Shown here: piece after piece, positions 1 through 62,609 of the stretch
Numbering within the stretch: position 1 is the first letter of the stretch
Layout of the letters: every line of letters starts with the position of its first letter
NCBI GenBank assembly: GCA_029209985.1
Contig: JARGNZ010000018.1
Span: 1 to 62,609 of the forward strand
Source: Parvibaculaceae bacterium
GTDB taxonomy: Bacteria; Pseudomonadota; Alphaproteobacteria; Parvibaculales; Parvibaculaceae
Direction of reading: 5' to 3'
Length of the DNA: 62,609 nt
The notes under the pieces: model-generated
What the model was told of the DNA's origin: nothing
Databases searched by the model: none
The model's input: only the letters and a program-made list of their open reading frames with translations
Translations under genes and position numbers: made by a program

Positions 1-64
1 CAACGTGACCAACGGTCCCAATGTTACAATGCGGTTTGGTACGCTCGAATTTTTCCTTGGCCAT
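1..64 (-). CDS. tuf: Elongation factor Tu, N-terminal fragment (cut by window edge)
   Basis: Read leftward from the ATG at 64, the first 21 codons give MAKEKFERTKPHCNIGTVGH and one more Val, which is the EF-Tu N-terminus. The segment ends at the start of the G1 P-loop (GHVDHGKT in the family), so everything after it is outside the window. EF-Tu is the GTPase that delivers aminoacyl-tRNA to the ribosome. It follows tRNA-Tyr and tRNA-Gly on the same strand, a tufB-like arrangement, so it is probably transcribed from the promoter near 691-719. The identification is firm; whether the genome has a second tuf copy cannot be judged here. Confidence 0.95.
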   Translation of the reverse strand, partial: MAKEKFERTKPHCNIGTVGHV

Positions 65-270
65 GGTTCACAAAACCTTCCGTCTATGGCGCTTACGACA
101 TCGCCGGCAAAGCCGGTCTTCACCGTTAAGCCAGCCTCCACCATTGAAGACCGCCCAACAAATCAGTTTCTAGCAGCAACTTGTGCCAGCTAGCAGAACA
201 GGCCCAGACCAACCTTCAACCAAACCAGCAAAAGCCAGTGGGGAGATCGATATGAGCCCAAGAGAGAGAA

Positions 271-344
271 TGGAGCGGGTGAAGGGAATCGAACCCTCAT
301 CTTCAGCTTGGAAGGCTATTGCTCGACCATTGAGCTACACCCGC
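271..344 (-). tRNA. tRNA-Gly(TCC)
   Basis: On the minus strand this 74-nt sequence begins GCGGGTGTAGCTCAATGG and ends with an encoded CCA. It folds as a cloverleaf: the GCGGGTG acceptor pairs with CACCCGC, the T loop is GTTCGATTC, and the anticodon loop holds TCC. It lies between tRNA-Tyr and tuf on the same strand, as glyT does in the E. coli tufB operon. Confidence 0.95.
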
Positions 345-422
345 CCGAAAAGGCTTTCTCTCTTAGCATATATTCAGCGCACACGCAGTTTAAAACGGTG
401 CAGCACCTAAATCGTCAAATAA

Positions 423-507
423 TGGTGGGGGGAGTTGGATTTGAACCAACGTAGGCTAAGCCAGCGGATTTACAGTCCGCCCCCTTTAACCGCTCGGGCA
501 TCCCCCC
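423..507 (-). tRNA. tRNA-Tyr(GTA)
   Basis: This is an 85-nt class II tRNA on the minus strand with a long variable arm. It starts GGGGGGATGCCCGAGCGG, carries the anticodon GTA in an ACTGTAAA loop, has the T arm GTTGG/TTCAAAT/CCAAC and an encoded CCA at 423-425. It is the first gene of the tRNA-Tyr / tRNA-Gly / tuf transcript. Confidence 0.95.
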
Positions 508-887
508 TCCGAAATCCTACAAAACCGATGCGATCACCTGCTTTGTCGAATTTAACTCGTACAACAAACTATGCTCGAACCACCGTATTGGGCTGTAACC
601 CCAAAACGCTGATCACGCTGTAAATTTCGGGAAGCAATGCCCTAAATCCTGATGCGTGAATCAATGTGCCTCGTGTCCGCTGCGACCGGCTTTATGATGC
701 TCTGACCTCCCCCTGTCAACCAAAAACCCGCAAAAAAATGAAAGCTTTCGACGCAACAAAGTTTATGCCCTCCTTTTCCCTAAGCCGCCTACAAAATCAG
801 AGGGTTAATGGGGAGTCTTGAGGGGCCCCAATTTTGCCAGCACACACTGGCATTGCACTAACCTCAGGGCAGGCTTATAAGCCCCTC
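508..887. other. Divergent intergenic region between tRNA-Tyr and rlmB
   Basis: About 380 nt without a convincing gene. It contains the strong leftward promoter listed separately (691-719) and therefore a leader of roughly 180 nt before tRNA-Tyr. No clear promoter was recognised for rlmB. A TTG at 834 would extend RlmB by 18 codons, but the ATG at 888 is preferred. Confidence 0.5.
691..719 (-). promoter_or_regulatory. Sigma-70 type promoter for the tRNA-Tyr/tRNA-Gly/tuf operon
   Basis: On the minus strand a perfect -35 TTGACA (719-714) is separated by 17 nt from CATAAA (696-691), a 4/6 match to the -10 consensus. It points toward tRNA-Tyr about 185 nt downstream. A consensus -35 at ideal spacing suits a highly expressed tRNA/EF-Tu operon. 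The assignment is by pattern only. Confidence 0.6.
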
Positions 888-2060
888 ATGAACAAGCGCA
901 CCCCTCCAAGAACGCCAAAATCGTCCGGAAATTCTGATAAGTCCGGCCGCTGGGCACCCTCCACATCTGGCCCCTCTCGCAGCGAGAGGAGACCGGATCA
1001 GAAACCACGTGGCAACGCGTCCAATGAAGGTCGAGCCGGCAAACGCTTTAGCAATGACCGGGACGACACCCGTGGAAACGACGGAAAACCCAACAATCCC
1101 TATAATAAGCGCTCCAGCAGCCGCACGGACACACGCGCCGACAAGCAAATGGATACGTCCAGCTCTCAGCGCCAAAATGCGCCCTCCGGCCAACGCCGGG
1201 GCTATAAAGGGGCCGTAAAAGCAGATGAGCCGCGCACAAGCCGTCCCTCTCGCCCACCCGTGATCACCGAGCGCACCCCGACCACGCCCGAACCAAACCG
1301 CGCCAAAAAATCCAGCCGGGGTCGGAAACACAGTCGCGGCCCGTCAGCCGATACCCCCCTCCTCTACGGCACCCACGCGGTAGAAGCCGCCCTCGCCAAC
1401 CCAAATCGTCGGGTCGAGCACCTATGGGTCACGGAAAAGACCGAGAAGTTGGTTCAGAAAAGCGCAGCAAGTGATTCTATTCCCTGCGAAATCGTCGACG
1501 GCGGAGAAATCGGTTCAAAAGCTCCTGAAGGGGCCGTGCATCAAAGCATCATCGCCCGCGTAGCGCCCTTAGAAGACCTCGCACTTGAAGATATCTGCGA
1601 AACCGCCCAACGGGTGGTGCTCCTCGACCAAGTAACCGATCCACACAATGTTGGGGCGATTTTCCGCTCAGCCGCTGTTTTCGGCTTTGAAGCCCTCATC
1701 ACCACCGAGCGCAACAGCCCTGCCCCTTACGGGGTATTGGCCAAGTCCGCGTCAGGCGCCGTGGAGCACGTGCCCTATCTGCGCGTCACCAACCTCGCCC
1801 GCGCCATCGAAATGCTCCAAGCCCACAACTTCACCGTCATCGGCTTGGACGGCGACGCCAACAATACAATCGCAGAGCTAGACACATCCGGCAAAACAGC
1901 TCTTGTGATGGGCGCTGAAGGAGACGGCCTACGCCGCCTCACCCGTGAGAAGTGCGATTTCCTCGGAAAACTACCCGCAAGCGGCCCCCTGCGCTCACTC
2001 AACGTCTCCAATGCCGCCGCTGTCGCCTTCTATGAGGTCGCCCGAAGCTCTGAAGGTTAA
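888..2060 (+). CDS. rlmB: TrmH/SpoU-family 23S rRNA 2'-O-ribose methyltransferase (RlmB-like)
   Basis: 390 residues from the ATG at 888. The C-terminal ~250 residues are a complete SpoU/TrmH methyltransferase: a substrate-binding part starting LLYGTHAVEAALANPNRRV, then the knotted SAM-binding part with VLLDQVTDPHNVGAIFRSAA (motif 1), ALVMGAEGDGLRRL (motif 2) and LNVSNAAAVAFYE (motif 3). The family member RlmB methylates G2251 of 23S rRNA. The first ~135 residues are unusual: a low-complexity stretch rich in Arg, Lys, Ser, Gly and Pro that looks disordered and could bind RNA. A TTG at 834 is an alternative start. The gene stands alone, followed by a strong terminator, and is divergent from the tRNA-tuf operon. 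Orthology to rlmB rather than another SpoU paralogue is likely but not proven. Confidence 0.85.
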   Translation: MNKRTPPRTPKSSGNSDKSGRWAPSTSGPSRSERRPDQKPRGNASNEGRAGKRFSNDRDDTRGNDGKPNNPYNKRSSSRTDTRADKQMDTSSSQRQNAPSGQRRGYKGAVKADEPRTSRPSRPPVITERTPTTPEPNRAKKSSRGRKHSRGPSADTPLLYGTHAVEAALANPNRRVEHLWVTEKTEKLVQKSAASDSIPCEIVDGGEIGSKAPEGAVHQSIIARVAPLEDLALEDICETAQRVVLLDQVTDPHNVGAIFRSAAVFGFEALITTERNSPAPYGVLAKSASGAVEHVPYLRVTNLARAIEMLQAHNFTVIGLDGDANNTIAELDTSGKTALVMGAEGDGLRRLTREKCDFLGKLPASGPLRSLNVSNAAAVAFYEVARSSEG

Positions 2061-2112
2061 ACACACACAGAGCTAACAAACGAAGTGCAAACCGCACCAC
2101 GCACATAAAACC

Positions 2113-2148
2113 AAAAGGCCAGCTCTTAAACTTAAGAGCTGGCCTTTT
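2113..2148 (+). terminator. Rho-independent terminator after rlmB
   Basis: Arms AAAAGGCCAGCTCTTAA and TTAAGAGCTGGCCTTTT (17 nt each) are perfectly complementary and separated by 2 nt, so the innermost pairs must open to form a loop. The 3' arm ends in a T run. It lies about 50 nt after the rlmB stop and could work in both directions. Confidence 0.85.
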
Positions 2149-2269
2149 GCTATTTCCCCCGAGCCTCAGCTAGAGCAAAATTAAGCCCTGAAATTCCTCA
2201 TAGAAAATCAACCAATTGGGGATAACTAAAATAATATGACATTTTGTGCATTTCCATGCATTTAACCCA

Positions 2270-2298
2270 TTGCACCTTGGAAACGATTCAAGTAGATA
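2270..2298 (+). promoter_or_regulatory. Candidate promoter for tRNA-Thr
   Basis: TTGCAC (2270-2275), a 17-nt spacer and TAGATA (2293-2298) lie directly upstream of the tRNA, leaving about 10 nt to the mature 5' end. The -35 matches consensus at 5/6; the -10 is weak. A palindrome TGCAT-TTCC-ATGCA sits just upstream at 2247-2260. Confidence 0.4.
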
Positions 2299-2308
2299 CT
2301 GCAGCGTT

Positions 2309-2384
<76 letters not shown>

Positions 2385-2509
2385 TTTTCCCCTCATATAT
2401 ATTTCCACTCAGAATTGAACTGACCAAGGCATGCACCAAATGCACCCCGTTGGCTTGTGGGCAGGACAACCGCGCCCAAATTCACCGCACGGCGTCCAAA
2501 CGGCCCATA

Positions 2510-3421
2510 TCAATCCTTCTTTTGGTGGAACTTATCTTCCCGCTTGTCCCCAAGCAGACTACGCCCCTCTAAAAAGGCGCGTTGGGCAGTGTAAAATTCA
2601 GAAAGAAAGGTATGGCCTTCCTCAAAGCGAACTGGCTCCAAATACCCAATCTTTTTACAAATGGCCTCAACCACTTCTCGCTCGCGCTTTTCTAAACCCG
2701 GCACTCTTGACTGGCTGCGCAAAACGCTTTCAAGCGTTTGCAATTCAAAGCGCCCGTAGTGCTCCAAATGGCTCGGCGTAAACTCAAACCGTTTTGCAGA
2801 GACGCCATCATCCTGTGCCAACTCTTTCGTCAGGTCTGTTTTCGGCAAGGCAATCACATAGGTGCCTGCGATAATGTCGCCAATGCGCTGATTGCGCTTT
2901 TGAAAAAACGGGGTGGCAAAGGTCATCAGCAACCACACAATCATGAATATCCGTGTTTCTCCGCTTGTGCCGCCCAATCCAAACAGAAGCGTGATGGGCA
3001 GAAACACCTCTAGCTCCTTCATCAAATTGCGCACGACAATCTGGTAGGCACTCAATCGCTGTCCATCTGCACTAATCACCCGCAGCCCGGAAAGTCGCTT
3101 GCCGATGGTACGCCCATTCCACACCAACTCAGTCAAAATGTAATATGGCGCACGCAGTGCAAACGTTAAAAGAATGAAGAACGCAGCGACCTGCGAAAAC
3201 GGCACGGAAAAATTAAATATCACCAGCAGAAAGAGGAGAAGCAACCCCACATGCGTAATCAGCAAATCGAGTAACTGCGCCCCAAGACGTGACCCAAGGC
3301 TGGCGACCTCAAAATGAATCGGCACTCCTTCGGGCGGTAAAATCTCAATGCGCCGTTTTGCCCGTTCGAGTTCATATCGCTTGCGAATGTTGCGCTGAGA
3401 AATCTGCGAAGAAGCCCCCAT
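2510..3421 (-). CDS. RDD family membrane protein
   Basis: 303 residues from the ATG at 3421, whose A is the last base of the upstream TGA; GAGGAGGG lies 6 nt before it. A GTG one codon earlier is the alternative. After a basic N-terminus comes an RDD domain: SLGSRLGAQLLDLLITHVG begins the first hydrophobic segment, followed by hydrophobic stretches and NGRTIGKRLSGLRV. The C-terminal ~100 residues are soluble and charged. RDD proteins are small membrane proteins whose role is mostly unknown. It is the last gene of the MoxR/DUF58 operon, in the usual position next to a SpoIIM-like protein. Confidence 0.8.
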   Translation of the reverse strand: MGASSQISQRNIRKRYELERAKRRIEILPPEGVPIHFEVASLGSRLGAQLLDLLITHVGLLLLFLLVIFNFSVPFSQVAAFFILLTFALRAPYYILTELVWNGRTIGKRLSGLRVISADGQRLSAYQIVVRNLMKELEVFLPITLLFGLGGTSGETRIFMIVWLLMTFATPFFQKRNQRIGDIIAGTYVIALPKTDLTKELAQDDGVSAKRFEFTPSHLEHYGRFELQTLESVLRSQSRVPGLEKREREVVEAICKKIGYLEPVRFEEGHTFLSEFYTAQRAFLEGRSLLGDKREDKFHQKKD

Positions 3422-4452
3422 CACGCGCCCTCCTCAGCTTGGTGCCCTGTAAAGAATAGCCAATACACCCAAAACGCACCAAAGCCCCACCCAATGAGGA
3501 GGCGCGTCTCTGCAGATTGAACAAGTTGACGGAAGAACCCTTCCAACACCGCCGCCACCACCAGCATTATAACGGCAAGTATCGCCAATTTGGTTGCATC
3601 ACGCCCACGGTATCTCAAGGCGTCCCGACGCGTCAGACTGCCGGGCATCAAAACAGCAAGTCCCAGCTGCGCTCCTCCTGCACACGCCACACAAATCGCC
3701 GAAATTTCCGTCACCCCATGAATGGACAGCCACCCAAAAACATCATAGCCAAGCCCCTTGTCGGCAAACACCGCGTAGAAAGAACCCAACAGCACGCCAT
3801 TGTAGAGCGTTAAAACAAAGTTTGGGACAGCACATAACACGCCCAAAGAAAAAACCATTAAGGCCACGCGGGCGTTGTTTGAAAATAGAAAACTGGCAAA
3901 GGCAGAAAGCTGATCCGTAAAGCTAACATTCGGATCATAAAGGGAAGACAACATCTGCTCCCGCGTTGCAAGCGGACTACGGTCTCCCGACATTTCCCCC
4001 GGATGCAAAAATTCATACCAAGACGTATCTTGCTCAAACAATGCATATCCTAACAGCCCCCCCAGCAGCATTGCCCCAAAGCCAATAAGCAACGGCATCG
4101 CACACCGCCGAACTGTCTGCGGAATACCATACAACAACAACTGCGCGGCAAGCCCCCGCACGCTTCCCTGAGGCGCATAGACAACCAAATAAGCCCGCGC
4201 CGACAGATTATCCAAATAATCGAGCAAAGACCGATCCAGCGAAATTTCACGGGCAACACTGAGCGAACTCACGGTCTGGCGATACGTCGCAGCAAGGTCT
4301 CGCGCATCATGATAGCTCAAGCTGCGCACGCCCGAACTTTCCACCTTACGCACCAATCCCTCAAGTCGTTTCCAGTCCCCCTCTCGCTCGGCACGAAACC
4401 GAGCAGAGCGCAAAGTAGACGCACCAGACGCAGATAAATTCGTATCGCTCAT
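3421..4452 (-). CDS. SpoIIM-like (stage II sporulation protein M family) membrane protein
   Basis: 343 residues; the start ATG overlaps the stop of the DUF58 gene by four bases (ATGA). The first ~105 residues are a charged soluble domain with SLSYHDARDLAATYRQTVSS, followed by about five hydrophobic helices (one around MPLLIGFGAMLLGGLLGYAL, another around VPNFVLTLYNGVLLGSFYAV) and LSIHGVTEISAICVAC. This matches the SpoIIM/DUF95 family, which in non-spore-formers is regularly encoded with MoxR and DUF58 partners. The name is historical and implies no sporulation. Its role is unknown, but it is probably an inner-membrane component of this MoxR system. Confidence 0.8.
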   Translation of the reverse strand: MSDTNLSASGASTLRSARFRAEREGDWKRLEGLVRKVESSGVRSLSYHDARDLAATYRQTVSSLSVAREISLDRSLLDYLDNLSARAYLVVYAPQGSVRGLAAQLLLYGIPQTVRRCAMPLLIGFGAMLLGGLLGYALFEQDTSWYEFLHPGEMSGDRSPLATREQMLSSLYDPNVSFTDQLSAFASFLFSNNARVALMVFSLGVLCAVPNFVLTLYNGVLLGSFYAVFADKGLGYDVFGWLSIHGVTEISAICVACAGGAQLGLAVLMPGSLTRRDALRYRGRDATKLAILAVIMLVVAAVLEGFFRQLVQSAETRLLIGWGFGAFWVYWLFFTGHQAEEGA

Positions 4453-5771
4453 ATAAGCTCCCGCGCCTTAATATCGATGTATGTGGAGATAAGCTCAGGC
4501 GTCAGCTGTTCAGGCTCAACGTCCAAACACATCACGCCCAAACTACGTAACTTGTCCAGCACCACCATCCGCTCTTTATTCACCTGCGCCGCCGATACTG
4601 ACAGCGATATGGCCTCCATTGACCCATCCCCCGCCTGCATCATGTCCCCAATCATTGGGTCTTTGAGGGCCACATAAACAAGCAAATGATGCTTGTTTAA
4701 TACCGAGAGGTTCTCAACCAAAAGTTCAGCAGTTGTTGTGTCCACAAAGTCAGAGAAAACAATAATCAAGGATCTGTGATTGAGCTGCCCATTAAGGTGC
4801 GCCATCGCCAGCGTATGATTACTTTCTGCATAGCTGTAACTCATACCCGCCGCATAGGTCCGCATTTTATTAAAGGCAACCCGCCCCGGCAGAGGTGGCA
4901 TAAAAAAGTTAGGGCGGCTGTCAAACCCATAAAAACCAACCAAGTCACCCCCAAGGCCCGCCGCCCACGTAACCGCAAGAGCTGAATTGATGGCCCGGTC
5001 AATTTTTGGCAAACCATCCAATTTCTCTCTCATCAAATGCCCATTGTCTAAACAGAGAATGATTTGATGATTGCGCTCTGCTTGGTTCTCCCGCACCAAC
5101 AAAGTGCCGTGGCGTGCGGAACGCCGCCAATCAATGGTCCGCGTATCCATGCCGGGGCTGTAGTCGGTAAGTTGATGAAACTCCGACCCATCCCCCAACG
5201 TATCCATCCGCTTGTTGCCAAAGAGTTCAGCCTGAACCCGCACCGCAATATCCCCCGACAAAGCCGGTTTAATATTGGGGACACCCGCCACCGTCTGCTC
5301 AATCTTCTCAGAGGCGATGATCTCGAATAAATTGAAAAGTGACGGATACTTTATCCAAAATCTACGAACCGATAGCAGCCCGCGTTTCTGACACCTTAAA
5401 TCGGATGTCGCCAACACTTCATGCGTACTTGATGTCTCAAGCGGCATCACAAAACCATCGCCAAGCTCGCCGTCGAGGTCAAGCCCCATTTCCAGTCTCG
5501 CCCCCCCGCCCGGCAACTGTCGCCCATTGGTTCGCGTCAACCGGAAGTGCGCAGTATATTCATCTCCAACAAACATCTGTTTGGGCAGAGACCATTCTAT
5601 ATTGATCGCGCGCCCCCCCGGCGACACAAGAAGGTCCAGCAAGGCAACAAAGCCAACAGCCCCCCAAATTATCAGGACAATGAATGTCCCCTCCACCGGT
5701 AACAAAATAACCAGTGAAGTCAGCAGAAACAGAACCAAGACCAACGTCAAGAATGTGGATGAAGGGCGCAT
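4449..5771 (-). CDS. DUF58 domain protein (von Willebrand A-like)
   Basis: 440 residues. Two hydrophobic segments lie at the N-terminus (FLTLVLVLFLLTSLVILL and FIVLIIWGAVGFVALLDLLV), then a beta-rich region. The DUF58 core follows: YSPGMDTRTIDWRRSARHGT, then IILCLDNGHLM, which resembles the first strand of a VWA fold with an Asp where a MIDAS would begin, and later LIIVFSDFVDTTTAELL. DUF58 proteins are typical partners of MoxR AAA+ ATPases. The start lies 9 nt after the moxR stop, and the gene overlaps the SpoIIM-like gene, so translational coupling is likely. Confidence 0.85.
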   Translation of the reverse strand: MRPSSTFLTLVLVLFLLTSLVILLPVEGTFIVLIIWGAVGFVALLDLLVSPGGRAINIEWSLPKQMFVGDEYTAHFRLTRTNGRQLPGGGARLEMGLDLDGELGDGFVMPLETSSTHEVLATSDLRCQKRGLLSVRRFWIKYPSLFNLFEIIASEKIEQTVAGVPNIKPALSGDIAVRVQAELFGNKRMDTLGDGSEFHQLTDYSPGMDTRTIDWRRSARHGTLLVRENQAERNHQIILCLDNGHLMREKLDGLPKIDRAINSALAVTWAAGLGGDLVGFYGFDSRPNFFMPPLPGRVAFNKMRTYAAGMSYSYAESNHTLAMAHLNGQLNHRSLIIVFSDFVDTTTAELLVENLSVLNKHHLLVYVALKDPMIGDMMQAGDGSMEAISLSVSAAQVNKERMVVLDKLRSLGVMCLDVEPEQLTPELISTYIDIKARELI

Positions 5772-5780
5772 AAACTCAAT

Positions 5781-6737
5781 TTACCTTGGTGCGTCAATGC
5801 GATTGAACAGGCTCAGCAAAACCTCTTCTGGGGTACGACCTTCAATTTCAGCCGTGGGACCTAATACAATCCGGTGGCGAAATGCAGGCACCATCAGCGC
5901 CTGCACATCATCGGGAATGGCATAGTCACGGCCTTCAATAGCCGCCCGCGCACGCACCGCACCAGCCAATGCATCTGCGGCACGTGTAGAAACCCCGTGG
6001 CGAATTTCAGCATCATTGCGGGTCGCCAACACTAAATCCAAAATGTAACTCAAGATTGTGTCATCCAACCGAATGGTATCCACCAGCGCCCGGCCTGCAG
6101 CTAAAGTCTCTGCATTCAACACGGTCTGAATATCATTCTTCTCTGGTTCAAAGCCGATCGGTTTAGAACGATGCCGTTTCAGGATTTCCAATTCCGCCGC
6201 TTTATCTGGAAAGTCCACAATGAGCTTAAACAAAAAGCGGTCAAGCTGGGCTTCAGGAAGAGGATAAGTCCCCTGCTGCTCAATCGGGTTTTGCGTGGCA
6301 ATCACAAAAAAGTTCTCGCCCAACGGATAGGTGTCGCTATCAATCGTCACCATCCGCTCATTCATACCCTGCAATAAGGCAGACTGCGTTTTGGGAGGCG
6401 CACGGTTGATTTCATCCGCCAGCAAAATATCTGTAAACACGGGCCCTTTGACCAAATGAAAACTGCCCGACTGGAAGTTATATATATTCCCGCCAATGAC
6501 ATCGCCCGGCATGAGGTCAGGGGTAAACTGTATCCGGCCAAAGTCCATTTGCATCGTGCGAGACAATGTCTTTGCCAGCAGTGTTTTCGCTGTGCCAGGC
6601 GGTCCTTCCAGCAGGCAGTGCCCCCGCGCAAACACAGAAACCAGAAGCAAGGTAATTAAGTCATCCTGTCCATGCACGGCCTTGCCAATTTCGGCGCGCG
6701 TGCTGTCAATGACGTCGCGAAATGTGTCCAATTGCAT
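5781..6737 (-). CDS. MoxR-family AAA+ ATPase
   Basis: 318 residues from the ATG at 6737, preceded by GGAGAG at 6 nt; a GTG one codon upstream is possible. Walker A is GPPGTAKTLLAK, Walker B is ILLADEINRAPPKTQSALL, sensor 1 is VIATQNPIEQQGTYPLPEAQ, and the C-terminal lid contains HGVSTRAADALAGAVRARA. MoxR ATPases act as chaperones that assemble or activate envelope and metal-containing complexes, often through VWA-domain partners. The neighbouring DUF58 protein is the natural partner. The start lies inside the end of the DUF4350 gene (32-nt overlap), which suggests coupling. The client of this system is not identifiable from the window. Confidence 0.92.
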   Translation of the reverse strand: MQLDTFRDVIDSTRAEIGKAVHGQDDLITLLLVSVFARGHCLLEGPPGTAKTLLAKTLSRTMQMDFGRIQFTPDLMPGDVIGGNIYNFQSGSFHLVKGPVFTDILLADEINRAPPKTQSALLQGMNERMVTIDSDTYPLGENFFVIATQNPIEQQGTYPLPEAQLDRFLFKLIVDFPDKAAELEILKRHRSKPIGFEPEKNDIQTVLNAETLAAGRALVDTIRLDDTILSYILDLVLATRNDAEIRHGVSTRAADALAGAVRARAAIEGRDYAIPDDVQALMVPAFRHRIVLGPTAEIEGRTPEEVLLSLFNRIDAPR

Positions 6738-8130
6738 CACTTACTCTCCGGTACTGGGTATCAAAAAGATCAATCCGGCGGGCCAGTTCCCCTGCCGAGA
6801 TGTGAGTATCTATAGAATATAAATGATGGGCAGCCTCAAGCAGCCCATCCGCCAACTCAGGCACAAGGGACCGCAAGCGCGTGCCCAATAATTTTTCATC
6901 AATGCGCCCCGTCTCTCCCAAGAACCGAGCTGCCAATGATTGCATTTGATTGTTGGCAAATTCAGCCGCCATCGCTTGATCCTGCCCAGCCAGTCGCAAA
7001 ATATGCGCCTTGGCCTGCACCGATGCTTTTTTCGACGCTTCCACCTTATCGAAATAAACCCGCACCGGCGGCCCAAACCGAACCGCCCCACGCCACAACG
7101 CAACGAGAAAAACCAGAAAACCGCTCAGCCAAAGCATGGAGAACGGATACACCGCAAATTTAGTTAAATTGCTTTCCCTCTTTGGAAGAGTGGAACCAGG
7201 TTTTGGTTCTCCCGACCGCCGAAGAACCTGAATGCCTGTCGTATCGACAAAAACCGGTTTCTCATCGCCAGCCCTCAATTCATTTACTGTATCCACTGCA
7301 AACGCAGCATTGCCCGCCAAGGTCAACCCATGATTATTCATCAAGTCCGGGTCTGACAGAATGTAAAACTCGGTTTCATAAGGCCCCAGGTTTGCCGTTT
7401 CCGTGTCTTCAACATCCTCGGCCTCTGACGTTTCCCCCAGCACAACCCGACTATACGCCTCATCCAACATACATTTTGCAATCAAGGTGCCCCTGTCACT
7501 CGACACCGCTGCAACACAATTAGGCCCCAAAGAGGACGGTTCAAAAACTTGAGGGCTATAAAGCGTGGTAATACCCGGCTTCGTACTTGTAGAACTTTTT
7601 GTACCAATTTTGGCCAAGGTCATCGTTTGAAATTTTTCGCCCAAATTGGCAAATTTCAAATGCCCAACACCCAGTTTTTCCAAAAGCTCGGATAGATGAG
7701 AGGGATGTTTTTTGCGAATAAGCAAAGAAGGATAAATCTCATCGCGCAACGGCACCGCCGACACCCATTTCGGCAAAACCAACAGCGTCTGTTTAAGTCT
7801 CAATTTTCTAAAAATATTGCGCAGGCTAATTTTACGTTGAACATCATTGGCTGGCTTGTGCACGAGGGTTTGAGATCCACCTCTGCCTTTACCCGATTGG
7901 GTATCGAGCAAAGGCAATATCCGCAAGGATACATCATCAGCTGAATATTCACGGCCTCGAGGGTCACGCAGCACAGTGATCTCATTTTTCTCAAGCCAAA
8001 TTGAAAGGCCCGCAGAGCCGATCACCGACTCATTCACCGTCTTTGGCAGATCACATCCCGTCAAGGCGACCGCAGCCCCCCACAAAAAAATCCCCGTGCG
8101 CACTAGGCGACGACACGAAAAACTACTCAT
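6706..8130 (-). CDS. DUF4350-like lipoprotein
   Basis: 474 residues. The N-terminus has Arg residues, a hydrophobic core and lipobox LTGC with the lipidated Cys at about residue 26, so it is probably a membrane-anchored periplasmic lipoprotein. A second hydrophobic segment (FSMLWLSGFLVFLVALW) near residue 330 precedes a cytoplasmic-looking tail with LAARFLGETGRIDEKLLG. This layout, and the location between DUF4129 and MoxR genes, matches DUF4350 proteins of MoxR operons. The family assignment rests largely on context. Its start overlaps the DUF4129 stop by 4 nt and its end overlaps moxR. Confidence 0.65.
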   Translation of the reverse strand: MSSFSCRRLVRTGIFLWGAAVALTGCDLPKTVNESVIGSAGLSIWLEKNEITVLRDPRGREYSADDVSLRILPLLDTQSGKGRGGSQTLVHKPANDVQRKISLRNIFRKLRLKQTLLVLPKWVSAVPLRDEIYPSLLIRKKHPSHLSELLEKLGVGHLKFANLGEKFQTMTLAKIGTKSSTSTKPGITTLYSPQVFEPSSLGPNCVAAVSSDRGTLIAKCMLDEAYSRVVLGETSEAEDVEDTETANLGPYETEFYILSDPDLMNNHGLTLAGNAAFAVDTVNELRAGDEKPVFVDTTGIQVLRRSGEPKPGSTLPKRESNLTKFAVYPFSMLWLSGFLVFLVALWRGAVRFGPPVRVYFDKVEASKKASVQAKAHILRLAGQDQAMAAEFANNQMQSLAARFLGETGRIDEKLLGTRLRSLVPELADGLLEAAHHLYSIDTHISAGELARRIDLFDTQYRRVSDAIGHISRRH

Positions 8131-8858
8131 GCAGAGTACCCTTTCGTCAAAATCTTCTCACCCGCCCCTAAGCATCGTTCAAAAGCATCTTCCGCAATAA
8201 CACGCCCGCCGTAGTGCACGAGTTCCGCAGATCGCAGAATGAGTTGAAGGTCTGAAAAATACGGCCATTTTGACGGGACCCTGCGAAACGCATCCCGCTC
8301 GGTATCCACCCGTGAAAACCTCACATCAGTCGCAGACGCCGCCGACAATAAACTGTGGCGCAACAACAAAATAAGCGCCTCACGCTGATTGGCCATCGCG
8401 CGGATTTGCGCCAGTAATGTAGCCGCAGACACTTCTTCTGCCACCAGCCCCCAGCCCTGGGCCGGTTTCGCCACAGCAGGTTTTTTGGAAGAGTTACGAG
8501 AGAACAAATTCCCCGAAGACCCAAACTTCAAAAACAGCGCGATCAAAAGAACCGCCAAAGCCAACGCCCCTATAAGGCTAAAGTCCAACCGACCGATTGA
8601 CGCGTTAATGGTCTTTTCTTTTTTATCAACGGCAAAAAGATCTTCAGAGGTTTGGTCAATGTAACCAACAATTGTGTCCACACGGCCCGAGCGCAAATCA
8701 CTTTTATACTGGGCCGCCAGGTCATCCTCCGGTGCAATCAAATACTGGGTTTCTGCCTCATCAACCGCAAATGCGGGATGAACTGGCACGACCAAGACAA
8801 CAAGCAAAGCCACAGCACAGGCCACACGGCCCACAAAAAGCAACGTCGGAAAATTCAT
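8127..8858 (-). CDS. DUF4129 domain protein
   Basis: 243 residues from the ATG at 8858, chosen because it starts a normal signal peptide (MNFPTLLFVGRVACAVALLV ending around HPAFA). The open frame continues upstream to a GTG at 9047, but that part encodes an unlikely Trp/Tyr-rich segment. After a periplasmic stretch comes one transmembrane helix (FSLIGALALAVLLIALFL) and a C-terminal DUF4129 domain containing REALILLLRHSLLSAA and a conserved-looking ELVHYGGR. No strong ribosome-binding site is visible before any of the candidate starts. It is the first gene of the six-gene MoxR operon. DUF4129 proteins have no assigned biochemical activity. Confidence 0.65.
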   Translation of the reverse strand: MNFPTLLFVGRVACAVALLVVLVVPVHPAFAVDEAETQYLIAPEDDLAAQYKSDLRSGRVDTIVGYIDQTSEDLFAVDKKEKTINASIGRLDFSLIGALALAVLLIALFLKFGSSGNLFSRNSSKKPAVAKPAQGWGLVAEEVSAATLLAQIRAMANQREALILLLRHSLLSAASATDVRFSRVDTERDAFRRVPSKWPYFSDLQLILRSAELVHYGGRVIAEDAFERCLGAGEKILTKGYSA

Positions 8859-9216
8859 TCTTGCGATACCCAACACCACCCTTAACCACCAATACATAAG
8901 CACCCATAAACCCCGAGCGGCAGTAAGTATGATAAACGCCCGATATTTATCAACCGCGACACCTGTACCCACACACCGGCGCACATCGAAGGGCCATTCA
9001 TTCGCTATAAAAGGGATTATGATGAAATGACCGTATTTATCAACCACTCATACTCACCATCCCAATCTCATCCTCTTAATGCATCTCACACGCCTCCACA
9101 CAAACCCTCCGCATAAGAATAGCCAGCGCTTGGGCCATTTAAGCTTCTATTAAGGATAAATGAGCATCATGAAGCCAATCGAGATATATATTTCATGATG
9201 GTTTGGCGGTGAGCCC
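8859..9216. other. Divergent intergenic region with a 12-bp direct repeat
   Basis: About 358 nt between the MoxR operon and the autotransporter gene. TATTTATCAACC occurs at 8944-8955 and again at 9034-9045, 90 bp apart in the same orientation; on the operon strand this reads GGTTGATAAATA. The repeat lies upstream of the operon start and might be a regulator site. I see no convincing sigma-70 promoter with both elements. If translation of DUF4129 starts further upstream, part of this region is coding. Confidence 0.35.
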
Positions 9217-11607
9217 ATGTGGCATAAAACAACTTCAGTTCTGATCGCCCTTGCTCTAGTCGGTTGCGGCGGCGGTGGTGGTGGAGGCGGTGGTGCTTCT
9301 GGTGCTTCTGGTGGCGGCAGTGGTGGCAGCGGCGGCGGTGGCACACCGAGCGAAACCTTTCTCGCAGCAGATGACGGGTCTACCGAATTTGTCACCGCAT
9401 TCAATGAAATCACAGCCACGTCCATTCGCAACGAAAGCGAATTTACCGCTCAAGACAAGTCTGTCATCTTCAACCTTGGCGGCAGCATCATCTCTTTTGC
9501 AAACACGTCCTACGCCACCATCAATCTGCACTATGCCCTTTCTACGGGCCTCACCGGTGCGGGCGAAACCATAGCCATTGTAGATGCCGGATACTTGACC
9601 ACCCACGACGAGATTTTCGGCAAATCTATCTCAACATTTGGCTCTCAAGCGATTGATGACCACGGCACTGGCGTTGCCTCCATTGCAGCGGGTAATTGGG
9701 ATTCCAGCGGCACCTTAGGGGTCGCGCCCGGTGCGGACCTCCATCTCTCAACCTATCTAGATTCAGCCTCCAGTGTTTCCTTCACCCCTTTGGCCAATGC
9801 CACATTAGACGCATTGAGCGATGGCGTGATCGTACAAAACAATTCATGGGGCATTGAGGCAGGTGGTGTAGACCTCACCCTGCAAGACGCGCTCGATTAT
9901 ATGACGGCCAACCCAGGTGCCAACCTGTCCCAAACCCTACAAGGTATCTCAGGCTTCAGCTCAGCAGGCTGGACAAATTACCTGTCCGCCGTTGATCAAT
10001 TCACAGATCAAGGCGTGGTGGTTTTTTCCGCCTCAAATGACGACACAACCACCAGCGCCGCCATTATGGCCGCTTTGCCAGAGCTATACGCAGGATTGGA
10101 TGATGCGTGGATTGTTGCCGTAAACGGCTACCCCACCCACAACGGCGGCGGAGAAATCACCAATGCCAACCTGCTCTCCGCCCAATGTATGGAAGTCGCT
10201 GCCTATTGCCTTGTTGCAGATGGCACGGTCTATCTGGCCAATTCATCAGGCAATAGCTCCTATAACATCGGCACCGGCACATCATTTGCGGCCCCTCAAA
10301 TCGCAGGGGGCGTAGCATTGCTCGCAGAGGCATTCCCGAACATACGCTCAGATGAAATCGTAGATCGCCTACTCGCCTCAGCAAACAATTCCTTTTTCAC
10401 ACCAACCGCCAACGTTGACTTCGGCAATGGTGTTTTACACGGTTACAATTCAGAGTTTGGCCATGGGTATATGGACCTTGCCGCGGCTCTTCTCCCCATT
10501 GGCAGCCTTGGCTTTGCCACCGCATCCCATGCCACAGGGGCCACAGCGGCTATCTCTACAGGAACTATTTCCACCTCAGGCATCCACGGAGATGCTTTTG
10601 CCACAGCTCTTTCAGGGACCAACCTAGCCCTATTCGATAGCCTAGGCACAGACTTCTACGTCAACGCCTCTCTCCTCGCAGACGCAGACACCACATCAAC
10701 CCTGCCAACCCGCCTTGGTCGCTACGCCCGCAAAAAATCTGCAAAGCGCGAGTTCACACAAGGTGGTTTTTCATTCGGCACACACTCATCAACATTTTCT
10801 CCAACCGGCTGGAATTTTGGTGCTGCAACCGCAGAAGACATGGGCGCAACCTTTGGCATCGCGCCATCAAAATCGAGCATCTTTGAAAACACCACAAGCA
10901 TTCTAGGGCTGGCCCAAAACGGCTTGTCTTTAGGGGCCACCAAGTCTCTCAAAAATGGTGCGCTAGGTTTCTATAGCTTTGCAGACCTCACCGATACCGA
11001 TGAGAAAGTAATGGGCATCGGCGCTGTCCGCTCCTTCAACCTCGATGGAACAACGCGCGGCACATCCCTTTCTTTCGGTCTTTCAACCGTTGTGGAAACC
11101 GGCTCATTCCTCGGCATCACGTCCTATGAAGGAGGTGGCTTTGAAGCAACCTCTAGCACCTTTAATGCGGGGGCTAATTGGCCAATGGGTGCATATAATT
11201 TGTTTGCCACCGCCGAAATGGGACTGTCCGTTGGCGAAGGCACGGGCCTTGTCACTAACATCGCGCCAACGCTCTTTTCTGGCTTTGCTGTCGGCGTCAA
11301 AAAAGACCAACTGTTTTCCAAAAACGACGCACTTACAGTCTCTCTGCGCCAGCCCCTACGCATCGAAAGCGGCAACGCCACCATGCGCTTTTCTGTAGGC
11401 CGAGATAAAGAAGGCAATGTGCTCTACGAAGATGTCAACATTGCCCTCGCCCCCTCAGCCCGCCAAATCGACCTCGGCTTTGATTATCAAACCGCCCTCG
11501 ATGAGAACACCGACCTACGCTTAGCTCCGGTTGCTTCATTCAACCACAACCATACGCGCGGAGAATTGGGCGCATCGGCAATGGCCGTCTTCCTGCACCG
11601 GTTTTAA
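9217..11607 (+). CDS. Subtilisin-like (S8) serine protease autotransporter
   Basis: 796 residues. A short hydrophobic N-terminus ends in lipobox LVGC with Cys17, followed by a run of nine Gly and a Gly/Ser-rich linker to about residue 45. The S8 triad is visible: Asp123 in IAIVDAGYLTTHDE, His149 in DDHGTGVASIAAG and Ser356 in GTGTSFAAPQIAGG; QNNSWGIEAG fits the oxyanion-Asn region. From about residue 520 the sequence alternates like a beta-barrel and ends in VFLHRF with a terminal Phe, typical of a type V autotransporter domain. The predicted product is an outer-membrane or surface-exposed protease; the lipobox suggests lipidation, which is less common. It converges on the MFS gene with only 6 nt between them. 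Confidence 0.88.
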   Translation: MWHKTTSVLIALALVGCGGGGGGGGGASGASGGGSGGSGGGGTPSETFLAADDGSTEFVTAFNEITATSIRNESEFTAQDKSVIFNLGGSIISFANTSYATINLHYALSTGLTGAGETIAIVDAGYLTTHDEIFGKSISTFGSQAIDDHGTGVASIAAGNWDSSGTLGVAPGADLHLSTYLDSASSVSFTPLANATLDALSDGVIVQNNSWGIEAGGVDLTLQDALDYMTANPGANLSQTLQGISGFSSAGWTNYLSAVDQFTDQGVVVFSASNDDTTTSAAIMAALPELYAGLDDAWIVAVNGYPTHNGGGEITNANLLSAQCMEVAAYCLVADGTVYLANSSGNSSYNIGTGTSFAAPQIAGGVALLAEAFPNIRSDEIVDRLLASANNSFFTPTANVDFGNGVLHGYNSEFGHGYMDLAAALLPIGSLGFATASHATGATAAISTGTISTSGIHGDAFATALSGTNLALFDSLGTDFYVNASLLADADTTSTLPTRLGRYARKKSAKREFTQGGFSFGTHSSTFSPTGWNFGAATAEDMGATFGIAPSKSSIFENTTSILGLAQNGLSLGATKSLKNGALGFYSFADLTDTDEKVMGIGAVRSFNLDGTTRGTSLSFGLSTVVETGSFLGITSYEGGGFEATSSTFNAGANWPMGAYNLFATAEMGLSVGEGTGLVTNIAPTLFSGFAVGVKKDQLFSKNDALTVSLRQPLRIESGNATMRFSVGRDKEGNVLYEDVNIALAPSARQIDLGFDYQTALDENTDLRLAPVASFNHNHTRGELGASAMAVFLHRF

Positions 11608-11613
11608 CCCAGC

Positions 11614-12993
11614 TCACACCTCGCGGATACGTTTGCTGGAAAAAATCATAACGGCAGGAAGCACGCCCAAAAACGTCAAGAGGCCACCAATGGTGAAAAT
11701 CATTGGCAGTCCCATTTGCTCTGCCGGATATGCCAACAACACCCCAAACAAGCTGAGACCAAACGAAGACCCAATTTGCCCCACCAATTTGCTCAAGCCC
11801 GCAGCAGCACCAAATTGGCTTGCGGGCGCCGCCGTTGAAATGATCGAAGACAGAGGTGGCAAGGCAAATCCGTGCCCAATGCCCTGCAGCACCAAACCGG
11901 CAACCAAGATGCCGACACTCGTAAAGAGCACACCGACACCCACCAACATCAAGCCAGCGCCCTGTATAACCACCCCACTGACAGCCGCAAACCGCTCACC
12001 AAAATGCGTGGAGATTTGCCCACTCACAGGCGACGCGATCGTCAAGCTCATGGTACGCAACAACATCATCGCCGCAGCCACAGAAATGGAATATCCAAAG
12101 TGCCCCACCAACACCATTGGCGTGGCAATTAACCCGCCCAAATAGGCAGCCTGTATTAAGAAAGATGTCGTCACTGGAGCGCTAAAGTTACGTGCTTTCA
12201 ACAAGCTGGGCGGCGCAATAGGCTCAGCAACTCTGCGTTCAATCTGATAAAAGAGCACCAGCCCCCCAAGACCCAATGCAACACTTGACCATCGCACAGC
12301 CGAAGAAACCCCTTCTTCCGAAAGAGAACCTGCTGCAAACATCAAGAAACAAAGCGCCAAAATAAGGGTAGTATTGCCAAGGTGGTCAAAAACAGCTTTT
12401 CGTTTTGGTGTTTCAGGTAATGTGCGTAGCGCAAAGAAAAAAGCAATCACGCCCACAACAATCTGAAAAATAAAAACAGACCGCCATCCCCAAAAATCAA
12501 CCAGCGGACCGCCAACGATCAACCCCATCGCAGCCGACCCCGGCCCCCCCATAGACCACCAGCTAATCGCTTGAGTGCGGCGCTCAGCTGTGTAGCTATG
12601 AAAAATGAGAGCCATAGCAGAGGGCGTTGTCGCCCCCGCAAAAACCATCGTGAAAACACGAAACAAAATGAGGGACCAAATATCCCACGCAACAAAGCAG
12701 AGAGCGGCAAAAATTGTTGATCCGGCAATACCAATGAGAAACAGACGCCGATGGCCGTACATATCCCCCAACTTACCGATAAATGGCAAACAGACGGCAG
12801 ACATAAGCATGGGGACAGAAACCGTCCAAGCGGTCACCCCTTCACTCACCTCAAATTCTTCGGCAATCAGCCCCAAGGCCACAGTGAGAATTGTGAATGC
12901 AAAGCCTGTAGCCAACATACCAAGCAATGCTACATAAACGATGACACCAGACGCTTCAGGCTCTTGAGACGGCCCCTTAGAAACATCACTCAT
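11614..12993 (-). CDS. MFS transporter, drug-efflux type
   Basis: 459 residues from the ATG at 12993, chosen for the GGGAG placed 5 nt upstream; a TTG four codons earlier is the longest-frame alternative. The protein is almost entirely hydrophobic helices. GKLGDMYGHRRLFLIG after the second helix is the MFS loop 2-3 signature (motif A, GxLaDrxGrr), and a repeat-like GQISTHFGERFAAVSG begins the second half. It resembles DHA-type multidrug exporters. The substrate cannot be inferred, and no dedicated regulator is adjacent. Confidence 0.85.
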   Translation of the reverse strand: MSDVSKGPSQEPEASGVIVYVALLGMLATGFAFTILTVALGLIAEEFEVSEGVTAWTVSVPMLMSAVCLPFIGKLGDMYGHRRLFLIGIAGSTIFAALCFVAWDIWSLILFRVFTMVFAGATTPSAMALIFHSYTAERRTQAISWWSMGGPGSAAMGLIVGGPLVDFWGWRSVFIFQIVVGVIAFFFALRTLPETPKRKAVFDHLGNTTLILALCFLMFAAGSLSEEGVSSAVRWSSVALGLGGLVLFYQIERRVAEPIAPPSLLKARNFSAPVTTSFLIQAAYLGGLIATPMVLVGHFGYSISVAAAMMLLRTMSLTIASPVSGQISTHFGERFAAVSGVVIQGAGLMLVGVGVLFTSVGILVAGLVLQGIGHGFALPPLSSIISTAAPASQFGAAAGLSKLVGQIGSSFGLSLFGVLLAYPAEQMGLPMIFTIGGLLTFLGVLPAVMIFSSKRIREV

Positions 12994-13117
12994 ACATACT
13001 CCCAAAATTTCAAATGCGACCTAACGTTACATGTGCAGTCCTAAACAGACCCGCCTGTAAAAAGACAACGGGCAGCATCTGCTCCCCGCCATCTCGTCGA
13101 TTGAGAAAATAACTCGT

Positions 13118-14503
13118 TTAGTCTGCAGTGACACGCCGCTCTAAAACATCCCAGCGTGGCCCCGGCGCGTGACCGGCAACACAGTGGCCACCGACAAACC
13201 GCTTGCCTTTATATACAGCTAGAAAGTCCACACGCCCTGCCAGCACCTTTTCTCCAAGTGCTGTAAGGCGGAGCGCCCTCAAGGGCCACGGTGTTTTTTC
13301 CGTTGCCGTGTCTGCTGGCTCTATACCTTCTATCATTGCCTGCTCACAATGATTGAGGTCTTGCAACACATGCCAAAACATCAAATCACCTAAAAACGGC
13401 AGAGGCTCTCGTTCACGCATCAGCACACCGAAGGCTTTTCCCGCAGTGATACCAGGATCCCGGGCGATAATATCGAGTGTCAAGAATTGGGTCAGGCTCA
13501 ACCCCGTTTGAACCGAGGGTAACTCTTCCAATTGCCTCTGCAGCGCACCTGCCATCTGCGGCAACGCAGGCGTGCCCGTTGCAGCGATGTCAACAAGGCA
13601 GGTAATATCACCCTGTCGATACGCTGTCCAGACTGAACGCCCCAAACGAAACATCGCCTCCGTAACCGGTCGGCGGCGCTCTTCCCACAGCACTTGCAAT
13701 TGTTCAGGCGCAAGCTGGCCTAAGCCAATAAAATTGGAAACACCATCCACATGATCAATGCAAATCAGCTCTAATGTTTCTGGCCGCGTCCCGTCGAAAA
13801 AATAATCCAACAAAAAGGCGAGAATAAATTGGTCATACGTATCATGCTCAAACCACAGCACAGCATGACGCGCCGAACGCGTTTCTTCCAACTGAGCATA
13901 TTCTCTTTGCCCACGCGCCAGCGCATCCTTATAGGCCAAGTCATAGGCGTCACTAAGATAAGCGGACCGCACAACCACGTGTTCATCGCCCGAGACCTCT
14001 AGCACTGGTCCTTGGCAAAACGGATCAGCAAATTCAACAAACCGCCCGCGAAATCCTGCAACAGTTAAGCCATGCTGAATGTCTGACCCGCACCGCACAT
14101 GCACAACATCCGGCGTATCGAGGGTTGGAAAATGTCCTGCCTCGATCTGTCGGCGCCGTAAGACCATCGTCTCACAATGGGTTTTCATCTTGCCCCAACT
14201 GGCAAACCCATTTTCTCGTGCCGTCACAAATTGTGCATCCGCTAACTGCCAGCGTCCCACCTTCTCGCGCGCAAAAATTGCATGTGCGCGCGCCACTGCC
14301 CCCGCATCCCCTGCACGCAAAGCCTGTAACAGCTCTTTCGCCCGCTTGCGTTGCTGCTCAAAACTCAACCGCCCTGAGAAAAAATGACGGTCATAAGACG
14401 CGTCCCTCTCCACACCATCGCGCCCTTGGGAAGAGCCAGATGGTGGAACAGAAGATTCAACAGACAAAGAATTGGATGGATGTGCGCGTTGTCGATCAGA
14501 CAT
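13118..14503 (-). CDS. DUF1835 domain-containing protein
   Basis: 461 residues from the ATG at 14503, which has GGGAG 5 nt upstream. An N-terminal helical region (about residues 40-110, with RAKELLQALRAGDAGAVARA and ENGFASWGKMKTHCE) resembles an ankyrin-like module found beside such domains. From about residue 125, VVHVRCGSDIQHGLTVAGF and FCQGPV match the DUF1835 pattern, followed by VLWFEHDTYDQFILAFLL. DUF1835 proteins are of unknown function. It is a single gene, not clearly in an operon, with 125 nt before the MFS start. Confidence 0.7.
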   Translation of the reverse strand: MSDRQRAHPSNSLSVESSVPPSGSSQGRDGVERDASYDRHFFSGRLSFEQQRKRAKELLQALRAGDAGAVARAHAIFAREKVGRWQLADAQFVTARENGFASWGKMKTHCETMVLRRRQIEAGHFPTLDTPDVVHVRCGSDIQHGLTVAGFRGRFVEFADPFCQGPVLEVSGDEHVVVRSAYLSDAYDLAYKDALARGQREYAQLEETRSARHAVLWFEHDTYDQFILAFLLDYFFDGTRPETLELICIDHVDGVSNFIGLGQLAPEQLQVLWEERRRPVTEAMFRLGRSVWTAYRQGDITCLVDIAATGTPALPQMAGALQRQLEELPSVQTGLSLTQFLTLDIIARDPGITAGKAFGVLMREREPLPFLGDLMFWHVLQDLNHCEQAMIEGIEPADTATEKTPWPLRALRLTALGEKVLAGRVDFLAVYKGKRFVGGHCVAGHAPGPRWDVLERRVTAD

Positions 14504-14660
14504 ACGACTCCCTTTCAAAAATCACCTGTGTCCGCATCAGACAGGTAAGGAAATCGTCATCAAAAAAAATCAGTCGTGGGCGCAGCCCTTTCCGCGAACG
14601 GGGATGCCGTGAGGCTGGTACAGTGTAGAAAATAACACTGTACCAAGCAAGTCCCCACAA

Positions 14661-15665
14661 TCAGAACCCAGCCACACGCTCAATCAGCCAAAAAGCAGCC
14701 ATGGGTCCTGCCACATAAGCCACCACCAATGCTTGCTTCGTCTTGTCTGACACGAACGACAGCCCACTGCGTGTGAGCACGCTCGCCACAGCTACCAACA
14801 TCGCCGCAAAGACCACTTGCCCTACTTCCACTCCCACATTGAACGAGAACAAGGCCGCCAAAACATCTTGTTCCGGCAACCCAATTTCGCTCAAAGCAGA
14901 CGCAAAGCCCAACCCGTGCAACAGTCCAAAACAAGCCGACACCACAAGGGGGTATCGCCACGTAAAAGCGTCACGGTCTTGGCGGGCAAGCTCAACCGCC
15001 AACAGCACAACCGACAAAGCAATCACAGCTTCCGTTGGCACAATCGGAATATGAATAACCCGCAAAGCAGAAAGGCCCAGCGTCACAGAATGCGCAACTG
15101 TAAAACCAGTAATCACCAACAAAATCCGGCGCCATGTGCCCGCAATAAAAATCAAACAGGCAACGAACAGCAAATGATCATACCCTTCCAAGATATGACT
15201 TGCCCCAAGCTGAACATACGTCGCAACCACAGACCACATCGTCTGCTCGGCTGGCACGTTCCATCCTGCTTCATCTGGTCCCAGCGAATGGGTTACAGAA
15301 GTGCCATTGGGAAATTCCACCCGCAGCACAGCCGTTAGTGATGGATTATAGTGTGGGTAGCGCAAAGTGAGCACACGCCCCGCTACACCGCCTTCGCAGA
15401 TCAGCGGCACTTGCCCTGAAACGCTGCCGCCCTCTTGCACATAAACAGCATTGCTTTGGGCAATACAGTCCGGACTAAACAATGGCACGGGCATGTTGTT
15501 GCCCTCCACCGTCGGCGGCACTTTCCAGCGCAGGTTCACAACACCGTCTTGCGTTTCTCGAATATCAACAAACACCGGGCGAGACTCATGCGCATGACTA
15601 GGCAAGACCTGCAAGGCCATCCCAATCAGGATCAACAGACCCGCCGCGACATAAGACACCTTCAT
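14661..15665 (-). CDS. HupE/UreJ-family membrane protein with periplasmic N-terminal domain
   Basis: 334 residues with a signal peptide (hydrophobic core VAAGLLILIGMALQV, then HAHES), a periplasmic beta-rich domain to about residue 155, then about seven transmembrane helices. The HupE/UreJ signature is in the first helices: ASHILEGYDHLLFV, then GFTVAHSVTLGLSAL and FGLLHGLGFASAL, where the His residues are candidate metal ligands. Relatives are nickel or cobalt permeases; the metal here is unproven. Its start overlaps the ppiC stop by four bases (ATGA). The divergent DUF3604 genes beyond ppiC suggest it supplies metal to, or otherwise supports, those periplasmic proteins; that link is inference. 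Confidence 0.85.
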   Translation of the reverse strand: MKVSYVAAGLLILIGMALQVLPSHAHESRPVFVDIRETQDGVVNLRWKVPPTVEGNNMPVPLFSPDCIAQSNAVYVQEGGSVSGQVPLICEGGVAGRVLTLRYPHYNPSLTAVLRVEFPNGTSVTHSLGPDEAGWNVPAEQTMWSVVATYVQLGASHILEGYDHLLFVACLIFIAGTWRRILLVITGFTVAHSVTLGLSALRVIHIPIVPTEAVIALSVVLLAVELARQDRDAFTWRYPLVVSACFGLLHGLGFASALSEIGLPEQDVLAALFSFNVGVEVGQVVFAAMLVAVASVLTRSGLSFVSDKTKQALVVAYVAGPMAAFWLIERVAGF

Positions 15666-16552
15666 GGGGCACCTCGCAGCGTCTCATCAATTTCCACATC
15701 ATACCCAGCAACGACATCTGCAATCGCTTCTTCTTGCGCGTCTCTCAAAGCCTGCCGGTTGGCATCTGCGGACACCCGCGCCCCAACCTCTTCAAAGGTC
15801 GGCTGGCGAGCCTCAGTGCGCTTTGTCATCAACACATAGTGCTGGCCATAAGTCGATGAATAAGGCCCCTGCCAATTGTTTGCATTGGCCTCACTCTCAA
15901 ACACCGCCGCGCGGAACGCGTCCCCAAAGTGGGTGGCAATAAAGGCATCCGATTTATCAACGTAATTGACATGAAACGGAAAACGGTCCCCATGTTTGGG
16001 TGCATCTGAAAACGGCACAGACTGACCTCGAAGCGTGTCGCCTACTTGAGCCACAACCGCATCCATCTCGTCTGCACTATGCTTACGTGGATCAATAAAC
16101 ACATGCGCAAAGGTGGCCTTCGGTTCTATCAAATAGTCCGCTAAATGTTGCTCGTAGTAAGCCCGCAAGTCAGCCTCATCTAAAGCGACAAGGTCCTTGG
16201 CATATCCATCCGTCAGAAATTCCATCTTCTGGATCAACCGCCGACGAATAACATAATCTTTTTTCTCAAGGCCCAGGCGCTTTGCCTCGCGCACCAAAAC
16301 TTCTTGGCGCACATATTCGTCTATCAGAGCATCGCGTTCTTGCTCTGGCATCTCGTCCAATACCTTCACAAATTGTGCTGGATCGAACTTTTTGGACTGC
16401 TGCTGCAAAAAGACAAGCAACTCTGTGTACCCCACCGATATCGTCAGCTCATCGCCTTCTTCATCAGCAGTGCCCACCGCTCCGTACAAAAGAAACAGCA
16501 GTCCTCCTGCCGCCAAAAAATGTACCAAAGGGTCACGCAATAATTTTCGCAT
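15662..16552 (-). CDS. Membrane-anchored PpiC-type peptidyl-prolyl cis-trans isomerase
   Basis: 296 residues from the second of two tandem ATGs, with GGAG 5 nt upstream; the frame opens 49 codons earlier but that part has no protein-like N-terminus. A single transmembrane anchor (HFLAAGGLLFLLYGAV) is followed by a helical region with EYVRQEVLVREAKRLGLEK and a parvulin-like segment from ATFAHVFID to YGQHYVLMTKR. This architecture belongs to PpiD/SurA-like folding helpers of the periplasm. It is coupled to the hupE-like gene. The promoter region is shared with the divergent DUF3604 gene and contains a dyad (16629-16643) 77 nt upstream of this start. A specific client is not shown, but the secreted DUF3604 proteins are obvious candidates. 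Confidence 0.78.
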   Translation of the reverse strand: MRKLLRDPLVHFLAAGGLLFLLYGAVGTADEEGDELTISVGYTELLVFLQQQSKKFDPAQFVKVLDEMPEQERDALIDEYVRQEVLVREAKRLGLEKKDYVIRRRLIQKMEFLTDGYAKDLVALDEADLRAYYEQHLADYLIEPKATFAHVFIDPRKHSADEMDAVVAQVGDTLRGQSVPFSDAPKHGDRFPFHVNYVDKSDAFIATHFGDAFRAAVFESEANANNWQGPYSSTYGQHYVLMTKRTEARQPTFEEVGARVSADANRQALRDAQEEAIADVVAGYDVEIDETLRGAP

Positions 16553-16628
16553 CATCACTCCAACTCGTTCGCAGAATTCAGTGCGCACTATAAGCGGCAA
16601 ACGTGCGAAATAGACACCCACAACACAA

Positions 16629-16643
16629 TAATTCCGTGAGGCA
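16629..16643. promoter_or_regulatory. Candidate operator (dyad) shared by ppiC-hupE and DUF3604 gene 1
   Basis: TTCCGT-GAG-GCAGAA with AT-rich symmetric flanks (AATAA before, TAATT after). Ten-base arms match at 8 of 10 positions. It lies 88 nt before the DUF3604-1 start and 77 nt before ppiC on the other strand. Related dyads precede the other two DUF3604 genes. The binding factor is unknown. Confidence 0.45.
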
Positions 16644-16730
16644 GAATAATTTTTCCAAAACCTGCGGCGTTTTTTCCACATGCTGGTAATTTCACTCAAC
16701 CAATAAGGTCACAGAAAAAGGGGACATCAC

Positions 16731-18662
16731 ATGAAACACATCTTAATGGGCGGCTGCCTAACAGCCCTTCTAAGCCTGCAAGTTACATCTGCCAGCGCTG
16801 AAGATACCCAGTTGCTCTGGGGCGACACGCACCTGCACAGCTCCTATTCAACAGATGCGTTCATGGCTGGTAACCGTTCAGCCGACCCAGACACTGCTTA
16901 TCGTTTGGCCAAAGGCGAGCCAGTGGTCCACCCCTATGCCCGAAGCCGTGTCCAGCTCACGCGGCCCCTCGACTTTCTGGTTGTCGCTGACCACGCAGAA
17001 TCCCTAGGGGTACTCAAATCAATCTACGCCGACAACCCAGACCAATCCGAACTTGCCTTCTGGAAACGCTGGCGCTCTGCATTCTATCTAAATCGTTTTC
17101 GCGCCATGATCGAAAATCCAGCAGAAGGCACCGCCGCCTTTCTCAAACGCCTCCCCCCTGTTGAAGTAAACCCCGGCGATGACGTAGATCCGATTGAATT
17201 TGGCTCTGCTGAAAAAGCCAACCTCGGTTTTTCAACCATTATTTCTCAAAATGCCAACGACGTGGTCACCTCCATCATGTGGGAAGATTCCGTCACCTCC
17301 GCAGAAAGGCACAACAACCCCGGCACCTTCTCCGCCCTGATCGGTTGGGAATGGACCCAAACCAACAATGGGGCCAATCTGCACCGTGTGGTCCTTTCCA
17401 CACTGGACGGCCCCACCGCAGCAACCATCGATCCAGTTGGCTCAGACGATGCCTCCCACCCTCAAGACCTATGGGCAGGTCTGGCCAAGCTGCAAGCAAA
17501 AACCGGGGCGGAATTTATGGCCATCCCGCACAATTCCAACATCTCTAAAGGCTTCATGTTTGGGGACAAAACCATTCGCGGCGAAGAGATTACCGCCGAA
17601 TACGCCACCACCCGCGCCGAATGGGAACCCCTCACCGAAGCCACGCAGTTCAAAGGCGATTCCGAGACCCACCCGGCCCTCTCCCCTGATGACGAATTTG
17701 CAGACTTCGAGCAATTTGAATTCTATCTTCAGCGCGCCCCCAACAACCTCAACTACACCGCCGGTAAGGGAGACTTTGTCCGCTCAGCCCTTAAACGTGG
17801 TTTGGAGATTGAACAACGGGTCGGCGTCAACCCCTACAAATTTGGCTTGATCGGTTCCACCGATGCCCACACCAGTATCTCCAGCGCAGAAGAACCAAAC
17901 TTCTGGGGAAAAGTTGCCCTCGACTCCATTCCCGAGAACAAGCGCGGCATTGGTGAAAAAGACCCCACCTACATCACAGGCAAAGACAATTTTAATGGGT
18001 GGAATATGTCCGCCTCCGGCATGGCCGCAGTCTGGGCAACAGAAAACACCCGCCAAGCGATTTTTGATGCCATGAAGCGCAAAGAAACATATGCCACCAC
18101 AGGCCCCCGCATGAGCGTGCGCCTCTTTGGGGGCTGGGAATTTGATCCGAGCATCGTTGAAGCACAGAACATAGCCGAAATCGGCTATGCGTCAGGCGTA
18201 CCCATGGGCGGCGATCTCACCGCAGCACCAGAAGGGGCGGCCCCTCAATTCCTTGTGCGGGCGGTAAAAGACCCACTCAATGCAAATTTGGACCGGGTGC
18301 AAATCATTAAAGGCTGGGTAGACAACAACGGCGCTTCCCAAGAAAAGATTTTCAACATCGCTTGGTCCGATGACCGTCCCATCGATGCAAACGGCAAGCT
18401 GCCCGCAGTCGGTAACACAGTCGACATCAAAACCGGCGCAGTAGAAAACTCAATCGGTGCACCAGAGCTGGCCACCCTTTGGAGCGATCCCGAGTTCGAT
18501 CCAAACCAACGCGCCTTCTACTACGTGCGTGTTCTGCAAATCCCAACCATTCGCCACTCGCAGCTAGATGCCATCGCCTTGAATATGAAAGAAACGCCGT
18601 ACGAAGGCCCCGCAACTATTCAAGAACGGGCCTATTCTTCTCCTATTTGGTACACCCCATAA
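16731..18662 (+). CDS. Secreted DUF3604 protein, copy 1 (PHP-like metallohydrolase candidate)
   Basis: 643 residues with a signal peptide cleaved near SASA-ED (about residue 23). The N-terminal part carries PHP-like metal-ligand motifs: GDTHLH with His34 and His36, VVADHAE with Asp87/His88, AIPHNSN in the middle and GSTDAHTS further on. The family pattern YSTDAF and PDTAYRLAKG follows the first motif, RKETYATTGPRMSVRLFGGW is near residue 450, and the protein ends in SSPIWYTP. DUF3604 has no established reaction; a periplasmic metal-dependent phosphoesterase or hydrolase is inferred from the motifs. A good GGGG ribosome-binding site precedes the ATG. It is divergent from ppiC-hupE and about 75% similar by eye to copy 2 downstream, from which it is separated by a terminator. 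Confidence 0.85.
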   Translation: MKHILMGGCLTALLSLQVTSASAEDTQLLWGDTHLHSSYSTDAFMAGNRSADPDTAYRLAKGEPVVHPYARSRVQLTRPLDFLVVADHAESLGVLKSIYADNPDQSELAFWKRWRSAFYLNRFRAMIENPAEGTAAFLKRLPPVEVNPGDDVDPIEFGSAEKANLGFSTIISQNANDVVTSIMWEDSVTSAERHNNPGTFSALIGWEWTQTNNGANLHRVVLSTLDGPTAATIDPVGSDDASHPQDLWAGLAKLQAKTGAEFMAIPHNSNISKGFMFGDKTIRGEEITAEYATTRAEWEPLTEATQFKGDSETHPALSPDDEFADFEQFEFYLQRAPNNLNYTAGKGDFVRSALKRGLEIEQRVGVNPYKFGLIGSTDAHTSISSAEEPNFWGKVALDSIPENKRGIGEKDPTYITGKDNFNGWNMSASGMAAVWATENTRQAIFDAMKRKETYATTGPRMSVRLFGGWEFDPSIVEAQNIAEIGYASGVPMGGDLTAAPEGAAPQFLVRAVKDPLNANLDRVQIIKGWVDNNGASQEKIFNIAWSDDRPIDANGKLPAVGNTVDIKTGAVENSIGAPELATLWSDPEFDPNQRAFYYVRVLQIPTIRHSQLDAIALNMKETPYEGPATIQERAYSSPIWYTP

Positions 18663-18681
18663 CAGAACCAACAGGCACCAC

Positions 18682-18712
18682 AAAGGGCGGCTCCTTCCAG
18701 AGCCGCCCTTTT
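18682..18712 (+). terminator. Rho-independent terminator after DUF3604 copy 1
   Basis: AAAGGGCGGCTC, loop CTTCCA, GAGCCGCCCTTTT: a 12-bp GC-rich stem with a T tail, about 20 nt after the stop. It means copies 1 and 2 probably have separate transcripts. Confidence 0.9.
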
Positions 18713-18728
18713 GTTTTCCATGTCATTA

Positions 18729-18743
18729 TTCTGCGTGGCAGAA
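18729..18743. promoter_or_regulatory. Candidate operator (perfect dyad) before DUF3604 gene 2
   Basis: TTCTGC-GTG-GCAGAA, a perfect 6-3-6 inverted repeat 78 nt before the copy 2 start. It is the best of three related sites in this cluster. A further block, GCTGGTAA, occurs 34 nt after it and also follows the copy 1 site. Confidence 0.5.
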
Positions 18744-18820
18744 CAACGGCTGAGACCTGCCCCACCTCTCTCAAAAGCTGGTAAATTTTGGAAAACGCAT
18801 AACATGGAAGAGGGAACCCA

Positions 18821-20755
18821 ATGAAACACGTCCTTATAGGCGGGTGCCTAACCGCCCTTCTCAGCCTACAGGTTACCGCAGCGAGCGCCGAAAATACGCA
18901 ACTGCTATGGGGTGACACGCATCTGCACACCTCCTACTCAACAGACGCCTTTATGGCGGGCAACCGCTCTGCTGATCCAGATACGGCCTACCGGGTGGCC
19001 AAGGGCGAACCCATCATACATCCCTTCAATCGATCCCGCGTTCAGCTTATCCGACCGCTTGATTTCCTTGTTGTCGCTGATCACGCAGAATTCTTTGGCA
19101 TCCTCAATTCCATTTATGGCAACAATCCAGATCAAACAAACTCCCCCTTTTGGGAGCGGTGGCGGTCTGCCTTTTACCTCAACCGACTACGGGCCGCCAT
19201 TGAAGACCCCGAAGCCGCTGTTGCTGTTTTCCGCAAACGCTTAGCCTCTCCTGAAAAGGCAAAATCAACCGATAACACCGCGTCCAATGATGCCAAAATG
19301 ACGAAAAAGGCAAAGCCCGGATTTGTCGGTTTCATTTCAACAGATGCAGCCACAGCCATCACATCAGCCATGTGGGAAGATTCTGTCAGCGCCGCAGAAA
19401 AACATAATGAACCCGGAAAGTTTTCCGCCCTCATTGGATGGGAATGGTCGCAAGCGCGCAATAGCGCCAGTTTGCATCGCGTCGTCCTCTCCACCATGGA
19501 CGGCCCAACAGCAGCAGGCATAGACCCCATCGGTGCTCATGAAGCCCCGTACCCTGAAGATCTCTGGGCAGGGTTGGAAAAGCTCACCAACCAAACCGGT
19601 GCGCAGTTTTTAGCCATTCCGCACAACTCAAACCTATCTAAAGGCTACATGTTCGCCAACACCACCCTGCGGGGAGAAGAGATCACCGCGCAATACGCCA
19701 CAACACGCGCCGAATGGGAACCTCTCGTTGAAGCCACCCAAACAAAGGGGGACTCCGAGACCCACCCAAATCTCTCCCCGGATGACGAGTTTGCAAACTT
19801 CGAACGGTTCGACTTCTATAATCGCCACTCGCCCAACCGTCTTGGATATAAAGCAGGCAAAGGGGATTTCATTCGACCAGCCCTCAAACGAGGTTTAGAA
19901 ATCGAACAGCGCGTGGGCGTAAACCCCTATAAATTTGGCATGGTTGGGTCAACGGATTCTCACACCAGCATTTCGAGTGCAGAAGAAACAAACTTCTGGG
20001 GCAAAATGGCGGTCGACTCCATTCCAGAAAACAAACGCGACAAAGTAGACCCCGATACCGGCTACATCAGCGGCAAAGATAATGTAAATGGCTGGACTAT
20101 GTCCGCCTCTGGCAGAGCCGCCGTATGGGCAACCGAAAATACGCGCCAATCTATTTTTGACGCCATGAAGCGCAAAGAAACCTACGCCACCACCGGCCCG
20201 CGCATGAGCGTGCGCCTCTTTGGGGGCTGGGAATTTGATCCGAGCGTCGTTGACGCACAGAACATAGCTGAAATCGGCTATGCGTCAGGCGTACCCATGG
20301 GCGGCGACCTCACCGCAGCCCCAGAAGGAGGCGCACCACAGTTCTTAGTACGTGCCGTAAAAGACCCCCTCGACGGCAATTTAGATCGCGTGCAAATCAT
20401 CAAGGGATGGTTAGACGAGAACAACGTCAGCCAAGAAAAAATCTTCGACATCGTATGGTCTGATGGTCGCATATTCGGCGCAGATGGAAAACTTCCAGCC
20501 GTCGGCAATACTGTCAATTTGAAAACAGGCGCAGTTGAAAACTCCATCGGCGCACCAGAGCTGACAACCCTTTGGAGCGATCCTGAGTTCGATCCGAACC
20601 AACGCGCCTTCTACTATGTCCGCGTTCTTCAGATCCCCACCATCCGGCACTCTCAATTGGATGCCACCGCATTGGGCATGCAAGCCCCCCCTTACGAAGG
20701 ACCTCCAACCATTCAGGAGCGGGCCTACTCCTCCCCCATCTGGTACACCCCGTAA
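18821..20755 (+). CDS. Secreted DUF3604 protein, copy 2
   Basis: 644 residues, close paralogue of copy 1 with the same layout: signal peptide to about residue 23, GDTHLH at residues 31-36, VVADHAE near 87, AIPHNSN, GSTDSHTS and the C-terminal SSPIWYTP. All putative metal ligands are retained, so it is likely active. The region around residues 140-170 differs most, with a Lys/Ala-rich insert (KAKSTDNTASNDAKMTKKAK). Ribosome-binding site GAGGGA lies before the ATG. One ~120-bp stretch is nearly identical to copy 1 at DNA level while the flanks are not, suggesting gene conversion. It is transcribed toward the third paralogue, with a shared terminator between them. Confidence 0.85.
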   Translation: MKHVLIGGCLTALLSLQVTAASAENTQLLWGDTHLHTSYSTDAFMAGNRSADPDTAYRVAKGEPIIHPFNRSRVQLIRPLDFLVVADHAEFFGILNSIYGNNPDQTNSPFWERWRSAFYLNRLRAAIEDPEAAVAVFRKRLASPEKAKSTDNTASNDAKMTKKAKPGFVGFISTDAATAITSAMWEDSVSAAEKHNEPGKFSALIGWEWSQARNSASLHRVVLSTMDGPTAAGIDPIGAHEAPYPEDLWAGLEKLTNQTGAQFLAIPHNSNLSKGYMFANTTLRGEEITAQYATTRAEWEPLVEATQTKGDSETHPNLSPDDEFANFERFDFYNRHSPNRLGYKAGKGDFIRPALKRGLEIEQRVGVNPYKFGMVGSTDSHTSISSAEETNFWGKMAVDSIPENKRDKVDPDTGYISGKDNVNGWTMSASGRAAVWATENTRQSIFDAMKRKETYATTGPRMSVRLFGGWEFDPSVVDAQNIAEIGYASGVPMGGDLTAAPEGGAPQFLVRAVKDPLDGNLDRVQIIKGWLDENNVSQEKIFDIVWSDGRIFGADGKLPAVGNTVNLKTGAVENSIGAPELTTLWSDPEFDPNQRAFYYVRVLQIPTIRHSQLDATALGMQAPPYEGPPTIQERAYSSPIWYTP

Positions 20756-20786
20756 CGCGGGCCAAAGAGCAGATCACGGAGAAATA

Positions 20787-20819
20787 AAAAGGGCGACTCT
20801 TACAAAAGAGCCGCCCTTT
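20787..20819. terminator. Bidirectional terminator between DUF3604 copies 2 and 3
   Basis: AAAGGGCGACTCTT, loop ACAA, AAGAGCCGCCCTTT: a 14-nt stem with one mismatch, flanked by A and T runs, between the convergent stops at 20755 and 20840. Confidence 0.8.
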
Positions 20820-20839
20820 CGCCTTCACCTTATCCCCGA

Positions 20840-22681
20840 TTAAGGTGTGTACCAAATAGGTGATGTATATGCGCGCTCTTGAATGGATGCCGGATACCCT
20901 TCAGGAAGCGGTTGTTTCATAGCCACCATGTCTTGGGTCGAATTACGCGGGGTTGGAATTTCCAAAACCCGCACGTAATAGAATGCCCGCTGACTTGCAT
21001 CAAATGCAGGATCGCTCCAAACCGTCGCAAAGTCCACTGCACCAATATCATTGGTATAGCGCGCTGTTGAAAGATCAACAGTATTGCCCACGGCTGGCAC
21101 TGTCCCATCCGCACTCACAGTACGCTCATCTGACAACGCAACATCAAAGACGGTCTCATGTGTTTCCCCTGCACTATCAACCCAACCTTTAATCACTTGT
21201 ACCCGGTCCAAGTTTGCACTCACAGGATCTTTTACAGCTTGAATCAAAAATTTCGGCGCTGTATCCGCAGGCGCTGCGGTGAGGTCGCCCCCCATCGGAA
21301 CCCCTTTGGCATAGCCTCGGTCTGCAAAGTCAGAGGCGGCTGCATCATTTGGTTCATAATCCCAACCACCGAAAAAGCGTACCTTCATATGCGGCCCCGT
21401 CGTGGCATAAGTTTCTTTACGCTGCATCGCTTCAAACAAAGCTTCACGTGTGTTTTCGGTTGCCCAAACACCCGCCAAGCCGGAAGCAGACATATCAAAC
21501 CCACTGTTGCGCTTGCTAAAGCCCTTCAACTTATTTGCCGGAATTGAATCAATCGCCGTTTTGCCCCAAAAGTTTCCCTCCTCAGGAGAGGATAAACCAG
21601 TATGGGAATCCGTCGACCCAATCATGCCAAGCTTGAAGGGGTTCACCCCAACTTCTTGTTCAATGGCAAGACCATTTTTCAAAGCCGACCGCACATAGTT
21701 GCCCGCCGCAGCAGGGTCCTTAGCGACAGCATTACGCGCATCAATCAAAACACCGTAAGTTTCAAAGTCTGCAAACTCATCATTGGGCGACAGCGACGAG
21801 TTTGTTTCAGAATCGCCCTTCGTTTGCGTCACCTCAACAAGCGGCTCCCACTCAGAACGTGTTCTCGCGTAGGCCGCCGTAATCGGCTTGCCCTCACTAT
21901 CTTTCATCGCAAACATCAACCCCTTGGAGATATTGGAGTTATGCGGGATCGCAAGGATGTTCACATCAGAAGCTTTAGAAGTCTTCTCCATCCATGCCCA
22001 CAAATCTTCAGGGCGGGCGCTCTCAATAGATGAATATGGCAAAAAGGTTTCTGCTTTCTCAGCTCCCTCTTTCACCAACACCACTCTGTGCAAGTTGGCA
22101 CCATCTGGCAGTGACGACCACTCCCACCCAATAAAGGTGGTAAACTTACCCGGCTCGTTATGCATATCTGCAGCCCGCGTGATTTGCTGCCACACAGGTT
22201 TGCGAATATCCTCGGTGTTCAACTCAGGAATGGGTTTGTTTTCATTGATGGAACGAACCATCTCCATGAAAACCAAGGCCCCCTTGCCTTCCTTAAACAT
22301 CTCATGATTTTTACGGCCACGCTCAGTTGCCATCACACGCGGATCACCCTTCACCGTCAACGGCGTTACACCCATGTATTCCGCATGGTCAGCAACCGCC
22401 ATAAAGTCGAGCGGTGTTCTCAGCTGCACTTTTGCTTTGTGATACGGGTGCACAACAGGAATGCCCTTGGCATATCGATAAGCTGTGTCTGGCGTCGCTG
22501 AATGATTGCCGAAAATGAAGGCGTCACCGGACAAAGCCGTATGAACATGCGTATCCCCGAAATAAACTTGCGTGGCTGCCGCGTGGGCGCCCCCGCTCAA
22601 TGTTAATCCAGCAACAAAACCAGCCAAAGCAACGGCACTTGCTCGCCCCAACAAACGTTCGCGAAGAGATTTTTGAATCAT
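20840..22681 (-). CDS. Secreted DUF3604 protein, copy 3 (divergent paralogue)
   Basis: 613 residues with a longer signal peptide (basic start, hydrophobic AVALAGFVAGLTLSG, cleavage near AHA-AA at residue 34). The same motif order is present: GDTHVH with His45 and His47, AVADHAEYMG, AIPHNSNISKG, GSTDSHTGLSS, RKETYATTGPHMKVRFFGGW and the terminal SPIWYTP. It lacks the copy 1/2-specific insert near residue 150 and is clearly more diverged, so it separated earlier. Ribosome-binding site AGGAGG lies 5 nt before the ATG. TATAGT at 22706-22701 on the minus strand is a good -10 element. A dyad related to those of copies 1 and 2 lies 68 nt upstream of the start. Confidence 0.85.
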   Translation of the reverse strand: MIQKSLRERLLGRASAVALAGFVAGLTLSGGAHAAATQVYFGDTHVHTALSGDAFIFGNHSATPDTAYRYAKGIPVVHPYHKAKVQLRTPLDFMAVADHAEYMGVTPLTVKGDPRVMATERGRKNHEMFKEGKGALVFMEMVRSINENKPIPELNTEDIRKPVWQQITRAADMHNEPGKFTTFIGWEWSSLPDGANLHRVVLVKEGAEKAETFLPYSSIESARPEDLWAWMEKTSKASDVNILAIPHNSNISKGLMFAMKDSEGKPITAAYARTRSEWEPLVEVTQTKGDSETNSSLSPNDEFADFETYGVLIDARNAVAKDPAAAGNYVRSALKNGLAIEQEVGVNPFKLGMIGSTDSHTGLSSPEEGNFWGKTAIDSIPANKLKGFSKRNSGFDMSASGLAGVWATENTREALFEAMQRKETYATTGPHMKVRFFGGWDYEPNDAAASDFADRGYAKGVPMGGDLTAAPADTAPKFLIQAVKDPVSANLDRVQVIKGWVDSAGETHETVFDVALSDERTVSADGTVPAVGNTVDLSTARYTNDIGAVDFATVWSDPAFDASQRAFYYVRVLEIPTPRNSTQDMVAMKQPLPEGYPASIQERAYTSPIWYTP

Positions 22682-22748
22682 GCGATCCTCCTAATTTCCC
22701 CCACTATAAGAGCCACACTTGCCCCCAGCGTCGCCATATCACCTATCG

Positions 22749-22763
22749 TTCTGCACTGCGGAA
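22749..22763. promoter_or_regulatory. Candidate operator (dyad) before DUF3604 gene 3
   Basis: TTCTGC-ACT-GCGGAA on the plus strand, so TTCCGC-AGT-GCAGAA toward the gene: 5 of 6 arm positions pair. On the coding strand it aligns with the copy 1 site (TTCCGT-GAG-GCAGAA). Confidence 0.45.
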
Positions 22764-22803
22764 TAAAAAATATAACCATAAAAGCGAACAATTCACTTTA
22801 GTT

Positions 22804-22818
22804 TATAGGCGACCTATA
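22804..22818. promoter_or_regulatory. Inverted repeat TATAGG-CGA-CCTATA
   Basis: A perfect 6-3-6 dyad in the AT-rich divergent region between DUF3604 copy 3 and the small gene at 22934, about 120 nt from each. It could be an operator for either gene; no factor can be named. Confidence 0.25.
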
Positions 22819-22933
22819 CACGCAATTTGATTGTAATTTTTCATTTAACAACCCATTAGGAAAGCCCCCTCACACTATAGGCCTAGACGGAAACACAGCT
22901 CCCCTCCCCCAAAAACGGGAGAAAGGTCAGAAA

Positions 22934-23215
22934 GTGAGTAAACAAACACCGACAATACTCGATACCCTCGGCCCTGAGCTGCGTCATATGCTTCAGGTGG
23001 GTGCCGACACGCTGGCCGACTTTTGGCTTGAAGTGGGAGAGTTTTTTGAGGACACGTTTCCCGCTTTCCTCAAACTGATACGCCAGATATGGGAAGCATG
23101 GCTCACCCTGTTCCCCCGCACGGATGTCTGGGACCCTTGGGGCGCGGCATGTGTGATGATCTTTGTCGTGCTCTTTTTAACCCGCCAAATTCTGAAACTT
23201 CTCACCCCCGCATAA
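22934..23215 (+). CDS. Small membrane protein of unknown function
   Basis: 93 residues from a GTG start with AAAGG 7 nt upstream. The N-terminal two thirds are amphipathic and rich in acidic and aromatic residues (ADFWLEVGEFFEDTFPAFLK), with one C-terminal hydrophobic helix (AACVMIFVVLFLTRQILKLL). I do not recognise a family. The acidic N-terminus and single tail-end helix suggest a bitopic inner-membrane protein. It precedes another membrane protein by 123 nt on the same strand, so the two could be co-transcribed. Confidence 0.6.
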   Translation: MSKQTPTILDTLGPELRHMLQVGADTLADFWLEVGEFFEDTFPAFLKLIRQIWEAWLTLFPRTDVWDPWGAACVMIFVVLFLTRQILKLLTPA

Positions 23216-23338
23216 TCAGCAAGCTCGGGAACCCTGAAAACACCTTCAAATTCTTGTGACCGTCCTTACAAAACACAGCCCCTATTGCCTTTGAAAAAAC
23301 ACAGCTAAGGTTCTGTATCGACTTTTGAGGGGGAAAGA

Positions 23339-23986
23339 ATGTCTTCACACACCAGAACGACAGTGAGTTTTCTAGGGGTAGCCCTATGCCTCTATCTAGC
23401 ACCCATCCAGTCCACCCTCTGGAATGTCGCCGAGACACCTCATTGGATTGGCACGCTCACCGTCCTACAAAACTCAGCAACAGCCCTGTACCAAGCAGCA
23501 GGGGCCACCTTAGACATCACCCCCTATTATTTCTTTGGTCGGTTTTTCTTTCTTATTTATCTCACCCTTTTTATTGCCCTCACCACCCTCTTTCCCTATG
23601 CAAGCCAAATGGGAAGTCGCACCAAAAGCCTCCATCGCACACTGTCTGGTTTTCTAGCCCTTGCAGCGGTTGGCAATCTTATCGCCTACTGGGGCGGCGG
23701 TTGGTTTGGCCCAGACGTGCGGTTTGTCGGTTTCTGGCTCATCGAAGTCCCCAGCCTATGCCTCACCCTCATCGGGTTAAGCGCTTTGGGCGTGGCACTT
23801 CTAAAGCATCCTGCCCGCCCGTGGCTCATTGCTGTGCTGCTCATACTCACACCTGCATTCTGCATCGCCGCAACCATGGCATTTCAATATATGTCTCACG
23901 GCCCCGTCCTTGGCATAGCCGCCAGTCTCTTCCTCATTTCTGTGGTTGCATCCGGGCCAATAAAAAACGGGCCCGCTCTCGCGTGA
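23339..23986 (+). CDS. Multi-pass membrane protein of unknown function
   Basis: 215 residues with a strong ribosome-binding site (GAGGGGGAAAGA). About five or six hydrophobic helices are visible: FLGVALCLYLAP at the start, FFLIYLTLFIALTTLF, SGFLALAAVGNLIAYWGGGW, SLCLTLIGLSALGVALL, WLIAVLLILTPAFCIAA and LGIAASLFLISVVAS. No soluble domain and no motif I recognise. It probably sits in the inner membrane. It is transcribed toward, and converges with, the ferritin-like gene at 24025. Confidence 0.6.
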   Translation: MSSHTRTTVSFLGVALCLYLAPIQSTLWNVAETPHWIGTLTVLQNSATALYQAAGATLDITPYYFFGRFFFLIYLTLFIALTTLFPYASQMGSRTKSLHRTLSGFLALAAVGNLIAYWGGGWFGPDVRFVGFWLIEVPSLCLTLIGLSALGVALLKHPARPWLIAVLLILTPAFCIAATMAFQYMSHGPVLGIAASLFLISVVASGPIKNGPALA

Positions 23987-24024
23987 CCCGTTTCCATTCA
24001 AAAGCCCTAACGGACTCCTAAAGC

Positions 24025-25059
24025 TTATGCAGCAATCCCCGCATCTGACATCGCCAAGAAGTCAGCAACTTTAGCCTCGCCTTCCGGCAAGGTGCGGACT
24101 TCCGCTAGCAATCTTTCAACAGCTTCTGCACGCTCAATTTCAACTCGTTCAACAGCGTGCCAATGCACCATGTCGTTCCAAGCTTTATCAATAAGCTCCA
24201 CCCCATCAATCGTTCCGCCATCCACAGTCTTAAAGGTCACACTGCGCATTTCAGAAACCACGGTTTGTAAATATCCAACGTGAATGGCTTCATCCTCGCG
24301 AATACGCTCAACCATTGTTGCAGCCAGTTCAGCATCCTCCCGACGGTCTTGAAACAGCGTTGGATCGCGCATGATAGAACAACAGAAACTGAAAAAAGCT
24401 TCAGCCCGCACTTCAATCATCAATACGTTCATCAACAATAAAAGCGTGTTCTCATAAGCTTCGGGAATTTCCGGCATCCGCCGTCCCCCGTCCGGGCGCG
24501 AAATATTGGTCGGTTCACCCGGCATCGGATAAGCATCCTTACCAAACAGCAAATCCCGAGACGCAAACCACATCGCGTCATGAGCGCCGTACTCAGGCCG
24601 TTTCGGATCACCGCCCTCATCCGCTCCATGTCCATAAAGCAATCCCTTATTCAGGTGCCCAATCGACATCTCACTCACATCATCCACAATAATGTCTTGA
24701 AAGTCTGGCGCGGTGAATTCACACAAAATCTGACCACGCGCTTCAACAATACCGGTAATGGTCAACCCATTCCAAAGAGATGTGCCCAAACCATTAGACA
24801 GCAGAAACCTTTGCTGCTCCAAATTCGGCACCGTTTCCGGCTGCAACAAATCACTCGTCGCATCAACCAATGGAAAGCCGCGTTCCTTCAATGCATTTTG
24901 CCATGCATGTACCGCAGGCCAACGATGCAACGTACGCGGAGAAACATATGTGCCCTGCGCATCAAATCCGCCGTGCAACAAATATCCGGCTTCTTTATGA
25001 GGCTTTGCATATTCGTGCTCAGCCATCAATTCCGCTTCTGTATATTTTAATTTCGCCAT
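24025..25059 (-). CDS. Ferritin-like fold protein of unknown function
   Basis: 344 residues. The C-terminal half holds two helix motifs typical of di-iron ferritin-like domains: MIEVRAEAFFSFCCSIMRD (Glu-rich helix) and REDEAIHVGYLQTVVSE (E-x-x-H type), so a di-metal site is plausible. The N-terminal half (PRTLHRWPAVHAWQNALKER) is not recognised. I know similar proteins only as uncharacterised. It starts 25 nt after the TetR stop on the same strand with a GGGAGG ribosome-binding site, so it is probably co-transcribed with, and perhaps controlled by, that regulator. An oxygenase, desaturase-like or stress role would be inference. Confidence 0.6.
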   Translation of the reverse strand: MAKLKYTEAELMAEHEYAKPHKEAGYLLHGGFDAQGTYVSPRTLHRWPAVHAWQNALKERGFPLVDATSDLLQPETVPNLEQQRFLLSNGLGTSLWNGLTITGIVEARGQILCEFTAPDFQDIIVDDVSEMSIGHLNKGLLYGHGADEGGDPKRPEYGAHDAMWFASRDLLFGKDAYPMPGEPTNISRPDGGRRMPEIPEAYENTLLLLMNVLMIEVRAEAFFSFCCSIMRDPTLFQDRREDAELAATMVERIREDEAIHVGYLQTVVSEMRSVTFKTVDGGTIDGVELIDKAWNDMVHWHAVERVEIERAEAVERLLAEVRTLPEGEAKVADFLAMSDAGIAA

Positions 25060-25083
25060 GTCACCCTCCCAGATGATGGGGAA

Positions 25084-25752
25084 TTAAACCTCCCCATTCA
25101 TTGAGCGCATTAGAGATCTTGTTATATCGTCGATCAATTTATTGCTCTCAATGTCATATAAAAATCCATATGCCAGCCCCTGCCCAATCGCACCAACAAT
25201 CAAATGGCCAATAAACAAGGGGTCAGCATCATCGTCTCGGTCATCCCACACGCCTTCGTCACGCCACCGGACAATCAGATCAGCCCAGTTTTTGCTCCAC
25301 CGTTCCATCGGAGAGGATGTTTTAACTTCCTCGACGGTTAAAACATTGGTGTTGGTCAACGCAGCAGAAAGCACTCCCGGATTGGCATTCGAATAGTCCA
25401 CCACCCCGGCAATGATTTCACGCAGCTGCTCCATTGGCGTGGAGTTTTCTTTCATATGAGCTTGGGTAAAAGCCCCCAGCTCATCACACGCTTCATTGGC
25501 AAAGGCCAAAAAGCACTCCAGCTTGTCTGTGAAATGAAGGTAAAAGGTGCCGTGCCCAACACCTGCCATTTTGGAAATGTCCTGAGGTCGGGTGCCGTGA
25601 TAGCCCTTTTCAATAAAGAGCGTACGTGCCGCAGCCACCAACTTCCGGCGACTTTCCAACCGTCGTTTAGACGGGGTCGCCCCCGCCTTCTTTTTATCTT
25701 TTGGGTCCGCTGTAGCAACGTCCCCGTGATCTGACATTTTATCGGTTTGCAT
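25084..25752 (-). CDS. TetR/AcrR-family transcriptional regulator
   Basis: 222 residues if translation starts at the ATG at 25752 (AGGGGA lies 11 nt before it); starts at 25779 or 25737 are possible. After a Lys-rich N-terminal stretch comes the TetR DNA-binding domain: RKLVAAARTLFIEKGYHGTR and ISKMAGVGHGTFYLHFTDKL, the latter being the recognition helix and the conserved YxHF-x-K element. The ligand-binding part is divergent, as usual. It is the first gene of a two-gene unit with the ferritin-like protein. An inverted repeat at 25823-25842, upstream of all candidate starts, is a possible autoregulatory operator. Confidence 0.88.
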   Translation of the reverse strand: MQTDKMSDHGDVATADPKDKKKAGATPSKRRLESRRKLVAAARTLFIEKGYHGTRPQDISKMAGVGHGTFYLHFTDKLECFLAFANEACDELGAFTQAHMKENSTPMEQLREIIAGVVDYSNANPGVLSAALTNTNVLTVEEVKTSSPMERWSKNWADLIVRWRDEGVWDDRDDDADPLFIGHLIVGAIGQGLAYGFLYDIESNKLIDDITRSLMRSMNGEV

Positions 25753-25822
25753 ATCCAGAGTGTTCCCCTCTAGTGACATTTTGTCAATTACTACTGCGCC
25801 CCCGCACAGGAAAATCACTTTG

Positions 25823-25842
25823 CAAGTGTTTTCAAGCACTTA
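25823..25842. promoter_or_regulatory. Possible TetR operator
   Basis: CAAGTG-N8-CACTTA, with arms AAGTG/CACTT perfect, plus three CAAG repeats in the same 25 bp. It lies 70-90 nt upstream of the likely TetR start. Position and symmetry suit an autoregulatory site; this is inference. Confidence 0.3.
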
Positions 25843-25922
25843 CAAGTCACACAAAGGGATATTATGGAACTTTCTAACCATTCCACGCATAAAAAATTCA
25901 GAATTTTCTCGTTTCAGGGCCG

Positions 25923-26699
25923 TTAGGCTTCCAAAACACGCGTGAAGACTGGCTGGTCTGGCTCAGATAGCGCTGGACGATAGGTATATCCAACTTCATT
26001 GAAGCCGGTGATTCCCTCAACAGAGCGCACTTGATTTTCCACAATATAGCGCGCCATCATCCCGCGTGCCCGTTTGGCGTGGAAACTAATCACCTTTGCC
26101 ACCCCACCGCGCTCCTCTTTAAAGACAGGGGTGACGATGCGTCCCGTAAGCGCCTTTGGATCAACGACTTTGAAATACTCAACAGACGCACAATTCACAA
26201 GCACGTCGTCCGGTTGCGCCGCCAACTCCGCCGACAAACTGGCCGTCACGGTCTCACGCCAAAACGTATAGAGGTCCTTGCCTTGCGGGTTGGCAAGACG
26301 GATCCCCATTTCCAATCGATAAGGCTCAATCTCATCAAGCGGGCGCAAAACCCCATAAAGACCAGAAAGAATACGCAGATGGTCCTGCGCATAGGCCACC
26401 GTCTCATCACTCATGGAAGGCGCGTCCAACCCTTGGTAGGTGTCGCCATTAAAGGCAAACATCGCAGCCTTGCGTTCCCGCTCAGGTGTCGTGGGTGAAA
26501 AATGCTGAAACCGCTGATAAGTCAAATCAGACAATGCATCAGACAATTTCATCAGTGATTTAAAATCACTCCGCGTGCACTTTTTAGCGACCCCGCCCAA
26601 CACCTCAGATTGCTCAAGAAACCGGGGAGCGTGAACATCGATAGATCGTTCAAGCGGAGAAAAGTCCAGCGCTTTCGCCGGGGAAACACATACCAACAT
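25923..26699 (-). CDS. yaaA: YaaA family (DUF328) peroxide-stress protein
   Basis: 258 residues, the usual family length, beginning MLVCVSPAKALDF; the family starts M-L-x-x-x-S-P-A-K. Further conserved-looking parts are AMFAFNGDTYQGLDA, LRILSGLYGVLRPLD, GIRLANPQGKDLYTFWR, VNCASVEYFK and ISFHAKRARGMMARY. E. coli YaaA binds DNA and limits oxidative damage by lowering free iron. The ATG lies only 2 nt after the stop of the CoxL-like gene, so it is probably expressed as the second gene of that unit. Confidence 0.9.
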   Translation of the reverse strand: MLVCVSPAKALDFSPLERSIDVHAPRFLEQSEVLGGVAKKCTRSDFKSLMKLSDALSDLTYQRFQHFSPTTPERERKAAMFAFNGDTYQGLDAPSMSDETVAYAQDHLRILSGLYGVLRPLDEIEPYRLEMGIRLANPQGKDLYTFWRETVTASLSAELAAQPDDVLVNCASVEYFKVVDPKALTGRIVTPVFKEERGGVAKVISFHAKRARGMMARYIVENQVRSVEGITGFNEVGYTYRPALSEPDQPVFTRVLEA

Positions 26700-26701
26700 C
26701 G

Positions 26702-29047
26702 TTAAGCCGCATCATCCTGTTGTGAAGCACGTAAAACGCGCCAAAGTTTCTGAGGCGTAACAGGCATATCAATGGTTGTCACACCGTAAGGGGCCAGAGC
26801 ATCAATCACAGCATTAATGAAAGCAGCAGGTGCCCCCACTGTGCCAGCCTCTCCTGCCCCCTTCACCCCTAATTCATTTGTTCCGGTTGGAATTTCATTA
26901 TAGGTGAAATCAAAATTAGGCATGTCATCAGCACGCGGCATCCAATAATCTTGGAAAGACCCCGTCACCAATTGCCCGGTTTCCTCATCATAGACCGCAT
27001 TCTCGCCCATGGCTTGCCCAAGCCCTTGCACAATCCCACCCTGAATTTGCCCTTCAGCAATCAACGGGTTCAGCACATGGCCAATGTCATCGACAACCGT
27101 ATAGCGCACAATTTCAAAGGCACCGGTGTCTGGGTCAATTTCCACTTCGCAAATATGGGCGCCATTCGGATACGTATTTCCCGCTTCGCTATATTCGCCG
27201 CCAGCTTCAAAGACATCCACATCAACTTGGGTTTCAGCAATCCGCGCCACATCAAAGAGCGAGATTTTGCGGTCCGTCCCCATAATGCCAAACTCAGGCA
27301 CGCCGTCAGACCCACGATATTCAATATCAAGCTCTGAGGCTTCCAGTTCATTGGAGGCAATCTTTTTGCCCTTCTCAATCAAACTATCAGAAGCCACACC
27401 CAACGCGCCCGACACCATATAGATCGACTTCGATCCACCGGTCCCAGCCCCACCAGGCAGGCGATCTGAATCACCCAAGTGAACTTTAATTTGCGTTGCA
27501 TCTAAGCCCAGCCGACTTGAAATAAATTGTGTCCAAGCCGTCTCGTGCCCCTGCCCATTTGTCTGCGCACCGGTCCAAACATTCACCACACCGTTCTTCG
27601 GGTCCACCTCAAGCTGAGCATATTCATTCATGCCCGCAGCCGTCCGCTCAACATAATAAGATATGCCAATGCCAGCCACCTTACCGCGCGCCTTGGCCGC
27701 GTCACGCCGCGCACCAAACCTATCATAATCAGACCGCGCCAGAGCGTCCGTCAGATTTCGGTTAAAGTCACCAGAGTCGAACGGCAAAGACGGTGCCTTT
27801 TTATATGGCATCTCATCGGCAGGAATAAAGTTACGCCGCCGCAATTCTTCCGGCGCTAAGTTCAGCTCGCGCGCTGCCTGCTCCATCAACCGTTCAATCA
27901 CATAAGACGCTTCAGGGCGCCCCGCACCCCGGTAGGCATCAACCGGCACTGTGTTTGTAAACACAGCCTTCACCTGATTAAAGAACGCAGGAACCTGATA
28001 AACGCCCACTTGCATGTTGCGCGGCGCAAGGCAGGGAACGAATGCACCGAACTGGCTTTGATACGCGCCCAAATTCGCGATCGTGTCCACACGCAACCCA
28101 ACAATTTTACCCGCCTCATCAAAACCAATTTTGGCCGTTGTCACATGGTCGCGCCCTTGGCTATCCGACAAAAAGCTTTCAGAGCGATCCGCCGTCCATT
28201 TCACCGGCCGCCCTACTTTCTTCGCACTATAAAGCGCCACCAAATATTCAGGATAGGCAAACGTCTTCATCCCAAATCCACCGCCGACATCATTTGAAAT
28301 GACCCGCAGTTTCTCTTTTGGAATTTTCAAACCCATTTCTGCCAATCGGTCCCGCAAACCGTGCGCCCCTTGGCACCCAGCATGTAGCAAGTATCGATCA
28401 TCATCTGCGTCGTAAGCAGCAACCGCCCCGCGCGGCTCCATCGCATTTACAACGATGCGGTTGTTGATAAGTTTTAAGTCCGTCACATGGGCCGCACCAG
28501 CAAGCGCTTTCTCCAGCGGGTCTAGCTCGCCAAATTCCCACGTATAATCCACGTTGCTGCCAAGCTCGTCCCACACGACCGCGCTGTCGCTTGACGCCGC
28601 TTTCTCCGTATCAACAACCACTGGCAATTCATCGTAATCTACAAAAACCATCTCAGCAGCATCCCGTGCCAAGGCCGCCGTTTCAGCCACAACAGCCGCA
28701 ACCGCATCCCCAACATGACGCACGCGCTCCAATGCCAAAATAGGGCGCGTAGATTTCCATGCTTGGCTACCATCCGGCTGGCGCACTGCAGCCCACGCCA
28801 CATTTGCCACTTCGCCAAGCCCGGCGTCAATCAGTTCAGGCCCCGTAATCACAGCCAGCACGCCCTCTGCCTCAAGCGCACCGTCCACATCGATCGAAAG
28901 AATTTTCGCATGAGCATGGGGAGATCGCACAATCACAACATGCGCTTGACCCGGCAAATTCACATCATCGGTAAATTGCCCTTGGCCTGTAATCAACCGT
29001 TGGTCTTCTACACGCCGCACAGGTTGACCGACACCAAACTTGACCAT
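26702..29047 (-). CDS. Molybdenum hydroxylase large subunit (xanthine dehydrogenase / CoxL family, form II-like)
   Basis: 781 residues from the ATG at 29047, with GGGAG 7 nt upstream; the open frame runs 21 codons further but the family N-terminus (VGQPVRRVEDQRLITGQGQF) supports this start. It has the molybdopterin-cytosine-dinucleotide binding features of the family: GGGFGMKTFAYPEY, the active-site loop DAYRGAGRPEASYVIERLM and GVKGAGEAGTVGAPAAFINA near the C-terminus, whose Glu is the catalytic base in relatives. The loop reads AYRGAGR, not AYRCSFR, so this is a form II member and not proven CO dehydrogenase; its substrate is unknown. The FAD (CoxM) and 2Fe-2S (CoxS) subunits are not adjacent, which is unusual. 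YaaA follows immediately. Confidence 0.88.
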   Translation of the reverse strand: MVKFGVGQPVRRVEDQRLITGQGQFTDDVNLPGQAHVVIVRSPHAHAKILSIDVDGALEAEGVLAVITGPELIDAGLGEVANVAWAAVRQPDGSQAWKSTRPILALERVRHVGDAVAAVVAETAALARDAAEMVFVDYDELPVVVDTEKAASSDSAVVWDELGSNVDYTWEFGELDPLEKALAGAAHVTDLKLINNRIVVNAMEPRGAVAAYDADDDRYLLHAGCQGAHGLRDRLAEMGLKIPKEKLRVISNDVGGGFGMKTFAYPEYLVALYSAKKVGRPVKWTADRSESFLSDSQGRDHVTTAKIGFDEAGKIVGLRVDTIANLGAYQSQFGAFVPCLAPRNMQVGVYQVPAFFNQVKAVFTNTVPVDAYRGAGRPEASYVIERLMEQAARELNLAPEELRRRNFIPADEMPYKKAPSLPFDSGDFNRNLTDALARSDYDRFGARRDAAKARGKVAGIGISYYVERTAAGMNEYAQLEVDPKNGVVNVWTGAQTNGQGHETAWTQFISSRLGLDATQIKVHLGDSDRLPGGAGTGGSKSIYMVSGALGVASDSLIEKGKKIASNELEASELDIEYRGSDGVPEFGIMGTDRKISLFDVARIAETQVDVDVFEAGGEYSEAGNTYPNGAHICEVEIDPDTGAFEIVRYTVVDDIGHVLNPLIAEGQIQGGIVQGLGQAMGENAVYDEETGQLVTGSFQDYWMPRADDMPNFDFTYNEIPTGTNELGVKGAGEAGTVGAPAAFINAVIDALAPYGVTTIDMPVTPQKLWRVLRASQQDDAA

Positions 29048-29108
29048 AATGCTTCTCCCGGTAGTAAGGCCGCGCGAACACGCCAACCCAGCATAATAAA
29101 CAGACAGC

Positions 29109-29138
29109 AAAAAGGCGGGCCCAAAAGACCCGCCTCTT
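29109..29138 (-). terminator. Terminator after the class II aldolase gene
   Basis: On the minus strand AGGCGGG, a 9-nt loop and CCCGCCT are followed by a T run, 18 nt after the aldolase stop. It separates the aldolase transcript from the CoxL-like gene. Confidence 0.8.
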
Positions 29139-29152
29139 CAATGTAGGTAGCT

Positions 29153-29929
29153 TTAGTCTTTATAGGAAGGGTCAATCCGGTCCAAAGTTCGCACCAATGC
29201 AGGCCAAGCTAGGTTGCCCATACCATTGCTGTCTTGAAACTTCGCTTGCGCAGAAACAACGTCCTGAACGTCCTGAGAAGGGATTGACAACTTAGTTCCC
29301 CCTGCCAAGGCCTTAATCTGCATCGTGCAAGCCCGCTCAAGGAAGAACAAACGCAAAAAGGCGTCTGCACAAGACGCACCAGCGGTCAACAAACCGTGAT
29401 TGCGTAGAATCATCGAATGCTTGTCCCCAAGGTCCGCAATCAGCCGTTCCCGCTCATCGTGGTTCAAGGCAATGCCTTCATAGTCATGATAAGCCAGATC
29501 TTCGCGCACAATCATAGAGGTTTGGCTCAACGGCAAAAGGCCATCAGCTTGGGCAGAAACCGCCACCCCATCATCGGAATGTGTGTGGATCACAGCATGG
29601 TGATCATCCCCTGCCCCGTGCACCGCAGAGTGAATGGTAAAGCCAGCCGGGTTCACCATGTAAGGGCTTTCCATCACGATGTTGCCCTCCAGGTCAATTT
29701 TCACAAGACTGGACGCCGTAATTTCATCAAACGTCATGCCGTAAGGATTGATTAGAAAGTGGTTTTCTGCATCTGGAACCCGAGCAGAAATATGCGTGTA
29801 AATCAAATCGGACCAGCCGTAGTGCGCAACCAAACGATACGTTGCCGCCAGCTCAACCCGAACTTTCCATTCCGCATCACTCACTTGATCGCGAACAGAC
29901 GTAATACCTGTATCAACAGCTAAAGACAT
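29153..29929 (-). CDS. Class II aldolase/adducin family protein
   Basis: 258 residues with GGGAG 6 nt before the ATG. Family features are ATYRLVAHYGWSDLIYTHIS, FLINPYGMTFDEITASSLVK, AVIHTHSDDGVAVSA with the metal-binding His-x-His, and SMILRNHGLLTAGASCADAF with the third His. Bacterial members are zinc-dependent aldolases (fuculose- or ribulose-phosphate type) or related enzymes; many long versions, like this one, have unknown substrates. It stands alone between a terminator downstream and a candidate promoter with an overlapping palindrome at 29954-29963 upstream. Confidence 0.85.
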   Translation of the reverse strand: MSLAVDTGITSVRDQVSDAEWKVRVELAATYRLVAHYGWSDLIYTHISARVPDAENHFLINPYGMTFDEITASSLVKIDLEGNIVMESPYMVNPAGFTIHSAVHGAGDDHHAVIHTHSDDGVAVSAQADGLLPLSQTSMIVREDLAYHDYEGIALNHDERERLIADLGDKHSMILRNHGLLTAGASCADAFLRLFFLERACTMQIKALAGGTKLSIPSQDVQDVVSAQAKFQDSNGMGNLAWPALVRTLDRIDPSYKD

Positions 29930-29953
29930 TTCATTCTCCCAAAGATGTATATT

Positions 29954-29988
29954 TTCTGCAGAATGGACCCTAGGCCTCGACCTGTCAA
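29954..29988 (-). promoter_or_regulatory. Candidate promoter and overlapping palindrome for the aldolase gene
   Basis: On the minus strand TTGACA (29988-29983), a 17-nt spacer and CATTCT (29965-29960); the -10 is only a 3/6 match. A perfect palindrome TTCTGCAGAA (29954-29963) overlaps the -10 region, as a repressor site would. Confidence 0.3.
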
Positions 29989-30089
29989 ACCATCCAATTG
30001 TAAAATACGCAGCGGCTTCGGCTCAACGTCTCCAGCTAAGAATGTCCCGCAAAACCCTCAGAAGTAGAGGCCCATCGACATTTGCGATT

Positions 30090-31472
30090 CTAATTCTCTG
30101 GAGACAACACCTTACCCGGATTAAGGATCCCCTTCGGGTCGAGTGACTTCTTCAACAACCTCATAAGTGCAATTTCTTCAGGGCCGCGCGACAAAGCCAA
30201 ATAGTCCCGTTTCTCCAACCCAATACCGTGTTCTGCTGAAACTGATCCGCCAATTTTTTGCAACGGCGCATACACAATCTGCTCCACCGCCTTCCGGGTA
30301 GCCGGACTGTCATCACCAACACCGATGATCACATGCAGATTGCCATCTCCCAAATGCCCAAACACAAACAACTTATTGTCTGGCCACGTCGCATCAAAGG
30401 ATGCTTCCAAACCCGCGACATACATTTCCATATCCGCAATCGGCAGGCTGACATCAAATGTAAAGATCGGATAATGATGCAGCACTTGCCCGACATCATC
30501 ACGCAATGCCCACATGGCTTCGCGCTCACTATCGCTTTTTGCAATCACCGCATCGCAGATAATGCCGTCTTCCAGCGCCCCCATTAAAGCGTGTTCAAAC
30601 CGGGGGGTATCCGCTTCTTGGTCGCCCCCCATCGCCTCCACCAAAGCGTAATAGGGATAACGGCCCTCAAGAGGAGAGCGCCCGGCAGCTGGTTCATTGG
30701 TAACAAGCTGATAAAACCCATCCCACATGACTTCATAAGCCGATAAGGTGCCGCCCAACCGCGCTTCCATGTGGCGCAACAATTTAGGCAAGTTTTCAAA
30801 GCTCTCCACTCCAACCAAACCCGTATCTTGTGAGAGTGGTTTTGAATGCAGCCGCACCACGGCCCGTGTGACAATGCCAAGCGTGCCTTCGGTCCCAATA
30901 AATAATTGTTTTAAGTCGTATCCCGCGTTGTTCTTAATCAATCGGTTCATAGACGAAACAATCGTTCCATCTGCCAACACCGCTTCCAAACCCAACACAA
31001 GCGCCCGTGTCATGCCGTAGCGAATAACCCGATTGCCTCCTGCGTTGGTCGCAATATTGCCCCCAATCGTGGCAGACCCCCGTGCGCCCAAATCCAAGGG
31101 GAAAAAGAAACCAGCCTCTTCTGCCGCTTCGCATACCTTCTGCAACGGAACGCCCGCTTGCACACTCATTGTCCCGCCAATGGGATCAATAGAGTCGATT
31201 GCGTTCAAGCGTTCCAAGGACAAGGCCAGCTCCCCATCCGCGTGCCCGCCTTCAACAAGGCCCGTCTTACCGCCCCATGCAATGACCTGTTGTCCCGCCG
31301 CGTGAGCAAGCTCCATCACCCGCGACACCTCTTGCGTATTGGCAGGCCGTATGATGGCAAGCGGTGTCCCCATTGGGGCCCACGCCCCTTGGGATTTTTC
31401 TTCTGCGTCCGCTCCGGTCAAAACCGCCACCGCACCCAGTTCATCCGTCAACGTTTCCAAAAGGTCCATCAT
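30090..31472 (-). CDS. FAD-binding oxidase/dehydrogenase, GlcD / D-lactate dehydrogenase family
   Basis: 460 residues, with GGAG 6 nt before tandem ATGs. The N-terminal PCMH-type FAD domain includes PLAIIRPANTQEVSRVMELA, VIAWGGKTGLVEGG and GGNIATNAGGNRVIRYG. The C-terminal cap and substrate domain includes HLGDGNLHVIIGV and GSVSAEHGIGLEKRDYL, and the end reads DPKGILNPGKVL. These are standard for flavoenzymes oxidising glycolate, D-lactate or D-2-hydroxyglutarate. The substrate cannot be read from sequence, and GlcE/GlcF partners are absent. It lies between glpK and the class II aldolase on the same strand, about 130 nt from glpK. Confidence 0.9.
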   Translation of the reverse strand: MMDLLETLTDELGAVAVLTGADAEEKSQGAWAPMGTPLAIIRPANTQEVSRVMELAHAAGQQVIAWGGKTGLVEGGHADGELALSLERLNAIDSIDPIGGTMSVQAGVPLQKVCEAAEEAGFFFPLDLGARGSATIGGNIATNAGGNRVIRYGMTRALVLGLEAVLADGTIVSSMNRLIKNNAGYDLKQLFIGTEGTLGIVTRAVVRLHSKPLSQDTGLVGVESFENLPKLLRHMEARLGGTLSAYEVMWDGFYQLVTNEPAAGRSPLEGRYPYYALVEAMGGDQEADTPRFEHALMGALEDGIICDAVIAKSDSEREAMWALRDDVGQVLHHYPIFTFDVSLPIADMEMYVAGLEASFDATWPDNKLFVFGHLGDGNLHVIIGVGDDSPATRKAVEQIVYAPLQKIGGSVSAEHGIGLEKRDYLALSRGPEEIALMRLLKKSLDPKGILNPGKVLSPEN

Positions 31473-31599
31473 CGTCCTCTCCCCAATCGCGCTGCTGCGC
31501 TCTTAAAAACGAGGCGCTGAGCATCATGCCTATGATCATGCCTCCAGCATCGCCAAACAATCAACAAAACAATCAAGAGTTTTCCGGCAACACCTCAAG

Positions 31600-33099
31600 C
31601 TACGAGCGCACCAAAATGCGCCCAACCGCATCCCTCCATCGGCCATATCGCGCGCTCTGTTCACTTTGCGTCATCACAGGATCAAATCGCGCGTCACATT
31701 GCCAATTTTTCGCAATGCCTTCCAAACTATCGTAAAAGCCAACCTGCAAACCTGCCAAATATGCGGCACCTAACACCGTCGTTTCCGTAATCACCGGACG
31801 CTCCACCGAGCGGCCAATCATATCGGAGAGGTTTTGAGCAAACCATTCATTCGCCACCATGCCCCCATCCACTCGCAGGGCACTTGGGCTTTCCAGTCCG
31901 GCACTTTTCATATCCGCCCCCATCGCTTCCATAAGGTCGCGGGTCTGGCAAGAAACAGACTCAATCCCTGCACGCACAATTTCCGCTGCGCCAGAATCAC
32001 GGGTCATCCCTAAGATAGCTCCCCGTGCTTGCGGGTCCCAATAGGGTGCACCCAGGCCGGTAAAGGCAGGCACCACAATCACATGAGAGTCAGGATTGGC
32101 TTGCCGCGCAAGTGTTTCGCTCTCTTGTGCATTAGCAATAAATTTCATTTCATCGCGCAACCATTGCACCGTTGCCCCGGCCATAAAAATAGACCCTTCC
32201 AACGCATAGGCAATCTGGCCATCAATTTTATAACCTATCGTAGAGAGCAACCGGTTCTTAGAGGCCACAAGCTGGTCACCCGTATTGACGAGCGCAAAGC
32301 AGCCCGTGCCATAGGTGGATTTCATCATTCCCGGCGCAAAGCAAGCTTGGCCCACGCTCGCCGCTTGCTGATCTCCAGCAATACCGCTGATCGGGATTTG
32401 TGGTCCAAACAAAGCCTCATCCGTGCCCCCAAAGTCGTCACAGCATTCTTTCACCTCCGGCAACAAGCTCGCCGGAATATTCAGTAGGCGAAGTATTTCT
32501 TCGTCCCACACCTGATCCCGTATATTAAACAGCATCGTCCGAGATGCATTGGTGATATCCGTTGCGTGCACTTTTCCGCCCGTCAACTTATAAACCAGCC
32601 AACTGTCAATTGTGCCGAAACACAACTCGCCTTTTTCAGCACGCGCACGGGCACCGTCAACCGCCTCCAACAACCACGCCAATTTGGTGCCCGAAAAATA
32701 GGGATCCAACAGCAGGCCGGTTTTTTCCTGAATGCTGTCTTCCAATCCTCTGGCTTTTAGGTCCAAACACATTTGCGCTGTACGACGGTCTTGCCACACG
32801 ATGGCATTGTGCAGGGGTTCCCCACTCACCCGGTCCCAGAGAACAGTCGTCTCGCGTTGATTGGTAATCCCAATACCAGCAATGGCACGCGCCCCCTCTC
32901 CCCCTTCCAACACTTGCCGACACACCGTGAGAGTGTCTTGCCAAATTTGATTGGGGTCGTGTTCTACCCATCCATCTGCCGGAAAAATTTGCGGCAATTC
33001 GACTTGAGCCGAGCCTGTCGGGTTGCCGCCCGCATCGAACAAAACAGCTCGTGTACTTGTGGTTCCTTGATCGATACTCAAAATGCTGTGATTGGACAT
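31600..33099 (-). CDS. glpK: Glycerol kinase
   Basis: 499 residues from the ATG at 33099, matching the usual GlpK length; AGAAGG lies 5 nt upstream. FGGY-kinase features: [15 protein letters not shown] (phosphate 1 loop), [20 protein letters not shown] and VWQDRRT (glycerol-binding Arg/Glu), [11 protein letters not shown] (catalytic Asp), [11 protein letters not shown] and [10 protein letters not shown]. It phosphorylates glycerol to glycerol 3-phosphate with ATP. No glpF, glpD or glpR is adjacent; an aquaporin Z gene lies 14 kb away and is not obviously linked. It is divergent from moaA across about 140 nt. Confidence 0.95.
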
Positions 33100-33238
33100 G
33101 CGGGCCTTCTTTTGATCTTTTGCGAGTGCAATTAGGTCTTTAGAGACTAAAGCCCCTGTCCGCAGGTGCAACCGCTCTGTTAATTTGTGAACCGCTCCCT
33201 ATATGATAAGCTGTGGAAAATCAGGAAGATAAGGCGAA

Positions 33239-34285
33239 ATGACCGAAAAACCGCACGCACAAACCACACAGAGCGCTGCACCAGCCCAAAACCCCCTTAT
33301 TGACCCCTTTGGCCGGGCGGTAACTTACTTGCGCGTATCCGTCACAGATCGCTGCGATTTTCGGTGCGTCTACTGCATGTCCGAGAACATGACCTTCTTG
33401 CCTAAAAAAGATCTCCTCACCCTCGAAGAACTCGAAGCTGTCTGCACAAGCTTCATCGACAAGGGCGTGCGCAAAATTCGTTTAACCGGCGGTGAACCCC
33501 TCGTCCGCCGTAACATCATGAGCCTCATCAGAAATCTAGGGGCCAAAGTAAAGTCCGGCGAACTCGACGAATTGACCCTCACCACAAATGGCAGTCAGCT
33601 CGCAAAATATGCCGATGACCTTTATGAAGCCGGTGTCCGCCGCATTAATGTGTCCATCGACACCCTCGATCCCTACACATTTGCCGAAGTCACCCGCTGG
33701 GGCAGATTGGCCCAAGTGATGGAAGGATTAGAGGCAGCGGATAAAGCCGGATTGGCCGTCAAAATTAATGCCGTGGCCCTAAAAGCCGTTAATCACAAAG
33801 AAATCCCCGACATGGTCCGCTGGGCCCACGGGCGCGGCTATGACCTTACCCTCATCGAAACCATGCCGATGGGTGACATTGAAGGGGATAGAACCGACCA
33901 ATATCTTCCCCTGTCTCAAGTGGAAACAGAACTATCCGACCTGTGGACCCTCACCAACATCCCCTACAAAACCGGGGGACCAGCGCGCTATATGCACGTC
34001 AAAGAAACCGGGGGCCGCTTGGGGCTTATCACCCCCCTGACCCACAATTTCTGTGAAAGCTGCAATCGCGTTCGCCTTACCTGTACCGGGCAACTTTATA
34101 TGTGTCTTGGCCAAGACGACATGGCAGATTTGCGCCGCCCCCTACGCACCCCAGACGTACATGGCTCCTTGTCAGACGCCATCGACGAGGCCATTGGACG
34201 CAAACCCAAAGGGCATGATTTTATCATCGATCGCCCCGGCCAAAAACCAGCGGTCAAGCGGCACATGTCTTTGACGGGCGGTTAA
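33239..34285 (+). CDS. moaA: GTP 3',8-cyclase MoaA (molybdenum cofactor biosynthesis)
   Basis: 348 residues. The radical-SAM cluster motif is [27 protein letters not shown] follows, and the C-terminal 4Fe-4S site is [20 protein letters not shown]. The protein ends in the GG dipeptide needed for the MoaA/MoaC reaction. It converts GTP to 3',8-cyclo-7,8-dihydro-GTP, the first step of molybdopterin synthesis. It is monocistronic here, without other moa genes, and would serve enzymes such as the CoxL-like hydroxylase at 26702. The ribosome-binding site (AGGAAGATAAGGCG) is good. Confidence 0.95.
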
Positions 34286-34312
34286 AGTAAATAACTCGAA
34301 GAAGGTCAGGAG

Positions 34313-34657
34313 CTAAGCAATTTTTCGACGTTTAGACGCTCCAGCGTTGGAGCAGCACGGGGTCGCCATCACACAAAAGCCCCCACCCGCTATCAAAGCG
34401 CTGTCTTCATCATCAGAAAAAATAGGTGTTGAGGTGCAAATAGAGGCCCAAATCAAGTCCCCATTCTCAAACCATTCAGAGGCATTGGCCCCCACAACGG
34501 GAATGATGGTTTGCAACATCAAAGCCCAAACCCCAAAAAGCGCCGCCACAAATCGACGATTATCTAAAGCAGCCAGATAAATCGGCGCACCATCTGGCTC
34601 AGACACAGCAGCACAGTCAGATGGTTCATTCGCAGCAAGGCTCACAAGAGGGGTCAT
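34313..34657 (-). CDS. Small Cys-containing membrane protein of unknown function (possibly DUF2946-like)
   Basis: 114 residues from the ATG at 34657, with GGAG 7 nt upstream. One hydrophobic segment (FVAALFGVWALMLQTIIPVV) is followed by ANASEWFENGDLIWASICTS and a C-terminus with FCVMATPCC, so at least four Cys lie on what is probably the periplasmic side. The hydrophobic helix ending in P-x-x-x-A-x-A and a later I-C-T resemble DUF2946 proteins, but I am not certain. It converges with moaA (27 nt between stops). A near-consensus FNR/FixK box lies 92 nt upstream. Confidence 0.5.
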   Translation of the reverse strand: MTPLVSLAANEPSDCAAVSEPDGAPIYLAALDNRRFVAALFGVWALMLQTIIPVVGANASEWFENGDLIWASICTSTPIFSDDEDSALIAGGGFCVMATPCCSNAGASKRRKIA

Positions 34658-34748
34658 CAGTCGTCTCCAATCAACCAGCAAATCACAAAATCAAAGGGAT
34701 TTGAAAATCAGGTTAGGCATATTTGACACGGTCCCAATCCAAGCGGCC

Positions 34749-34762
34749 ATGATTTAGGTCAA
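34749..34762. promoter_or_regulatory. FNR/FixK/Anr-type box (one mismatch)
   Basis: ATGATTTAGGTCAA differs from the FNR-family consensus TTGAT-N4-GTCAA by one base (A for T at position 1). It lies in the divergent region between the small Cys protein (start 34657) and NAD kinase (start 34955), nearer the former. Confidence 0.4.
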
Positions 34763-34954
34763 ATTGCCGGGCAGCACTGGACATTTCAGACATCGATATT
34801 ACTTCGGTAACGTAACCCAGCTATACTACCTCAAGAAAAGTCACATGCGGACCTGATTCTCATGCCGACTACACTATGACGCAGCCGCTGCCGAAACTTG
34901 AGACCAAGCCAATGTTTCACCTTGCCGTTGAGCAACACAATTCGGGCCCGCCCT

Positions 34955-35722
34955 ATGAGCTTTGAAAAAATCGCCTTCTTGGCATCTGACAATGAAGAAG
35001 CGCAAGCGGCTTTGGATGTTTTATCCAAGCGCTACGGCAATGTGGACAGCCAAGAGGCCGACGTTATTGTGGCCATCGGCGGCGACGGCTACATGCTCAA
35101 AGCGATACATGCCCACATTGGCAGCGGCATTCCCATCTACGGAATGAACCGTGGCTCTGTTGGTTTTTTGATGAATGAATACAGCGAAGATGACCTTCTC
35201 AACCGCCTAGAGGCCGCCGACGCCACCATTCTTCACCCGCTCAAAATGACCGCAAAACAAAGCGACGGCACAATCGCAAATGCACTGGCCATCAACGAAG
35301 TCTCCCTCCTACGTGAGACCTCGCAGGCGGCAAAAATCAAGATCTCCATTGACGGTAAAATTCGTATGGAAGAATTGGTCTGCGACGGCATTCTCGTGGC
35401 CACACCAGCAGGCAGCACCGCCTATAATTATTCAGCGCAAGGGCCGATCATTCCCATCGACACAGACCTTCTTGCCCTCACCCCCATCAGCGCCTTCCGC
35501 CCCAGAAGGTGGCACGGCGCCCTTTTGTCTCATTCCGCAAAAGTACGGTTCGACATTTTAGAAACAAAAAAGCGCCCAGTGAGCGCCGTCGCCGATCACA
35601 ATGAAATCAGAGACGTTGAATGGGTAGAAGTGGAACAAGCAGCCAATGTTGACCTGCTGATCTTGTTTGACGAAGGCCACACCTTGGATGAACGCATTTT
35701 GGCAGAACAATTTATCTACTAG
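34955..35722 (+). CDS. nadK: NAD kinase
   Basis: 255 residues from the ATG at 34955, a typical alphaproteobacterial length; the frame opens 19 codons earlier but the family start is [12 protein letters not shown]. Motifs: [16 protein letters not shown] (GGDG with catalytic Asp), [26 protein letters not shown] (NE motif) and [20 protein letters not shown]. It phosphorylates NAD to NADP using ATP or polyphosphate. No clear ribosome-binding site is visible. It is a single gene, followed by the HPt-like gene on the same strand after about 130 nt. Confidence 0.92.
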
Positions 35723-35852
35723 CGCCCTCCATTTTGGACGCACAAGCGTGCAAACATTAAATCAAAATTGAAGTTGTTTGCTTACACTCTCTTAACGCCG
35801 CTCCCCTAGCGTTGAGAGCGGAGTGGGCGTGTTTCCTGACACAGGAATGGAC

Positions 35853-36335
35853 ATGTCCAAAGAACAACAAACGCTCAACCAACCACAGCAAGAAGAATAC
35901 GAAAAACAACAAGCACCAGAGCCATTACCCAACGATACCATCGATGGGCCTGACGTTCTCGCGCGTGCAGAAGCCTTGATTGAAACGCTCAAAGAAGACT
36001 TTCTCATCTGGCTAACAACCGAATTAGAAACCATTGAGAGCATTCAAGAAAGATGGAAAGAAGACGGCGTTGACGACAAGGGCATTGCCCACATCCTGCG
36101 CACACTGCACGACCTCCACGCCCAGTCCATCACCTTTGGCTATCCTGTGATAACACACCTCTCAACCACACTGAAAGACCATCTAACGACAGTGCTGAGA
36201 GAAAGCGAAAGGTTTATTCCGTTGGTCGAGATGCATATCAGTGCCCTACAGTCGGCCACCGCGACAGCCTTCCGCGCCATTGACAGCCCCCAGTCCCAAC
36301 GCCTGGCCAAACAACTCGCCGCAAAAAAGAGCTGA
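35853..36335 (+). CDS. HPt-like (histidine phosphotransfer) protein
   Basis: 160 residues from the ATG at 35853 (AGGA 6 nt upstream); starts at 35847 (ATG) or 35823 (GTG) are possible. The N-terminal 40 residues are Gln/Glu/Pro-rich and probably disordered. The rest is helical and contains LHDLHAQSITFGYP, which resembles the HD(I/L)(K/R)GQ-x-x-TFG(Y/F)P motif of alphaproteobacterial HPt-type proteins, with His the candidate phospho-acceptor. A role in a phosphorelay is inferred. The usual small residue after H-D-L-(K/R) is altered here, so activity is uncertain. No kinase or regulator lies next to it. Confidence 0.5.
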   Translation: MSKEQQTLNQPQQEEYEKQQAPEPLPNDTIDGPDVLARAEALIETLKEDFLIWLTTELETIESIQERWKEDGVDDKGIAHILRTLHDLHAQSITFGYPVITHLSTTLKDHLTTVLRESERFIPLVEMHISALQSATATAFRAIDSPQSQRLAKQLAAKKS

Positions 36336-36452
36336 GGCCAAGCCAGTTGCATAAAGCCGTTTTGAGAGGACGCTAAGGCACCACCCCCAAAAGCCCATAC
36401 TGGCAGTGCCACTGGGGCATGCATGCCATACATATTTGACGACTAGGTTCAG

Positions 36453-36698
36453 TTAATGCCCATCTTCTTCCTCAGTTTCAGGATAAGGCAGCCCAGCCTC
36501 CTTTAGCACACGAGCAAGTTTTTTATAAAGGTTCGCATGCCTACGCTTACTGTCAGGCTTATTATTCACTGTCGAGTGGAACCACCCTGTATCAGGTATT
36601 GCTAAATGGATATGACCACTGTCCGCATCCAGCCATACGCTTACCTTCAGATATGCTGTTTTTCCATCGTTATGACTTTTTTGAACACCTGACCCCAC
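36453..36698 (-). CDS. Small conserved-looking hypothetical protein
   Basis: 81 residues from a GTG start placed 5 nt after AAGGAGG, a perfect Shine-Dalgarno sequence, which makes translation credible. The sequence is soluble: AYLKVSVWLDADSGHIHLAI, DTGWFHSTVNN, HANLYKKLARVLKEAGLP and an acidic tail. I recall uncharacterised relatives of similar layout but no function. It lies alone between the HPt-like and Nudix genes, with AT-rich, gene-poor flanks, so a mobile origin is possible but unsupported by any other sign. Confidence 0.65.
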   Translation of the reverse strand: MGSGVQKSHNDGKTAYLKVSVWLDADSGHIHLAIPDTGWFHSTVNNKPDSKRRHANLYKKLARVLKEAGLPYPETEEEDGH

Positions 36699-36781
36699 TG
36701 CAACCTCCTTGAGTTTTTTGCGAAATAGGAGCTAAAAACCTAGAACTCGCCCTCTCATTATTACAACACGCTAAAAAACGA

Positions 36782-37576
36782 TCAAATCTCAGACATATCA
36801 ATCGCGGTTAAGCCGTAATTTGCTTCTTCAGGAATGCACAACATCGCACGCCCATCACGCTTCTCAACTTTTGGCAAGACCGTGACAAACCCTTCATCCG
36901 CGATCTGTGCCATGGCATCGGAAACGGAACGACCTCGCGCCAATTTCACAAGGTTCATGCGTGTTGGGAAAATCACAGTCCGCTTGCCAGCAGCCGCATC
37001 ATCCAACGCAACCTGAGGATCAATCCAAACTGAGTCCACCGCCTCGCGACCATCATGCTCTGGCACTTGGTCTGAGGGGGCAATCGCCAAATAGAAATGA
37101 GTATCAAATCTTTTCGGCATCATGTCCGGCGTAATCCAATGCGCGAAAGGTGTGAGCAAATCAACAGCAAGTTCAAGGTCTTCAGCTTCCAAAAACTCGA
37201 GAATACCCGCCTCCCCCTTATCCAATTTTGGACGCCATGCATCCAGCCCTTTCAAGCGCGCCCCTTCAATCAAAGCATCAGACCCACGTGGCCGCGCCAG
37301 CAAAACACCGGCTTCTTCAAAAGCTTCCCGAATGGCCGCAATTTGAAGGGCCAACAGCACATCATCTAAACCTTCATGCCCCCGTACCCGGTCGCGAATG
37401 CCGTCGACCAAATCTGTCTTCGCCACTTTGCCACCAGGGAAAACCAACGCGCCAGAGGCAAAATCGATTTGGTGATGCCGGACAACCATAAAAACTTCCA
37501 AGCCATCTTTGCCATCGCGCAATAGCAATATGGTGGCGGCTGGTATCAGCGTTTCAGTTTTTGCCTTATCGGACAT
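36782..37576 (-). CDS. Nudix hydrolase (NUDT19-like)
   Basis: 264 residues from the ATG at 37576, with GGGAG 5 nt upstream. The N-terminal part has PAATILLLRDGKDGLEVFMV and FASGALVFPGGKV, and the second half of the Nudix box reads LQIAAIREAFEEAGVLLA (RE-x-x-EE). The first part of the box is interrupted by a long insert (about 30 residues between FPGGKV and REAFEEAG), as in NUDT19-type acyl-CoA diphosphatases. The likely reaction is hydrolysis of a nucleoside-diphosphate-X compound; CoA derivatives are an inference. Monocistronic. Confidence 0.85.
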   Translation of the reverse strand: MSDKAKTETLIPAATILLLRDGKDGLEVFMVVRHHQIDFASGALVFPGGKVAKTDLVDGIRDRVRGHEGLDDVLLALQIAAIREAFEEAGVLLARPRGSDALIEGARLKGLDAWRPKLDKGEAGILEFLEAEDLELAVDLLTPFAHWITPDMMPKRFDTHFYLAIAPSDQVPEHDGREAVDSVWIDPQVALDDAAAGKRTVIFPTRMNLVKLARGRSVSDAMAQIADEGFVTVLPKVEKRDGRAMLCIPEEANYGLTAIDMSEI

Positions 37577-37818
37577 AGTCACTCCCAAAGTTAATTTATT
37601 TTGAAGGGAGGGTAATCGAGAGCCTCTGAGAAAACGAGGTTTTTGTCATCTCAAGAGAAATATGGGTGCCGCCCTAAGGGAAAACAGGCTTCATCTTTCG
37701 CTAAAACCAGCTCTTTTTTGCGTACTCCCCAAAAAACCACAATCTGGCACAACCGATTCACGGGTTGATAAGACAGCCCCCGTAAACTAGCCCCTCATTG
37801 AGCAACCAAGAGCACACC

Positions 37819-39027
37819 ATGATTCCGCAGGGCTTTCAGCTAACAGAACAGGATTTGGACCGGGCATTCGAAGAGAACGAATTCCTACCCGTCTACCAAC
37901 CCCTGATTAATTTGAAAAATGGTGACCTACTGGGTGCAGAAGTTTTTGTACGGTGGCAACATCCTGAACTCGGCACACTGCCACCCGGAGTGTTTTTACC
38001 GTTTGTTTCCTCCCGCAATCGCATGACAGCCTTGAGCGACGGCATTCTTTCCCACGCGATGGAAGCCCGAAGCCAATGGCCACGCCGACATCAAGGCTGG
38101 TGTATTTCGATTAACTTGGCCGCCGCTGATATTGCCGACCTCACGTTGCCCAAACGGGTTGAGCGTCTGCTAGAAAAACATCAACTGTCATCCGCAAGTT
38201 TGACCTTAGAGGCCTCTGAAAGCGATCTCACAACCGACCCTTACGGCAGCTTTGCCAAACTCCAACCGCTCCGTGAGATGGGCGTCACCCTTGCCCTAGA
38301 AAGCAGAGACGCCACACGGCTGGGAAAAATGCTCGACACGTCTTTTTTCACAAAAGACTACATCGACACCCTTAAATTGGGTGGCAATGCGATTTTATCT
38401 TTTGCCCGCGATGAACAAAGCCCTGCCCGCCAACGCATCATCGACAGCATTCGCGCAGCCCGTGAACACAAAATCCCTCTCATCGCTGTTGGAGTGGAAT
38501 CAGAAGACGCCCTAACAGCCCTGCGCAATGTCGGCTTTAGCGCCGCACAAGGGACTTTCATTTCACGGCCTATTGAGGCCCAAGACGTGCCCCTGCTCAA
38601 GCGCGACCACCTTGAGACATTGCGCCAGCCAGCCGCAAAAATATCCCAAGACCAATCAACACGCGATGTTCTGGCAAGCGTGAACACCCCCTTGCCACAA
38701 CAAGCTGCGCATGACAACACCTGGACAGAGGCATTGAGCGACCTAGATTGGACAATGCTGGTCGCCCCCTCCATCCCGCAACTACACGGAACAAACTTGG
38801 ATGTAGAAGTAGTGCACACAAGCCGCGAAGAACTCATCCACCTTGCCCGCCATCGCCAAGGACGCCGAGTACCGGGCATTTCTAAAAAAATCACGATGCA
38901 AACAGTTGGCCAAAAAGCCTCCGACGTGTCGTATCCAGTACTGGGCGAAACCCCAAAGAAAATGCCGGGCAGCACAGCCACCCGGCAAACATTTCTCAGA
39001 CGTATTCTAGGTCGTAAAAGCGCTTAA
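37819..39027 (+). CDS. Degenerate EAL-domain protein, probably without phosphodiesterase activity
   Basis: 402 residues from the ATG at 37819; a TTG at 37798 would add seven. Residues about 10-260 align with an EAL domain, but key sites are changed: the EAL signature reads AEVFVRW, the DDFGTG region reads LESRDATRLG and the AEGVE motif reads AVGVESEDAL, while ISINLAAADI, LTLEASES and AAQGTFISRPI are retained. Loss of the metal-binding Asp pair and the general base points to a non-catalytic c-di-GMP-binding or protein-interaction role. The C-terminal ~140 residues are not recognised. No GGDEF domain. Its stop overlaps the thiolase stop on the opposite strand within one TTAA. Confidence 0.75.
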   Translation: MIPQGFQLTEQDLDRAFEENEFLPVYQPLINLKNGDLLGAEVFVRWQHPELGTLPPGVFLPFVSSRNRMTALSDGILSHAMEARSQWPRRHQGWCISINLAAADIADLTLPKRVERLLEKHQLSSASLTLEASESDLTTDPYGSFAKLQPLREMGVTLALESRDATRLGKMLDTSFFTKDYIDTLKLGGNAILSFARDEQSPARQRIIDSIRAAREHKIPLIAVGVESEDALTALRNVGFSAAQGTFISRPIEAQDVPLLKRDHLETLRQPAAKISQDQSTRDVLASVNTPLPQQAAHDNTWTEALSDLDWTMLVAPSIPQLHGTNLDVEVVHTSREELIHLARHRQGRRVPGISKKITMQTVGQKASDVSYPVLGETPKKMPGSTATRQTFLRRILGRKSA

Positions 39028-40238
39028 ACCCGCTCCAGAACGGTAGCAATGCCTTGGCCAACACCAATGCACATGGTGCAAAGTGCGTATTTTTCATCAC
39101 GCTCTTCCAATTCATAAAGCGCCGTCGTCACCAAACGCGCGCCACTCATGCCCAATGGATGCCCCAATGCAATAGCGCCCCCATTTGGATTAACATGGGG
39201 AGCATCATCAGCAAGGCCAAGATCGCGCATCACCGCCAACCCTTGCGACGCAAAGGCTTCATTCAATTCAATCACGCCCATATCATCCAGCGTCAAGCCG
39301 GCTTTGGCCAAGACTTTACGTGTGGCAGGTGCAGGACCAATACCCATAACCCGTGGCGGCACACCAGCCGTTGCCATAGCCACAACCCGCGCGCGCGGTG
39401 TCAGGCCATATTTCTCAACTGCTTCAGCAGAAGCGATCAGCAAAGCACAGGCCCCATCGTTCACGCCAGACGCATTACCCGCCGTAACAGAACCGCCCTC
39501 ACGGAACGGCGCAGGTAATTTTGCCAAGGCTTCCAGAGAGGCCGTCGGGCGCGGGTGTTCATCAACGCTAAAAATGACTTCTTCTTTTTTCTTACGAATA
39601 GTCACCGGTACAATTTCACGCTCAAACCGCCCACTAGAAAGTGCCGCGCCTGCTTTTTGTTGGCTACGGTAAGCAAAGGCATCTTGGTCCGCGCGGGAGA
39701 TGTTGCAATCTTCAGCAACATTCTCGGCTGTTTCAGGCATCGAGTCCGTGCCGTATTGACGGTCCATGAGCGGATTGACAAAGCGCCAGCCAATTGTGGT
39801 GTCATACATTTTAACATCCCGCCCAAAGGCAGACCCACTTTTAGAAGTCACATACGGCGCCCGTGACATGCTCTCAACACCGCCTGCAATCATCAACTCA
39901 GCATCACCAGAACGAATGGCCCGCGCCGCCGTCCCTACCGCGTCCATTCCAGATCCGCACAAGCGATTGACCGTACTCCCGGGCACACCAACAGGCAGTC
40001 CCGCAAGCAGAGCGGACATGCGCGCAACATTGCGGTTGTCTTCACCAGCTTGGTTGGCACAGCCAAAAATCACGTCATCGACTTGTTCCCAATCCACATT
40101 CGGATTGCGTTCCATCAATGCCATGATGGGAATAGCCCCCAAATCATCGGCCCGAACTGTAGAGAGTGATCCACCATAACGGCCAATCGGCGTACGAATG
40201 GCGTCACAAATATAGGCTTCTCCAGATTTCAAGCTCAT
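39024..40238 (-). CDS. Acetyl-CoA acyltransferase, closest in motif to 3-oxoadipyl-CoA thiolase
   Basis: 404 residues from the ATG at 40238 (GAGGA 5 nt upstream). Thiolase features: VNRLCGSGMDAVGTAARAI with the nucleophilic Cys, IAGGVESMSRAPYV, GNASGVNDGACALL, ELNEAFASQGLAV and the C-terminal CTMCIGVGQGIATV with the second catalytic Cys. The region ICDAIRTPIGRYGGSLS and the overall pattern resemble PcaF of the beta-ketoadipate pathway, but no pca genes are nearby, so a general degradative thiolase is equally possible. It lies 82 nt downstream of the DUF2336 gene on the same strand. Confidence 0.85.
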   Translation of the reverse strand: MSLKSGEAYICDAIRTPIGRYGGSLSTVRADDLGAIPIMALMERNPNVDWEQVDDVIFGCANQAGEDNRNVARMSALLAGLPVGVPGSTVNRLCGSGMDAVGTAARAIRSGDAELMIAGGVESMSRAPYVTSKSGSAFGRDVKMYDTTIGWRFVNPLMDRQYGTDSMPETAENVAEDCNISRADQDAFAYRSQQKAGAALSSGRFEREIVPVTIRKKKEEVIFSVDEHPRPTASLEALAKLPAPFREGGSVTAGNASGVNDGACALLIASAEAVEKYGLTPRARVVAMATAGVPPRVMGIGPAPATRKVLAKAGLTLDDMGVIELNEAFASQGLAVMRDLGLADDAPHVNPNGGAIALGHPLGMSGARLVTTALYELEERDEKYALCTMCIGVGQGIATVLERV

Positions 40239-40320
40239 TGGCTTCCTCATGCTCTGTGTCAAATATCAGGCCGAGAAAGTAGCAAGTTTTTGAAGCGTCG
40301 TCTGGAAAATCTTCAGCCCA

Positions 40321-41463
40321 TTACGCGGCGTTTTCAGCCACATGCGGGTCTGCGCCAACACCGGCCCCGCGCCCAAGCTGGCAAATAAGGAAGTCTAAGT
40401 CGCTTCCCTCCAGCCCATCAAACTGAGTAAGGATCCGTTCCAGCATCCGGTTTGAGAAACACTCCCGGTCAAACTCCGTGTTGGAAGGGTCCATCTCATG
40501 GAAAACATCCAGCGCAAGACGGAACGATGCATAGAGTGGCTCCGGCAACCCCGCTTTACGAAAGATAGCCCGCAACCCAAGCGGCCCCTTGTCGTGTATG
40601 AGACGCCAAGTTTTAGCAATTTCCAGATCGGCCCGATGCGCCATGGCCGCTTCCAGAAAACCAATTTCTCCCATGCACACTGCCCGCAAGAGCAATGTCT
40701 CTGTAAGCCGGTTGTCCCTTGCAAGCTCCAACACCAAAGAGGGGAAGTCTTCTCGGGCGACATTATCCAACATGGCAATGGTTGCCCGCTCGCGGCTTTC
40801 CAATGCAATACGCGCGGAAAGCTCATCGGACAAATCATGGCGCTCCACAAGATAGTCTTGCAACCGATCGCTGACCATGGAAACCAAACGTGAGACAACC
40901 GCCGCTGGCAAAAGAGAACGATGCACCAATGGCTCAGCGACTTCGTCTAAGTCCCCGTACCGTTCTACAACCGTGACCAATGAGACTTCGTCAATCAACG
41001 CGCCTTCATTCGCCACGAGCCGCGCCACAACACGCTTGTTGTCAGTCTCAATCAACGCAGAAGAAACAGCCTCTCCGACCAACTCCCGGCCAGCGATCGC
41101 CATATGCTTGGCGTCTGACCCTTTCACAACGATGTCGATCAAATCATCATCGGAGAGCAACGGCGATTCTTCTAAAATAGGGAGGGCCACCTCATCCATA
41201 TCGCGCGCCAGAAGCACAATCACGTCATGAGGCGCATTGTCTAAACGCGCAAGGCTTTTCGCGAGCGATTCCCGTACCAAGGTTGCCGCGTCATGCACAA
41301 GGACCCCGAGAATATCTTGCGCAAGCTCGCGCTCTCTCTCGCTGATGGTGACATTTTCAAACCGTTGCGCCACCTTTTGCGCAATATTGGCGCGGGTATG
41401 AGCAGAAGGTTGAGCAAAAAGCTGCGCAATATCTTGCTCATTTAGGCATGTAGATGACTGCAT
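40321..41463 (-). CDS. DUF2336 domain protein
   Basis: 380 residues from the ATG at 41463, preceded by GAGGAGAAGG. The protein is made of short helical repeats similar to HEAT units (for instance VLVHDAATLVRESLAKSLAR, DVIVLLARDMDEVALPILEE, LVLELARDNRLTETLLLRAV). This is the pattern of DUF2336, a family common in alphaproteobacteria and of unknown function, probably a protein-interaction scaffold. The C-terminal part lacks a recognisable catalytic site. It may share a transcript with the thiolase downstream. Confidence 0.75.
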   Translation of the reverse strand: MQSSTCLNEQDIAQLFAQPSAHTRANIAQKVAQRFENVTISERERELAQDILGVLVHDAATLVRESLAKSLARLDNAPHDVIVLLARDMDEVALPILEESPLLSDDDLIDIVVKGSDAKHMAIAGRELVGEAVSSALIETDNKRVVARLVANEGALIDEVSLVTVVERYGDLDEVAEPLVHRSLLPAAVVSRLVSMVSDRLQDYLVERHDLSDELSARIALESRERATIAMLDNVAREDFPSLVLELARDNRLTETLLLRAVCMGEIGFLEAAMAHRADLEIAKTWRLIHDKGPLGLRAIFRKAGLPEPLYASFRLALDVFHEMDPSNTEFDRECFSNRMLERILTQFDGLEGSDLDFLICQLGRGAGVGADPHVAENAA

Positions 41464-41629
41464 TGTCCTTCTCCTCAATCCTACTCAACGTCAAAATGCC
41501 CTTCCCAGAAGAGCTTATGTTGGCGCCAGTGTGGACTGTAGAGATTAAGAAAAATTACCAGTGTATAAAGGCATTTAGATAAAATTGTTCCGATTAACAC
41601 GACGTGTGGACCCAGAATCTAACCAGAAT

Positions 41630-42604
41630 CTACGACGCCTCTTCGCGCGTTGCAGACATCATCGGGTCGGCGACCCCCTGCTCTTTACGAAACGGATGAA
41701 CCATCTGGCCAACAAAGGTTGGCGGCATAAAAGTTTGAATCCCAATATCAGCAGGCGGTCTGCGCGGCTCATTGAAGTAGGTCCCAAAAAGTTGGTCCCA
41801 CAACATCAGGTTTTCACCGTAATTGGTATTGCCTTCGCGCAAATCCTTAGAATGATGCCACCGATGCATTTGCGGCGTGTTGAACACATAATCCAGCACC
41901 CCCGTGCGGCATTCAATATTGCAATGCGTCAACATGCCGATAAACGCGGTAATGGCCCCAAACATTAAAATCACATCAGCCGGTGCCCCCATAAGAAACA
42001 AGATCGGTTGACTGAACAAAACACTCCAAAAGGAATCCACAAGATGGAACCTTCCGGTGTTGAGGAACCACAGCCGTGTGACGGAGTGATGCACCGCATG
42101 AAAACGCCAAACAAATTGAATTTCATGAGCAGTACGGTGCGCCCAATACAACCCAAATTCAGCCCCAACCATCGCCAAAGCCACTTGCGCTACCATTGGC
42201 CACTCACTGGGCCAAATCCCATCCGCCACAACATCCGCCGCCTGCTCGGTTTCTGCCAAGCCAAAGATCACACCAATCACCGCCAACATCGGGAGAGCGC
42301 CCTTGTTAAGCAACGTATGGGCAATATTGGCCCCTGATTGATGGTCGTCTTGAAGCCACGTACGCTCATGCGGCAGGAGGCGTTCAATCCCCCCGATCGT
42401 CAGAGCAAAAACGACATAAACACCATAAAAGGAGAGCAACGGATAATCTGTCTGCATCCCAAGGCTGGTAAAGAACACCGCGCCAAGCAAAAGAGCTGGC
42501 CACACAAAATAGGATGCAAGCCGATGACCGGGATGATCACTCACTCCCGTAATCAACTCACGAGGGGCCGCATCGGCAACATATTCATTCTGAGGCTCAC
42601 TCAT
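41630..42604 (-). CDS. Sterol desaturase / fatty acid hydroxylase superfamily protein
   Basis: 324 residues from the ATG at 42604. Several hydrophobic helices surround the His boxes of the superfamily: YWAHRTAHEIQFVWRFHAVH followed by HS in the centre, and MHRWHHSKD later, with THCNIEC between. These ligate a di-iron centre in relatives, which hydroxylate or desaturate lipid substrates at the inner membrane. The substrate is unknown. No strong ribosome-binding site is visible. A small frameshifted reading frame lies just upstream on the same strand (42662-42830). Confidence 0.85.
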   Translation of the reverse strand: MSEPQNEYVADAAPRELITGVSDHPGHRLASYFVWPALLLGAVFFTSLGMQTDYPLLSFYGVYVVFALTIGGIERLLPHERTWLQDDHQSGANIAHTLLNKGALPMLAVIGVIFGLAETEQAADVVADGIWPSEWPMVAQVALAMVGAEFGLYWAHRTAHEIQFVWRFHAVHHSVTRLWFLNTGRFHLVDSFWSVLFSQPILFLMGAPADVILMFGAITAFIGMLTHCNIECRTGVLDYVFNTPQMHRWHHSKDLREGNTNYGENLMLWDQLFGTYFNEPRRPPADIGIQTFMPPTFVGQMVHPFRKEQGVADPMMSATREEAS

Positions 42605-42661
42605 GAGGACCAACCTATTTAGGACCCAAATGATCCATCTTTCATTAGAGCCGGGAACACC

Positions 42662-42830
42662 CTAGCCCACCGCATACTCACAGTAGCCATACGCGTCTTC
42701 CAGCATCCACTCAAGCACTGCACTGATCTTTTTCAACCGTCAACAAAATGACGGGCAGTTCCAACGCCAACGATTCACCCCGTTGAGCGCGCAACAAATG
42801 GCAGAAATCCGTAATTTCTTCTTTACTCAA
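42662..42830 (-). pseudogene. Small reading frame apparently broken by one extra A (or a +1 shift)
   Basis: On the minus strand a TTG at 42830 begins SKEEITDFCHLLRAQRGE and runs through LALELPVILLTVEK to a TGA at 42713-42711. In the +1 frame the text continues smoothly as ISAVLEWMLEDAYGYCEYA and stops at TAG (42664-42662). The junction is a run of five A (42733-42729); with four A the two parts form one frame of about 55 codons. The total length (169 nt) fits one inserted base. It could be a decayed small gene, a sequencing error or programmed frameshifting. No family recognised, and the start is weakly supported. Confidence 0.35.
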
Positions 42831-42996
42831 ATTTCCAACACCCCAAGCCTAGCACAGAATCACCACGTTCCCCGACGTTCTTTTATGCCCTGTGGTCGCA
42901 CCGCAGATTGGACTTCCCCGCCCTTTGCCTGCTCAAAACTTCGTGTATGATCCGTGCAATCAGAATGAAAAAGACAAAAGCGAAAAGGGAAATCAT
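42831..42996. other. Rest of the divergent gap before the CaiB-family gene
   Basis: Together with 42605-42830 this is a 390-nt gap between the desaturase-like gene and the CoA transferase. Apart from the broken small frame (42662-42830) I see no gene, RNA or clear promoter in it. The frame of the CoA transferase extends back to 42892 but without a family-like N-terminus. Confidence 0.4.
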
Positions 42997-44202
42997 ATGC
43001 TCGAAGGCCTGAAAGTAATTGAATTGGCGACCTATATTGCAGCACCTGGTGCCGGGGGTCTTCTGGCGGACTGGGGCGCTGATGTCATCAAGGTAGAACC
43101 CTTAGCCGGTTGCCCAATGCGCCAATTCTTTGCCTCAATCGGTGCCGACGAATCCAAAGGCAACCCCGTTTTTGAACTCGACAATCGCGGCAAAAAAAGT
43201 GTCGCCATTAATACAGCCACCCCTGAAGGGGTTGAAGCGGTCAAACGCCTCGTCAAAGAAGCCGACATTTTCCTCACCAATGTGCGCCCCGGCGGCTTGG
43301 AACGCGCGGGCCTTGATTACGCCTCCCTAAAAGAAGTCAATCCGCAACTCATCTATGCCAGCGTGTCCGGCTACGGCTTAGAAGGCCCCGAACGCGACCG
43401 CCCCGGCTTTGATATGGCAGCGTATTATTGCCGCTCTGGCCTTGGGGGAGCCACAACCGTCAAAGGCCAAGAACCCGTTCCCATTCGCACCGCCATTGGC
43501 GATCACACAACCTCCATGTCCACAACAGCAGGAATTTTGGCGGCGGTGATTGAACGCGCGCGCACAGGCAAAGGCCGTTTGGTTGAATCCTCTTTGATGC
43601 GCACCGGCATCTATACCCTCGGCTCTGACATGGCGATCCAGCTTAAATTCGGCAAATTGGCCTCCAACAAATCCCGCCATGAAGTCGTCAACCCACTCAA
43701 CAACTTCTTCCATACCAAGGACGATCAATGGTTTGCGGTTATTCCGCGCCAAGGCAATGTTGACTGGGTGGCCATGTGCAAAGCCATCGGCCAACCTGAC
43801 TTGATTGACGATGAACGCTTCGCCCGCGCCCGTGGCCGCAAAGCCAACACCGCAGAGCTGGTCGACCTCTTCGACAGTTATTTCCAAAAAGAAGACCTCG
43901 CCTATTGGGGACCCAAACTTGATGAACAAGACATCGTGTGGGCCCCTCTCATGCAACCGCGTGATGTCATCAATGACCCCCAAGCCATCGCCGCTGGTTC
44001 CTTTGTCGACGTGCCCCACGCCCATGCAGAAGGCACTTTCAAAGCCCCCGCCGGTCCCATTCGGTTTGGCGGCGAAGGCAATGACGCCGCCCCACAAGGC
44101 CCGTCCCCGGACCTTGGCCAACACACCGCTGAAGTCCTCTCCACAATGGGATACAGCACAAATGAAGTGAATGAATTGCGTGAAGCGGGCGTGATCAACT
44201 AA
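42997..44202 (+). CDS. CaiB/BaiF family (family III) CoA transferase
   Basis: 401 residues from the ATG at 42997, with AAGGGA 6 nt upstream. Family features are LEGLKVIELATYIAAPGAGG, LADWGADVIKVEPLAG, LDNRGKKSVAINT, ADIFLTNVRPGGLERAGLDY and GPERDRPGFDMAAYYCRSG, whose Asp corresponds to the catalytic residue forming the acyl-CoA intermediate. Such enzymes move CoA between carboxylic acids. The substrate is not predictable. It is a single gene, followed by a strong terminator. Confidence 0.9.
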   Translation: MLEGLKVIELATYIAAPGAGGLLADWGADVIKVEPLAGCPMRQFFASIGADESKGNPVFELDNRGKKSVAINTATPEGVEAVKRLVKEADIFLTNVRPGGLERAGLDYASLKEVNPQLIYASVSGYGLEGPERDRPGFDMAAYYCRSGLGGATTVKGQEPVPIRTAIGDHTTSMSTTAGILAAVIERARTGKGRLVESSLMRTGIYTLGSDMAIQLKFGKLASNKSRHEVVNPLNNFFHTKDDQWFAVIPRQGNVDWVAMCKAIGQPDLIDDERFARARGRKANTAELVDLFDSYFQKEDLAYWGPKLDEQDIVWAPLMQPRDVINDPQAIAAGSFVDVPHAHAEGTFKAPAGPIRFGGEGNDAAPQGPSPDLGQHTAEVLSTMGYSTNEVNELREAGVIN

Positions 44203-44232
44203 GCACCCCCAGCCAACGACAGTTAGACACAC

Positions 44233-44266
44233 CAAAGCCGCTGCTCTCAAAGAGACAGCGGCTTTG
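44233..44266. terminator. Bidirectional terminator between CaiB-family and transglycosylase genes
   Basis: CAAAGCCGCTG and CAGCGGCTTTG form a perfect 11-bp stem around a 12-nt loop that itself can pair (CTC/GAG). It lies between convergent stops at 44202 and 44287. Confidence 0.85.
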
Positions 44267-44286
44267 TCGTTAAACAGTAAGAAATC

Positions 44287-45279
44287 CTAGCTCACATAGC
44301 CCCGTAACTCAGCAAAGTCATTGCGTTCATTTTCCCGACGCCGATACGCCGTGTCCGCGTCTTCACTGCCCCCAAGAGTTGGAATTTCTAAAGAAGCGAG
44401 AATATCAAGGACAGTGGCACTCAACGCCACGCCCCCCCGAGAGATACCACCTTGAGACATACCCCCCTGAGAGAGCCCCCCATTGTTCACGCTGGCATAA
44501 TCATCGCCATAAGAAGAACGTATCCCAGAAAATCCGACTGACCCGCCCGAACGGTAAGCGTCATACGTGTTTGCACGCGCGCCCCCCTCTGTGCCGCTAG
44601 ACCCCATAGAGGCAGAACCAGAAGAACCAGAAGAAGAAGCCGATACAACCGCCATATCGACATCCACGCCGTTATGTTTGGACTGTAAATTAGCATAAAC
44701 CTCAGACACGCTACGCTCTGATCCATCACTATTATAGAAAATTGATTTATTCGCAGCCGCTGCCCGAGGGAACATATCCACCGCATTTTGAGCCGGATCA
44801 TTTTCGGTGGCAGAGATCAAATCAACCGCCCCGCGTGGCCCCATGAAGTGTGCCATGTAGAGTTCACCTTGATCCGGTGCCCGACCGATCGCTGCTTCCA
44901 AATGTGCACTGGTATCTTTTGTCAAAGCCGCCGCCATATAGGACGCAGCGCTAGGATCATTCCGCAGGGCAAGAATTTCCGCCTCAACAGCCTTATCAGA
45001 CACAAATTGCCGGCCTCGACTGTCCGTCTCAATCATCTCAGCAAGATCACCGTAGCCGTACTCATCCCCATGTTGCTGCATCGTCGACAGCCACGTCTGC
45101 TCAATGAATTGGAACAGGCCCGACGCACTAGAAGTCGTTGCTTTTACATCACTTTTCAGGCTCGACTCGCGCATGGCAGTCTTCATAAGGTAGTCGAAAT
45201 CCACCCCCGTATCGCTTGCCGCACGGGCAATCGTAGAGGGAATAGACATCTCATTTTGCAATCCAACAGTAAGGCTCAT
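44287..45279 (-). CDS. Lytic transglycosylase (SLT domain) with Gly/Ser-rich tail
   Basis: 330 residues from the ATG at 45279; a TTG one codon earlier is possible. The N-terminal ~170 residues are an SLT-like domain: MKTAMRESSLKSDVKA with the catalytic Glu38, then ASGLFQFIEQTWL and YMAHFMGPRGAVDLI. These enzymes cleave peptidoglycan glycan strands to 1,6-anhydro products. No classical signal peptide is seen, so export may use a flagellar or other route, or the protein may be released differently. The second half is a low-complexity Ser/Gly linker with repeats of the type GG-x-S-(Q/R). Confidence 0.8.
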   Translation of the reverse strand: MSLTVGLQNEMSIPSTIARAASDTGVDFDYLMKTAMRESSLKSDVKATTSSASGLFQFIEQTWLSTMQQHGDEYGYGDLAEMIETDSRGRQFVSDKAVEAEILALRNDPSAASYMAAALTKDTSAHLEAAIGRAPDQGELYMAHFMGPRGAVDLISATENDPAQNAVDMFPRAAAANKSIFYNSDGSERSVSEVYANLQSKHNGVDVDMAVVSASSSGSSGSASMGSSGTEGGARANTYDAYRSGGSVGFSGIRSSYGDDYASVNNGGLSQGGMSQGGISRGGVALSATVLDILASLEIPTLGGSEDADTAYRRRENERNDFAELRGYVS

Positions 45280-45432
45280 CAAGTAGGTTCCTTTGAATGA
45301 CCTCCCTTACAACGCAAACCCTATGCCAAACACGCCCAAGCTTTTCGGGGGATAACCACTTGTTAACTCTCGCCTTTCCCCACTCTTTAGCCCATGATGC
45401 CTTAACGAATTTTAACGTTTGGGAGGACGTAA

Positions 45433-46827
45433 ATGTCGGAGACCGAAGTCGCGACTGAAGTCAGCGAAGCTCTTCATCATGAGACACCTGGAACAAGTGG
45501 GACAGGAGACGGCGCTTGGCCCAATCCACTCTATGCTTGGTATGTCATCGCCGTTCTGGTTCTTGCTTACACATTTTCATTTATTGACCGACAAATCCTA
45601 GGCTTGCTCATTGGCCCTATGAAACGTGACCTGCAAATTTCTGACTTTGAAATGAGCCTGTTGCAAGGTTTTGCATTTGCCCTGTTCTACACCCTAATGG
45701 GCTTGCCGATTGGCCGCATGGTAGACAGCAAAAACCGCGTCAAAATCATCACCATTGGCATTGCCTTATGGAGCCTCATGACGGCCCTATGCGGGATCGC
45801 CCAAGCCTATTGGCAACTCTTCATCTACCGCATGGGCGTAGGCGTGGGGGAAGCAGCTCTGTCTCCATCGGCTTACTCCATGATTTCTGACTACTTCAAA
45901 CCTGAACGCATGGGCACCGCTTTGGGCGTCTACGGCATGGGCGTCTATCTGGGTGCAGGCATGGCCTTCATCATTGGCGCAGAAGTTGTGGGAGCCGTTT
46001 CAGGCGTTGGCACAACGGAATTGCCCGTGATTGGCGAAGTCTTTCCATGGCAAATCGTTTTCCTCGTCGTCGGCATTCCTGGTCTCGGCATTGCCCTGTG
46101 GGCCGCCACCCTCAAAGAACCCATTCGTCGAGGCGTAAAGCAAGATGCAGACGCCCCCTCCATCGCTGAGGTAAAAGCCTACATGGGTGCGAACGGATGG
46201 ACCTACACCGCTCTTTTCATGTGCTACGCCCTTTCAGCAATGATGGCATACGGCGCATCAGCATGGACGCCAGAGTTTTTGCGCCGAACCTATGACATGA
46301 ATATTGTCGATGCAGGCCGCGCCTACGGTTGGATCATCATGCTTGCCGGAACGGCTGGCGTAATCTGCGGAGGTTGGTCAGCCGATAAATTGGCCACCCG
46401 CTTCCGCAATGGTCGTATGATGGTCATGGCGGCAGCGGGCGTGCTAACGCTCCCCGGTGCCGTGCTCACCCCCTTGATGAATGATCCCTTTTGGGCGCTC
46501 ATGTGCGTCATCCCCACCACTTTCTTTGCAACCTTCACAACCGGCGTTGGCCCCTCTGCCATGCAAGAGCTAACCCCCAATCGGATGCGGGGACTTGTGT
46601 CGGCTGTGATGCTCTTTGTGGTGTCGATCATCGGCCTAGGAATCGGCCCCACGGCCATTGCCGCCGCCACAGACTTTGTTTTCCAGAACGAACAAGACCT
46701 CTGGAAGTCTCTGTTGGTTGTCCCGGCCATCCTGTTGCTAGCCTCAAGCCTCTTTGGCTATTTCGGCCTCAAATCATATTTGAAGTCGAGAGACTACAGA
46801 GAAGCATGGGAAGCGAAAAACACTTAA
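45433..46827 (+). CDS. Spinster-type MFS transporter
   Basis: 464 residues with GGGAGG 6 nt before the ATG. About 30 hydrophilic residues precede the first helix (YAWYVIAVLVLAYTFSFIDR), and the pattern DRQILGLLIGPMKRDLQIS, LLQGFAFALFYTLMGLPIGR, GVGVGEAALSPSAYSMISDY is characteristic of spinster-like MFS proteins, which are abundant in alphaproteobacteria. Eleven to twelve helices can be counted. The substrate is unknown; such genes often sit near lipid or aromatic catabolism genes. Followed by a terminator shared with aqpZ. Confidence 0.88.
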   Translation: MSETEVATEVSEALHHETPGTSGTGDGAWPNPLYAWYVIAVLVLAYTFSFIDRQILGLLIGPMKRDLQISDFEMSLLQGFAFALFYTLMGLPIGRMVDSKNRVKIITIGIALWSLMTALCGIAQAYWQLFIYRMGVGVGEAALSPSAYSMISDYFKPERMGTALGVYGMGVYLGAGMAFIIGAEVVGAVSGVGTTELPVIGEVFPWQIVFLVVGIPGLGIALWAATLKEPIRRGVKQDADAPSIAEVKAYMGANGWTYTALFMCYALSAMMAYGASAWTPEFLRRTYDMNIVDAGRAYGWIIMLAGTAGVICGGWSADKLATRFRNGRMMVMAAAGVLTLPGAVLTPLMNDPFWALMCVIPTTFFATFTTGVGPSAMQELTPNRMRGLVSAVMLFVVSIIGLGIGPTAIAAATDFVFQNEQDLWKSLLVVPAILLLASSLFGYFGLKSYLKSRDYREAWEAKNT

Positions 46828-46849
46828 ACGCTGCACCGCTTACACAACG

Positions 46850-46878
46850 AAAGGGACAGTCGAAAGACTGTCCCTTTT
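46850..46878. terminator. Bidirectional terminator between MFS gene and aqpZ
   Basis: AAAGGGACAGTC, tetraloop GAAA, GACTGTCCCTTTT: a perfect 12-bp stem with a stable GNRA-type loop and T tail, between the convergent stops at 46827 and 46916. Confidence 0.92.
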
Positions 46879-46915
46879 ATGTTTTGGTCTTGGTTCTACA
46901 CGCCAATCAAATTGA

Positions 46916-47581
46916 TTAGGCATCGGCCTCAAGAAAACCTAACCGGAACATGAGGCCCGCAGCCACAGCCCCGACAATCGGTGCCACAATAAACAACCAC
47001 AATTGGCTCATCGCGACCCCGCCTTGGAACAAAGCTGGCCCAATAGAGCGCGCTGGGTTGACCGACGTATTTGTGATGGGAATACCGATCAAGTGAATAA
47101 CGACCAGCGTGATGCCAATGGCAAGCCCTGCAACAGCTGCAGGGGCTGAAGATTGTGTGGCACCCAAAATCACAGTAACAAACAGAAACGTTGCAATTCC
47201 TTCAAACAGAAAACCGCTCATCAAGCTGTAACCATTCTGCATGGCATTTGCCGCAAAGCCGCCCGCATAAGGCGTCGCATTGCCATGGGCAATGACATAA
47301 AGCGCGCTGACCGCCACAATCGCCCCGGCGACTTGAGCAATGATGTACACGACAAGATCACCCGCATCCATGCGATTGGCCACAAAGGCACCAATAGAAA
47401 CCGCTGGATTGATATGGCACCCAGAGATTGGACCAATGCCGTAAGCCATGGCGATGAGGGCAAAGCCAAAGGCAAATGAGATGCCTGCAAATCCAATATA
47501 TTCACCTGCAAACATGGCAGCGCCACAGGCCAAGAACACCAAACTAAAGGTGCCAATAAATTCTGCTAGAAACTTTTTCAA
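46916..47581 (-). CDS. aqpZ: Aquaporin Z
   Basis: 221 residues, close to E. coli AqpZ (231). Six transmembrane helices and the two NPA loops are clear: GCHINPAVSIGAFVANR and TNTSVNPARSIGPALFQGG. The first helix starts KKFLAEFIGTFSLVFLACG. The Arg after the second NPA (the selectivity filter) is present, which favours a water channel over a glycerol facilitator. Monocistronic, with a short frame beginning at the ATG at 47581. Confidence 0.93.
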   Translation of the reverse strand: MKKFLAEFIGTFSLVFLACGAAMFAGEYIGFAGISFAFGFALIAMAYGIGPISGCHINPAVSIGAFVANRMDAGDLVVYIIAQVAGAIVAVSALYVIAHGNATPYAGGFAANAMQNGYSLMSGFLFEGIATFLFVTVILGATQSSAPAAVAGLAIGITLVVIHLIGIPITNTSVNPARSIGPALFQGGVAMSQLWLFIVAPIVGAVAAGLMFRLGFLEADA

Positions 47582-47687
47582 GATGTTTCCCCCAAAAGCC
47601 TAACCATGCAGAAAGGCAGATGAACGAAATCTGAACCTAAAAGGTCAGGTGCAGCGTAAAGTCAAAGCTGTATGTAGGGAGAGACTG

Positions 47688-48125
47688 TTAAGCCCCACGC
47701 ACCAAACGTAATTTGGGAGCAGTAGGTGCTGCCTCAGATGCGGGCACGCCCATAAGCCGCCCACGGGCACTCAATTGCGTCAACTTAAAGTCAAGCATGT
47801 CACCATCGAAAGGTTGGGCAATGTAATCATCTGCACCAGCTACAACCGCATCAAATGCCGTGTCACTGGCAACACCCTGCGCCACATAAAGCACAGCCGG
47901 ATGTCCAACAACACGCGCTTGGCGCACACGCGAAATAGCCTGAATGCCGCTTTCATCGGTAAGATGCGTCCCCACCATAATCAAAGCAGGCTGAAGAACC
48001 TTTGCTTCCCGCAACAAGTCTGCGCCCGTCGCAACAGTCACCACTGTGTACCCACGCGCCACCATCAGGCGGCTTAGGTCGCGTCGGCTTAAATCAGATC
48101 TGTCGGCAATGAGGCATAAACGCAT
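47688..48125 (-). CDS. Receiver-domain-like protein lacking the phospho-acceptor Asp
   Basis: 145 residues from the ATG at 48125, where the normal receiver start (MRLCLIADRS) lies; a TTG at 48161 would add 12 residues. The fold pattern is that of a response regulator receiver, but the critical residues are altered: the strand that normally ends in the phosphorylated Asp reads PALIMVGTHL (Gly), the Thr/Ser strand reads VLYVAQG (Ala) and the conserved Lys region reads DDYIAQPFD (Gln). It is therefore probably a pseudo-receiver that signals without phosphorylation. No output domain; only a short tail follows. No partner kinase adjacent. Confidence 0.7.
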   Translation of the reverse strand: MRLCLIADRSDLSRRDLSRLMVARGYTVVTVATGADLLREAKVLQPALIMVGTHLTDESGIQAISRVRQARVVGHPAVLYVAQGVASDTAFDAVVAGADDYIAQPFDGDMLDFKLTQLSARGRLMGVPASEAAPTAPKLRLVRGA

Positions 48126-48267
48126 AGAACGGTCCGGCTCGTCAGGTTTTTTCAGAGACAATCTCTGAAAGCCTCACGATCCTAGCGCTAAGTTCTAAAC
48201 CAACCGTTAACCTTGATAGAAAGTTAAGGCCAAATTTGGCTGTTTTTCAAGCATATTGCCTTAACAC

Positions 48268-48687
48268 CTACCCGTTGGGGTGTAATGCCGCATCAATTTC
48301 TGTAAACCGGGCAATCAACTGGGCAGCCTCTGTTCCCGCATAAGGCGCGGCCTTACCCACCCCCCACACAGGCGCAGGCCAAGCATCATCCCCATCGAAA
48401 CGGGCAACCACATGAACATGTAATTGCGGCACCATGTTCCCCAACGCCGCAACATTCATTTTGTGAGCCTTAGTGAGCGCTTGCAGGGACAGACTGGCGC
48501 GGTCAATTTCTGCCTGAAATTGGGCCTTATGTTCTGCCGGAACGTCATGGAACTCTCGCATGCCGACAAAACGCGGCACCAAAATAACCCATGGAAAACG
48601 TTGGTCATTCATGAGCAGAACCCGGCAAAGCGGCCACTCAGCCAGAACTTGGGTATCTGCCGCCAATCTGGCATCTAACTCAAACAT
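48268..48687 (-). CDS. HIT family protein
   Basis: 139 residues. The histidine-triad region reads PQLHVHVVARFDGD, with Gln in place of the first His, a variant I recall as common in proteobacterial members of this subgroup. NDQRFPWVILVPRFVG forms the earlier nucleotide-binding strand. HIT proteins hydrolyse or transfer nucleotides from nucleotide-phosphoramidates and similar substrates. It is divergent from the MaoC-family gene; no operon partner. Confidence 0.85.
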   Translation of the reverse strand: MFELDARLAADTQVLAEWPLCRVLLMNDQRFPWVILVPRFVGMREFHDVPAEHKAQFQAEIDRASLSLQALTKAHKMNVAALGNMVPQLHVHVVARFDGDDAWPAPVWGVGKAAPYAGTEAAQLIARFTEIDAALHPNG

Positions 48688-48781
48688 AATCGTCTCCCAA
48701 ACCTCTGCCTACCTTGGCCCCGCTGCCTAATACGCTATAAGATAGCAAAACAATACCAGAAACGCATCCAAGGAGAGCTTC

Positions 48782-49240
48782 ATGCCGGGCCTTTATTTTG
48801 AAGAGTTTGAAGACGGTCAAATCATCAAACATGTCATCCATCGCACTGTAACCGAGACCGACAACACCCTCTTCTCTGCCATGACGATGAACCCGGCAGC
48901 GTTGCACCTTGACCACCACTATGCCGAAACTGAAACAGAATTTGGCAAGCCCTTGGTCAACTCACTTTTCACCCTTGGGCTTGTGATTGGCATTTCTGTG
49001 CATGAAACCACCTTAGGCACCACCATTGCCAACTTGGGCATGACAGATGTGGTTTTTCCCAAACCTGTTTTCCATGGCGACACCATTCGCGTGGAAACCC
49101 GTGTGGTGGGCAAGCGCCGCTCTGGCTCGCGCCCCAAAGCTGGCATCGTGACCTTTGAGCACAAAGCCTACAATCAACGAGACGAAGAAGTGGCCTCGCT
49201 CACACGCCAAGCCTTCATGCACGCCCAAAGCGAAGGATAA
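48782..49240 (+). CDS. MaoC-family hot-dog fold dehydratase
   Basis: 152 residues with AGGAGAG before the ATG. Features are [40 protein letters not shown] with the family's Asp/His active-site positions, and [20 protein letters not shown]. MaoC-type hydratases act on enoyl-CoA or mesaconyl-CoA-like substrates. The next gene begins 3 nt after the stop and encodes a CitE-like lyase, so the two probably act together on a branched CoA ester (mesaconyl-CoA/citramalyl-CoA chemistry is an inference). Confidence 0.85.
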
Positions 49241-49243
49241 GAC

Positions 49244-50107
49244 ATGCGCTCTCTGCTATTTGTGCCCGGTGACAGTGAAAAGAAACAATCCAAAGCCGCA
49301 CTAAGCGGCGCGGATGCCTTGATCCTCGATTTAGAGGACTCTGTTTCCTTGGCCCACAAAGAAGGCGCCCGCCTTCTCACCCAAGATTATCTCAATAAGG
49401 CAGACCGCACCTCGGGGCCTAAACTCATCGTGCGCATGAACGCGCTCGACACGCCCTTTTGGCGCGAGGACATTGATGCAATTGCCCCGGCAAAACCAGA
49501 TGCGATCATGGTGCCCAAAACCCTTTCAGGGGCGTGCATCCACAAGGTGAGCAAATATCTTGATCGCCTTGAAGGCGATTGCGGCTTAGAAACTAACGCC
49601 ATTAAGCTCTGCAACGTCGCCACAGAAACAGCCGCATCTCTCTTCACCATGGGAACCTATCAAGGGGCCAGCCAACGCCTGATTGCACTCACCTGGGGCG
49701 CAGAAGATTTGGCAGCAGACATTGGCGCCAGTGATAATATGGATGAAACGGGTACGTACACCGGTCCCTATCAATTAGCCCGCACACTTTCCTTGCTGGC
49801 CGCCGTGGCGGCTGAAGCGATGCCGATTGATAGCATTTACAAAGACTTCAAAAACATGGACGGCCTACGCACAGAAGCCCGCGCCGCCTTGCGCGACGGC
49901 TTCGTAGGCAAGATGGCAATCCATCCGGCCCAAGTGCCCATCATCAATGACGTGTTCACCCCAACCCAAGAAGACGTGGCCCATGCCCAGAGCATCATCG
50001 ACGCCTTTGAAGAAGCGGGCAATCCCGGTGTCATTGCCTTGGACGGAGTGATGCTGGACCAACCCCATCTCAAACAAGCCAAGCGGCTGGTGGCACGCGC
50101 AAACTAA
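49244..50107 (+). CDS. HpcH/HpaI aldolase family, CitE-like CoA-ester lyase
   Basis: 287 residues. The start MRSLLFVPGDSEKKQSKAAL and DALILDLEDSVSLAHKEGAR are the classic CitE pattern; IVRMNALDTPFW holds the conserved Arg, and LIALTWGAEDLAADIGAS carries the metal-binding Glu/Asp. KMAIHPAQVPIINDVFTPT closes the barrel. Members cleave citryl-, malyl- or citramalyl-CoA. Pairing with a MaoC-type hydratase suggests a mesaconyl-CoA to citramalyl-CoA to acetyl-CoA plus pyruvate route. No other genes of such a pathway are adjacent, so this remains a hypothesis. Confidence 0.87.
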   Translation: MRSLLFVPGDSEKKQSKAALSGADALILDLEDSVSLAHKEGARLLTQDYLNKADRTSGPKLIVRMNALDTPFWREDIDAIAPAKPDAIMVPKTLSGACIHKVSKYLDRLEGDCGLETNAIKLCNVATETAASLFTMGTYQGASQRLIALTWGAEDLAADIGASDNMDETGTYTGPYQLARTLSLLAAVAAEAMPIDSIYKDFKNMDGLRTEARAALRDGFVGKMAIHPAQVPIINDVFTPTQEDVAHAQSIIDAFEEAGNPGVIALDGVMLDQPHLKQAKRLVARAN

Positions 50108-50255
50108 AAGCAGTCAAAATCAAATTAAGCGGGGTGGGCAACTGAGGTTTTCCGCCCCTCTTTTGGCATTCTTTGCTTTATAGGAAAAAGGTGGTTAAAT
50201 GCCTTAGCCGCTGTGGGCTGTGTGGGGGCATAGCGCCACCCAGAAAGGAAACTCA

Positions 50256-50543
50256 ATGAAAATGATACGCTGGGGCCTTGCCCTATTTATCGTTGCCATC
50301 GGGGGCATTGCCACCGTTCTGGTTTCCCTTGAAAATAGCCTCGCAGGCACCGTCACGGGCCTGCTTGTCATCCTATGCAGCGGCCCTTTGCTCTTTGCAA
50401 CACGCAAGTCTGAACTGGGCTCAGCCCCGCCAGCATCCAATGGCACAAGCTTAGGTGTAACCGCCGCCGCCATGCGCCAAGGCCGGGCCATTGCACGCCT
50501 CGATGATGGCGAAATTAGCGGTGCTGCAGGTCGGTCTCTTTAA
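50256..50543 (+). CDS. Small membrane protein of unknown function
   Basis: 95 residues from the ATG at 50256, with AAAGGAA 5 nt upstream. Two hydrophobic helices (IRWGLALFIVAIGGIATVLV and GTVTGLLVILCSGPLLFA) are followed by a short polar tail with AAAMRQGRAIARLDDGE. I do not recognise a family. It converges with the nitroreductase gene (33 nt between stops). Confidence 0.6.
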   Translation: MKMIRWGLALFIVAIGGIATVLVSLENSLAGTVTGLLVILCSGPLLFATRKSELGSAPPASNGTSLGVTAAAMRQGRAIARLDDGEISGAAGRSL

Positions 50544-50575
50544 GGCTCCTGCTCCTGTCCCAGCGCATGACGCGC

Positions 50576-51154
50576 TCAGCTTTGACCCCAAAAACTCACG
50601 CGCTCCTCTAGCGCAGGGCGCGCCCGCTCACCGGGCTTGTCGGTCATGCTGCCAAAATAAAGATAGCCCGCAGTCCGCTCACCTTCGCGCAAGCCAAGCA
50701 CCGCATTAGCCTCATCATCAAATGCGTACCACTCCGTCAGCCACTGCGCGCCGTAACCCATCGCGCTCGCAGCCAACAACATGTTTTGACACACAGCCCC
50801 CACAGAAAGAAGTTGCTCCCACTCCGGGATTTTGGGGTGATCCACAACGCACGAAATAACAGCAATTACGAGCGGCGCTCGCAGCAAGCGATCCCGTTCC
50901 ATTTGCACCCGTTCCGCATCTGCATCCGGTTCTTGATCCTGAAAAATGCTTGCAAGTTGCTCGCCGCATTTTTGGCGTGCATCGCCTTCAAAAATGACAA
51001 ACCGCCAAGGGCCTAACTTGCCATGATCGGGAACACGTGCTCCGGCTTGTAAAATAACATCACGTTCTTGGGCAGAGGGACCAGGTTCACACATATCACG
51101 TGCAACCAATGAGCGCCGCGTGAGCAACAGATCAATCATATCTTGTAAAGCCAT
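50576..51154 (-). CDS. Nitroreductase family protein (YdjA-like)
   Basis: 192 residues from the ATG at 51154 (AGGGGAAT upstream). FMN-binding features of the small nitroreductase family are present: LLTRRSLVARDMCEPGPSAQ, ARVPDHGKLGPWRFVIFEGD, SVGAVCQNMLLAASAMGYGA with QWLT following, and GYLYFGSMTD. The spacing and PDHGKLGPWRF segment match the YdjA subgroup, oxidoreductases of unclear physiological substrate. Monocistronic. Confidence 0.88.
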   Translation of the reverse strand: MALQDMIDLLLTRRSLVARDMCEPGPSAQERDVILQAGARVPDHGKLGPWRFVIFEGDARQKCGEQLASIFQDQEPDADAERVQMERDRLLRAPLVIAVISCVVDHPKIPEWEQLLSVGAVCQNMLLAASAMGYGAQWLTEWYAFDDEANAVLGLREGERTAGYLYFGSMTDKPGERARPALEERVSFWGQS

Positions 51155-51246
51155 TTTATTCCCCTGCACTTGGCACCACACGCCCTGTCTACCGCAACAA
51201 ACCAAGGCTCAGTCTATAGCCACTTTCATCAACCCCCGCAATTAGC

Positions 51247-51275
51247 TTTACGCGCCCTATCATAGAATATATATT
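51247..51275 (+). promoter_or_regulatory. Candidate promoter for the gene at 51300
   Basis: TTTACG (51247-51252), a 17-nt spacer and TATATT (51270-51275): 4/6 and 5/6 matches to the sigma-70 consensus. It lies 24 nt before the start codon, leaving a short leader with the GGGGAG ribosome-binding site. Confidence 0.4.
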
Positions 51276-51299
51276 TTAATAAGGATGGGGAGAGCTGAA

Positions 51300-52148
51300 G
51301 TGAAACTGGCGGGTGCCAAATCACACATTGTTTTTCATAGAAACCTTAGAAGGGGTTGCGCCCTGATAAGCAGCCTCTATCTAAGTGGCCTGATCGCACC
51401 CGGCCCCGCCGATGCGGGCGCTTGGCCACTGAAAAAAGGCACCTCCCAAATGATCGCAACCGTCACAAAGTCCCGTGCGGATAGGGAGTTTAAGGCTGAC
51501 GGCACAACCATGGATGTGCGCAATTTTGGTAAAATGCACTTTGAGGCTTATTACCAATATGGATACGACAATAAGACAACCCTGATCGCCGACCTTGTGT
51601 ATGCAAAGGAAAGTGTCGATGTCGCGGAGTTCACATTTGCCACCAGCAAGTTTCGAACCGCCAGCCTTGGCGCACGCCACTACATCGGAAAATGGGAAGA
51701 CACTCGGTACTCAGTTGAACTGCTCACCACCCTACATTTAGCCAAAGAAGGCTCCGACCCAGTGCCCTCAAAGGGAGGCGACCTAGACTTTGAACTGGCC
51801 GTGATCACCGGCAGTCATTTTAAAGTTTGGGGCGGCAAGGGATTCATCGAAAACCGTCTATCAAGCACCTACCGCCCAACCAATCGGCCTTACGAAGTAA
51901 GCGCAGAATCCACCATCGGATTTCATCCCTACACAGATGGGCTGATGCTAATAAAATCTTCCAACTTCATCCAAATGGAATATGAAATGCGCGCCCAAAC
52001 CTATGTCACAGCCTATAAAGCTGACGTGTCCTTGGTGCACCGCATTTCCCCCACCCTGTCCATTGAGCTAGGCGGTGGCACCACATTTGCCGGCAACAAC
52101 ATATCCAAAGACACACACATCAAAATTGGCTTCTGGTACGACTTCTAA
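51300..52148 (+). CDS. Putative outer-membrane beta-barrel protein of unknown function
   Basis: 282 residues from the GTG at 51300, which has GGAG 7 nt upstream; an ATG at 51285 is the longer alternative. A hydrophobic signal sequence (CALISSLYLSGLIAPGPADA) is followed by alternating strands such as NFGKMHFEAYYQYGYDN, TLSIELGGGTTFAGNN and an end HIKIGFWYDF with a terminal Phe, the usual mark of an outer-membrane protein. About ten to twelve strands seem possible. Family not recognised. It converges on thrS with a shared terminator. Confidence 0.6.
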   Translation: MKLAGAKSHIVFHRNLRRGCALISSLYLSGLIAPGPADAGAWPLKKGTSQMIATVTKSRADREFKADGTTMDVRNFGKMHFEAYYQYGYDNKTTLIADLVYAKESVDVAEFTFATSKFRTASLGARHYIGKWEDTRYSVELLTTLHLAKEGSDPVPSKGGDLDFELAVITGSHFKVWGGKGFIENRLSSTYRPTNRPYEVSAESTIGFHPYTDGLMLIKSSNFIQMEYEMRAQTYVTAYKADVSLVHRISPTLSIELGGGTTFAGNNISKDTHIKIGFWYDF

Positions 52149-52150
52149 AA

Positions 52151-52178
52151 AAAGGCCAGTGCGTAAACACTGGCCTTT
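52151..52178. terminator. Bidirectional terminator between barrel gene and thrS
   Basis: AAAGGCCAGTG, loop CGTAAA, CACTGGCCTTT: a perfect 11-bp stem between convergent stops at 52148 and 52203. Confidence 0.88.
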
Positions 52179-52202
52179 CAAAGTAAACTATGACGCCAAA
52201 AC

Positions 52203-54161
52203 CTAGCGAAGGTCTGGCGGTGTTGCTTCAGCGGCAAGCATATCAGCCGCTTCTTCCAAGCTCATCATCCGCTGTTCTTTCGACCCCAAAGTACGAATGG
52301 AGAAGCTCCGCTCTTCGGCTTCCCGGCGACCCGCAACCAGAATGAACGGCACCTTACCCACAGAATGTTCGCGCACTTTGTAATTGATTTTCTCATTACG
52401 GAAGTCACTTTCAACCCGCAGTCCCTTGGACTTCAAGAACTCAATAGCTTCCTGCGCATATTCATCCGCATCTTGGGTAATGGTGGCCACAACCGCTTGA
52501 ACCGGCGCCATCCACAAGGGGAATTTGCCTTCGTAGTTCTCAATCAAAATACCTAAGAACCGCTCAAGGGACCCCAATGCCGCCCGGTGCAACATAACCG
52601 GACGATGACGTCCGCTATCTTCACCAATGTAGGAGGCGTCCAAACGCTCCGGCATAACAAAGTCGAGCTGAATGGTGCCACACTGCCAGCTACGGCCAAT
52701 CGCATCTTTCAAGTGGAACTCAAGCTTAGGCCCGTAGAACGCCCCCTCGCCGGGTAGGATTTCATATTCCAATCCAGCCTCTTTAAGAGCACTCTCCAAG
52801 CCGTCTTCTGCTCGGTCCCATACATCGTCAGTGCCCGCACGCGCTTCTGGGCGGGTTGCCAACTTCACTGCAATTTCAGTAAAGCCAAAGTCTGCATAGA
52901 CCTCTTGCACGAGCTGGCAGAACGCCACGCACTCGCTGGTAATTTGGTCTTCTCGACAGAAAATATGCCCATCATCCTGCGTCATCTGACGCACCCGCAT
53001 CAAACCATGCAACGCCCCATGGGCCTCATTCCGGTGGCAGCACCCAAACTCAGCCATGCGCAACGGCAAGTCGCGGTAAGATTTAACACCCTGCCTAAAA
53101 ATTTGAATGTGGGCCGGACAGTTCATCGGCTTAATGGCCATCAGGCGGCCTTCCCCGGTGAACACGGGTCCCTCTTCTGCTGTGTTCGGTGTTTCATCGG
53201 GCACAACAAACATGTTCTCGCGGAACTTGCCCCAGTGGCCCGATTGTTCCCAAAGCTTCGCATCCAACAATTGCGGCGTTTTCACTTCTTGATAGCCGGC
53301 TGTTAGAAGCTTACGACGCACATAATTTTCCAGCTCCATCCAAACTGTATAGCCTTTTGGATGCCAAAACACAGAGCCTTGCGCTTCTTCCTGCAAGTGG
53401 AAAAGATCCATCTCACGACCAAGTTTACGGTGATCCCGCTTCTCTGCTTCTTCGATCATACGAAGATGGTTTTTCAGCTCTTTTTCGTTCGACCATGCAG
53501 TCCCGTAAATACGCTGCAATTGTTCGTTTTTCGCGTCCCCGCGCCAGTACGCACCCGACAAACGCATCAACTTGAAGGCTTTGCCCAAACGCCCTGTGGA
53601 CGGCAAGTGCGGCCCCCGGCACAAATCCAGATAATCCCCTTGGCGGTAAACTCGAATGTCTTCCCCTTCAGGAATATCGCTCACCAACTGAACTTTGTAG
53701 CTTTTACCCGCATCCTCAAAAAACTTGAGCGCCTGATCCCGTGTCCAGATCTCACGTGTAATTTCAAAATTACGCGCAACAATCTCGCCCATTCGTTTTT
53801 CAATTTTCGCCAGATCATCTTCATGGAACGGCTCTTCACGGTAGAAATCGTAGAAGAACCCATTCTCAATGACAGGACCAATGGTGTCTTGCGTGCCGGG
53901 GAACAATTCTTGCACCGCCTGCGCCATGATATGCGCGGCGTCGTGCCGTAGAATTTCAACACCATCTGCGCTCTCAGGCGTCACAACCTCAATCGCCATG
54001 TCCCGATCCAAAACGGAACACAGGTCATCCACTTTGCCATCCATTTTAATCGCAATCGCTTTTTTAGAAAGCGACTTTGAAATGCTCAATGCAAAGTCAA
54101 ACCCTGTAATAGGCCCATCAAATTCTCGTACTGCGCCATCTGGCAGTGTCAGCTTAATCAT
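52203..54161 (-). CDS. thrS: Threonyl-tRNA synthetase
   Basis: 652 residues (E. coli 642). An N-terminal TGS domain is followed by the editing domain with [19 protein letters not shown] (zinc/editing His pattern H-x-x-x-H) and [20 protein letters not shown], then the class II core: [13 protein letters not shown] (zinc Cys), [17 protein letters not shown] (motif 2) and [16 protein letters not shown]. The C-terminal anticodon-binding domain includes [18 protein letters not shown]. The ATG overlaps the yidD stop (ATGA), so it is translated as the second gene after yidD. Confidence 0.96.
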
Positions 54162-54553
54162 GTGTCTCTCTTTTCAACATGCGCACAATCACCATCATGA
54201 GTACACTCATCACCGTCTGAGTGCTTCCCCTCATATGACCAACTCCAGCGCCCATAGCGCCACGGCGCGTAAAAGGGCACATCCCCAAATTGATCTGGAA
54301 CCGGATCATACCCGTGACTACCAAACGGATGACAACGGCAAAACCGTGCCAAAGTCATCCAAAACCCTGCCCAAGCCCCGTGCTGTTGAACAGCCTCCAG
54401 ACCATAAGCAGAACAGGTTGGCAAATGCCGACAGGATGGACCAAGCAGGGGTGAAATGAACCAGCGGTAAAACTGGATCAGTCCGGTCAAAACGAGTGCA
54501 ACAGGAGCAAACCCCTTGCGTTGTTTTGTCGAAGCCCTCTGCGAAGCCTTCAT
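54158..54553 (-). CDS. yidD: Membrane protein insertion efficiency factor YidD with metal-ligand-rich tail
   Basis: 131 residues from the ATG at 54553 (AAGGA 8 nt upstream); an ATG at 54583 is an alternative. The YidD core is clear: [38 protein letters not shown] and [17 protein letters not shown]. YidD assists insertion of membrane proteins together with YidC and is usually 70-90 residues. Here the core is followed by a Trp/Tyr segment and a tail rich in His, Asp, Glu and Cys, including [15 protein letters not shown], which could bind metal. It is coupled to thrS by a 4-nt overlap, not the common location beside rnpA. Confidence 0.85.
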
Positions 54554-54761
54554 CACCGAGTTCCTTAAGGTGACTGCTCTCAAAATCTATAGACCACTCC
54601 ATAGAGCTTGAGGTCAGCGCGTTTCTAACTAACTGGAAAATATGGCCGGCTCAACCACAGGCACCCGAAAAACCGGGTAAAATGCGCAAATTCATGAGGT
54701 TTGGCCGGTAGAAGCCATCGAAAACCGCCTTAGGCAGCCGTAAATGGCTGGCTCCGGTTGC

Positions 54762-55262
54762 TTACGCCCCGGAGCCGGTGATAGTGGCGGTCTCGTCGGC
54801 GCTTCCGCCTGACACTCCGCTAAACGCACCCGTTCGGGCCGTTATCGCTTTTTCAATAGCCTCGCATGTTGCCTCAAAGGTCAACAGCGTCGATGCATGC
54901 CGTGCTCGGTAATCCCGAACAGGCTCTAGAATTTCTAAATCGTGCCACTTACCAGTTGGCACTGGCCCGTCTTGTTTAAGCATCGCCCGCATTTGATCGC
55001 GCAGCGCCTGTATCTCCCCAACCGAGGAGCCAACAATATGAGTAGCCAGAATGGACGAAGAGGCTTGGCCAAGAGCACAAGCTTTCACTTGATGGGCAAA
55101 GTCCACAATAACATCATCGTCCAATTGCACTTCAACCGACACCTGCGATCCGCACATCTTTGATACAGCCACAGCGTCCCCGTCTGGCGCATCAAGATGC
55201 CCAATCCGAGGAATATTGCCCGCGAAGGTCAATATCCGTGTGTTGTAGATGTCGTTCAGCAT
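54762..55262 (-). CDS. NifU-like iron-sulfur cluster assembly scaffold
   Basis: 166 residues from the ATG at 55262. The IscU/NifU-N signature is present: IPRIGHLDAPDG in place of the usual N-terminal Cys region, then SKMCGSQVSVEVQLDDD with a ligand Cys, and VKACALGQASSSILA with the second; the third conserved Cys found in IscU is replaced in the segment LEILEPVRDYRARHASTLLT. This variant is frequent in alphaproteobacteria next to folE-hisI, and its exact role (scaffold or carrier) is uncertain. It starts 32 nt after the cysS stop, so it may be co-transcribed. Confidence 0.75.
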   Translation of the reverse strand: MLNDIYNTRILTFAGNIPRIGHLDAPDGDAVAVSKMCGSQVSVEVQLDDDVIVDFAHQVKACALGQASSSILATHIVGSSVGEIQALRDQMRAMLKQDGPVPTGKWHDLEILEPVRDYRARHASTLLTFEATCEAIEKAITARTGAFSGVSGGSADETATITGSGA

Positions 55263-55293
55263 GCCCGTGTCGGTCCTAGTCAGTTCACTTGAA

Positions 55294-56742
55294 TTATGCG
55301 CGGCGCCATTTAGCACCACCCGCACCATCTTCGATAATGATACCACGTTCGCTCAATTCGTCTCGAATACGATCCGCCTCAGCGAAGTCCTTATTTTGCC
55401 GGGCCGTAAGACGCGCGTCAACCAAAGCATCAATCTCCGCCCCATCTATATGGGCACTCCCTGCCCCTTCTTCAAACCACGCATCCGCATCTTGGCCTAG
55501 AAGACCCATCAATTGACCCGCAGAAAGCAAAGCTTGCTTCAGCCGCCCTTTTTCCTCAAGGCTCTCAGCTTGATTGGCTTGTTTAGCCAGCGCAAACAAT
55601 TCTGACAGGGCCTTCGGCGTATTGAGATCGTCCAACAAAGCCGCCATCACACCTTCAGGAACCACATCTTCATACGCGCCAACCTCAACATCTTGCAAGG
55701 AACGCAACGCCCCATATAGACGGTCCAGCATCGCTTTAGACTGTTTCAAACCTTCCGCCGTCCAATCGAGCGGCTGACGGTAATGCCCATTGAGCAGCGC
55801 CAACCGAATGGCTTCTCCCGGCGCATCGTCGAGCAGATTATGCACAAGCAAGACATTGCCGATGGATTTAGACATTTTTTCTTTTTCAATATTCACAAAG
55901 CCATTGTGCATCCAGAACCGGGCAAACTCCTTGCCATCATGTGCACAGCAACTTTGGGCCAATTCGTTTTCGTGGTGGGGAAACTGCAAATCAATCCCGC
56001 CCCCATGAATGTCAATCGTGTCACCCAAGTGCGCCTCAATCATCGCAGAGCATTCAATATGCCACCCCGGACGCCCACGTCCCCATGGGCTTTCCCAACC
56101 CACTTGATCGTCACTGCTTGGTTTCCACAGCACAAAATCTGACGCATCTTTTTTGTAAGGCGCCACTTCAACCCGCGCCCCCGCTTCCATCTCATCCTGT
56201 GCCCGCCGCGACAAACGGCCATAGCCGTCATAACTTGGCACATGAAAAAGCACATGCCCTTCCGCCTCATAGGCATTTCCTTGGGCAATCAGGCGCTCCA
56301 TCATAGAAACCATCTGACCAATATGATCGGTTGCCTTTGGCTCAAGGTCAGGAGGCAGCACACCCAAAGACCCCATATCTTCGCGGTAAATACGCGTAAA
56401 CTTGTCGGTGATTTCAGATATCTCAACGCCCTGCTCTTTGGCGGCAATCATGATCTTGTCTTCAACATCCGTAATGTTACGCGCATAAACCACATTCGGG
56501 TAAAGGCGGCGCAACAGGCGCGATAGGAGGTCAAACACAACAGCGGGCCGCGCATTACCAATATGAGCATAAGAATAGACAGTCGGTCCGCAGACATACA
56601 TCGTCACCCGCGCTGGATCGAGCGGCGTAAACACCTCTTTTTGCTTCGACAAACTATTGTAGAGCGAAAGAGGATGGGAAGATGTATCGATATTTGAAGC
56701 AGAAGATTTTGAAGTAGAAGACTTTGAAGCAGAGAATGTCAT
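55294..56742 (-). CDS. cysS: Cysteinyl-tRNA synthetase with repeat-bearing N-terminal extension
   Basis: 482 residues. Class I synthetase motifs: [20 protein letters not shown] (zinc Cys and the HIGH-type signature), [25 protein letters not shown] and [10 protein letters not shown] (KMSKS). The C-terminal helical domain ends in [14 protein letters not shown]. Before the family start ([14 protein letters not shown]) lie about 25 extra residues rich in Ser, Lys and Thr, encoded by an imperfect 15-bp tandem repeat (56696-56740). A shorter start after this extension is not available as ATG. A NifU-like gene follows on the same strand. Confidence 0.95.
56696..56740 (-). repeat. Imperfect 15-bp tandem repeat in the start of cysS
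   Basis: Three units on the plus strand: GAAGCAGAAGATTTT, GAAGTAGAAGACTTT and GAAGCAGAGAATGTC. The first two differ at 2 of 15 positions; the third is degenerate and includes the start-proximal codons. They encode repeated K-S-S-(A/T)-S units. Confidence 0.6.
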
Positions 56743-57217
56743 ATGGTCAGCCTAAACGCGCAAGAAAGGTTCCCAGCCCTTTAGCACCAAGATGCACTAG
56801 GACCGATGAGCGGGTTTCTGTCTACAGCTTCGACAGGTCATCTGAAAGCCTCTTCTCTCAAATTTCGCCAATTTCCGGTGCATTTCATCGAAATGACCCA
56901 ATTGGACAGTACAATAAATGTAATCTAGCGTTAAAAACCTAACATTTCAATGAAGCTATGCTAAAGTGCCGCCGCACCCTCATTGGGCGCATATTGAACT
57001 AATGCTTGGAAAAATAGTTTTCTAAGCCAACCTTTAGATTGCAGTTTCGTTTATTTTGGGGCTTACCAGCCTTGATACCTTCGGGTTGAGCGTTATATGC
57101 AAGGGATACCGCTGTCGCATCAAAACAGCATGGCATTAGACCCGTGCTTGATAGGCAACTTGATCCGCTTCTTTCTGTATGAGGGAAGCGAGGAACCCTG
57201 GAAAGATAGGTCAAACC
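56743..57217. other. Intergenic region between cysS and folE
   Basis: 475 nt between divergent genes. It contains the weak candidate folE promoter (57072-57099) and AT-rich stretches (around 56910-56950) that may hold the cysS promoter. The folE frame is open back to 57179, but the N-terminus there is not family-like. I found no tRNA, small RNA or gene. Confidence 0.4.
57072..57099 (+). promoter_or_regulatory. Candidate folE promoter
   Basis: TTGATA (57072-57077), a 16-nt spacer and TATATG (57094-57099): 5/6 and 4/6 matches. It lies about 120 nt upstream of the folE start. Confidence 0.3.
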
Positions 57218-57880
57218 ATGAATGCAATCGCCGAGGGGCTCGTACGCCCAGAATCTAACTCTGAAGTGCAATCTGACACAGCTGGTGTCAAAACACCCCA
57301 AAATCAAAATGATGCACGCCCTACCCGCGAAGAAGCAGAGGCGGCTGTGCGCACACTCTTAAAGTGGGCCGGTGACGATCCAACACGTGAAGGCTTGCTT
57401 GAAACGCCTAAACGGGTTGTGAAATCATACGAAGAATTTTATTCCGGCTACCATGAGAACCCGGCAGAAATTTTGGCGAAGACCTTTGAAGAAGTCGAAG
57501 ACTATTCCGACATGGTTTTGCTGCGTAACATTGAACTTCAATCCCATTGCGAGCACCACATGGTGCCAATCGTAGGGCGCGCCCATATTGCTTATGTGCC
57601 AGATGGAAAAGTGGTGGGTATTTCTAAGCTCGCCCGCGTCATTGATGTTTTTGCCAAGCGTCTGCAAACTCAAGAAACCATGACAGCGCAGATCGTCAAC
57701 GCAATCAATGAAACGCTCAACCCAAAAGGCGTTGCCCTTATCATTGAAGCTGAGCATCAATGCATGTCCAGTCGGGGAGTAAAGAAAATCGGCGTTGACA
57801 CAATCACCAGTCAATTCACCGGTGTCTTTGCAGACCCTGTGATGGAACAGCGTTTCATGCAACGCATTGGCCGCGCTTAA
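57218..57880 (+). CDS. folE: GTP cyclohydrolase I
   Basis: 220 residues from the ATG at 57218. The first ~35 residues are variable; the catalytic part includes [39 protein letters not shown] (zinc Cys and the catalytic His residues), [20 protein letters not shown] and [14 protein letters not shown] with the second zinc Cys. It converts GTP to dihydroneopterin triphosphate for folate synthesis, and possibly for queuosine. It is followed by hisI after 43 nt on the same strand, a pairing that is usual in alphaproteobacteria. Confidence 0.95.
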
Positions 57881-57923
57881 CCCGCGTTAGCTGCTTATTA
57901 AAAGTCAATCAACAGGAAATACC

Positions 57924-58406
57924 GTGTCGCAAAATGCCACCAGCGCCTCCAATCCCTTTAGCGCCCGCCCTGCCGACAAAGCAACCTTGGAAGAAGGTAA
58001 CCTATTTGCGCCTAAATTTGACGACCAAGGCTTGATCGCAGCCATCACAACCGACACAGCAACAGGTGAAGTGCTCATGTTTGCCTACATGAACGCGCAA
58101 GCTTTGGCACTCACCATTGAAACATCACAAGCCCATTATTGGAGCCGGAGCCGCAATGAATTGTGGCACAAAGGCGCTACCAGCGGGCAGGTACAACACG
58201 TGCAAGAGATCCGCACCGATTGCGACCAAGACGTCGTTTTGCTCAAAGTAACAGTTGAAGGAAACGGGGCGTCCTGCCACGTCGGCTACAACTCGTGCTT
58301 TTATCGAAATGTATCTTTGGGCCAAAAGGCAGAAACGGCAACCTTGACCGCCCCGATCGCAGACCGGGTCTATGACCCCGCAGATGTCTATGGGAAAAAA
58401 GACTAG
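57924..58406 (+). CDS. hisI: Phosphoribosyl-AMP cyclohydrolase
   Basis: 160 residues from a GTG start with AGGAA 5 nt upstream. Catalytic features: [54 protein letters not shown] (Asp and Cys metal ligands) and [11 protein letters not shown] (zinc Cys pair). It performs the third step of histidine synthesis, opening the purine ring of PR-AMP. It lacks a fused HisE domain. Separated from other his genes, as in related genomes, and placed after folE. Confidence 0.95.
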
Positions 58407-58534
58407 AACAGTCGGTCAGCCTTTCCCAACAGAACGAATGCACAGTCGCCCTACTTTACGTATTGTTGTGGTACATATGGCCGATCGCAGAGGCCAAAAC
58501 ATCCTCATACCTCAACATTCTTGATACATAGACC

Positions 58535-59662
58535 ATGAATAAACTTGGAACCACAATGCCCTCAAGCCCTAATAGAAAAATCGGAATTGCCTTAGGGTCT
58601 GGCGTTGCGCGAGGCTGGGCGCATATTGGTGTGCTCAAAGTTTTACAACGCGAAGGCATCGAGCCCGACGTCATTTCAGGCACCTCCATTGGGGCCTTGG
58701 TGGGGGCCGCCTACGCCGCCAATCGTCTCTCCGAGATTGAAGACTTTGCGCGCTCCCTCACGCGCACCCGCATGTTCAATCTCATGGATGTGAAATTCGG
58801 CGGTTCGGGTATTTTCAGCGGCAACAAATTAGCTCGCAAACTTGAAGACCGATTTGGCGATCTTCAAATTGAGAACTTAGACAAAACCTTTGTCGCCGTT
58901 GCCAGCGAGCTTTATGGCGGCCATGAGGTATGGATGCGAGAAGGCCCCCTCGTAAATGCGGTACGGGCTTCCTACGCCTTGCCCGGTATTTTTGAACCAC
59001 GTGAAATTGACGGGCGTTGGCTTATCGATGGGGCATTGGTCAATCCCGTGCCCGTTTCAGTGTGCCGCGCTCTTGGCGCACGCACCATCATTGGGGTGGG
59101 CCTCAACACGGATGCCTTTTCTCTCAGCGCCGTTGCCAGAGGCCACCGGGTAGAAGCCCTGCCGACGCCCGCGCACTTGCCCCATACCCCGCCCCCCTTG
59201 CCCGAAGAACCAACAAAACAAAACTTGATTGATGAAGGCTTGTCTGGCGCCCCAAAGCGCGCCCCGGCCACAGAAAAAAATGAAGAAGAAACTGACGAAG
59301 AAGCCGGAGAAAATTCGAGTTGGGCCTTCATGCAGCAACTCTTTACCCGCTCCGACAAAGGACGCTTGGACAAAGAAGGCTCAGGCAAAGAGAGCTTGAT
59401 CAAAGGAAGTAAAACAAAAACAGGCCGCGAGCGAGAAGCCCCCGGTCTGACCGATGTGCTTGTCGGCGCCCTCGACATCAGCCAAGACAGATTGGCCCGC
59501 GCACGCCTTGCCAGTGATCCTGCCGATGTTCTCATTGCGCCCAACATCGCTGACTTTGGTCCGCTAGACTTTGACAAAGCAGATGAGCTGATAGAAATAG
59601 GGGAAGCCGCAACTGAACACGCCCTCCCCTATATTCATCGAGCCATTGAAAATATGTATTAG
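58535..59662 (+). CDS. Patatin-like phospholipase (RssA-like) with charged insertion
   Basis: 375 residues from the ATG at 58535; an ATG at 58556, nearer the family start, is equally plausible. The active site is complete: GIALGSGVARGWAHIGVLK (oxyanion Gly-rich loop), ISGTSIGALVGAAYA (nucleophile Ser in G-x-S-x-G) and RWLIDGALVNPVPV (Asp of the dyad). Between about residues 205 and 300 there is a Pro-, Glu- and Lys-rich low-complexity segment absent from compact bacterial patatins. The C-terminal part (SDPADVLIAPNIADFGPLDF) returns to the family pattern. It follows hisI in a conserved order, after 130 nt. Confidence 0.87.
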   Translation: MNKLGTTMPSSPNRKIGIALGSGVARGWAHIGVLKVLQREGIEPDVISGTSIGALVGAAYAANRLSEIEDFARSLTRTRMFNLMDVKFGGSGIFSGNKLARKLEDRFGDLQIENLDKTFVAVASELYGGHEVWMREGPLVNAVRASYALPGIFEPREIDGRWLIDGALVNPVPVSVCRALGARTIIGVGLNTDAFSLSAVARGHRVEALPTPAHLPHTPPPLPEEPTKQNLIDEGLSGAPKRAPATEKNEEETDEEAGENSSWAFMQQLFTRSDKGRLDKEGSGKESLIKGSKTKTGREREAPGLTDVLVGALDISQDRLARARLASDPADVLIAPNIADFGPLDFDKADELIEIGEAATEHALPYIHRAIENMY

Positions 59663-59677
59663 GCAACTGCCGACCGC

Positions 59678-60106
59678 TTAACCAGAAGCGATATACATTT
59701 TCAACTGCTCTGCTTCCATTTCCGTTTCAGCGATACGGGCTTTCACAACATCGCCAATAGAAATGAGGCCAATCACTTGCCCTTCCTCCACAACGGGAAG
59801 GTGACGGAACCGCCCCCCTGTCATCAAATCCATCAACCGCAGCACCGTGTCATCACGTGAACACGTCACCACATTTTCAGTCATGAAATGGCTCACTGGT
59901 TCACCCAATGCAGCCGCACCATCGGCGGCCACAGCGCGCACAATATCGCGTTCAGAAAGAATGCCGCTCAGGCTGCTCCCATCGGTCACCACAAGCGCAC
60001 CAATCTTCCGCCCACTGAGCAAAGCTGCAGCATCGCTTACAGAGGCTGAAGGCGAAATCGAAACGATATCGCCGCCTTTATCTTTTAGGATCACTTCTAC
60101 GTTCAT
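59678..60106 (-). CDS. CBS-domain protein
   Basis: 142 residues formed by two CBS motifs: SVSDAAALLSGRKIGALVVT with LSGILSERDIVRAVA, and TVLRLMDLMTGGRFRHLPVV with GQVIGLISIGDVVKARIAE. Such stand-alone pairs sense adenine nucleotides and are common in alphaproteobacteria. The target is unknown. It converges on the patatin gene with 15 nt between stops. Confidence 0.9.
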   Translation of the reverse strand: MNVEVILKDKGGDIVSISPSASVSDAAALLSGRKIGALVVTDGSSLSGILSERDIVRAVAADGAAALGEPVSHFMTENVVTCSRDDTVLRLMDLMTGGRFRHLPVVEEGQVIGLISIGDVVKARIAETEMEAEQLKMYIASG

Positions 60107-60477
60107 CGGCGGTCTCCCATGTTGCCAGAACCTGCCATTGCGCCTAAGTCAATAGGGGTTGATATCCTCAACACCCATATTGGGGAGTGGCGCGCTTTCT
60201 CACCTCCTTAGATGAGAAAGGTAAGGCGTGAGCGACAAGCATGCGCTCACTCATCCGTCCGGGTCAAGAATATCTTTGCCCATTTGCCAGCAGATAAAGC
60301 CCAACGCCATGCTAACACCCGCCTAATTTGTGCCATAGTTCGGTCAATTGGCCCGTTTATGATGGGAGGAATCCGCCAAGAATCGCGCTAATCTTGGTCA
60401 ATAGAATTGAAAATGAGAGAGAATCTCAGATCAAGACGCATAGTTAAAGACACACGACAAGACACATTGGGGAAAAC
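60107..60477. other. Intergenic region before the DUF2157 gene
   Basis: 371 nt between divergent genes. It contains two small hairpins: CTTTCTCA/TGAGAAAG at 60195-60220, and TGAGA-GAGAA-TCTCA near 60415-60430 in the DUF2157 leader region. Neither is followed by a T run. I see no gene and no clear promoter. Confidence 0.4.
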
Positions 60478-61788
60478 ATGATCGACGACATTTCCGGCAT
60501 GCTCGCCTACAAAAAGCGAGTAAGCCGCGACCTCATTACTTGGGAAAATGAAGGCTGGGTTACCCCCACAAATGCCGATCATATCCGAAAGTCACTTGAG
60601 CAATCTGATGCCACCAGCCGCATGCCGATGGTCTTCACGTTTTTAGGGGCCATTCTTTTAGGATTTGCCGCCCTGTCTTTCGTCGCTGCCAATTGGGCTG
60701 AAATGTCCAAACTTACCAAGGTCGTACTCTTGTTCACCGCGATGGGGTCTGCTTACGGTGCCGCAATTTATTTCCATCTAAAAAAGCGTCCCGGCTACGC
60801 CAATATCGCCACCTTATTGGGCCTTCTCCTCTTTGGTGTAAACATCGCTCTTGTCTCTCAAATTTACCACATCTCCGGCAACATCGCCGACGGCCTATTT
60901 CTCTGGAGCCTCGGGGCTTTATCAACCGCCTTGCTGACAAACTCACGCAGCGCCCTCGCCTTAGCCATCATCGGCGGTGCCTCATGGAACATCGCGAATG
61001 GATGGATCGATCAATATGCATTCCATTGGCCCTATCTCATCTTCTGGGGGGTCTCTATCGCATGGGCACAAAAACAACAGTGGCGCGAAGCGTTCCACCT
61101 ATCCGCCCTCTCGCTAATAAGTTTCGCCGTAAGCTCAACCATAACCTTGGACAGCTTCGGCTGGGAAACAGAAGAAATTTTTCCATTCCTCGGACTAATC
61201 GCAGCCTTCATATGGTTCACATCTCAGCGCGCGAGCGGCCTCACCCAATTATTCAGCACCTATGCGCTGATCTCTTCTCTCATCTGCCTTTTCTTCGTGC
61301 AAGCTTTCGGCCTCGAAGAAACAGCCCCCACATCTGCCACCCCATACATAATCGTAGCCCTCTTGTGCTCACTTGCCGTACTCGCCTACAACCGTTTTAT
61401 ACGCGACGGCTCTAACCGCGACGCAGCAGGCAGCGCCCTGTTGCTCCTCGCACTCATCCTGCCAACCTCCCTCTTAACAGCACTCTCCGCCCCGTCAGAC
61501 ACATGGCTGCTCATTTTGGAATCCCCCGTGGTCTTCCTCATCGCCTTATGGCTCATCTATGCGGGCAGTACACGGGCCACCCGCTCCGTCACCAATATCG
61601 GCTTCACTCTTTTTGCCGCTCAAACGATCTACATTTATTTAGAGACACTCGGCTCGCTCATCGGCAGCGCAAGCTTCTTTTTTGTCAGCGGCATCTTGCT
61701 CATCGCAGGTGGATGGGCGCTCAACAAATGGCGGTTAAGCGTGATGCAGCCGACCAATGAAACATCTAAAGAAGGAGCCAACTCATGA
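60478..61788 (+). CDS. DUF2157 membrane protein
   Basis: 436 residues. A short soluble N-terminus with VSRDLITWENEGWVTPTNAD and SRMPMVFTFLGAILLGFAAL opens the DUF2157 domain, then around twelve hydrophobic helices follow to the end, where ILLIAGGWALNKWRL is the last. Function unknown; the family is widespread and nearly always followed by a GDYXXLXY gene, as here (ATGA overlap). GGGG lies 5 nt before the ATG. Confidence 0.85.
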   Translation: MIDDISGMLAYKKRVSRDLITWENEGWVTPTNADHIRKSLEQSDATSRMPMVFTFLGAILLGFAALSFVAANWAEMSKLTKVVLLFTAMGSAYGAAIYFHLKKRPGYANIATLLGLLLFGVNIALVSQIYHISGNIADGLFLWSLGALSTALLTNSRSALALAIIGGASWNIANGWIDQYAFHWPYLIFWGVSIAWAQKQQWREAFHLSALSLISFAVSSTITLDSFGWETEEIFPFLGLIAAFIWFTSQRASGLTQLFSTYALISSLICLFFVQAFGLEETAPTSATPYIIVALLCSLAVLAYNRFIRDGSNRDAAGSALLLLALILPTSLLTALSAPSDTWLLILESPVVFLIALWLIYAGSTRATRSVTNIGFTLFAAQTIYIYLETLGSLIGSASFFFVSGILLIAGGWALNKWRLSVMQPTNETSKEGANS

Positions 61789-62375
61789 CCCGGATCATCA
61801 TTGGCCTCCTCATCGCCGCAGCCCTTCAGTTTGGATTTCTAATATCGACGATTGGGGGCCACATCAATCTGCTCACCAATGGCACGCAGATGACCCTCAA
61901 AGCATTGCCCGTGGATCCAAGGGATTTGTTTCGCGGCGATTATGTCATCCTCAATTACGACATTTCCATGCTCAAGGCATCTGAAATAGAATTACCAAAG
62001 GACCTGGAGCCTGGACAACACATATGGGTGTTGATGGAGCCCTCAAAAGAAAACCCGCACGCTCCGTGGCATGCCGTTGCTGTTCTCTCAAAATATGACT
62101 CTCAACATGCAGGACACCTCATAAAAGGCACCATTACCAGCCACCAAAATCGCAATCCTGATTGGAGCAAATGCACGGATACGACTTGTGGCTACATACG
62201 TGTTTCCTACGGCCTTGGAAAATTTTTCCTCCCTGAAGGCACAGGCAAAGAGCTAGAAAAAGCCCGGAACGCAAAAAACCTTTCTATCCTCATCGCCGTT
62301 GGTGACGATGGCACAGCCGCCATCAAAGGCCTCAACAAAAACGGGACCCTTCTTTACGAAGAGCCCCTGTTTTAG
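61785..62375 (+). CDS. GDYXXLXY domain protein
   Basis: 196 residues. An N-terminal hydrophobic helix (RIIIGLLIAAALQFGFLIS) is followed by the signature RGDYVILNYDIS, after LKALPVDPRDLF. The rest is a soluble, probably periplasmic domain with YIRVSYGLGKFFLPEGTGKE. The family is of unknown function and is encoded together with DUF2157 proteins; overlap of start and stop codons suggests coupled translation and perhaps a complex. Confidence 0.9.
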   Translation: MTRIIIGLLIAAALQFGFLISTIGGHINLLTNGTQMTLKALPVDPRDLFRGDYVILNYDISMLKASEIELPKDLEPGQHIWVLMEPSKENPHAPWHAVAVLSKYDSQHAGHLIKGTITSHQNRNPDWSKCTDTTCGYIRVSYGLGKFFLPEGTGKELEKARNAKNLSILIAVGDDGTAAIKGLNKNGTLLYEEPLF

Positions 62376-62391
62376 AACGCAGATCGAAACA

Positions 62392-62431
62392 CATCGGGTC
62401 CGGCCAAGGCTGGAACAGACCGGACCCGATG
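62392..62431 (-). terminator. Long hairpin after the TonB-dependent receptor gene
   Basis: CATCGGGTCCGG and CCGGACCCGATG form a perfect 12-bp stem with a 16-nt loop, between convergent stops at 62375 and 62451. The minus-strand side is followed by TGTTT, only a weak T run. A terminator role is likely. Confidence 0.6.
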
Positions 62432-62450
62432 CGAAGATGCCAAACCTAAG

Positions 62451-62609
62451 TTAGAACTTAAGCGACATAGTTGCAGTCAACGTACGCCCAGGCGCCAAAT
62501 AAGATCCGGTTGCTGGGATGTAACGCTGATCTGTCAGGTTATCCGCGTTAAAATGAAACGTTGCATGCTCATCCAGTTTGAAACTCGCGTTCAATCCATA
62601 GGTTGTGTA
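62451..62609 (-). CDS. TonB-dependent receptor, C-terminal fragment (cut by window edge)
   Basis: The last 52 codons before a TAA at 62453-62451 read through beta-strands ending FNADNLTDQRY, APGRTLTATMSLKF with the terminal Phe. The D-N-L-x-(D/N)-x-x-Y motif and final aromatic residue are the hallmark of TonB-dependent outer-membrane receptors (22-stranded barrel). The plug and most of the barrel are outside the window, so the ligand cannot be guessed. Confidence 0.9.
   Translation of the reverse strand, partial: YTTYGLNASFKLDEHATFHFNADNLTDQRYIPATGSYLAPGRTLTATMSLKF

Follow-up and report, generated by a model that had tools for sequence, protein, structure and literature searches.

A conserved DUF3604-PpiC-HupE operon and its proposed part in the maturation of secreted PHP-fold metallohydrolases

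Several phyla share a conserved operon with the gene order DUF3604 > PpiC > HupE. The locus described here, part of a 62,609-nucleotide stretch of Parvibaculaceae DNA (the window), is on balance probably one copy of a conserved folding-and-metallation module for secreted PHP-fold metallohydrolases. The recurrence of the three-gene set across many phyla points to an undescribed system that makes a secreted metal-enzyme family work.

The genes, coordinates and strands given in a preliminary description of the locus proved correct, and Pfam confirmed three DUF3604 genes, a PpiC gene and a HupE/UreJ_2 gene. DUF3604 paralogue 1 (643 aa, 16731..18662, + strand) has a Sec-type signal peptide and the motifs of the PHP metallohydrolase family. 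Paralogue 2 (644 aa, 18821..20755, + strand) is its tandem duplicate with 76.5% identity, and paralogue 3 (613 aa, 20840..22681, - strand) is a distant paralogue, 54% identical to the other two. All three match PF12228 at 767-795 bits (curated cut-off 20.4 bits) over its whole length, positions 2-591 of 591. On the - strand lie a PpiC/SurA/PEB4-type membrane-anchored chaperone of about 298 aa (15662..16555), which matches Rotamase_2/PpiC (PF13145) at 33.7 bits against a curated cut-off of 27 bits, and a 334 aa HupE_UreJ_2 protein (14661..15665), which matches PF13795 at 152.5 bits, also above the curated cut-off. The stop codon of PpiC and the start codon of HupE share an ATGA at 15662-15665, the coupling that had been described for this pair. 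The PpiC open reading frame reaches a TTG at 16699; its relatives align from MMRKLLRDP, so that a start at ATG 16555 or 16552 is more likely. A second, divergent DUF3604/PpiC/HupE triplet is present in the same genome at C17:1259-5723. This second module copy, a metal-binding-type domain on HupE and a common operator go beyond the preliminary description.

The linkage was measured over several phyla in a set of 52 DUF3604 loci, one per record, all with 4 kb or more of flanking sequence on either side. Within 5 kb of DUF3604, PpiC was found at 29 loci, HupE at 27 and both at 26, with the same-strand order DUF3604>PpiC>HupE at 23 of the 52; the next commonest neighbour family reached 8/80 loci. 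Among 199 evenly drawn Pseudomonadota genomes, HupE_UreJ_2 adjoins DUF3604 in 12/12 of those with a full-length DUF3604, the overall figure being 48/199 (p about 1e-8). The distance between PpiC and HupE is about 1 kb in 10/10 DUF3604 genomes tested, an arrangement seen in 0/29 genomes with HupE but without DUF3604. The co-occurrence count that had been suggested as a check is thus far beyond chance and specific. About half of the DUF3604 genes do not adjoin a PpiC-HupE pair, and when sampled DUF3604 genes were unlinked, HupE_UreJ_2 was present elsewhere in the genome in 31/32 cases, a count that is less specific in Bacteroidota because some HupE matches there fall in open frames of only about 198 aa. 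One MAG (G264) has DUF3604 and no HupE match. Linkage to HupE and PpiC is spread across all parts of the DUF3604 tree. The hypothesis that the three proteins belong to one pathway is therefore supported in part: that they form one system, in a set order and with DUF3604 dependent on its partners, is well supported by co-occurrence, and the functional steps of the pathway are proposals.

The HxH, ADH, PHN and TDxH motifs noted earlier are real. Across a set of 60 DUF3604 proteins that spans many phyla, the invariant positions are H45, H47, D98, H99, E187, H198, H247, N248, D358 and H360 (P0003 numbering), and among them H45, H47, D98, H99, E187, H247, D358 and H360 keep the metal-ligand pattern HxH, DH, E, H, DxH of the PHP superfamily. 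PDB sequence searches with DUF3604, single and profile, gave nothing significant and found no solved member. A structure model of paralogue 3 (pLDDT 93) consists of a PHP domain at about 38-430 followed by a C-terminal β-sandwich at 430-613. PHP proteins take all of the first 14 places among its structural matches (Z 7.4-15.8), the best being 3e38 (Z 15.8) and 2anu (Z 15.1). In this predicted fold the invariant residues listed in the preliminary description, which had proposed such a prediction, sit at or next to strand ends. DUF3604 is thus predicted to be a PHP-fold metallohydrolase family with an added C-terminal β-sandwich.

The HupE protein appears to begin with a signal peptide at 1-25 (...LPSHA|HESRP), the cleavage being read from the (-3,-1) rule. 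It is followed by a periplasmic β-sandwich domain at about 26-140 with a predicted mature N-terminal His, and then by the HupE/UreJ_2 membrane domain at 143-334, in which H157, D163, H164, H192, E225, H250 and E280 are invariant. In the DUF3604-linked HupE group the residue right after the signal peptide is His in 21/27 proteins and Asp in 6/27. PDB sequence searches with the HupE protein, single and profile, returned nothing significant, and Foldseek by itself found nothing confident for its model; with a second structural aligner the N-domain model resembles ZrgA (8f1b, Z 10.5, rmsd 2.8, 107 aligned). The model suggests that the window HupE has the architecture of an "anglerase" (Ang-1), with a ZrgA-like periplasmic domain and a predicted N-terminal His, an architecture of HupE/UreJ_2 proteins published in 2025 (Nat Commun, PMC12537917). 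The profile of the PpiC protein matches PEB4, SurA and PrsA (PEB4 3rfw at 3e-10). The His of GxHLV is kept in >90% of its relatives, and the first-strand parvulin position is often His, also Gln.

In the mechanism proposed, DUF3604 would be the enzyme: it would leave the cytoplasm through Sec, fold in the periplasm and combine a metal site of the PHP type with a C-terminal β-sandwich. The membrane-anchored PpiC-type protein would be its dedicated folding helper. HupE_UreJ_2 would handle the metal, its ZrgA/anglerase-like domain binding the ion through the mature His or Asp beside the membrane domain, and the translationally coupled PpiC-HupE pair would be shared by every DUF3604 paralogue in a cell, wherever its gene lies. 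The enzyme would then be matured by the helper pair and would receive its metal from the HupE side. Import to the cytoplasm alone does not explain the loading of DUF3604, because the enzymes have Sec-type signal peptides; loading from HupE would need outward movement or a periplasmic hand-over, which counts against the maturation reading. Also counted against it were the incompletely conserved first parvulin His, the unlinked half of the DUF3604 genes, the short HupE frames in Bacteroidota and G264. Tentatively, and at somewhat less than an even chance, the set may be a dedicated envelope metallation system in which the coupled chaperone and the N-terminal-His/Asp permease fold and load a secreted PHP family, the HupE domain supplying metal to the periplasmic side and not only importing it.

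A palindromic operator is common to DUF3604 genes within the bacterial family of this genome (18/24 genes). In the window, operator-like palindromes lie 5' of each paralogue: TTCCG-N5-CAGAA at 16632..16646, between paralogue 1 and the divergent PpiC-HupE pair; TTCTGCGTGGCAGAA at 18729..18743, 5' of paralogue 2; and TTCYG-N5-CRGAA at 22749..22763, 5' of paralogue 3. Outside that bacterial family, none of 91 sequences 5' of DUF3604 has a perfect operator, and the operator is therefore a lineage feature, not a part of the module. One other pair of strict sites in the genome flanks an IclR-family gene (C6), and the remaining strict sites examined there are in unrelated places. The operator seems to resemble a catabolic, IclR-type site. 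No regulator gene was found constantly beside DUF3604, and Rfam detected only tRNAs over the window, with no metal or cobalamin riboswitch.

The same genes could instead scavenge metal. DUF3604 would hydrolyse a periplasmic metal-binding compound, either a chelator or a metal-bearing ligand, and so free the ion; the anglerase domain would catch it, HupE would import it to the cytoplasm and PpiC would only help exported proteins to fold. Such a scheme agrees with the import direction of characterised HupE proteins, which carry nickel inwards, to the cytoplasm (Brito 2010, as cited in PMC12537917), and with the capture-and-feed model put forward for anglerases (PMC12537917). It accounts for many DUF3604 paralogues with different substrates beside a single HupE, and it predicts the gene linkage equally well. 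However, it gives no particular reason for a HupE-coupled foldase only in DUF3604 genomes, a feature that enzyme maturation fits better than plain metal uptake, and both the missing riboswitch and the apparently catabolic operator speak against it. Metal scavenging is thus judged unlikely, though it keeps some weight.

A catabolic role, in which DUF3604 is a CehA/McbA-like periplasmic hydrolase of ester or carbamate bonds in aromatic or lipid compounds and HupE and PpiC serve the envelope in general, with little specificity, appears improbable. In its favour, there are weak CehA_McbA profile matches (NF038032), CehA needs four His including an HxH pair and the C5pp enzyme of Pseudomonas is located in the periplasm (PMC8292978), and TonB receptors, acyl-CoA dehydrogenases and short-chain dehydrogenases, named from their sequences, occur near some DUF3604 genes. 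Those neighbour families are rare, however (8/80 at most), whereas PpiC-HupE is specific to DUF3604 genomes, and the profile matches score 22-24 bits, far under the 80-bit curated cut-off. The substrate part of this idea could hold together with the maturation module. That the three genes merely travel as an island without working together is very improbable. Phyla are intermixed in the DUF3604 tree, a sign of frequent horizontal transfer, but unlinked DUF3604 is still accompanied by HupE in the genome, the second triplet is far diverged yet still together, and the gene order is fixed.

DUF3604 is a large family of many phyla whose function is unassigned in the literature searched, where no paper was found on it or on DUF3604, PpiC and HupE together; a Chlamydia trachomatis protein is named DUF3604 (PMC11925237). 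The link of DUF3604 with a particular chaperone and a metal-binding permease offers a route to active enzyme, with the pair co-expressed and metal supplied, and hence to the substrate. The newly described anglerase-HupE proteins gain a concrete client in DUF3604, and a testable question arises, whether a HupE-type protein could act as metal supplier for an enzyme in the periplasm.

Among known systems, the PHP-fold metallohydrolases BVU_3505 (3e38), TM0559 (2anu), RNase AM and EndoQ have the fold and the HxH / DH / H / DxH ligand motifs in common with DUF3604, which differs in being secreted, about 600 aa long and equipped with long insertions and the C-terminal β-sandwich. The CehA/McbA carbamate hydrolases are similar in being secreted or periplasmic, with a functional HxH and weak profile similarity; DUF3604 stays below their curated cut-off, and the review PMC8292978 mentions no PpiC/HupE-like helper genes. 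Ang-1, as described in PMC12537917, and the window HupE are alike in signal peptide, mature N-terminal His, Ig-like β-sandwich and HupE_UreJ_2 membrane domain, and V. cholerae ZrgA is the nearest solved structure for both (for Ang-1 by DALI, 8F1B). In that account Cu or Ni is bound by His1 together with the side chain of another residue, in RbAng-1a Asn41; the Asn is not conserved. His1 is reported there as 100% conserved, whereas Asp replaces it in 6/27 of the DUF3604-linked group, and the Ang-1 neighbours named in the main text are DUF4198, indigoidine A-like and PfkB, not DUF3604 or PpiC. The periplasmic chaperones PEB4, HP0175, PrsA and SurA are matched by the profile of the window PpiC; unlike theirs, the window-type gene is linked with a single enzyme family and is coupled to HupE.

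The families named in the preliminary description for the five genes at 14661-22681 of the window were right throughout, with DUF3604 (PF12228) and HupE_UreJ_2 (PF13795) far above their curated cut-offs and PpiC (PF13145) just above. The HupE_UreJ_2 and PpiC genes lie on the minus strand and overlap as ATGA. The PpiC reading frame had been drawn too long; relatives start at ~16555. Two DUF3604 genes in tandem on the plus strand are duplicates (76.5% identical), and the third, on the minus strand, is 54% identical and has a separate place in the family tree. A 344-aa protein at 24025-25059, adjoining a TetR regulator, gave no match in Pfam and NCBIfam searches.

DUF3604, PpiC and HupE form a conserved, specific and co-dependent gene set. 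That they belong to one system had been proposed, and the co-occurrence count showed linkage beyond chance. In an even draw of 199 Pseudomonadota genomes, all 12 with full-length DUF3604 had HupE_UreJ_2 close to a DUF3604, against 48 of 199 with HupE_UreJ_2 over cut-off (Fisher p ~1e-8, the genomes being non-independent, some of the same family). Full-length DUF3604 was present in 12 of 61 related genomes; a strong HupE_UreJ_2 match was found in all 12 and in only 4 of the 49 others. In the related genomes' regions the coupled PpiC-HupE pair lies beside DUF3604. Some of these regions have all three genes in a single operon, DUF3604>PpiC>HupE, and in others DUF3604 faces the pair. A scan across phyla, limited to a single genome for each species, retained 80 DUF3604 loci, distributed over Pseudomonadota, Bacteroidota, Verrucomicrobiota, Planctomycetota, Gemmatimonadota, Myxococcota, Thermodesulfobacteriota and Campylobacterota. 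Six-frame searching of the 52 loci with at least 4 kb on either side of DUF3604 found PpiC at 29, HupE at 27 and both at 26, so that PpiC is present at 26 of the 27 loci where HupE adjoins DUF3604. The same-strand order DUF3604>PpiC>HupE occurs in 23 of the 52, and no other neighbour family was found in more than 8 of the 80 loci.

The most telling of the checks is the specificity of the PpiC-HupE pairing. The two genes are 0.9-1.04 kb apart in 10/10 DUF3604 genomes tested (12 loci). PpiC was beside HupE in none of 29 genomes with HupE_UreJ_2 and no DUF3604, among the matches listed (to E ~1.6e-5, the weakest PpiC in a triplet being 6.5e-8). Operon decay was seen in two further genomes of the even draw. 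In one (G209) the PpiC and HupE genes remain next to a DUF3604 that has degraded. In the other, a remnant (G090:C2:46141-46476) runs in frame from DUF3604 positions 1-54 straight into the final part of HupE_UreJ_2, which looks like the outcome of a deletion in mid-operon.

The predicted structure of DUF3604 (pLDDT 93, pTM 0.91) has a PHP fold, in line with the metal-ligand motifs noted in the preliminary description. Its structural matches are PHP proteins: 3e38 (Z 15.8), 2anu (Z 15.1), PsfC, endonuclease Q, RNase AM and the PHP domains of DNA polymerase III. Residues 430-613 form a beta-sandwich in the model. Judged from its secondary structure, the invariant His, Asp and Glu residues lie at or beside strand ends, where PHP ligands lie. 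The predicted fold and conserved ligands point to a secreted PHP-type hydrolase. PpiC is a chaperone-type protein with profile matches to PEB4, HP0175, PrsA and SurA. HupE is modeled (pLDDT 89) as a two-domain protein, a beta-sandwich at ~27-137 followed by a helical membrane part. The predicted sandwich is of a kind known to bind metal, its best structural match being zinc-binding ZrgA (8f1b, Z 10.5) and the next zinc-binding P. aeruginosa PA4063, with unrelated proteins at Z 7.8 or less.

Linkage is not universal. HupE_UreJ_2 was still present in 31 of 32 genomes picked for a sampled DUF3604 with no HupE found beside it, though short HupE frames make this count less firm in Bacteroidota. Linked (59) and unlinked (62) genes are intermingled in every part of the DUF3604 tree, and several DUF3604 per single HupE is usual in the window's family. 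This in-trans pattern and the many DUF3604 per HupE are as expected of a service that many enzymes share. The window's own genome has a second, strongly diverged DUF3604-PpiC-HupE operon at C17:1259-5723 (region L044:1259-5723). It encodes a divergent DUF3604 of 761 aa (90.5 bits) with RAWSSPIY near the C-terminus, a PpiC scoring 49.7 bits and a HupE_UreJ_2 of 403 aa (122.6 bits) with a predicted N-terminal His. Several related genomes carry one copy of a distant, ~38% identical DUF3604 paralogue (regions L075, L076, L080), unlinked to PpiC-HupE and with an apparently uncleaved N-terminal anchor.

A palindrome, TTCYG-N5-CRGAA, lies upstream of all three DUF3604 genes in the window (16632, 18729 and 22749). 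Of the 24 DUF3604 genes in the window's family, 18 have it upstream with up to 2 mismatches, mostly 74-119 bases 5' of the start, and 12 of these copies are perfect; a perfect copy occurs in 0.9% of random 300-base stretches. The true count may exceed 18, because 3 of the 6 remaining genes have over-long predicted starts. Upstream of DUF3604 genes outside this family the palindrome was absent. Only 14 strict sites occur in the 3.09 Mb genome, 3 of them at the window locus. Two others (C6:10493 and 11355, region L164) lie on either side of a gene for a regulator of the IclR family (10554-11336, minus strand), from which it may be guessed that an IclR-type regulator serves the DUF3604 operators. 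An acyl-CoA dehydrogenase gene adjoins the IclR-family gene.

The three-gene set suggests a maturation pathway in which DUF3604 would be folded by PpiC and its metal would be provided by HupE. This reading is weakest on the direction of metal movement: the HupE proteins known so far import nickel, according to work cited in PMC12537917, but DUF3604 folds outside the cytoplasm. Within the periplasm the HupE N-domain might pass metal to DUF3604; alternatively, the membrane domain might operate outward. The genes could instead form a scavenger system, metal freed by DUF3604 being then imported; this is the less likely reading, as PpiC-HupE coupling occurs only with DUF3604, which favors maturation.

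The description of anglerase-HupE proteins dates from 2025, and none of the three families is itself new. No report of the three-gene module, its specificity or its dependence was found in the literature searched, which left out most subscription papers and supplements. The system is probably one in which an enzyme has its own helpers for folding and for metal. Its HupE invites comparison with the anglerases, HupE-associated periplasmic domains. According to PMC12537917, the crystallized Ang-1 domain binds Cu and Ni via its N-terminal His, and its nearest structure is ZrgA, as for the sandwich of the window HupE. The mature N-terminus of DUF3604-linked HupE, read from sequence, is His in 21 of 27 and Asp in 6 of 27. 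Asp in place of His in the anglerase-like domain was noted for the HupE genes of regions L152, L145, L104, L089, L156, L101, L155 and L045. Such an Asp falls outside the full His conservation stated for anglerases in that paper.
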